From Frankiaceae bacterium (GTDB lineage: Bacteria; Actinomycetota; Actinomycetes; JADGOV01): DNA of 34,026 nt. Of the stretch, positions 1 to 34,026 are shown in pieces. The translations under genes were made by a program, and so were the position numbers. Every line of letters starts with the position of its first letter. Position 1 is the stretch's first letter. The notes beneath the pieces are model-generated. The model saw nothing but the letters and a program-made list of their open reading frames with translations. It made no database searches and was not told the origin of the DNA. The stretch lies in the NCBI GenBank assembly GCA_017882785.1, contig JADGOV010000024.1, forward strand, positions 1 through 34,026, read 5' to 3'.

Positions 1-144
1 GCCGACTCGGACTACCTCTACGAGGGCGGCGTCTTCACCCCCGACGTGGTGGAGACCTGGGTCGACTACAAGCGGTCGGCGGAGGTGGACGCGGTTCGGC
101 TGCGCCCGCACCCGTACGAGTTCGCGCTGTACTACGACATCTGA
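1..144 (+). CDS. glnA: Glutamine synthetase type I, C-terminal end (5' truncated by window)
   Basis: Frame 1 reads [47 protein letters not shown], typical bacterial GlnA C-terminus. Confidence 0.92.
131..144 (+). repeat. Left copy of 14-bp direct repeat ACTACGACATCTGA (glnA terminal codons)
   Basis: Exact match to 2003-2016. Confidence 0.85.
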
Positions 145-176
145 TTCAGGGTTTCGACCCCTGTCAATATTTACCG

Positions 177-236
177 AAAACGGCGGCTGAACTGCGGAAA
201 CGTCTTTCGACGTCTTCCAGCGTCAGCCGCCGTTTT
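177..236 (+). terminator. Rho-independent-like terminator
   Basis: AAAACGGCGGCTGA (177-190) / TCAGCCGCCGTTTT (223-236), 14-bp perfect arms ending in a T run, plus an inner imperfect stem. Confidence 0.7.
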
Positions 237-277
237 TCGTTGTCGTGCGGACCCGCTGGGAGCCTCCATCACCACCC

Positions 278-315
278 GACAACATTTGTTCCCGCAAAAC
301 GGTACAATCGTTGTC
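278..315. promoter_or_regulatory. 38-bp dyad, candidate AbiEi autoregulatory operator
   Basis: GACAACatTTGTtCCcgcaaaacGGtACAAtcGTTGTC, 12 of the 15 outer positions pair; ends directly before GTG 316. Confidence 0.6.
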
Positions 316-972
316 GTGGCTGACTCGACCCTTGCTCGCCTCGGCTCCATCGCGGAACGGCGGTGGGGCCTGTTCACCACCGCCCAGGCCGAGGCCGCAG
401 GGGTTGCTCGCAAGCAGCTCGTACGGATGGCAGCCTCCGGCGCGATCGAACGACTCGCACACGGGGTCTATCGCACGGCTGGCGCTCCCCCACAGACCCA
501 CGAGGCCATCTACGCCACCTGGCTCGCGCTCGGCGGCGCCACGGCTGCCCGGACCGAGTCAGGGGTCGCCCCGCTCGTAGCCGCTGGAGTGACTGCCGCC
601 GTGGTGCAGGAGATCGGGGACTTCTTCCTCGACGGACTCGACTTCATCGTCCCCGCGCGCAAGGGCACCCGGCTTCCCGACGTACGGCTACGCATCCGGC
701 ACCTGAGCCCCGAGGATGTCGTTCCCGTCAACGGCCTACCCACTCTCACGGTCGAGCGCACCATCACCGACCTCGTCGAGATCGGCACCGACACGTCACT
801 GGTCGCCGACGCGCTGCGCGATGCCGTGCGCATGGGGAAGGTCGTCGCACCCGAACGCCTCCTGTCCGATCTCTCGGCCCTCGCCTCACGTCGAGGCAAC
901 GATGCTGATCGCCTCGCCGAGGAACTCATCGGACTGGTCGGCGCACCTGTCGAACGAAGCGATCGTGGCTGA
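316..972 (+). CDS. abiEi: Type IV toxin-antitoxin AbiEi-family antitoxin
   Basis: N-terminal winged-HTH pattern (AERRWGLFTTAQAEAAGVARKQLVRMAASGAIERLAHGVYR) and C-terminal AbiEi-like region; GTG start chosen after the dyad. Confidence 0.85.
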   Translation: MADSTLARLGSIAERRWGLFTTAQAEAAGVARKQLVRMAASGAIERLAHGVYRTAGAPPQTHEAIYATWLALGGATAARTESGVAPLVAAGVTAAVVQEIGDFFLDGLDFIVPARKGTRLPDVRLRIRHLSPEDVVPVNGLPTLTVERTITDLVEIGTDTSLVADALRDAVRMGKVVAPERLLSDLSALASRRGNDADRLAEELIGLVGAPVERSDRG

Positions 973-1019
973 GGAACCGGGCTACGGCGACTGGCGCTCT
1001 CTGGAGCTGGCCATCAAGG

Positions 1020-1955
1020 ATGCCGCCAAGAAGCGCCAAGAAGAAGGCGCAGCAGGCCGGGGCCGGCGTCAGCTCGGCGACCGTGGATGCGCAGATCCGC
1101 CAAGCCCGCTACGACCGATTCCTCTCCCGCGTCTTCGCCGAGGGTGAGGCATCGGAGTGGCTGCTCAAGGGCGGGCTGAGCATGCTCGCCCGGGTCCCCC
1201 GGTCTCGCACCACGAAGGACGTCGACCTCGCCGCCCAGCACGCTGCAGACCTCGGAGAGGCCGAGCGGACTCTGTCGGCTCTGGTTGCGGTCGATCTCGG
1301 TGATCACCTGTCGTTCAGGCTGATCCGCTCGATGCCGACCGGCCTGGACGACAACCAGCCCGGGGTAGAGACCCGACGCCTCGTCTACGCGTGCCTCGAC
1401 GTCGACCACGACACCCAGATCGACACCGTGACCGTCGACATCGTCGTCGGCCCGGCTCCGGTCGGGAGCCCGGAGGTCGTCGACCCGGCCAACCGGCTGC
1501 ACCTACGCCGACCGCTCGTCACTCGCCCCTACCGGCTGTTCCCCGTGGCCGACCAGATCGCCGACAAGGTCTGCGCCACGATGAGCACCAACTACCCCGG
1601 CGGCAAACGCAGCAGCCGGGTAAAGGACCTGGTCGACCTCGTCGTCCTGGCGCACTCCCAGACCGTCGACCTGGCCGAGCTGCGGTTCGCGATCGCCAAC
1701 AAGCAGGCGATCAGCGGCATGGAACCGTTCGACCACTTCGACATCCCCGCCGACTGGCGCCGTACCTACCCAGCGACGGCCAAGGGAGTGCCGTCGGCGC
1801 AGACGTACAAGGCCGACACGGCAGCAGCCCTCGCCGCCTCGTTCGTCGGGCCAGCCCTGGAGAAGAGCTCGAACACCGGCACCTGGGACCCCCAGAACCT
1901 CCAGTGGAGCGCGACGGCGAGCGTACCCAGAGCCTACCCAGCAGATTCAGAATGA
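1020..1955 (+). CDS. abiEii: AbiEii/AbiGii-type nucleotidyltransferase toxin; N-terminus apparently frameshifted (true start probably GTG 965)
   Basis: LLKGGLSMLARVPRSRTTKDVDL nucleotidyltransferase motif; family-like N-terminus GYGDWRSLELAIKDAAKK lies upstream in another frame. Confidence 0.8.
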   Translation: MPPRSAKKKAQQAGAGVSSATVDAQIRQARYDRFLSRVFAEGEASEWLLKGGLSMLARVPRSRTTKDVDLAAQHAADLGEAERTLSALVAVDLGDHLSFRLIRSMPTGLDDNQPGVETRRLVYACLDVDHDTQIDTVTVDIVVGPAPVGSPEVVDPANRLHLRRPLVTRPYRLFPVADQIADKVCATMSTNYPGGKRSSRVKDLVDLVVLAHSQTVDLAELRFAIANKQAISGMEPFDHFDIPADWRRTYPATAKGVPSAQTYKADTAAALAASFVGPALEKSSNTGTWDPQNLQWSATASVPRAYPADSE

Positions 1956-2002
1956 GCGTTTGCGCAGGTCAGCGCGGGGTGGTCAGTCACTACCATCTGA
2001 GC

Positions 2003-2016
2003 ACTACGACATCTGA
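2003..2016 (+). repeat. Right copy of 14-bp direct repeat ACTACGACATCTGA
   Basis: Exact match to 131-144; preceded by degenerate copy CACTACCATCTGAG (1988-2001). Confidence 0.85.
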
Positions 2017-3413
2017 GCAAGGAAGCCGACGTCGCCGCCGAACACCGATCGGGCGGCGGCGGCGGTGACCTCGGCACCGACCGCCGCGGCGAGCGTGTCC
2101 CGCATGGCGTCCAGATCGGCGTCCAGATCGGTCGCGTCGGCTGGGGCCACGGCCTCGTCGAAGTCGACCAGCCACACCCGCCGCTGAGCGTCGACCAGGA
2201 CGTTCTCCGGCGACAACGCCCGGTGCGCCAGGCCCACGGCGCGTAGCCGGCTGACCTGCCGCCAGGCGTCGCGGGCGAGGTTCCCGCCGTCCCCGACACC
2301 ATTACCCGTCTCGCCGCAGCCGGCGACGGCGATCGAGCGGGCATCCACCCAGGGATGCACGAGCAGACCGGTGCCGTTGCCGTAGCCTCCTACGGACAGG
2401 ACCTCGGGCACGCGTACGCCGGCCGCCTTCGCCAGCTGCCCCATCGCGGCCTCCCGGCCGACCTGCTCGACGGGAGTGCCTCCTCCTCGAGGAGGTCGGC
2501 CGCTAGGCTTCCGGCCGCCCGTGAGGGCCAGCCACATCCGGTAGAGCACATCGACGTCTCGCCGCTCTCGCGGGACGACCTTGAGGAACAGTCGCCTCCC
2601 GTCCACGGTGTCCGCCACGAAGGGGGCCGAGCGCCGGGCGTCGAGGTCGACGGCCGTCAGATCCGCAATAGCGTAACCCCGTTCGGCAAGCGCGCGCCGC
2701 AACCCCCGCACCGAGGGCCGGCCCGTCGGTGCGCCCAACAGCAGGTGGGTCAGCGCACCGACCCCCCAGCCCAGCGCGGCGCCACCGAGAACGTCGAGCG
2801 GCAGGTGCGCGCCCACGTAGAGCCGACTCACACACACCACGCCGGCCAGCGCCCACAACACCCGTCGGGACCGGCGACCCACGTAAGGAGACAGCAGCGT
2901 GGCCAGCGCGACGGCCACCGCAGCGTGTCCGGACAGGTAGCCCGATCCGCCGGCCGGGGCGCCGCGGACGTGAACCCCGGCGAGCAGCACATCCGGCCGA
3001 GGGCGGACGATGACCGTCTTGATCACCTTTGCCAGCAGCCAGACTCCGCCACCGGCGATGCAGATCTCGGCCGCCAGCCGGAAACGTCGATACGCCAGCG
3101 CGCCGGCCGCCGCGACGGGCACCGCGAGGATGTTGCCCATCTGCATGACGGGCCACAACAGCCCGATCCAGGCGTCCGGCAGGTCGTTGAGCAGCCGGAA
3201 CAGGTCCGCCTCGGTGATGGCGACCCGCTCCCGGTGGACGAAGACCGCGGTGATCACCAGCGTGCCACCGGCCAGGACGACGCGGACCGCGTCGCCGGGA
3301 TGCCGCGGCAGGGCCCACCCCGATCCGCCGCCCGCTGCCCCCCTGCCGTCGGGTGGGCTGGGCGGCCGGGCCCGGCGCCGCCCGACGGGACGCCGCGGGG
3401 CTGGACGGGTCAC
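2004..3413 (-). CDS. PAP2-family phosphatase fused to a kinase-like domain lacking the catalytic Asp
   Basis: PAP2 motifs KTVIVRPRP, LSGH, SRLYVGAHLPLD intact; kinase-like LAHRALSPENVLVD...VDFDEA. Confidence 0.85.
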   Translation of the reverse strand: MTRPAPRRPVGRRRARPPSPPDGRGAAGGGSGWALPRHPGDAVRVVLAGGTLVITAVFVHRERVAITEADLFRLLNDLPDAWIGLLWPVMQMGNILAVPVAAAGALAYRRFRLAAEICIAGGGVWLLAKVIKTVIVRPRPDVLLAGVHVRGAPAGGSGYLSGHAAVAVALATLLSPYVGRRSRRVLWALAGVVCVSRLYVGAHLPLDVLGGAALGWGVGALTHLLLGAPTGRPSVRGLRRALAERGYAIADLTAVDLDARRSAPFVADTVDGRRLFLKVVPRERRDVDVLYRMWLALTGGRKPSGRPPRGGGTPVEQVGREAAMGQLAKAAGVRVPEVLSVGGYGNGTGLLVHPWVDARSIAVAGCGETGNGVGDGGNLARDAWRQVSRLRAVGLAHRALSPENVLVDAQRRVWLVDFDEAVAPADATDLDADLDAMRDTLAAAVGAEVTAAAARSVFGGDVGFLAQMS

Positions 3414-5635
3414 CTGGTAACCCTGGGGTCGAGCCGCAATCTGCCGTCGGAGCGCTCGGCCAGCGCGGCCTGCAGCGATCGGCGTGACTCGTACCCCAGA
3501 ACCAACGGCGCCTCCCCGGCCACCTGGCCGGTCACGTCAGGGCTGTTCGAGGTGGAGGTGAGCCGGTAGGTGACGCAGCCGCCGGGAAACACGTCGTGAT
3601 AGACAGCCTCGAAGGTGGTGCCGCTGGGCGGACGCTGGAAGCGGCGTACCCGGCTGTCGGCGGAGTCGATCTCGGTGGCTCCCCGCACGTCACAGCTGGC
3701 GACGAGCCGGGCGACCAATGCCCCACTCCCCGCCCTGTCGTTGTCGAAGGTGTAGGTCGATTGCCCGCTGCGGGCCGCGACATGGTCCAATCGCCAGCCG
3801 GCCGGCAGGGTCAGCACGCAGGGCAGCAACGAGGAGGAGGGCACCGACTGGGCCGTGAGCCACATCGGGGCCAGCTGCCGGCAACTGAGGGCGGAGACCC
3901 CCAGCGAAGTGATGTCCTGCTGTCGGAAGGTGAACAGCGACCTGCTCTGCACGATCAGTAACGCTGCCAGCAGCACGCAGATCCACAAGCCGACCCGCCG
4001 CAGGTTCCAGCGTTGGATCGCGACCGGGGCCGGCGGTTCCGGCAGCAGGCGGATGAACTCGCCGTGCAGATCCCGGCCCTGGGCCCGCAGCGCGTGCCGC
4101 AGCTGCGACGGCAGCGCCAGCCCGCGGGCAGCGGCGAACGCCTCCCCGATGTCGGCCAGGCTGAAGTACTGCTGCGCGCGCTCGTAGACCCGCTCCGTGC
4201 TGCTCTGCAGGGCCAGGCACAGCATCATGTTGGCCAGGTCGACGGCCTGCCGCCACGGGCTCGGCCGCAGCTCGGCGAAGGCGACGTCGATGAGCAACAT
4301 CCGGCCGTCCCGAACGAGCAGGTTGGAGGGCTTGATGTCGCGATGGGCGAGGCCGGCATCCCAGAGCTGCCGGACGATCCGCAGCCCGGCATCGATGACG
4401 TCGTCATCGACCTGCACCTCTCCGAGCTCGACGGCGCCCTCGAAGAACTCGGTGACCAACAGGTACTCCCGCTCGGGAGTCAGCTCGGCGACTCCGCCGG
4501 GCGCCGGCGTGGGCAGGCTGTGGTCCCGGAACAGGCGCAGGGCGTAGTCCTCCTGCTGCACGAGCCGACGCACGGTCGTGAACGGCTTCTCGTCCTCCAA
4601 TCGGCCGTAGAGCAACTCACGGCCCAGCTTGTACCAGCGGTCGGAACGGAGGTGGTTCTCGGCGTACAGCTTGCCGAACAGGCTGGTGTCCGGGTTGCCG
4701 CGCACCCGGATCCGCAGCGGCGTGGAGCCCGCGGAGCCGGCAAGTCCGAACGGGGTGATCTCGCCGACGACGAGGCCGAGCTGCTCTTCGAGGGCCCGCT
4801 GGATCGCGGCACCGCGGGCGCCGCCGACGTCGAGGTGCGCCGACCGGCCCCGCTTGTAGGTGATCGGGAACGCCTCGTTCGGAGTGAACATCCGGAACGC
4901 CACCAGCGGAATGGCCACCCCGATGGCCGCGCCGACGGCCACATCGACCGGGGTTTCGACACCGAGGCTGATCCGGGCCAGGGCGACCAGTCCGACGAGC
5001 ACCACCCCGGCCCACTTGCCGTAGTTCCGCCAGCGCCCCTCGGGCACCAGCGTGTACAGCGCCGCCACGATCGTCGCGGACAACGCCGCCACCTGCAGCG
5101 AGGGCAGCGCCCAGCCGCCCCAGCTGCCCCGGATCGGCACGTCGAACGGGCGGGGGCGCTGGGCGGCCGGGACGATCACCTCGAAGAGCAGGGCGGCGAT
5201 GTTCCACGCCACGAGAAACACCACGAGATGCCGCAGTCGCCGCAACACCAGCAGCGCGACCACCAGCGTCCACAGCAACACGGTGAGCAGCGGCAGCGCC
5301 GCGGCCGCCGCCAGGCACCGGGTGAGCCTGGCATATCCGGGAACCGACACCGCGCTCAACCAGCGCACAACAGCGTCGTCGGCAACGGTGATCGCGACGG
5401 CGGGTCCCCGCCAGCCCGCGGAGAACACCGTGACCGACACCGTCACGAGGATGAACGCGGCGACCAGCCACCCCACGCCACTGCGGCGCACATGACGCGG
5501 CAGGGGTGGCGGCTCTCCCGACGGACGCCGCCGCCGGGCAACAAGCTGCAGCCCGCCCATACGCTGCCTGCTCGGATGCGATGGGTGTGCCGGACGGGCG
5601 GAGTCGAACGTGCCAGGTGCCTCCACGCTGCTCAC
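3410..5635 (-). CDS. PAP2-like membrane domain (degenerate) fused to a Ser/Thr/RIO-like kinase domain and a C-terminal TM plus extracytoplasmic domain
   Basis: Kinase LAHRDIKPSNLLVRDGRMLLIDVAFAE; PAP2-like RPRPFD...PSLQ...ARISLGVETPVD; C-terminal TM and Cys-containing tail; 4-bp overlap with 2004-3413. Confidence 0.82.
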   Translation of the reverse strand: MSSVEAPGTFDSARPAHPSHPSRQRMGGLQLVARRRRPSGEPPPLPRHVRRSGVGWLVAAFILVTVSVTVFSAGWRGPAVAITVADDAVVRWLSAVSVPGYARLTRCLAAAAALPLLTVLLWTLVVALLVLRRLRHLVVFLVAWNIAALLFEVIVPAAQRPRPFDVPIRGSWGGWALPSLQVAALSATIVAALYTLVPEGRWRNYGKWAGVVLVGLVALARISLGVETPVDVAVGAAIGVAIPLVAFRMFTPNEAFPITYKRGRSAHLDVGGARGAAIQRALEEQLGLVVGEITPFGLAGSAGSTPLRIRVRGNPDTSLFGKLYAENHLRSDRWYKLGRELLYGRLEDEKPFTTVRRLVQQEDYALRLFRDHSLPTPAPGGVAELTPEREYLLVTEFFEGAVELGEVQVDDDVIDAGLRIVRQLWDAGLAHRDIKPSNLLVRDGRMLLIDVAFAELRPSPWRQAVDLANMMLCLALQSSTERVYERAQQYFSLADIGEAFAAARGLALPSQLRHALRAQGRDLHGEFIRLLPEPPAPVAIQRWNLRRVGLWICVLLAALLIVQSRSLFTFRQQDITSLGVSALSCRQLAPMWLTAQSVPSSSLLPCVLTLPAGWRLDHVAARSGQSTYTFDNDRAGSGALVARLVASCDVRGATEIDSADSRVRRFQRPPSGTTFEAVYHDVFPGGCVTYRLTSTSNSPDVTGQVAGEAPLVLGYESRRSLQAALAERSDGRLRLDPRVTR

Positions 5636-5731
5636 TGCCTCAGCTGTTGGCCACAGGTAGGATCCCGTGGAGACTACCCCGTGCCGCGCACCGGCAGCAG
5701 GACTGCGTTGTGCGGCTCGTGCGTCCGCGGG

Positions 5732-6427
5732 TCAGCTGTAGCGGCCCCGCAGCACGCTGTGACTGGAGTGCCGGGGGTTGCCGTCGTCGCGCTGCAGGCT
5801 GACGTCGACGGCGGCGTAGGCGGTGACCAGCGCGGCGGGGAGGTGGAAGCTCGCTCGCCCGTCCGGCGCGAGCACCCCGATACCGACCATCTTCGAGGTC
5901 GTCGGCTCGAACAGCCAGACCTCGTAGAACTGGCCGGGACCGGGCGCGGTCAGGCCCTTGGTAGCGACGGTCATGTCGGTGCGCCGCCCGGGTAGGCGCA
6001 TGGTGACCACTCCGCGAGCGTCGCTGCCGGACGTGGCACGCAAGGCCGCGGTCTGCACCGAGGCAGGCGACGCCGGCCCCCCGGCGTCACGGGTCACCCA
6101 TGCGATCCCACCAGCGGCCAGCAGCGCGATGACCGCGGCGGCCGCGGCCAGCCGGGCACGCGGCCGCCGCGGCGTCTGGAGGGGCGGCAGTTCGGCGTCC
6201 AGCGCCGCCAACGGCTCGGCCGCCAGGTGATCGTGCGCCCGGAACGGGCTCGCCTGCCCGAACACCCGAGCGGAGGAGAGGAGCGCGCCGGTGGCCGCGG
6301 CGGTGCTGACGAGGCTGCGACGACAGGCATCGCAGGCCTTGAGGTGCGCCACGACCTGGGTCGTCTGCTCGCGAGGGAGGTCGCCACTCAGGAGCGCCGG
6401 CAGATCGTCCGGGACATGCTCGGTCAT
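5732..6427 (-). CDS. Anti-sigma factor (zinc-finger HxxxCxxC plus RskA-like extracytoplasmic domain)
   Basis: HLKACDACRRS, one TM, then GQFYEVWLFEPTTSKMVGIGVLAPDGRASFHLP typical of RskA-type anti-sigma-K. Confidence 0.88.
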   Translation of the reverse strand: MTEHVPDDLPALLSGDLPREQTTQVVAHLKACDACRRSLVSTAAATGALLSSARVFGQASPFRAHDHLAAEPLAALDAELPPLQTPRRPRARLAAAAAVIALLAAGGIAWVTRDAGGPASPASVQTAALRATSGSDARGVVTMRLPGRRTDMTVATKGLTAPGPGQFYEVWLFEPTTSKMVGIGVLAPDGRASFHLPAALVTAYAAVDVSLQRDDGNPRHSSHSVLRGRYS

Positions 6428-6963
6428 GATCCCTCCGCACCGTAGCCGAGTGATCCGGCCAGTCTGCGCAGCCCGCGCGCCGTCCAACTCTTGACCGTGT
6501 TCAGTGGCACGCCGAGTTCAGCGGCGATCTCCCCCTGGGTGCGGGATTCGAAGTAGGCCAGGTGCAGGGCCGCGCGCTGGCCCGCGGGCAACGAGGCCAC
6601 GGCTGCCCGAACCTCAGCGGCGAAGGCCAGCCGGTCGGCGACGTCGCGACCGTCCTCGCCGGCCAGTCCGCGCAGCGTGTCGATGGGGACGACGGTGGCG
6701 CGCCGCTGTCGCAAGGAGTCGATGGCGCGCTTACGGGCAATCCCGAGAACCCACGCCTCGATGCTGCGGGTGGGGTCGAAGCGGTCGGCGGAGCGCCAGA
6801 CCTCTATGAACACCCGTTGCAGCACATCCTCCGCGTCCTCCCGGCCCAGGTAACGGCGCAGGTAGGACAGCACGAGCGGGCCGAGCGCCGCGTAGCACTC
6901 CTCGAGAGCCAGGCGATCACCGGTTGCCAGGCGATCACCGATCGCGCTCGGCCCGCTCGTCAT
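6424..6963 (-). CDS. ECF-subfamily RNA polymerase sigma factor
   Basis: LGREDAEDVLQRVFIEVWRSADRFDPTRS (region 2) and TQGEIAAELGVPLNTVKSWTARGLRRL (region 4); 4-bp overlap with anti-sigma. Confidence 0.92.
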   Translation of the reverse strand: MTSGPSAIGDRLATGDRLALEECYAALGPLVLSYLRRYLGREDAEDVLQRVFIEVWRSADRFDPTRSIEAWVLGIARKRAIDSLRQRRATVVPIDTLRGLAGEDGRDVADRLAFAAEVRAAVASLPAGQRAALHLAYFESRTQGEIAAELGVPLNTVKSWTARGLRRLAGSLGYGAEGS

Positions 6964-6979
6964 GACCCCTCCTACCGCG

Positions 6980-7504
6980 TCAGCGACCCAGCACGGCGGT
7001 GACCGTGGCCGTCCCGACCCGAAGGCCGGCGGTGAAGACCGACGTGTGCAGGGCACCGTTGAGGCCAGTTGCGGCACCGGCGGTCAGGGTGGCCCCGACG
7101 TTGTCGACCCGAACGCCGGACGAGGTGGGCGTGATCGTGGCGTTGTTGAGGTTCAGGTCGAAGACCGGGATGCGGGCGTGGAGGGCCGGCACGTACCCCG
7201 TCAGTCGCGGAGCGTCCCCGAGGACGACGCGGAAGCCCTGAACGGTCAGCGACCGCTTGTTCCCCAGATTGTAGAAGTGCAGCCCTCCGGAGTGACCGAT
7301 CGCACCGCTGACCTTCGCCAGGTTCAGCGAGCCGCCCGTGATCGGGAAGGTGTAGCGAACGGTCGGGCCGGCGGCGCCGTGCGTGACCGAGGCGGTGTCC
7401 GCCGCAGAACCGGCGGTGACGGCCCCGGCCGGGGCGGCGAGCGCGCCGGCGAGCAGCGGGGCGGCCAGGGTGGCCGCGGCGGTGCGGGTGTTGCGTGACC
7501 TCAC
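6980..7504 (-). CDS. Secreted protein with signal peptide (weakly HtaA-like)
   Basis: VRSRNTRTAAATLAAPLLAGALAAPAGA signal peptide; beta-rich mature part without cysteine; adjacent to ECF/anti-sigma pair. Confidence 0.65.
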   Translation of the reverse strand: MRSRNTRTAAATLAAPLLAGALAAPAGAVTAGSAADTASVTHGAAGPTVRYTFPITGGSLNLAKVSGAIGHSGGLHFYNLGNKRSLTVQGFRVVLGDAPRLTGYVPALHARIPVFDLNLNNATITPTSSGVRVDNVGATLTAGAATGLNGALHTSVFTAGLRVGTATVTAVLGR

Positions 7505-7695
7505 GGGTACTCCTCGGTAGAGACGCTGACCTCCGGTCCTTCGTACGGTCGATATCCGATGGTTGCACAATCTTTGCATAACTTTGCGTCATCCGACTGG
7601 CGCCCTCGGTGTGGCCGCCGCCGCGACGCCTGCTTCTGCTGCCAGCTGAATTGTCGGAGCCGGGCATAACGCCATGCTTCTGGCACACTGTTCAG

Positions 7696-8508
7696 ATGGG
7701 TGATCGACGAGGGGTGCTGCGCCCGCAGCGGCCACAGCGGTGGACGGTGACGCGTCGCCCCCGGATCTGGGAAGAAATCCTCTTCATCGCGCTCGCGTAC
7801 GAGCTCTACTCGCTGGTCCGCAACGGGGTGCCGACCCACGAGGCGACGGCCTTTGCGAATGCGTACGCCGTCCTCGGCGTGGAGAATGCGCTGCGGCTCG
7901 GCGTCGAGCCGGCGGTCAACGGCGCGCTGGCGGGCGCCGCCTGGCTCTCGACCGTGGCCGCCTACTGGTATGCCACCATGCACTTCGTCGTGACCATCGC
8001 GGTGTTGGTCTGGCTGTGGCGGGTGCATCCGCTGCGCTACCGGGCGGCGCGCTCGGTGCTGATGACGACCAACCTGGTTGCGCTTCTGGGGTTCTGGCTC
8101 TTCCCGCTTGCCCCACCGCGGATGCTCCCCGGCTTCGTCGACACCGTGGCCCGCGACCACATCTGGGGGTCCTACGCCTCCAACGGAGTTGCCTCGGCGT
8201 CCAACCAGTTCGCCGCGATGCCCTCGATGCACGTCGGCTGGTCGCTGTGGTGCGGCATCGTCATCGTCAGCCTGTCCCGGCGATCATGGGTCCGGGCGCT
8301 GGGCGCGCTCTACCCAGTGATCACGGTCGCGGTGATCATCGGCACCGCGAACCACTACGTGCTGGACGCCGTCGGTGGGGTGGCGGCGTTGGCGTGCGGG
8401 TTCATGGTGCAACGGCTGCGCACCGGTCAACCGGCGTTCGGCACTCCGGTGCCGGTGTCGTCCGCCCCGGCGTCCCCGCACCCCGGCGAGCTCCGCGACG
8501 CGGCCTGA
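7696..8508 (+). CDS. PAP2-superfamily membrane protein (inositol phosphorylceramide synthase-like)
   Basis: FAAMPSMHVGWSLWC and GTANHYVLDAVGG motifs, multiple TM segments. Confidence 0.85.
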   Translation: MGDRRGVLRPQRPQRWTVTRRPRIWEEILFIALAYELYSLVRNGVPTHEATAFANAYAVLGVENALRLGVEPAVNGALAGAAWLSTVAAYWYATMHFVVTIAVLVWLWRVHPLRYRAARSVLMTTNLVALLGFWLFPLAPPRMLPGFVDTVARDHIWGSYASNGVASASNQFAAMPSMHVGWSLWCGIVIVSLSRRSWVRALGALYPVITVAVIIGTANHYVLDAVGGVAALACGFMVQRLRTGQPAFGTPVPVSSAPASPHPGELRDAA

Positions 8509-8520
8509 CGGACCGGCCCG

Positions 8521-9522
8521 TCAGCCTGCCCGGAGGAAGGCGCTGACCGTCGCAGTCGTCTCACCAGGCGCCTCCTCCGGCACGAAATGACCGACGCCCG
8601 GCAGCGTGACGAACTCGGCGACGGAACCCAGCTCCCGGGCCACTGCTTCCCCGACGCGTATCGGGAGCACCGGGTCGGCCGCGCCCCAGAGCACCAAGGC
8701 CCGCTCCGGGCGGGGCCGACCCAGGCCCATCGAGGGCGGCCGTGTTGCCCGGCGACCGCGCAACGCCGACGTGTCGAGCAGTCCCGCCAGCGGCCGCGAG
8801 GACACCAGGCGGTTGCGGGCAGCCGCCCGGTAGTAGCCCAGCAGAGCCGAGACCCGGGACGGGTCGTCGTAGGCCGTTGCGTAGTACTCGAGGACGTCGT
8901 GGTCAATAGGGGTCCGAGCCCGCCAGCAGTAACGGATCATCCCCCGGACCAGGTCTCGGCCGCCGAGCGCGAACGCGATCTCGGGTGCCAGCGGGAGGGC
9001 GAAGAAGGGGATGTGCGGGGCGCGGCGATAGTCGATGTATCGGTACGGCGCACTGATCACGACGAGCCGGCGGACGAGCTCCGGGCGGGCGCCGGCCAGG
9101 GCAAGGGCCAGCGAGCCGCCCCAGTCGTGACCGACGACGTCCACCGGGCCGTCGACCACGTGCACGACCAGCGCGGCCAGCTCCCGGACGATAGTGCGGA
9201 TGTCGTAAGGCCCGGCGACCTCGCTGCCGCCCAACCCCTTGAGGTCCGGCGCAATCACCACCCGATCGGTGGCCAGCTCCGGCAGCAGATGTCGCCACAT
9301 CGCGGCGGTCTGCGGCACGCCGTGGAGCAGCAACGTCGGAGGCGTGTCCCGTCCGCCAGTGCCGTCACCATCACCGTCATCGTCCCTGGCTCCGACATCG
9401 GCACCGGCACCGTCACCGGGGTCGTGGTCGGCGCCGGAGTCCGCGGCATCCGCCCGGTAGACCCGTAACCGGACGCCTTCCACGGCGACGTCCCGGCACT
9501 CGGTTCCCGGCAGCACGATCAC
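8521..9522 (-). CDS. Alpha/beta hydrolase, epoxide-hydrolase/dehalogenase-like
   Basis: LLLHGVPQTAAMWRHLLPELA, nucleophile elbow VGHDWGGSLAL, C-terminal PGVGHFVPEEAP; GTG start overlaps glnE stop. Confidence 0.88.
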   Translation of the reverse strand: MIVLPGTECRDVAVEGVRLRVYRADAADSGADHDPGDGAGADVGARDDDGDGDGTGGRDTPPTLLLHGVPQTAAMWRHLLPELATDRVVIAPDLKGLGGSEVAGPYDIRTIVRELAALVVHVVDGPVDVVGHDWGGSLALALAGARPELVRRLVVISAPYRYIDYRRAPHIPFFALPLAPEIAFALGGRDLVRGMIRYCWRARTPIDHDVLEYYATAYDDPSRVSALLGYYRAAARNRLVSSRPLAGLLDTSALRGRRATRPPSMGLGRPRPERALVLWGAADPVLPIRVGEAVARELGSVAEFVTLPGVGHFVPEEAPGETTATVSAFLRAG

Positions 9523-12518
9523 TGGGCGAAGACCCTCTCCACGACGGCCCGGGCACGCCGGGTGACCCGACGGTAGTCCTCGAGGAGCCGTGCAGAGTCC
9601 CGCGGGGGGTAGCCGAGCGCGCGGGCCACGCCCGCAAGCTGTCGACCGGTGGTGGGTACGGAGTCCGAGGCCCGGCCGCTGACCAGCATGGTCGCGTTGC
9701 GGATCCGACTGGCCAGGCGCCAGGCCGCCGCGAGCGCCTGCGCGTCGGCGGCCGGCAGGAGCCCCGCTTCCGCAGCCGCCGCCAGTGCCGGCAGCGTGGC
9801 GGTCGTGCGCAGTCCGGGCCGCTCCGCGGCGTGCCGCAGCTGAAGCAACTGGACCACCCACTCCACGTCGGCCAGTCCACCGCGGCCCAGCTTGGTGTGC
9901 AGCGCCGGATCGGCGCCGCGCGGAAGTCGTTCGTTCTCCACCCGGGCCTTGAGCCGGCGGATCTCGCGGAAGGCCGTCGTGCTGATGCCGCCCTTGGGCC
10001 AGCGCATCGGGTCGATGGTCGAAAGGAAGCGGGCAGCAAGCTGCTCGTCACCCGCGATCGGGCTGGCCCGCAGCAGCGCCTGAGACTCCCACGTCGCCGA
10101 CCACCGGGCGTAGTACGCCGCGTAGGAAGCCAGGCTGCGGGTCAGCGGTCCTTGCCGGCCCTCGGGTCGCAGATCCGCGTCGACCACGACCGGCGGATCG
10201 GCTGCCGGAATGGCCAACAGGCGTCGCACCTCCCCCGCCACCTCAGTGGCCGCCTGGGCCCCCACGTCGTCCGCGACGCCGGTCGGATCGTGCACGAAGA
10301 GCACGTCGGCGTCGCTGCCGTACCCCTGCTCCCGACCGCCGAGACGCCCCATGGCAACGATCAGGACGACCGCCGGAGGGTCGCCGCCGCGCTGCTCGGC
10401 GACGCTGCACACGGCCGCGTCCAACGCCGCCGCCAGCGTCGCGGCGGTGATGTCCGCCAGCGCCGTACCCACCTCGGGAAGGTCGATCAGGCCCAGCAGA
10501 TCGGCGCAGGCCACCCGGAACAGCTCCTGTCGGCGCAGGCTGCGCACTGCGGACACCGCCGCTTCAGCGGAGTCGCTGCGCGCCGCGGTAGCCCGAAAGA
10601 CCTGCTGCAACGCCTCCGCCGAACGCGGCTGCAGCTCCGCGTCGTCGCCGAGCATCGCCACAGCTTCCGGCGCGCGGGCGAGCAGGTCGGCCACGTACCG
10701 GCTGGTGGCGAGCAGCCGGGCCAACCGCTCGGCCGCCGCCTGCTCATCGCGGAGCAGCCGCAGATACCAGTGGGTACGCCCGAGCGCGTCGCTCACCTGG
10801 CGGAAGGACAACAGCCCCGCATCCGGATCGGCCGCGTCGGCGAACCAGCCGAGCATCACCGGCAGCAGGGTGCGTTGGATGGCGGCCCGCCGACTGATGC
10901 CGGACGTCAGCGCCTCGAGGTGGCGCAGTGCGCCGGCCGGGTCGGCGAAGCCCAGTGCCACCAGCCGGTCCTGGGCGGCCTCCGGGGACAGCCGGGCCGC
11001 GTCGGCCGGCAACCGGGCGACGGCGGTGAGCAGTGGCCGGTAGAACAACTTTTCGTGCAGCCGACGGACCTCGCGGGCCTGCCGGGCGTGTTCGCTGCGC
11101 AGGGCGGCGACGGCGTCACCGCGGAAACCGGCGGCCCGCGCAAGCCACCGCAACGCGGGGTCGCTCGTGGGCAACAGGTGCGTGCGCCGCAGGTGCTGCA
11201 GCTGCAGCCGGTGTTCCAGCAATCGCAGGAACTCATACGCCGAGGCCATCGTGTCGGCGTCGTGGCGACCGACGTAGCCGCCCACCGAGAGCGCCCGCAG
11301 CGCGGCCAATGTGCCGCCGACGTGCAGAGTGGGATCGCTGCGACCGTGCACCAACTGGAGGAGCTGGACGGCGAACTCGACATCCCGCAGGCCACCCGGG
11401 CCGAGTTTGAGCTCGCGGTCGGCCTTGCCGGCGGGCAGCGTGGCGGCCACCCGCTGCCGCATCGCCTGCACGTCCGGCACGAAGTCGGGTCGGCCGGCGG
11501 CGGCCCAGACCATCCGGTCGGTCATCGCAACGTAGGCGGCGCCGAGTTGGCGATCCCCGGCTATGGGTCGGGCCTTGAGCAGCGCCTGGAACTCCCAGGT
11601 CTTGGCCCAGCGGAGGTAGTACGCCTCGTGACTGGCCAACGTACGGACCAGCGGTCCGGCCCGGCCTTCGGGTCGCAACCCCGCGTCCACCGGCCACAAC
11701 GTGCCCTCAGCGGTGGTCGCCGAGCAGATCCGCATCATGGCGGCGGCGAGCTGCTCGGCTGTCCGCAGCGCGGCCGCCTCCGAATCTGCCCCGGCAGCTG
11801 CCCCCGCGTCTCCCGGGGGCGAATCCGGCGCCGCGAGGAAGATCACGTCCACGTCACTGACGTAGTTGAGCTCGGCGCCGCCGCACTTTCCCATGCCGAT
11901 GACGGCTAGCCGGCACGGCGCACCACCTGCGGGCAGCTGCGCCCGCGCGATGGACAGCGCCACCTCGAGCGCGGCCCCGGCCAGGTCGGCCAGGACCCGA
12001 CCCACCTGCTCCAGCGACAGGCTGCCGGTCAAGTCGCGAGCGGCCACACCGAGCAGCTGGCGCCGATAGGCCACCCGCAGGGCGTCCACCGCGGCCGAGG
12101 ACGCGCCGTACGGAGCGACCGCCTCCTGCACGGTCGCGGTCAGCTGCCCTGCGGTAAAGCCGGTCGCTCCCTCGGTCGGTGAATCGGGCACCGCGAGTGC
12201 GCGCCAGTCCCCGGGATGGCGGGCCAGGTGGTCTCCGAGCGTGGCGCTGGCGCCCAGTACGGCCACCAGCCGCGCGCGCAAGGCCGGATCGGTGTGCAGC
12301 GCGGCGAGCAGCGCGTCCCGGTCATCCGCGGCGTCCAGCAGACGCTCCAGCGCGCGCACGGCAAGATCGGGATCGGCGGCGTCGGCGACGGCCGGCTCGA
12401 TCTGCGGGTCCTCGAGCAGCCCGATTCGCACCAGAGCCCGCTCTGTGCCGTCGGGATCGCGGAAGCCCAGCCGGACCAGCCGGCTGGAGGCCAGTTCGCC
12501 TCGGGGATGCTCGCTCAC
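9519..12518 (-). CDS. glnE: Bifunctional glutamine-synthetase adenylyltransferase/deadenylase
   Basis: Two nucleotidyltransferase modules: GKCGGAELNYVSDVDVIF and GRLGGREQGYGSDADVLFVHD. Confidence 0.95.
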   Translation of the reverse strand: MSEHPRGELASSRLVRLGFRDPDGTERALVRIGLLEDPQIEPAVADAADPDLAVRALERLLDAADDRDALLAALHTDPALRARLVAVLGASATLGDHLARHPGDWRALAVPDSPTEGATGFTAGQLTATVQEAVAPYGASSAAVDALRVAYRRQLLGVAARDLTGSLSLEQVGRVLADLAGAALEVALSIARAQLPAGGAPCRLAVIGMGKCGGAELNYVSDVDVIFLAAPDSPPGDAGAAAGADSEAAALRTAEQLAAAMMRICSATTAEGTLWPVDAGLRPEGRAGPLVRTLASHEAYYLRWAKTWEFQALLKARPIAGDRQLGAAYVAMTDRMVWAAAGRPDFVPDVQAMRQRVAATLPAGKADRELKLGPGGLRDVEFAVQLLQLVHGRSDPTLHVGGTLAALRALSVGGYVGRHDADTMASAYEFLRLLEHRLQLQHLRRTHLLPTSDPALRWLARAAGFRGDAVAALRSEHARQAREVRRLHEKLFYRPLLTAVARLPADAARLSPEAAQDRLVALGFADPAGALRHLEALTSGISRRAAIQRTLLPVMLGWFADAADPDAGLLSFRQVSDALGRTHWYLRLLRDEQAAAERLARLLATSRYVADLLARAPEAVAMLGDDAELQPRSAEALQQVFRATAARSDSAEAAVSAVRSLRRQELFRVACADLLGLIDLPEVGTALADITAATLAAALDAAVCSVAEQRGGDPPAVVLIVAMGRLGGREQGYGSDADVLFVHDPTGVADDVGAQAATEVAGEVRRLLAIPAADPPVVVDADLRPEGRQGPLTRSLASYAAYYARWSATWESQALLRASPIAGDEQLAARFLSTIDPMRWPKGGISTTAFREIRRLKARVENERLPRGADPALHTKLGRGGLADVEWVVQLLQLRHAAERPGLRTTATLPALAAAAEAGLLPAADAQALAAAWRLASRIRNATMLVSGRASDSVPTTGRQLAGVARALGYPPRDSARLLEDYRRVTRRARAVVERVFAQ

Positions 12519-13258
12519 GGCTCGAGCCGGTGTTGGCGACGCTGGGCAGCCGCCGCAGCGGTCACGGCGAAGCGGGTCGCCATGGGCCGCCAGGTGTCGA
12601 TCAGCTCCTGCTGTCGGGAGACGAACGCATCGAGCAGGGCAACCGCATCCAGCCCGTTGGCGCCCAGCGCGCCGGGGTCGTGCGCGGCCCACGAGGCGGC
12701 AATCTCCGGCGTCACCTCCGGGTGCCACTGGATACCCCACGTCGAGTCGCCGATCCGGAACGCCTGACAGGCATACCTTGGTGACGACGCCAGCACGACC
12801 GCGTCCAGCGGCACTTCCGCCACGCCGTCGTAGTGCCACTGGATCGCCGGCACACGGGGCGGCAGCGTACCGAGCAGGTGATCCCCGACCGCGGCCGCGG
12901 CCATCGACACCTCGCACAGGCCGATCTCCGGACCCGCCGGGTCGCCGACCTGCACCCGGCCGCCGAACTGGACCGCGAGCAGTTGCGCCCCGAGACAGAC
13001 TCCGAGCGTCGGCACATCGGCAGCCACGGCGGCGCTGAGCAGCGCGCGCGTGGGACGCAGCCAGGGGGCGCGCCCCTCCTCGTAAGCGGACATCTCCCCG
13101 CCGAGCACAATCAGCGCATCGCCGGGAACCGTACTGGGCACCGGCTCCCCCTCGTACGGCCGGATCACGTCGAGCTCTAGGCCGGCGGCCGGCAGCCACT
13201 CCCCCAGCCAGCCCGGCGGGTCACTGCCGGCCAGCTGGATGACGACCGCCCGGGGCAT
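12515..13258 (-). CDS. Class I glutamine amidotransferase-like protein
   Basis: LGVCLGAQLLAVQFGG (Cys nucleophile), IQWHPEVTPE; GTGA overlap with glnE. Confidence 0.88.
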   Translation of the reverse strand: MPRAVVIQLAGSDPPGWLGEWLPAAGLELDVIRPYEGEPVPSTVPGDALIVLGGEMSAYEEGRAPWLRPTRALLSAAVAADVPTLGVCLGAQLLAVQFGGRVQVGDPAGPEIGLCEVSMAAAAVGDHLLGTLPPRVPAIQWHYDGVAEVPLDAVVLASSPRYACQAFRIGDSTWGIQWHPEVTPEIAASWAAHDPGALGANGLDAVALLDAFVSRQQELIDTWRPMATRFAVTAAAAAQRRQHRLEP

Positions 13259-13321
13259 GACGCGACCTCGCTCTCCGTCGACCGACCATCCCGACGATCT
13301 CACCCGACCCGCGGTGGGTTT

Positions 13322-13359
13322 CCCGTGGTGCCAGCCCCGTCCCGTGGTGCCAGCCCCGT
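13322..13359. repeat. Perfect 19-bp tandem duplication CCCGTGGTGCCAGCCCCGT x2
   Basis: Copies at 13322-13340 and 13341-13359. Confidence 0.9.
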
Positions 13360-13362
13360 CTG

Positions 13363-13426
13363 CGCCGATCATGCTAAGACGTACGCTCGGAAGCGGCGGT
13401 GAACGGCCTTTCGAGCATGATCGGCG
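13363..13426. repeat. 13-bp perfect inverted repeat CGCCGATCATGCT / AGCATGATCGGCG
   Basis: Arms 13363-13375 and 13414-13426 in the glnA2/GATase intergenic region. Confidence 0.75.
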
Positions 13427-13451
13427 GCGAACCCCGGGAACCCAGCACCCG

Positions 13452-14792
13452 CTACAGCAGCGGCAGGTAGCGCTCCAACTCGAAGGGGGTGACCCGGCGC
13501 CGGTATTCCGACCACTCCTCCTTCTTGTTGCGCAGGAAGAAGTCGAAGACGTGCTCGCCGAGGGTCTCCGCCAGCAGCTCCGAGCGTTCCATCACCGAGG
13601 TGGCCCGGGCCAGCGAGTCCGGCAGCGGCTCGATTCCCAGGGCGACCCGCTCGCCGTCGGAGAGCGTCCAGACGTCGTCCTCGGCGCCCTCGGGGAGGTC
13701 GTAGCCCTCCTCGATGCCCTTCAGTCCGGCGCCCAGCATGACCGCGAAGGCCAGGTACGGATTGCACGCCGAGTCCGGCGAGCGGATCTCGACTCGGGTG
13801 GCCTGACCCTTGTGCGGCTTGTACATCGGCACGCGCACCATCGCCGAACGGTTGTTGTGACCCCAGCACACGTACGCCGGCGCCTCGCCGCCGCCGTAGA
13901 GCCGCTTGTAGGAGTTGACCCACTGGTTGGTCACGGCAGTGATCTCGGCGGCGTGCGTGAGCAGGCCTGCGATGAAGGCCCGGCCGACCTTCGACAGCTT
14001 GAAGGGGTCCGCCGGATCGTGGAAGGCGTTGCGATCACCCTCGAACAGCGAGAGGTGGGTGTGCATCGCCGAGCCCGGCTGGTTCTCGAACGGCTTGGGC
14101 ATGAACGAGGCGTAGACGCCCTGGTCGAGGGCGACCTCCTTGACGACCAGCCGGAAGGTCATGATGTTGTCCGCGGTGGTCAGCGCATCCGCGTACCGCA
14201 GGTCGATCTCCTGTTGGCCCGGCGCCACTTCGTGGTGACTGAACTCCACCGAGATGCCGACCTGTTCCAGCACGTCGATGGCGCGCCGGCGGAAGTCGTG
14301 GCCGGCGTCGTGCGGGGTGTGGTCGAAGTAGCCCCCGGCATCGACCGGCGCCGGTAGGTCACCGGGTGACTGCGGCCGTCCCCGCAGCAGGAAGAACTCG
14401 ATTTCGGGGTGGGTGTAGAAGGTGAACCCGGACTCGCTGGCCCTGCCCAGCGCGCGCTTGAGCACGTACCGCGGGTCGGCGTAGGACGGCGACCCGTCGG
14501 GCAGCAGGATGTCGCAGAACATCCGCGCGGTGCCCGGCTCCCCGCGGCGACCCGGCAGGACACCGAACGTGGACGGATCGGGCCGGGCCAGCATGTCCGA
14601 CTCGTGGACGCGGGAGAAGCCTTCGATCGCCGACCCGTCGAACCCGATGCCCTCGGCGAAGGCGCCCTCGAGCTCGGCGGGGGCCACCGCCACGGACTTG
14701 AGGAAGCCGAGCACGTCGGTGAACCAGAGCCGGATGAAACGGATGTCCCGTTCTTCGATGGTACGAAGGACGAACTCCTGCTGCCTGTCCAC
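13452..14792 (-). CDS. glnA2: Glutamine synthetase type I (GlnA2-like)
   Basis: IRFIRLWFTDVLGFLKSVAV..EGIGFDGSAIEGFSRVHESDM; PGSAMHTHLSLF; GGEAPAYVCWGHNNRSAMVR. Confidence 0.93.
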   Translation of the reverse strand: MDRQQEFVLRTIEERDIRFIRLWFTDVLGFLKSVAVAPAELEGAFAEGIGFDGSAIEGFSRVHESDMLARPDPSTFGVLPGRRGEPGTARMFCDILLPDGSPSYADPRYVLKRALGRASESGFTFYTHPEIEFFLLRGRPQSPGDLPAPVDAGGYFDHTPHDAGHDFRRRAIDVLEQVGISVEFSHHEVAPGQQEIDLRYADALTTADNIMTFRLVVKEVALDQGVYASFMPKPFENQPGSAMHTHLSLFEGDRNAFHDPADPFKLSKVGRAFIAGLLTHAAEITAVTNQWVNSYKRLYGGGEAPAYVCWGHNNRSAMVRVPMYKPHKGQATRVEIRSPDSACNPYLAFAVMLGAGLKGIEEGYDLPEGAEDDVWTLSDGERVALGIEPLPDSLARATSVMERSELLAETLGEHVFDFFLRNKKEEWSEYRRRVTPFELERYLPLL

Positions 14793-14801
14793 AACCGAAG
14801 G

Positions 14802-16103
14802 TTACGGCGTCAGCGCCGCTGCCGACGGCCCACCGGGCGATGATCCCGCCGGGAAGTCGGCTGTCGGGTTGTCGGGCCGCGCCGGCAGCCCTGACGCAGC
14901 CGACACGCCGCGGCCAGCGCCGAGGAGTGAGTAGACCCCCCGCACCCGACGGGCCAGCACGTCCCAGTCGTAGGACGGCGCGCGGGCCCGGGCCTGGGCG
15001 TGCATGCGGGCCCGCCCCCGCGGGTCGGCGAGCAGGCGGTCCAGCGCGGCGGCGAGTGCTGCCGGATCGCCGGGCGGCACCAGCAGGCCGGTTCGACCGT
15101 GCATGACAACCGCCGGCAGGCCGCCGGTGGCCGCGGCAACCACCGGCACACCGACCCGCATCGCCTCGACCGCCACCACACCGAGTTCTTCGTACCGGCT
15201 GCATACCGCCAGGACGTCCGCCGCCGCGAGCACGCCCGGTATCCGGTCATGGGGCACCGCGCCGAGCAGAGCGACGACATCGGCCAGTCCCTGCTGGCGT
15301 ACGACGTGTCCAAGGAATCGTCGCTGCGGACCGTCGCCCACCACCACGACCGTGGCGCCGGCGGTCCTGAGCAGGGGCGCAGCCCGCAGCAGGGTCAGGA
15401 CATCCTTGCGCTGGTCCAACCGTCCGAGCGAGAGCACCCGCGGCCCCGGCAGGGCCGCCACCTGGCCATCCGGCATCCGCCCATCGAACACCGCGGGCTC
15501 GAAGCCGGATGGGATCACGTAGACACGGTCACCGGGTATGCCGTCCTCGACCAACGCGGCGGCCGTACGGGGAGTCAAGGTGATCACCGCGTCCGCCCGG
15601 GCCAGGACACGCCGCTCCATCGCGCCACCCAGCGCCTTGCGTACCACCGACCGGACGTCGTCCGGGATCGTGGTGTGCTGAAGACTGGTGTGCAGCGTGA
15701 CGACCAGCGGCACGTCCAGCCGGCGAGCCAACGACGCGGCCATCGGCAGTAGGCCGACGTCCTCACCCTGGTGCGCGTGGATGAGGTCGACTCCCCCGTG
15801 AACGTGGCGCAGCGCAAGCCGGGCCACCGCCGGGTAGAGGTCGCGCAGTGCCGGTCCTCGTGACCCCACGCCCGGCAGACGCCATCCGCCCACCGGGAGG
15901 CGATGCACCTCGCTGCGCGTCCCGAGTGATTCCCGTGCCGCTGCGCCGGGAGAACCTGCCGTGACGATCCGCTGCGCCACACCGAGCCGGTCGAGGGCGC
16001 GGGACAGCGCACCCGCGTGCGACTCCATGCCTCCGACCGGGCCGCCTGGCTCCGGAAGCACCGTCGTCGCGGGGAAGGCGGCGCACAGCCGCAGGACGCC
16101 CAT
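14802..16103 (-). CDS. Glycosyltransferase family 4
   Basis: [78 protein letters not shown]. Confidence 0.92.
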
Positions 16104-16840
16104 CAGCCGGCCGGCGCCGCGGCCGGACGGGTCAGGGCGCGACGCAGCGTCCCCGGTTCGTCCGTGATCACCGCACTCACGCCGGCGATGTCCAGCAGCC
16201 GGGCGTCCACCGCCCGATTCACCGTCCAGCAGCGCAGCGTGACTCGCTGCCGTACGGCCCGCTCGGCGATGCTGTGGTCGGCGAGGACTGTTGCCACGTG
16301 GGCATGAAGCCCGGAATGCCCCCCGGCCACAGCCCTGTGCAGGGCCACGACGGCGGGCACATCGGATCCGGTGACCAGTGCCCGGGACAGCATCGGCTCA
16401 CGGCGGGCCAGGACCGAGAGCACACCCGGGCAGGACGAGGACACCACCGCCTGTTCGCGCACACCGCCTCTACGCAACGCCAGGACAGCGGCCGCGGCCA
16501 GTGCCTGCCCGTCCCCGTCCACCTTGAGTTCCAGGACGAGCAGCCCGCGCCCCGCCGCCACGCCCACCACGTCGGTCAGCGTCGGGACGTGATGCCCACC
16601 GGGCAGCCGCACACCGCGCAGCGTCGCGTAGGTCGAGGTCCGCACCTGCTGCCCCACCCAGGCGATGCGCCGGAGGTCGGCATCGTGCAGGCAGACCGCG
16701 ATCCCGTCGGCAGTGAGCCGGACGTCGACCTCCACGCCGTCGGCACCGCCGGTCAACGCCGCGTCGACGGCGGCCGTGGTGTTCTCCGGTGGTCCGGCCG
16801 GCCAGACCTGCCCGCGGTGTCCGATGATCTGCACGGTCAT
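16103..16840 (-). CDS. Glycerophosphodiester phosphodiesterase family protein
   Basis: [48 protein letters not shown] overlap with GT4 gene. Confidence 0.92.
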
Positions 16841-16961
16841 CAGGGTGGCTCGTGCCGGAAACCGTGAGTTGGCGCGCAAGAGAACGGCGGCCGACAGGTG
16901 GGGGACGTTTCGGCCTCGCGAGGACGAGGCCGAGCCGCGGGACCCGATTAGGCTCGATGCC

Positions 16962-18773
16962 GTGCCGATGCTCCGCGTCTCACTCGCCCAGGTCGACGCC
17001 GTGGTCGGCGACCTGGCCGGCAATGCCGACCTCGTGCTCCGGTGGTGCCGCCATGCCGCGGACCGCGGCGCGCACCTGGTCGCTTTTCCGGAGATGGTCC
17101 TCACCGGCTACCCGGCGGAGGACCTGGTGTTGCGGCGCTCGTTCATCGACGCCTCCCTGCGGGAGTTGGCAGGATTGCCAGCGCGGTTGGCGGCCGATGG
17201 GCTTGCGGACCTCGCCGTCGTCGTCGGCTACCTCGACCGCCGGCCCGACGCGCTACCCCGGATCGGGCGCCCGGCCGGCGAACCCCAGAACGCGGTGGCG
17301 CTGCTGCACGGCGGGCAGGTGGTGGCCCGCTACGCCAAGCACCATCTGCCGAACTACGGCGTGTTCGACGAATACCGCTACTTCGTCCCGGGATCCTCCC
17401 TGCCGATCGTGCGCCTGCACGGCATCGACATCGCCATGACCATCTGCGAGGACCTCTGGCAGGACGGTGGCCCTGTCAAGGTGGCCACGGTGGCCAACGC
17501 CGGGCTGCTCCTGTGCGTCAACGGGTCACCATATGAACGGTCGAAGGACGACACGCGACTGGCGTTGGCCCAGCGACGGGCCGTCGAGGCAGGCGCTCCA
17601 CTGGCGTATGTGAACCTCGTCGGCGGCCAGGACGAGCTGGTGTTCGACGGCGACTCGCTCGTGGTCGACGCGACCGGCCGGCTGCTGGCCCGAGCACCAC
17701 AGTTCAGCGAAGGGCTGCTCACCCTCGACCTGGAATGCGCGCCGGCGTGGGACGACCGCGTCGGCACCGTGCCGGCCGGCGGCGGGACGGACCTCGCGGT
17801 CGTTCGCATGACGGTCAGCAGCGAGCCCCTCCCCCCACCGGCGGGCCCGATCAGTGGCGGGATCGCCGATCCGCTCCCGGAGGACGCCGAGATCTACAGC
17901 GCGCTGGTCACCGCGACCCGGGACTACGCGCGGAAGAACCGCTTCGCCTCGGTGGTCCTCGGGCTCTCCGGCGGCATCGACTCCGCATTGGTCGCCACGA
18001 TCGCCTGCGATGCGCTCGGGCCGCAGGCCGTGCACGTGGTCGGTATGCCGAGCCGGTGGTCCTCGGACCACTCCGTCTCCGACGCCGAGGAACTCGCCCG
18101 CCGCCAGGGCCTGGCTTGGGTGCTGCAGCCGATCGCGCCGATGGTGGACGCCTACTCCGCCCAGCTGGACCTGCACGGTCTGGCCGCGGAGAACCTGCAG
18201 GCCCGGGTGCGTGGCACGCTGCTGATGGCGATGTCCAACGAGTCCGGCCACCTGGTACTGACCACGGGCAACAAGAGCGAGCTGGCGACCGGTTATTCCA
18301 CGCTGTACGGGGACTCCGCCGGCGGCTTCGCCCCGGTGAAGGACGTGCCGAAGACGCTGGTCTGGCGCCTGGCCCGCTGGCGTAACGCCACCGCGGAAGC
18401 GCGGGGGGAGGTCGCGCCGATACCCTCTGAGTGCATCAGCAAACCGCCGTCGGCGGAACTCTCACCAGGTCAGCTGGACAGCGACAGTCTGCCCCCCTAC
18501 GACGTACTCGATCAGCTGCTCATCGACTACATCGAGCGCGACCTCGGTCATGACGCCCTGCGGGCCGCCGGGCACGACGCCGAGCTGGTGGAACGGGTGA
18601 TCCGGTTGGTGGACGCAGCGGAGTACAAGCGGCGGCAGTACCCCCCCGGGCCGAAGATCTCACTGCGGGCGTTCGGGCGGGACCGCCGACTGCCCATCAC
18701 CTCACGATGGCGGGAGCCGGCCGCACCCGAGGTGCGCGAGCCGGAGACCCTCCCGGAACCCACGCCAACCTGA
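16962..18773 (+). CDS. nadE: Glutamine-dependent NAD+ synthetase
   Basis: N-terminal nitrilase-type domain (FPEMVLTGYPAEDL), SGGIDSALVATIA, TTGNKSELATGYSTLYGDSAGGFAPVKDVPKTLV. Confidence 0.95.
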   Translation: MPMLRVSLAQVDAVVGDLAGNADLVLRWCRHAADRGAHLVAFPEMVLTGYPAEDLVLRRSFIDASLRELAGLPARLAADGLADLAVVVGYLDRRPDALPRIGRPAGEPQNAVALLHGGQVVARYAKHHLPNYGVFDEYRYFVPGSSLPIVRLHGIDIAMTICEDLWQDGGPVKVATVANAGLLLCVNGSPYERSKDDTRLALAQRRAVEAGAPLAYVNLVGGQDELVFDGDSLVVDATGRLLARAPQFSEGLLTLDLECAPAWDDRVGTVPAGGGTDLAVVRMTVSSEPLPPPAGPISGGIADPLPEDAEIYSALVTATRDYARKNRFASVVLGLSGGIDSALVATIACDALGPQAVHVVGMPSRWSSDHSVSDAEELARRQGLAWVLQPIAPMVDAYSAQLDLHGLAAENLQARVRGTLLMAMSNESGHLVLTTGNKSELATGYSTLYGDSAGGFAPVKDVPKTLVWRLARWRNATAEARGEVAPIPSECISKPPSAELSPGQLDSDSLPPYDVLDQLLIDYIERDLGHDALRAAGHDAELVERVIRLVDAAEYKRRQYPPGPKISLRAFGRDRRLPITSRWREPAAPEVREPETLPEPTPT

Positions 18774-18779
18774 GCCGAC

Positions 18780-18834
18780 GGCTGGTCGAGGGCTAGTCGA
18801 GGGCTAGCCGAGGGGTAGCCGAGGGGTAGCGGGA
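18780..18834. repeat. 11-bp tandem repeat, consensus GGCTAGYCGAG, about 5 copies
   Basis: ggctggtcgag|ggctagtcgag|ggctagccgag|gggtagccgag|gggtagcggga just after the nadE stop. Confidence 0.85.
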
Positions 18835-18873
18835 GCTTCCGGTCCTGTCGCCGGCGCCGACTACCGTCAGCGG

Positions 18874-19659
18874 ATGCCGTGGCGGGGGTTCCAGACAGGT
18901 CGCAATTGGGTGACGTCGCACCTGCTGGGGTCGCTGCTGATCGTCGGGGCGGTGACCGCCGCGGTCGGCGCCTTCGTGGTGAACAGCGCTCTCGGACCGG
19001 CAGCCGGTCCCCGGCGCCACTGGCTGGTGCTGCTGGGCGGCAGTCTGACCGCGGCCACCATCCTGCTCGGTGCCATTCAGCAGCACCGGACCAGCCGCCG
19101 ACTCAAGACTGCGGAGGAGGTGGCGGTCGAGGCGGAAGAGGATCTGACGCTCACCCTCAACGCGGCCCTGGCCCCGATCACCAACTACCTCGGCGAGTTG
19201 GCCGACACGGCCCATCCCGCGAGCCGTCACATCATCGTCGGTCAGCTGCTCCAGGCCGTGGTGGACGCTGCGGTCACCTTGACCGCTTCCGGTTCCCGCA
19301 GCACGTTCTACGTCCGAGACACCGCCGGCAAGGCGCTGTCCCGGGTGGTGTGGGCCGGGCGCTCCCGACTGCCACGACCGGGCTTTCACTCAGGCACACC
19401 GGACGGGGAGTTCGTCCTCGACCTCGTCGAGCGAGCCGAGTTGCTCGTCGTGGACGACGTCGCGGCCCATCCGATGGTGACGCCGAGTGAGTACGCCGGG
19501 TATCGCACGGTCATCGCCGTCGCGGTCACAGCGGGCGAGCGACGGCTGGGGCTGCTCACCGTGGACGCCCCATTGCCGGGGGACCTCACCCGGACGGACG
19601 TGGAGTTGGTCAGGGTGCTCGCCAACCTGCTCGGCTCCGGGCTGGCTCAGGCGTCGTGA
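18874..19659 (+). CDS. Membrane-anchored GAF-domain protein
   Basis: Two N-terminal TM segments, coil, then GAF-like AVAVTAGERRLGLLTVDAP..LTRTDVELVRVLANLLGSGL. Confidence 0.7.
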   Translation: MPWRGFQTGRNWVTSHLLGSLLIVGAVTAAVGAFVVNSALGPAAGPRRHWLVLLGGSLTAATILLGAIQQHRTSRRLKTAEEVAVEAEEDLTLTLNAALAPITNYLGELADTAHPASRHIIVGQLLQAVVDAAVTLTASGSRSTFYVRDTAGKALSRVVWAGRSRLPRPGFHSGTPDGEFVLDLVERAELLVVDDVAAHPMVTPSEYAGYRTVIAVAVTAGERRLGLLTVDAPLPGDLTRTDVELVRVLANLLGSGLAQAS

Positions 19660-19748
19660 TGCCCCCGGTGATCGTGATCCGCCGCGCGCCACGGGGAGGC
19701 TTCCACGCGAGCGCGGCGGTATTCTGGCAACAGGTGAAGGGAGAGTCC

Positions 19749-19925
19749 ATGGTGCGACGGGAGAAGGTCTTCAGTCTCCGCGGGCGCCGGTGGGTGAGCG
19801 GCGCCCTGCCCGCGGAAGAGTATTTCGCGCAGGCGCGGGAGCAGGCGCGGGAGCAGGCGCGGCGGACGGTCGCCGACCGGTTGGCACGCGGCGACCGCCC
19901 GGCGCGGGCGATCAACGGTAGCTGA
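19749..19925 (+). CDS. Small hypothetical protein (58 aa) with AREQ repeat
   Basis: gaagggagagtcc SD then ATG; MVRREKVFSLRGRRWVSGALPAEEYFAQAREQAREQARRTVADRLARGDRPARAINGS. Confidence 0.55.
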   Translation: MVRREKVFSLRGRRWVSGALPAEEYFAQAREQAREQARRTVADRLARGDRPARAINGS

Positions 19926-21483
19926 CCGAGCCTGTCCCCGCCGCTGAGGACGCTGTGGCGGGCGCCCGATCCCGCTGCCTCGCCTTCCCCGGAAGCCATC
20001 GCCAGACCACGACCGCGCCGAGGAAGGCCACCACCGCCGAGCCCAGGGACGCGAGATGCATCGCGTGGATGAACGCCGCGTTCGCCGGCGCCAGCAACGC
20101 GTCGAGTCGGCCCCCGGCGCCGCTCACGAGCGCCTGCGTCGCACCGAGGGACTCCGCGGCGGCGGTCCGCACCGGCGCCGGAATCGGCAGGTGCTCCAGG
20201 ACGGCGTTCATCCGACCTCGGTAGGCGGCGGACAGGATCGAGCCGATGATCGCCACGCCGAGAGCGCCGCCGACCTGGCGAACGGTGTTGTTCACCGCTG
20301 ACCCGGCGCCGGCCCGTTCCCGGGGCAGGGTGGACATGATCGATTCGGTTGCCGGCGCCATCGTGTTCGCCATCCCGACTCCCTGGACGAACAGCAGCCC
20401 CTCCAGTACCCAGATCGAGGTGCTCCGGTCGATGAGCTGGTACATGAGGAAGGCGACGGTCACCAACAACAGCCCCGTCGTGCACACCGCCTTGGCGCCG
20501 AAGCGCTTGACCATCGCGGCGCTGCGGGGGGCGAAGACAGCGAGCGCGATCGCGATGGGGAGCAGCCGCACACCGGCCTGGAGCGGGGTGTAGCCCCTCG
20601 CGAACTGCAGGTAGAACGTGAGGTAGAACGTCGCCCCGAACAGCGCGAAGAAGGCCGCTGTGACCGCCGCGCAGGCCGCGGAGAACGCCGGGTTGCGGAA
20701 GAGCGAGATGTCGAGCGAGGGGTACGGGCTGTGTCGTTCCACGATCACGAAAACGGCGAGGACGACGACCCCGGCGAGCAGGGAGCCGACCACCAGGGGC
20801 TGCCCCCACTTGCCCAGCTGGCCACCCTTGATGATGCCGTAGACCACCAGCACGAGGCCCGCCATGGACAACAGGACACCCAAGACGTCGATGCCCTGTG
20901 GATGGGGATCCTTCGACTCCGGCACGAGCACTGAGATGGCGACCAGGCCGAAGAGGACGAAGGGCACGTTGATCAGAAAGACGGACCCCCACCAGAAGTG
21001 CTCCAGCAGCGCACCGCCGGTGATCGGTCCGATGGCGACAGCCAGCCCGGTGAAACCGGCCCAGATCCCGATCGCCTTGCCGCGTTCGTCGGCATCGAAC
21101 ACGTTGGTGATGATGGACAGCGTCGAGGGCAGGACGGCCGCGCCGCCGATGCCCATCAGCGCCCTCGTGGCGATGAGCATGACTGGTGAGGTGGCGAAGG
21201 CACACAGCGCGGAGGCCGTGCCGAAGAGCACCATGCCGATCATCAGGATCCGCTTGCGGCCGAAGCGGTCGCCCAACACCCCGTAGGTGAACAGCAGCCC
21301 GGCGAAGACCAGCGTGTAGGCGTTGACGAACCATTCCTGCTGACTCTGGGAGGCGTCCAGCGTCTCCTCGATGGTCGGCAACGCGACGTTGAGAATCGTG
21401 TTGTCCAACACGACCACGAGCAGACAGACGACGAGGACCGCGAGGATGTACCACCGGCGGTTGTGGATGGTCACCGAGTCCAT
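19912..21483 (-). CDS. MFS transporter, DHA2 (EmrB/QacA-like, 14 TM) family
   Basis: LDNTILNVALPTIEETL, YTLVFAGLLFTYGVLGDRFGRKRILMIG, ALMGIGGAAVLPSTLSII. Confidence 0.93.
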   Translation of the reverse strand: MDSVTIHNRRWYILAVLVVCLLVVVLDNTILNVALPTIEETLDASQSQQEWFVNAYTLVFAGLLFTYGVLGDRFGRKRILMIGMVLFGTASALCAFATSPVMLIATRALMGIGGAAVLPSTLSIITNVFDADERGKAIGIWAGFTGLAVAIGPITGGALLEHFWWGSVFLINVPFVLFGLVAISVLVPESKDPHPQGIDVLGVLLSMAGLVLVVYGIIKGGQLGKWGQPLVVGSLLAGVVVLAVFVIVERHSPYPSLDISLFRNPAFSAACAAVTAAFFALFGATFYLTFYLQFARGYTPLQAGVRLLPIAIALAVFAPRSAAMVKRFGAKAVCTTGLLLVTVAFLMYQLIDRSTSIWVLEGLLFVQGVGMANTMAPATESIMSTLPRERAGAGSAVNNTVRQVGGALGVAIIGSILSAAYRGRMNAVLEHLPIPAPVRTAAAESLGATQALVSGAGGRLDALLAPANAAFIHAMHLASLGSAVVAFLGAVVVWRWLPGKARQRDRAPATASSAAGTGSVSYR

Positions 21484-21516
21484 GTCACCGAGTCCATGTC
21501 ACTGGGGTCACTGGGG
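21471..21516. repeat. Nested tandem duplications at the MFS start: 14-bp x2 then 9-bp x2
   Basis: TCACCGAGTCCATG at 21471-21484 and 21485-21498; TCACTGGGG at 21499-21507 and 21508-21516. Confidence 0.85.
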
Positions 21517-21543
21517 TCCTAACGGGCATCAACGGGTATTACG

Positions 21544-21562
21544 ATACGGACCAGTTCCGTAT
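21544..21562. promoter_or_regulatory. 19-bp palindromic operator candidate (TetR-type)
   Basis: ATACGGAcCAGtTCCGTAT, 8 of 9 pairs around a central base, upstream of the DHA2 transporter. Confidence 0.6.
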
Positions 21563-21662
21563 TTCCCCCTCCTTCTGACCTCTGCGGACCTGCGCAAACC
21601 CAGCCGTGCGACCATAACCCGTCCGGGGACGCCTCGAGGGTGCCCCGAGGCCGGAGGTAGAC

Positions 21663-22493
21663 GTGACCGAGCAGACGCTGTACGGGCCAGGCCGCAGCCG
21701 ACGGGTGCGTATACCGCACCTGCAAGCGGCCAAGGAGCGCGGGGAGCGCTGGCCCATGCTCACCGCCTACGAGCAGTACGCGGCGAAGATATTCGATGAG
21801 GCCGGTATACCCGTGCTGCTGGTCGGTGACTCCGCGGCGAACAACGTCTTCGGCTACGACACCACCCTTCCGGTCACGGTGGAGGAGCTACTCCCCCTGG
21901 TCCGGGCTGTGGTGCGCAGCACCAGCCGGGCCCTGGTCGTCGGCGACCTGCCGTTCGGCAGCTACCAGGTCTCCCCTGCCCAGGCACTGGACACGGCGGT
22001 GCGTTTCCTGAAAGAGGGTGGGGCGCACGCCGTGAAGGTGGAGGGCGGGGTCGTCGTGGCGCCACACGTACGCGCCCTGGTCGACGCGGGAGTTCCCGTG
22101 ATGGGCCACCTGGGCTTCACGCCCCAGAGCGAGCACCTCATCGGCGGCTACCGGGTGCAGGGCCGCGGTGCCGGTGCCGACGGCCTGGTGGAAGCCGCCG
22201 TCGCGCTGCAGGCGGCGGGCGCGTTCGCCGTTGTCCTGGAAATGGTGCCGGCGGAGCTGGCCAAGCGGGTCACCGGGGAACTCACCATCCCGACCATCGG
22301 CATCGGTGCTGGTGTGCACTGCGATGCCCAGGTCATGGTGTGGCAGGACATGGCCGGACTACGGCCGGACCCGGTGCCGCGCTTCGTCAAGCGGTACGCC
22401 GACCTACGCACGGTGTTGACCGACGCTGCCCGGACCTTCGCCAGCGAGGTACAGGGCGGGACGTATCCGGCAGCCGAACACGGTTACGAGTAG
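21663..22493 (+). CDS. panB: 3-methyl-2-oxobutanoate hydroxymethyltransferase
   Basis: [87 protein letters not shown]. Confidence 0.95.
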
Positions 22494-22633
22494 GGATTCT
22501 CGCCAATTAGTAACTGTAAGCGATTTGGTGATTTCATTCCGTAGCCACTGCCCTATGCTCGCCTCGACATCCTCTGCGCATCGGGCCGTCGGTGGTACTC
22601 GCGGGGAGGCCCGCCGTCCCGCAGGGAGCCTCG

Positions 22634-24580
22634 ATGCAGTCCAGGTCGTCCGATTCGTCGGGGGCGCGGTCGTCGGGGGCACGGACACGGCGAACCTGGG
22701 CCGTGCTGCCCGTTACCACTGCGGCCGTGGTCGCGGCGCTCACAGGTGCCGCAGCCGTGTCGAGCCCGGCGCGCAGTGCGACCGATGCGTGGAGCCCGCA
22801 CGGTGGCACCCACCGTTACCTCCTGACCGCGCGCGGCGCCGCGGACCTCCCCGCATTACGGGCGAAGGCCGCTGCCGAAGGCGGCTCCGTCACGGCGGAG
22901 ATCCCGGACCTGGCCGGAGCGGTCATCGTCGCCTCCCGCCGCGTTCGCAACGCGTTGGCGGCGGACCCCCGGACCCTCGGGGTCGGCACCGACGATGTCC
23001 GCCCCATCGCCGAGGCGGACCCGGGCGTGCGCCCTGCGCAGGCCCCTGGTCTGCTCGGCGCCCACGCGGTCTTCCCACCCCCAGCCGCCACCCCAGCCGA
23101 TACCGGAGCCGACACCGCCGGCGCGGCGGACCCGGCGTTCGGCTATCGGGGACTGCAGTGGGACTTCCGCCGGATGGGACTCCTCAAGGGCTGGGCGCGT
23201 ACCGCGGGGAGTCCCGCCGTGACGGTCGGCGTCGCCGACACCGGCCTGGACTTCACCCATCGTGACCTGGCCGGCCAGGTCAGCGTCGTGGTGGACTTCG
23301 CTGCCGACGATCCCACCTGCGCCACGACCCGCGGGGTCTCCGATCGCCAACTCGCCGAACAGTACGGGGGGCCGGCCAACGGCGACTGGAACGGTCACGG
23401 CTCCTGGGTCGGGGGGAACGTCGCCGGGGCGCTCAACGGCGTCGGCCTCAACGGCCTGGCCCCTCGCGTGCGCCTCGTGAGCCTCAAGATCTCCCAATTC
23501 TGTGGCTCGACGACGGACGCGACGATTCTGCGCGCGATCCGCTACGCGGCTCTCCACCGCATCGACGTCGTCACCATCTCCTTCGGCGGCTTCCTCGACC
23601 GACGCGATCCGGCCGGCAACGATACCTACCGGGCCTACGCCGCGGCGGTGGCCTACGCCCGCAGCCGCGGCACGATCGTTGTGGCATCAGCCGGCAACGA
23701 CCACGTGCGGGTGGGTCCGGGTGGTCGGGTCATGAGCCACGGCACCATCACCACACCGGGCACCGACGTGGCCTCCGACGTCTACGGCGACTACCAGGTG
23801 CCTGGTGGGGTTCCCGGCGTTGTCGACGTCTCGGCCACCGGCAACCTCGTCAATCGACCGTCCTCCCAGTGCCCGGCAGGCACCATCGGGGCTGCCGACG
23901 ACCTCAACGCGACGTGCAAGCCGCGCAGCGACCGGCACCAGGCGCCCACCGTCGGGACCCAGGACCAGCTGTCCTACTTCAGCAACTTCGGTCCCCGGAT
24001 CGACCTCGCGGCCCCCGGCGGGGCCCGCAAGTTCAACCTGCCGTACTGGGACCGGGGTGGCACGCCGGGCTTTCCGTACACCGCTGGCGACCTGACCCGG
24101 GTGTGGGAGGACTTCAGCATCACCTCGAACTGGGCACTGGAGATCCCCTGCTACACCTTCACGCGGGGTTCCGGCTTTCCCCAGGGGCAGTGCTACACCG
24201 CACTCCAGGGCACGTCGATGGCCGCACCGCACGTCGCTGCCGCCCTGGCGCTGACGGCGAGCGCCTCTCCGGCTTGGCGGCACCAGCCCTCGGCGCTGAT
24301 CGGCGCGGTGAAACGCAACGCGCTGCCCCGGCACAACACCACCCAGGTGCTCTCGGCTACAGATCGATCACCGGCCGATCTGGACGGCACGCCGTGCGAG
24401 AGCGGCTACTGCCATCTGGGCGGCGCGCGGATCTCCGACGCCGACGCCTACGGGGCCGGGTTGGCCCAGGTACCCACGGCTGACCGGTCGCCGCCAGCTG
24501 CCGCTCGGGTCAACGGGTCTGCTCCAGTTGCCGGCGCAGCAGCTCGGGGGCGGTCACCAGGGACGGTCCGTACCAGGTGA
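22634..24580 (+). CDS. S8 (subtilisin) family serine peptidase, secreted
   Basis: VGVADTGLDFTHRDLAG (Asp), NGHGSWVGGNVAG (His), GTSMAAPHVAAALAL (Ser); N-terminal hydrophobic segment; agggag SD before ATG 22634. Confidence 0.92.
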   Translation: MQSRSSDSSGARSSGARTRRTWAVLPVTTAAVVAALTGAAAVSSPARSATDAWSPHGGTHRYLLTARGAADLPALRAKAAAEGGSVTAEIPDLAGAVIVASRRVRNALAADPRTLGVGTDDVRPIAEADPGVRPAQAPGLLGAHAVFPPPAATPADTGADTAGAADPAFGYRGLQWDFRRMGLLKGWARTAGSPAVTVGVADTGLDFTHRDLAGQVSVVVDFAADDPTCATTRGVSDRQLAEQYGGPANGDWNGHGSWVGGNVAGALNGVGLNGLAPRVRLVSLKISQFCGSTTDATILRAIRYAALHRIDVVTISFGGFLDRRDPAGNDTYRAYAAAVAYARSRGTIVVASAGNDHVRVGPGGRVMSHGTITTPGTDVASDVYGDYQVPGGVPGVVDVSATGNLVNRPSSQCPAGTIGAADDLNATCKPRSDRHQAPTVGTQDQLSYFSNFGPRIDLAAPGGARKFNLPYWDRGGTPGFPYTAGDLTRVWEDFSITSNWALEIPCYTFTRGSGFPQGQCYTALQGTSMAAPHVAAALALTASASPAWRHQPSALIGAVKRNALPRHNTTQVLSATDRSPADLDGTPCESGYCHLGGARISDADAYGAGLAQVPTADRSPPAAARVNGSAPVAGAAARGRSPGTVRTR

Positions 24581-25298
24581 GGTGGCGTCCGCTCACGCAG
24601 GCCACCGGCGTCGTGCGGAACGCCTCGGGCCCGTCGTCCCAGGAGAAGGCGTAGGGCTCGTCGGGAAGGACGACCAGGTCGACCGGCGGCAGGTTGGCCA
24701 GGGAGATGCGCGGATAACGATCCGCGGCGCCGGCCAGCACGTTGTCCACACCGAGGCGTCGGAGCACGTCGCCGGCGAAGGTGTCACGCCCCACCGCCAT
24801 CCACGGCCGACGCCAGATCGGTATCACCGCGCGGCGCCGGGGAGTGGACCGTACCTGCGGGCCCGGCGGTTGCCAGGCGGTCACCGCCTCCTCCAGCCAC
24901 GCGGGCCTGGGCAGCTGGAGTGCGCCGAGCATCCGGCCGAGCGAACTCAGGCCGTCCGTCACGGACCGCGGCGCGGTCACCCACACCACCACGCCGGCAG
25001 CCCGCAGCGCGGCGATGTCCGCCTCGCGGTTCTCCTCGTCGTTGGCCAGGACGACGTCGGGCCGCAGGTCGATCACGGCCGCCAGGTCGGGGTTCTTCGT
25101 GCCGCGGACCCGGGTCACCTGCAGCGTGGGTGGATGCGCGCACCAGGCCGTGGCGCCGACCAGCAGCTCGGGAGCCGTGGCGGCGACGGCCTCCGTCAGC
25201 GAGGGCACCAGCGAGACGACCCGGGCGATCGAAGGCGGTAGCGCGACCGGTGTGCCGAGGTCGTCGCGCTCAGACGTCGGTGACCCGGAGTCCGGCAT
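24510..25298 (-). CDS. Helical-backbone metal/cobalamin-binding substrate-binding protein (BtuF-like)
   Basis: RVVSLVPSLTEAVAATAPELLVGATAWCAHPP, GTKNPDLAAVIDLRPDVVLANDEENREADIAALRAAGV. Confidence 0.87.
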   Translation of the reverse strand: MPDSGSPTSERDDLGTPVALPPSIARVVSLVPSLTEAVAATAPELLVGATAWCAHPPTLQVTRVRGTKNPDLAAVIDLRPDVVLANDEENREADIAALRAAGVVVWVTAPRSVTDGLSSLGRMLGALQLPRPAWLEEAVTAWQPPGPQVRSTPRRRAVIPIWRRPWMAVGRDTFAGDVLRRLGVDNVLAGAADRYPRISLANLPPVDLVVLPDEPYAFSWDDGPEAFRTTPVACVSGRHLTWYGPSLVTAPELLRRQLEQTR

Positions 25299-25956
25299 GG
25301 GCCTTGTACCGTCGATTGACCGAGATCAGATTCGCGGTGAGCGCCTCGACCTGACCGGCGTTGCGCAGCGGCCCGCCGTAGATCCCACGCATGCCGGGGA
25401 TGCTCGAGGCCAAGCCGGCGACCAGGTCGGTCGCGGCCCGGTCATCGCCCAGCACGAACACGTCGGTGTCGACCTCCGCCCGCGCGAGATCGAGCAGGTG
25501 AACCGCCGAAACGTGGTGGAAGGCGGCCACCACCCGGCTGCGCGGCAAGGCGGCGGCCGCCTGCTCCGCGGCGCTGCCCTCCTCGACCCGCACGGGGTAC
25601 GCGCCCCGCTTGTCGAAACCGAGTGGGTTCACGCAGTCCACGACGATCTTTCCGGCCAGGTGCTCGGCCATGTCGTCCAACAGCGTCCGGTGCCCCTCGT
25701 AAGGCACGGCGACGATGACGACGTCGCCCTCCCGCGCGGCTGCCTCATTGGCGGCACCGGTGATGGCGAGGCCGGGCTCGGCGGTGGTCAGGTCGGCCGC
25801 AGCCTGGCTGGCCCGCTCCGGGGTGCGGCTGCCGAGGATCACTCGACGCCCGCCGGCCGCGAGCCGACGGCCCAAGCCCCTTCCCTGGTCCCCGGTGCCG
25901 CCCAGCACGCCGACGGTCACCGGCACCCCGTCCGCGCCAAGGGGAAGATCGACCAC
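25270..25956 (-). CDS. npdG: NADPH-dependent F420 reductase
   Basis: VGVLGGTGDQGRGLGRRLAAGGRRVILGSRTPERA; VDCVNPLGFDKRGAYPV; VVAAFHHVSAVHL. Confidence 0.92.
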   Translation of the reverse strand: MVDLPLGADGVPVTVGVLGGTGDQGRGLGRRLAAGGRRVILGSRTPERASQAAADLTTAEPGLAITGAANEAAAREGDVVIVAVPYEGHRTLLDDMAEHLAGKIVVDCVNPLGFDKRGAYPVRVEEGSAAEQAAAALPRSRVVAAFHHVSAVHLLDLARAEVDTDVFVLGDDRAATDLVAGLASSIPGMRGIYGGPLRNAGQVEALTANLISVNRRYKAHAGLRVTDV

Positions 25957-26074
25957 TCGCCTATCTTGCCAGCTGCTCAGGCCCGTCGGCGGAGGTGCCT
26001 AGGCGGATCGGCGTATCGGCGAATTGGGCCGATCGGCCGTACGCATCGGCCCGCCGCCACCCGATAACGTGATC

Positions 26075-26320
26075 ATGACGCTGCTACTCGCTCTGGTCGT
26101 GGGCTGGTGTCTGGCCTCTGCGACGATCGCGTTCGGGCTCGGGCCGCTGCTGCAGGGCGCCGCCGCTCTCGCCGATGTCCACGAGACCCCTGTCCGGCGA
26201 TCGAGCGCACCGCCACCGGCTCGGGGGTGCGGTGCCACCGCATCGATCCGCCTCCCCAGCCCCGGTCTCGCAGCGCCCGAGCCGGTCGCCGACGCCGGTC
26301 CGGCGCCGATTCGGCCCTGA
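26075..26320 (+). CDS. Small hypothetical membrane protein
   Basis: MTLLLALVVGWCLASATIAFGLGPLLQGAAALADVHETP...; one N-terminal TM; no recognised family. Confidence 0.4.
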   Translation: MTLLLALVVGWCLASATIAFGLGPLLQGAAALADVHETPVRRSSAPPPARGCGATASIRLPSPGLAAPEPVADAGPAPIRP

Positions 26321-26357
26321 GGAACCGCGCCGCGCTGCCGGCTGGTGTGATGGGTGC

Positions 26358-27023
26358 ATGCGCAGCGACCTCCTCGGCAACAATCTCGAGCAGCAGACGG
26401 CCGACCACTTCGCACTGCAGAACCCGCGCATGCTGCGGGTTCGCCTCGCCGGCGAGCTGATGGCCCGGCAGGGTGCGATGGTGGCCTACCAGGGCGAGAT
26501 GGACTTCGCCTACCAGGGCTCCGGCGGGCTGGGCAAGATGTTCAAGAAGGCGCTCACCGGCGAAGGCGTACCGCTGATGCGGGTCAGCGGCCGCGGCGAC
26601 GTCTTCCTGGCCGACGGCGCCAGCGAGATCCACGTCCTCACACTCGACAATGAGTCGATCACCGTCAACGGGCGCAACGTGCTGGCCTTCGACCCCGCTC
26701 TGAAGTGGGACATCCGCCGGGTGGAAGGTGTGTCGGTAGTCGCCGGCGGCCTGTTCAACACGGTGTTCACCGGTACCGGGCAGATCGCGGTGACCGCCCA
26801 CGGCACGCCCGTTGTGCTCTCGGTCGACGCACCCACCTTCGCCGACCCGCAGTCCGCCGTAGCCTGGTCCAGCACCCTGACCGTCTCGGTGCGTCGTACC
26901 GCCGGTGCGAGCGCGTTGATCGGTCGCGGTTCCGGGGAGGCGTTCCAGCTCGGGTTCAGCGGATCGGGCGTCGTGATCGTCCAGGCCAGCGAGGGGCCGA
27001 CGGTAGCACCGCATACTCACTGA
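26358..27023 (+). CDS. AIM24 family protein
   Basis: MVAYQGEMDFAYQGSGGLGKMFKKALTGEGVPLMRVSGRGDVFLAD...; DPALKWDIRRVEGVSVVAGGLFNTVFTGTGQIAVTAHG. Confidence 0.9.
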   Translation: MRSDLLGNNLEQQTADHFALQNPRMLRVRLAGELMARQGAMVAYQGEMDFAYQGSGGLGKMFKKALTGEGVPLMRVSGRGDVFLADGASEIHVLTLDNESITVNGRNVLAFDPALKWDIRRVEGVSVVAGGLFNTVFTGTGQIAVTAHGTPVVLSVDAPTFADPQSAVAWSSTLTVSVRRTAGASALIGRGSGEAFQLGFSGSGVVIVQASEGPTVAPHTH

Positions 27024-27054
27024 TTCGGGGCGGAACCGGCCCTTCAGCGGTTAC

Positions 27055-27213
27055 TCAGGACAGACCCGCCAGGCGTCGACGCTCGGCTCGCTCCCCCTCC
27101 CTGCGCCTCTCCAGCCGGGCCTGCCTCTCGGCTTGGAGTCGCTTACCAGCTTCGGTTCCGGGTAATTCGGGCGCCGGCTGATACTTGAGAGGCAGTCTGT
27201 TCTGATCACTCAT
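27055..27213 (-). CDS. Small Arg/Glu-rich hypothetical protein (52 aa), below the ORF-track cutoff
   Basis: Manual translation MSDQNRLPLKYQPAPELPGTEAGKRLQAERQARLERRREGERAERRRLAGLS*. Confidence 0.45.
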   Translation of the reverse strand: MSDQNRLPLKYQPAPELPGTEAGKRLQAERQARLERRREGERAERRRLAGLS

Positions 27214-27709
27214 GGCTTTTCTTCATTCTTGAATGGTTTCATTCCAGCCCGTCCGTCGCGTCGCCATTGTACAGCTTGGAGCCGGGCACGTTGCTGGCAG
27301 GAGAGGGCCCTCAGCACGCCGCCACCGCCAGCGCGCGCCGGGACTAGTTTCCGCTGCTCGGGCGGGAGAGGGTCCTGGGACGCGGAGCGGGCGATCCTTC
27401 GCGCCGCCTGTCGCCGGAGAATGGCGTCGTAGCCGCCACGAGAGGCTCAGCAGAGTGAGTATCCGAGTTCGGTATCTCTCGGGGAGAACACCCCCGAATT
27501 CTGTTTCGTCGCCATCAGCGTGGCGGTGCGGAAGAGGGCACGTCTCCGCTGAGGTAGGCGGTCCCGCGTCCGATCGTTCATCTGGGGCGACTGCCAGACC
27601 CGGTCGCACCGGCCGGGGAACCCACGGAGCCGCCGAATGGTTGGATGCCACCCAAGAGGTCGTCAGCGGACGGGCCTGGGCAGGTCGTTGCCGAACCGGA
27701 GGAGACATC

Positions 27710-28273
27710 GTGAGTGACGTTGACGTGCTGGCCAGCGTGCTGACCAAGGACCAGGCGCTGGTTTCCGCTGTCAACCCCGAGCAGTTGGGTGCCCCGACGC
27801 CATGCCCGGAGTACGACGTCCGCGCCCTTGTCAACCACATTGTCGGCTGGCTTCAGGTGTTCGCGGCCGGAGTCAACGGGCGCACGTTCGACGGCGATCC
27901 TGCAGCTTTCGTCAGCAACGATCCGGTGACCGACTTCCAGACCGCCGCCGCTGAAACCGTCACAGGGTGGCGCTCCGGTGGAGTGGACCGCGCGGTCCGC
28001 CTGACCGGCCCGGAGTTGCCCGGTCACATGGTTCTCGCGATGACGCTGATGGAGTACGTCACCCACGGCTGTGACCTGGCCGCGGCGACAGGCCAGGCCG
28101 TGCCCTTCAGCGACGAGGAACTCGCGATCACCCTGGACCGGGCGCGGGCCACCCTGCCGGACCAGTACCGCGGCGAGGGCAAGCCGTTCGGCTCTGTGAT
28201 CGACGTTCCAGAGGACGCTCCCGTCTTGGACCGGTTCCTCGGCTTCATGGGCCGGTGTCCGCGACACGGATGA
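27710..28273 (+). CDS. TIGR03086-like / mycothiol-dependent maleylpyruvate isomerase N-terminal (DinB-like) protein
   Basis: ggaggagacatc SD then GTG; PTPCPEYDVRALVNHIVGWLQVFAAGVNG; MTLMEYVTHGCDLAAATGQ. Confidence 0.85.
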   Translation: MSDVDVLASVLTKDQALVSAVNPEQLGAPTPCPEYDVRALVNHIVGWLQVFAAGVNGRTFDGDPAAFVSNDPVTDFQTAAAETVTGWRSGGVDRAVRLTGPELPGHMVLAMTLMEYVTHGCDLAAATGQAVPFSDEELAITLDRARATLPDQYRGEGKPFGSVIDVPEDAPVLDRFLGFMGRCPRHG

Positions 28274-28282
28274 GGGACCAGC

Positions 28283-29500
28283 TCAGCTCGACAGGTGCCG
28301 AAGCTTGAGCCAGGCCGCGTGCCAACCGCCGATCACGCCGGTGCAGCGGAACACCGCGGTCCGCTGGGTCTCCTCGTTGCTCACCGGTCCCACAAGGCGG
28401 CGGAAGAGCGTGCGGCCGAAGAAGTAGGCGCTCGGCGCGCCGTCCTCCCATACGACCACGACCGGAGCGACACCGGCTGGTGGAGGTCCCCACAGCCCGT
28501 AGCCATTGTGGCCACTCCAGGCATGCGGGAGGCCTCGGCTCGGCCCGTAGCGGTCCACCGCGCCCGCTTCCCCGTAGTTGCTCGTGAAGATCCCCGCCCG
28601 GGCGCGTGCCTGGCCGGGGACGGACCGGTATGCCGCCGCCACCTCATCGACGAGCGGCTGCCAGCCGGCGGTCTCGCGCAGGTTCTCCCCGAGTCCACTC
28701 CAGATCGAGGCGTCCAATGTGCGGGCGGAGAGTACGGGAACGGTCGCCGGAAGGATGTGCGCCGCGCTGACCAGGACCGCGCCCAGCGCCCACCACCACC
28801 TGCGCCCCCGCCGCTCGGCGACCACTGCGCCAGCCGCGATGAGCACCGGGTAGATGCCGGCCGGGTAGTAGCCTTGCCCCGCGGTAAGGATGAGGACGGC
28901 GAGCACGACGAGCCAGGCCCACGCCAGCACCCGGTAGGCCCGCCACGCATCGTCGCGCCACAGCGAAGCCACGCCGGTCACCCACAGGTAGGTCGCACCG
29001 AGGCTGAACAGCACCAGCTGCAGGGCGAAGAAGCCGACCCGCTGACCGGGTGTGCCGTACTCCGCGCGGATCTCCCGCGCCAAGGTCAGCTGCGGCCACC
29101 CGTGCGCCGCCTGCCAATACAGCACCGGCGCCCACGCCGCGACCGCGACCGCCACGCCGACCCAGAGCCAGCGACTGCGCAGCCCCACCGAACTCCGGGG
29201 CCAGCAACCCGCTCAACACCGTGACCGCCACCGCGGCGAACAGGGCGGGGGCGCGGAAGACGGCCAACGAGCCGTGGCCGAGGCTGTTCATCCACCGGGC
29301 TACCAGCGGCGTCAGCGGCGGTTGATCCGGATAGCCCCAGGCCGGATGTCGTCCGCAGGCCAGGAAGTACAGCTCGTCGCGGTGGTAGCCGTACTACTGT
29401 TGACCGCTACCAACAGCGCCGCGACGCCGCCGACGATCGCAGCCAACGTACCGCCGGCGACCGGGGGAAGCTCCCTGCTCCCGGTGGCTCCTACTGTCAC
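28283..29500 (-). pseudogene. Glycosyltransferase family 39 / ArnT-like integral membrane protein, disrupted by a frameshift and an internal deletion
   Basis: Three consecutive pieces in shifting frames: PPVAGGTLAAIVGGVAALLVAVNS / YGYHRDELYFLACGRHPAWGYPDQPPLTPLVARWMNSLGHGSLAVFRAPALFAAVAVTVLSGLLAPEFGG / GLRSRWLWVGVAVAVAAWAPVLYWQAAHGWPQL...GHNGYGLWGPPP. Confidence 0.8.
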
Positions 29501-29711
29501 CTCCTGCCGCCTACCCTGTTCGGGCGTCGGCCTATCCTGCGACGAGCTACCTCACCGACAACCAGCGCATCCTTGTCGACGGCAGGTGAAGACTGACGCC
29601 CTTGATCTATGGCTACCGCGTCTGGTTCTGGTCGGCCGCTGTGCCGACCTGACCCCACGAATGCACGCTCATGCGCGCGAAGCTACCTTGCAGCACACCA
29701 AGCTAGTGCAC

Positions 29712-29783
29712 ATGGGAAGCAGGAACAGCGCGGGGATTCTCTTGTTCCGCAAGGCTGGTTCGGGTGTGGAGGTGCTCCTCGGG
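29712..29783 (+). pseudogene. NUDIX hydrolase N-terminal fragment
   Basis: MGSRNSAGILLFRKAGSGVEVLLG, typical start of (di)NTP-hydrolase NUDIX proteins, truncated before the Nudix box. Confidence 0.6.
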
Positions 29784-30000
29784 ACGAGCCCGGCTCGGCT
29801 ACGACCGCGCCCGGGTGCTGTTCGGCCAGCACACCGGCTGGGACTGCACCAGCTCCGCAGCCACCCACCTCGGCGAGCACGGCGTTCCGCTCCAGCTGAT
29901 CATGGCGAAGACCCGGCACCGCAACCCCCGCACCGCCATGCGGTACATCCGGCCCGGCAGCCAAGCTGTCGCCGAGGTCACCGAACTCCTTGACATCGCC
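29782..30000 (+). pseudogene. Tyrosine recombinase/integrase C-terminal remnant
   Basis: GRARLGYDRARVLFGQHTGWDCTSSAATHLGEHGVPLQLIMAKTRHRNPRTAMRYIRPG; HxLRH box corrupted (LHQLR readable in a neighbouring frame). Confidence 0.7.
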
Positions 30001-30266
30001 CCACCCCGACGACCGGAACCAGCAAGATCAAAGACTTGGCGGGCCGGGACAGGCACCCAGCGCCGGGCCTACTCAGCGACAGCGTGGCGGCCACAGACTG
30101 CAGCAGCGCGTGACGTGCCCCGGATCATCCGATGTGGCTGTGGCAACAAGCGGTCGCCCCGGCGCGCCTCCCGTCGGGGACGCGCCAAGAGCTGGCAGCG
30201 CGGCCACCACGGTCTCGGTATGCGGGGCCATGGGATACGCCCATTGCCCGCCGGCAAGGAGTGGAC

Positions 30267-31472
30267 TCACCGTGCCAGGCTGGTTCGCAGAGCAATCACC
30301 CGCTTGACGGAGGTGAGGAAGGCGGCGCGCCCGAGAGTCCCGCCGCGCAGCGCGCGCGCCAGGGCGCTCGCCCCGTTGATCCCGTCGCTGACGTTCTCGC
30401 CGGAGAACAGGAGCAGATCCAACCCCGCCCTGGCGGCAAGTACCCCGCGCACTGGAAGGGTGCCAAAGGCACGCAACGCGCCCGCTTCGAGGGCATCGGT
30501 CACGGTTACTCCACGGAATCTGAGCCGCTGACGCAGTTCCTTCTCGACGATCGTCGACGACAGCCCGGCCGGCCAGTGGGCATCGAACGCCGGATAGACG
30601 GCCCACGAGACCATCACCAAACGAACCCCGGCGGCGATCGCGGCCTGATAGGAGGCTTCGTCCACGCCGCGAAGCGACGGCAACGACAGGTCCAGTGTCA
30701 CCGGTCGCAGGTCAGTGTTCTGGGCCGTCGCGGCCGCCCCGAGGCCGGGGAAGTGCTTGGCGGTGGCGGCAACGCCGGCCTGTTGCTGTGCCGTGATGAA
30801 CGTCGAGCCGAGCTGCGACACCCTCGAAGCGTTGCCGCTGTAGGAGCGCTGGAACTGGTCGAGGAAGTCACCGGCCTTCCTGTACACGTCCAATACCGGA
30901 GCCAGGTTCACGTTCATGCCCACCCCCCGCAGGTTATGACCGGCACCTGTTCCGGCCTGGCTTGCAAGCAACATGCCGTTGGGTGAGCGGCCGATCTGCC
31001 GCTCCGCGAGCACCGGGGCACCCGGGAGGCGGCGCACGAGGCCGCCCTCCTGGTCGGTCAGCATGAGCAACGGCGCCCGCACCGGGCTCTTCTTGTTAGC
31101 TTGCTGTAGTTCTTTGATGACCACGCGGATCTGATCGAGGCTCGAGATGTTCCCGTTGAAGAAGATGACCCCCGCCGCCTCACCAAGACTGATCTTGGCA
31201 AGCAGGCTGGCCGGAGGTGTCAGGCCGCCGTAGCTGTAGATCACCCGCTGACCCGCGAGTTGCTGAGGCGACAGCCCGGCCAGCACGGCGTCGCCTGCCA
31301 CAGCTGCCGGCCTGGCCGGTTGGGTCGCCGCCGGTTGGGTCGCCGCCGAATGGGTCGCGGGCGTGCTCGGCGCGGAACGCGGCTTGTCGGCCACCGCGTT
31401 GCCGCACGCGGAGGGGAGTCCCACCGCAAGCAGTGCGCCCGACGACAGGATGATCTTGCTGATGGGGCTCAA
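30267..31472 (-). CDS. Glycoside hydrolase family 3 (beta-N-acetylhexosaminidase-like) lipoprotein
   Basis: Lipobox-like VGLPSACG; MLTDQEGGLVRRLPGAPVLAERQIG; VAATAKHFPGLGAA; VTVTDALEAGAL. Confidence 0.9.
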   Translation of the reverse strand: MSPISKIILSSGALLAVGLPSACGNAVADKPRSAPSTPATHSAATQPAATQPARPAAVAGDAVLAGLSPQQLAGQRVIYSYGGLTPPASLLAKISLGEAAGVIFFNGNISSLDQIRVVIKELQQANKKSPVRAPLLMLTDQEGGLVRRLPGAPVLAERQIGRSPNGMLLASQAGTGAGHNLRGVGMNVNLAPVLDVYRKAGDFLDQFQRSYSGNASRVSQLGSTFITAQQQAGVAATAKHFPGLGAAATAQNTDLRPVTLDLSLPSLRGVDEASYQAAIAAGVRLVMVSWAVYPAFDAHWPAGLSSTIVEKELRQRLRFRGVTVTDALEAGALRAFGTLPVRGVLAARAGLDLLLFSGENVSDGINGASALARALRGGTLGRAAFLTSVKRVIALRTSLAR

Positions 31473-32085
31473 GCTGTCCCTCTCCGTACGCGTGCTCCAG
31501 GCGACTCGCCCCGGGAAATGGGCAGCGAATCGATCAGGTGAACGACCGCGTCAGGATCTTGGGTCAACTTGAGTTCGGCATCACGAGGGAGGAACTTCAG
31601 AGAGAACGCAACGGGATGTCGGGCTCGATCACCAAACTGTTCAGCCAACCGATCAGGCTCATGACGCCCGCCCAATGGACCCGGGCCGGCCCCGCCACAG
31701 CGTTGCTCCCCACCTGGGTGCAATACCAGCCCCGAACGTTCCTGGGAGTGGGCACTCGCTCACGCCCAGCGGTATCAGCGAGAAGCAGCCAACTCCCACA
31801 GCCGAGGTTAGCCAAAGAAATCTAAGTCGAATACCTGCCTGAATTCGAAGAACTTCTTCGAAGGCGCAGGCCATCACGAATTCTGATTCGCCAGGGTCAA
31901 CAAGCTTCCAATAAATGAGACTGTCCGCCCATCGCGGCTGCACATGCCTTTGGCGGGCTTAGTGTTGAGAGCCGGCCGCTAAAGTAGTCGGCCGGGCAAT
32001 AAGGCCCTCTCGGAGGGGTCAAGAGTCCTCATCCGATTGCGCCGTGGCCTCACCCCTTTGCTCCATTCCAACACGGTGTGAAAAG

Positions 32086-32102
32086 TCTACTCTCAGGGTA
32101 GA
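32086..32102. promoter_or_regulatory. 17-bp near-perfect palindrome TCTACTCTCAGGGTAGA, possible operator
   Basis: 7 of 8 pairs around a central C, about 75 bp upstream of ORF 32176. Confidence 0.35.
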
Positions 32103-32175
32103 TGAAGATTGGGCGTGCTCAGGAACGTGATTTGACATTCCAAGATTCTTTCAGGAACGCGCCAAGCTGGCAACA

Positions 32176-32457
32176 ATGAGCAGAAAGCAGTCAGGAGGGA
32201 CACCCAGCGAGATCGCGGAGCAGCGGGCGATTGTCCAGGCCGCGCCCGGCGAGAACTACTCCTTAACCAGCACATTGCTGCCCTGGGGGGCTGGGGCTCA
32301 CGAGTTGACCGAGGAGCAGCAGACTCAGATTCGGCAGGCTCTGCGGGACTCGGTTGCACCACGGACCGAGCGGCTGTTCCTAAGGCAACTCGGGCGCGGC
32401 GCGAGTATCTCTAGAGAAGGATCCCCTCGCCCCCGGCAACGAGAGTGGTCAGGATGA
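32176..32457 (+). CDS. Hypothetical protein
   Basis: 93-aa ORF MSRKQSGGTPSEIAEQRAIVQAAPGENYS...; no recognised family. Confidence 0.4.
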   Translation: MSRKQSGGTPSEIAEQRAIVQAAPGENYSLTSTLLPWGAGAHELTEEQQTQIRQALRDSVAPRTERLFLRQLGRGASISREGSPRPRQREWSG

Positions 32458-32502
32458 ACGTAGGGACAATCACCGGCTGAACCATAGGTAAGGGAACAGA
32501 TC

Positions 32503-33315
32503 ATGAAGTGCAAGAATGGCCACGAGATTTCACCTGGGGCTCGCTTCTGTAAGGACTGCGGAGGCAGGCCTCATCAGCCGATGCACAGGCGTCCATGGCT
32601 GTACGTTCTGGCAGCCCTAGTGGTGCTCGCCGCAGGCGTCGGTGTTGGTGCCAATATCATGATCAACAACAATAACGCTGCCATCGCGAAGGTGCAGCTC
32701 CAAGTCAAGGTCGACCGAGACGCCGCTGCGGCGAAGGCTAGGGCCGCGGCCGCCAAGGTCAAGGCTGATGCGGCCGCAGCCAAAGCCAAGGCTGCTGCGG
32801 CTGCCGTAAAGGCCCAGCAGGCTGCCGCGCTAGCAAAGGCCGGAAAGGATGCCGCCGACGCTAGAGCGATGGCAGAGCGTGCGCAGGCTCAGGCCAACGC
32901 TAGGCCGCAAGTGATCGTCGTACCGGGGCCTGTCTCAGGGGCTCCGTACTATGACTCCAGCAGTGCCTCAACTACTCTGAACACATACTTCGACGGCATC
33001 AGCTCTGGCGATTACGCGACCGCCTACGCTCAGCTCTCTGCTCGTGAGCAGTCGAACAATGGCAGCCTCAGCGAATGGAGTTCTGGACTACTCACGAGTA
33101 TCGACACGAACGTGGTGGTCAATAGCGTGAGCAACCAAGGTAGCGGAACCATTGTGGCGAATGTGTCCTTCCACAGTCATCAGGCTCCCGAGCAGGGCGT
33201 CAACCCTGGTGAGACCGACACAAACTGGAACATCGACTACACGATGGTGCCCGGCCCTGGCGCTGGAGGTTATCTAATCGACAACACCTCCAATGCCTCG
33301 CATTCGGCCGGCTAG
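32503..33315 (+). CDS. Zinc-ribbon membrane protein with Ala/Lys coiled-coil and C-terminal NTF2-like extracytoplasmic domain
   Basis: MKCKNGHEISPGARFCKDCGG, one TM, AKARAAAAKVKADAAAAKAKAAAA coil, TTLNTYFDGISSGDYATAYAQLSAREQ. Confidence 0.7.
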   Translation: MKCKNGHEISPGARFCKDCGGRPHQPMHRRPWLYVLAALVVLAAGVGVGANIMINNNNAAIAKVQLQVKVDRDAAAAKARAAAAKVKADAAAAKAKAAAAAVKAQQAAALAKAGKDAADARAMAERAQAQANARPQVIVVPGPVSGAPYYDSSSASTTLNTYFDGISSGDYATAYAQLSAREQSNNGSLSEWSSGLLTSIDTNVVVNSVSNQGSGTIVANVSFHSHQAPEQGVNPGETDTNWNIDYTMVPGPGAGGYLIDNTSNASHSAG

Positions 33316-33400
33316 CAGTTGGACATTCTCCGACTGATGGAGATTGCCGGGTGCGGGTTCCGGAGGAATCGCTTTCGAACATCAAGCGATAGGAAAGATC

Positions 33401-33925
33401 ATGAAATGCATCGAGGGCCACGACAACCCGGAGGATGCCAGATTCTGCCAGGAGTGTGGAGTCAGGATCCAGTCGACCGAGGAGCCAGCACAGGAGCCTC
33501 TGGGGCAGTTCCGGGGCTCCACGGATGACACGTACATCCCACAACCCACGGGACCCCTGGACCCAGTGTGGTCGAGTTCGTCAAGAAGACCAGCGTCAAC
33601 CAGCAAGCTGTCGCTGGTGTCAGTGCCCTCTTGATCATCCTCGCCATTGTCATTGGGGTCAGTGCCGGTGGCGGTTCCGGCAGCGACAGCACTCCCGCGT
33701 CTCCAGCTGCTCAGCTTGGTTAATATCCCGGTGGCGTTGGGTAAGGATATTGGTGCCCAGGCCACTGTAAACCAGACAGACGGATCTTCGCCAACGGTTG
33801 ATTGCATTCCGGCTGCTGCCCATCAATTTACCTGTCACAGCACCTGGTCTGACGGTACGCCCGGACAGACTATGACCGCCACGGTCTCTCCGGGTGGCAC
33901 TACTTGGATGACAGATAGCAATTAA
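33401..33925 (+). pseudogene. Zinc-ribbon plus TM plus DUF4333-like protein, apparently disrupted by two compensating frameshifts
   Basis: MKCIEGHDNPEDARFCQECG (frame 2), VEFVKKTSVNQQAVAGVSALLIILAIVIGVSAGG (frame 1), NIPVALGKDIGAQATVNQTDGSSPTVDCIPAAAHQFTCHSTW (frame 2). Confidence 0.6.
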
Positions 33926-33970
33926 TCATGTTGGCTATCCATTTCACTGCCAGGACCGTAGGCTCGCTTC

Positions 33971-34026
33971 GTGCCATCTCGTGGCCTGCACTACCCGGGG
34001 TCGTACGCCGAACTGCGGGCGTGGTT
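33971..34026 (+). mobile_element. Start of an IS1595-family-like transposase (truncated by window end)
   Basis: VPSRGLHYPGSYAELRAWF resembles IS1595-type transposase N-termini. Confidence 0.5.

Follow-up and report, generated by a model that had tools for sequence, protein, structure and literature searches.

Whether two overlapping genes that each join a PAP2-type membrane domain to a kinase-like domain, and that seem to have lost opposite activities, form a reciprocally specialised pair is the question raised by this locus of a Frankiaceae bacterium, which lies in the 34,026-nt window analysed here (the whole stretch of DNA under study). A preliminary description of the pair (genes A and B, Table 1) had given open reading frame coordinates and a 4-bp overlap, GTGA, all of which were confirmed, and the two genes are probably co-translated. 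In every domain of A and B, GC content was 0.85–0.93 at third codon positions versus ~0.5 at second positions, which supports all of the domains, including the kinase half of A, being real coding sequence.

Table 1 Features of the A/B gene pair, with positions counted along the window
Feature	Position	Strand	Remarks
Gene A	2004..3413	-	469 aa; putative PAP2 phosphatase with complete catalytic residues, plus kinase-like domain with catalytic Asp lost
A kinase-like domain	2064..2705	-	Lys, Glu, Asn and DFG-type Asp kept; HRD Asp absent
Codon GCG (Ala399), at the position of the HRD catalytic Asp	2217..2219	-	
A PAP2 domain, LpxE-like fold	2730..3275	-	K132, SGH163, R197, H203 and D207 present
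B stop/A start overlap of 4 bp, GTGA	3410..3413	-	
Gene B	3410..5635	-	741 aa; predicted pseudo-PAP2, intact RIO/Bud32-like kinase, TM helix and 4-Cys extracytoplasmic domain
B extracytoplasmic tail domain (predicted), four conserved Cys	3458..3868	-	In about half of relatives, a lipoprotein gene of its own
B single TM helix, aa about 550–568, between kinase and tail	3932..3988	-	
B kinase domain	3986..4849	-	HRD433IKPSN, Lys322, Glu362 and Asp450 invariant (11-member family alignment)
B PAP2-fold membrane domain, catalytic Lys/His/His absent	4850..5536	-	Pro-Ser pair and Arg221 invariant

The PAP2 half of gene A scored 66.3 bits against the Pfam PAP2 profile (cut-off 27.2) and carries the motifs previously attributed to it (K132-x6-RP, SGH163 and SR197-x5-H203-x3-D207); its best structural match was LpxE (6ebu; TM-score of 0.80 on the target, rmsd 2.3). 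Profile score, catalytic residues and LpxE-like fold all place A among the PAP2 phosphatases, and we classify it as a putative phosphatase with complete catalytic residues. The fold and full catalytic set are common to A and the lipid phosphatases of the LpxE, PgpB and BcrC types, from which A differs by its fused kinase-like domain and by scores far under the equivalog cut-offs for undecaprenyl-diphosphatases (SepP/BcrC; 42.2 of 250 for SepP, and 25.7 of 229 bits). In the LpxE/PgpB topology the PAP2 active site faces outward, and by analogy that of A would do the same.

Gene B also passes the Pfam PAP2 profile (31.0 bits), but despite this match it lacks the catalytic Lys and both His residues of a PAP2 phosphatase. 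Its motifs read PAAQRPRP, PSLQ and AR-x5-E beside an intact HRD433IKPSN kinase loop, as had been described, and the kinase set of Lys, Glu, HRD...N and DFG-type Asp is complete and invariant in the family alignment. B itself scored under the cut-offs for Kdo (19.7 of 21.3), RIO1 (17.2 of 22), Pkinase, APH and Bud32 (27.2 bits, cut-off 125), and so stands outside these families proper; one relative, L023, exceeded the RIO1 cut-off (24.5 of 22). The structural model of B (mean pLDDT 68.7) had its best fold matches in RIOK3 and PRPK (E ~1e-5 or better). With the RIO, Bud32 (PRPK) and Kdo kinases B thereby shares its nearest folds as well as the catalytic loop, Lys, Glu and metal-binding Asp, whereas its anchoring in the membrane on a PAP2 fold and an extra conserved N-lobe stretch (HLRSDRWYKLGRxLLYGRLEDEKPF) set it apart.

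Hydropathy indicated about six TM helices per PAP2 domain, followed by the kinase and, in B, by one further TM helix; together with the known PAP2 fold, this predicts a cytosolic kinase and an extracytoplasmic tail. The TM helix near residues 550–568 and the Cys-containing tail anticipated in the preliminary description were thus borne out, by hydropathy and by the tail family. The tail domain, for which no Pfam or NCBIfam model was found, has four conserved Cys. It is either fused after the last TM helix of B or encoded on its own, often then with a lipobox-like start. A tail placed outside the cytoplasm agrees with these Cys residues and lipobox-like starts.

The contrasting states of the two halves of B recur throughout its family. 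Residues were counted by hand from a residue table: HRD...N was kept in all 42 B kinase loops that could be read, and the SGH His and C3 His in none of 43 B PAP2 domains, while the Pro-Ser pair and Arg221 of that domain were invariant across an 11-member alignment, as would be expected of a PAP2 fold maintained despite lost catalysis. Because the loops, the missing His sets and the maintained fold concur, we regard B as a pseudophosphatase joined to a kinase that looks active, both of them conserved; the split itself was first proposed from this one locus. Conservation across the family also ruled out chance motifs. A profile search located B in 27 of 399 genomes of the phylum, representing 20 of 239 genera. 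Six named records carry it: two Geodermatophilaceae, a Jatrophihabitans MAG, an Acidimicrobiales MAG, an Actinomycetes MAG and one short contig. The short contig is labelled Dormibacteraeota.

The flanks of B were then mapped with profiles built from B-locus sequences, giving 44 loci, many of them cut by contig ends. The gene next to B usually encodes a PAP2 protein on its own, with no kinase attached. The complete PAP2 domains beside B keep Lys, SGH and the R/H/D residues in 29 of 30 cases, so that the proposed pairing of B with an intact PAP2 phosphatase held well beyond the window; the lone exception (L107:8905-9453) has Trp replacing Lys. Within 5 kb of B, the 44 loci contained an LPG_synthase_TM gene in 23 cases, an intact PAP2 gene in 21 and an OpuAC-type gene in 15; in the 19 loci flanked by 4 kb or more on each side, the corresponding counts were 10, 11 and 6. 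We estimate this clustering to be far above chance, because the genomes checked hold only ~1–9 LPG_synthase_TM and 0–7 OpuAC matches each, an estimate made from counts in which related genomes are non-independent samples. About half of the well-flanked loci are without the partner genes, and B can therefore be encoded alone. Several genomes in which one B has no partners hold a second B that has them (e.g. G322, G395 and G445).

Judged by gene content, B appears to belong to a conserved, recurrent actinobacterial cell-envelope gene module. Its parts are B itself, the 4-Cys tail (fused or as a separate lipoprotein), an LPG_synthase_TM protein of the MprF flippase type, an intact PAP2 protein and often an OpuAC-type binding lipoprotein. 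Packing can be operon-like: at one locus (L115) the LPG, B, tail and OpuAC genes run in one direction and overlap, and an intact PAP2 gene adjoins them in divergent orientation. The MprF/TIGR00374 flippase-like domain is thus a frequent partner of B, but the LPG_synthase_TM proteins of the module are no MprF equivalogs (51–62 bits against a cut-off of 600), and their gene lengths leave scant space for a synthetase domain. A sigma/anti-sigma pair lies upstream of B in the window; it was considered as a further part and rejected, being absent from the neighbour families common to several B loci.

At the window locus, B with its fused tail stands with an intact PAP2 (gene A), and neither an LPG_synthase_TM nor an OpuAC gene is present. 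The complete set occurs elsewhere in this genome, at a second locus, where a second B (B'), a tail gene and an LPG_synthase_TM–PAP2 fusion lie on contig C119. Contig C62, which overlaps C119 by exactly 99 bp, carries the rest of this copy, namely the end of the PAP2 part and an OpuAC gene. The window pair is best explained as a reduced copy of the conserved module.

No description of the kinase/PAP2 architecture or of the module was found in the open-access literature; PMC12419801, considered as a candidate description, contains no 'LPG' and mentions PAP2 only twice. The module is apparently undescribed, a novelty we state provisionally. The domains from which it is built are known.

The kinase-like half of gene A behaves differently. 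It scored 34.9 bits against Pfam APH, and its loop reads H-R-A399-LSPEN, in agreement with the preliminary description, Ala399 replacing the HxD catalytic Asp of protein-kinase-like phosphotransferases. A sequencing error was ruled out for this HRA, since GCG is two substitutions from either Asp codon (GAC or GAT) and no one-base error would produce it. The two nearest other PAP2-kinase fusions beside B have both catalytic sets intact, with loops HRDLVRAN plus DFG in L028 (genome G033) and HGDLVGAN plus DFG in L119 (G446), and A clustered with both in a kinase tree, with weak support. Because these kinases are intact and most B partners have no kinase at all, the loss of the Asp in A appears to be lineage-specific, local decay, in a comparison where the order of the window genome is represented by one genome only. 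The structure model was uninformative for this half (pLDDT <50 almost throughout), as the aligned relatives covered the PAP2 part only.

Of the two fusions, L028 is the nearest homologue of A and belongs to the three-domain PAP2-kinase-LPG_synthase_TM proteins of Actinobacteria (800–960 aa). These have the PAP2/kinase order of A and include its nearest homologues; A differs in ending after the kinase, without their LPG_synthase_TM domain. Most of them, unlike A, have lost PAP2 catalysis and many have lost kinase residues, and in the set from the same class the losses are scattered over both domains with no clear pattern.

These comparisons separate the two halves of the original claim. Recurrence of the HRA/HRD and SGH/SLQ split across homologous pairs had been proposed as a check: the B half of it is conserved, whereas the A half is not, L028 and L119 keeping both catalytic sets, an outcome that the preliminary description had listed as refuting and that bears on the A half alone. 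Since the state of B is conserved and that of A local, the 'reciprocal' pattern reads as a coincidence of one conserved split and one local decay, and reciprocal degeneracy as a designed feature was not supported. A co-evolved pair in which each dead domain is dedicated to regulating the partner protein would accord with the reciprocal state being present exactly in the window and with the overlap of the two genes, which makes co-translation probable. We nevertheless consider it very improbable, as the pseudokinase half is not shared by the intact relatives or by the mostly kinase-free partners, and as the related three-domain proteins lose residues in either domain; for the A half, the reciprocal reading is largely refuted. 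Gene A might instead be what is left, in decay, of a PAP2-kinase-LPG_synthase_TM protein that, once duplicated, shed the flippase-like domain at its C terminus and ceased to be active as a kinase, so that its PAP2 domain, or nothing, still matters. The three domains of its nearest homologue, the missing catalytic Asp, the AbiEi/AbiEii pair in a lower-GC region directly downstream of A and the complete module elsewhere in the genome all point this way. Yet the PAP2 residues of A are fully kept and strong codon bias runs through its kinase part; L119, naturally a two-domain fusion without LPG_synthase_TM, indicates that truncation is not needed to account for the shorter form; and no LPG_synthase_TM remnant was found 3' of A, nor any such match in the whole window. 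On this balance we hold the remnant history to be unlikely. It concerns the past of A and is compatible with either functional reading of B.

As to function, we rank first a module that handles or senses a phosphorylated envelope lipid, the kinase forming its cytosolic arm. We count here the versions where partner proteins are the targets of the kinase, and give this reading about an even chance of being right. The module proteins would act on one envelope lipid: the pseudo-PAP2 of B may dock the lipid or a partner, the cytosolic kinase, controlled by the extracytoplasmic domain and the binding lipoprotein, would phosphorylate either the head group of the lipid or a partner that handles it, the flippase-like LPG_synthase_TM protein would move the lipid, and the PAP2 protein would take the phosphate off on the outer side. 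The catalytic partition, the recurrent partners, the operon-like packing, the complete second copy in the same genome, the tail and the folds speak for such a module; the partners missing at about half of the well-flanked B loci, and the window locus with its missing genes, speak against it. The RIO and Bud32 relatives of this kinase phosphorylate proteins or hydrolyse ATP, which counts against lipid phosphorylation and favours signalling. A stricter version of the lipid-handling module, in which B phosphorylates the lipid or presents it using ATP, the LPG_synthase_TM protein flips it and PAP2 dephosphorylates it outside, giving one-way transport with the pseudo-PAP2 and the extracytoplasmic binding domains as gates, seems to us quite unlikely. 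We place second, as a tentative alternative that we would sooner doubt than accept, a kinase that signals across the membrane: an external ligand would be sensed by the tail and the OpuAC lipoprotein, the pseudo-PAP2 would be a lipid-sensing or dimerising scaffold, the kinase would phosphorylate proteins (perhaps the neighbouring flippase-like protein or an anti-sigma factor), and PAP2 and LPG_synthase_TM would be regulated outputs. A 4-Cys extracytoplasmic domain joined to the kinase by one TM helix, the OpuAC-type lipoproteins near B at 15 loci and a kinase fold nearest to RIO/PRPK, mostly protein kinases, are consistent with signalling, as is a precedent in mycobacteria, where the solute-binding protein GlnH controls the kinase PknG (PMC6069109). 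GlnH-GlnX-PknG is comparable in its manner of working, since a solute-binding protein outside the cytoplasm is coupled there to a kinase, with no homology claimed; in the B module the binding protein is of the OpuAC type and the scaffold a PAP2 fold. Against signalling, the recurrent partners are lipid enzymes and not regulators or transcription factors, and the sigma/anti-sigma pair of the window is not among the neighbour families common to several loci.

An invariably dead phosphatase carrying a live-looking kinase, beside a live-looking phosphatase of the same fold and a flippase-like protein, amounts to a natural experiment in which opposing activities are split between paralogues, and suggests a regulated envelope-lipid system across many actinobacterial genera. 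Action of the kinase on a lipid would give lipid flipping an ATP-driven step; were it to act on proteins, B would represent a kinase family with a ready candidate for a ligand-binding partner.

Gene B, which encodes the pseudo-PAP2 and intact kinase fusion, is separated by 96 bp from a sigma/anti-sigma pair on the same strand, and this pair is absent from the neighbour families common to several B loci. Beyond gene A (intact PAP2 phosphatase with a kinase-like domain), GC content around an AbiEi/AbiEii pair is lower, at 0.67 versus 0.72, and this pair may indicate that the DNA was rearranged where A ends. A PAP2_3-family protein is also encoded near the A/B pair, on the opposite strand.

Features surrounding the A/B pair and divergent or broken B genes at the loci of relatives (L-numbers)
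Feature	Location	Strand	Remarks
ECF sigma factor (SigK-like) and RskA-type anti-sigma factor	window 5732-7077	-	immediately upstream of B
AbiEi/AbiEii type IV toxin-antitoxin pair	window 286-1955	+	directly downstream of A, convergent with it
PAP2_3-family protein	window 7609-8508	+	180 bits
Second, more divergent B-like gene	L102:10813-12339		adjoins LPG_synthase_TM gene, same cluster
Second, more divergent B-like gene	L104:10864-11421		adjoins LPG_synthase_TM gene, same cluster; cut by contig end
B gene of genome G474	L125:6944-7966		split into two frames near 7080

The frame break in the G474 gene reflects either a sequencing error or a pseudogene. The contig that carries one B gene (L021) is 2.8 kb long, bears the label Candidatus Dormibacteraeota and is possibly mis-binned; all other B genes came from Actinobacteria.

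In most B proteins, a conserved cytosolic stretch, RRRRPSGEPPPLPRH, precedes the first TM (N-terminus of B, window about 5500-5535, minus strand), and represents a possible docking motif.
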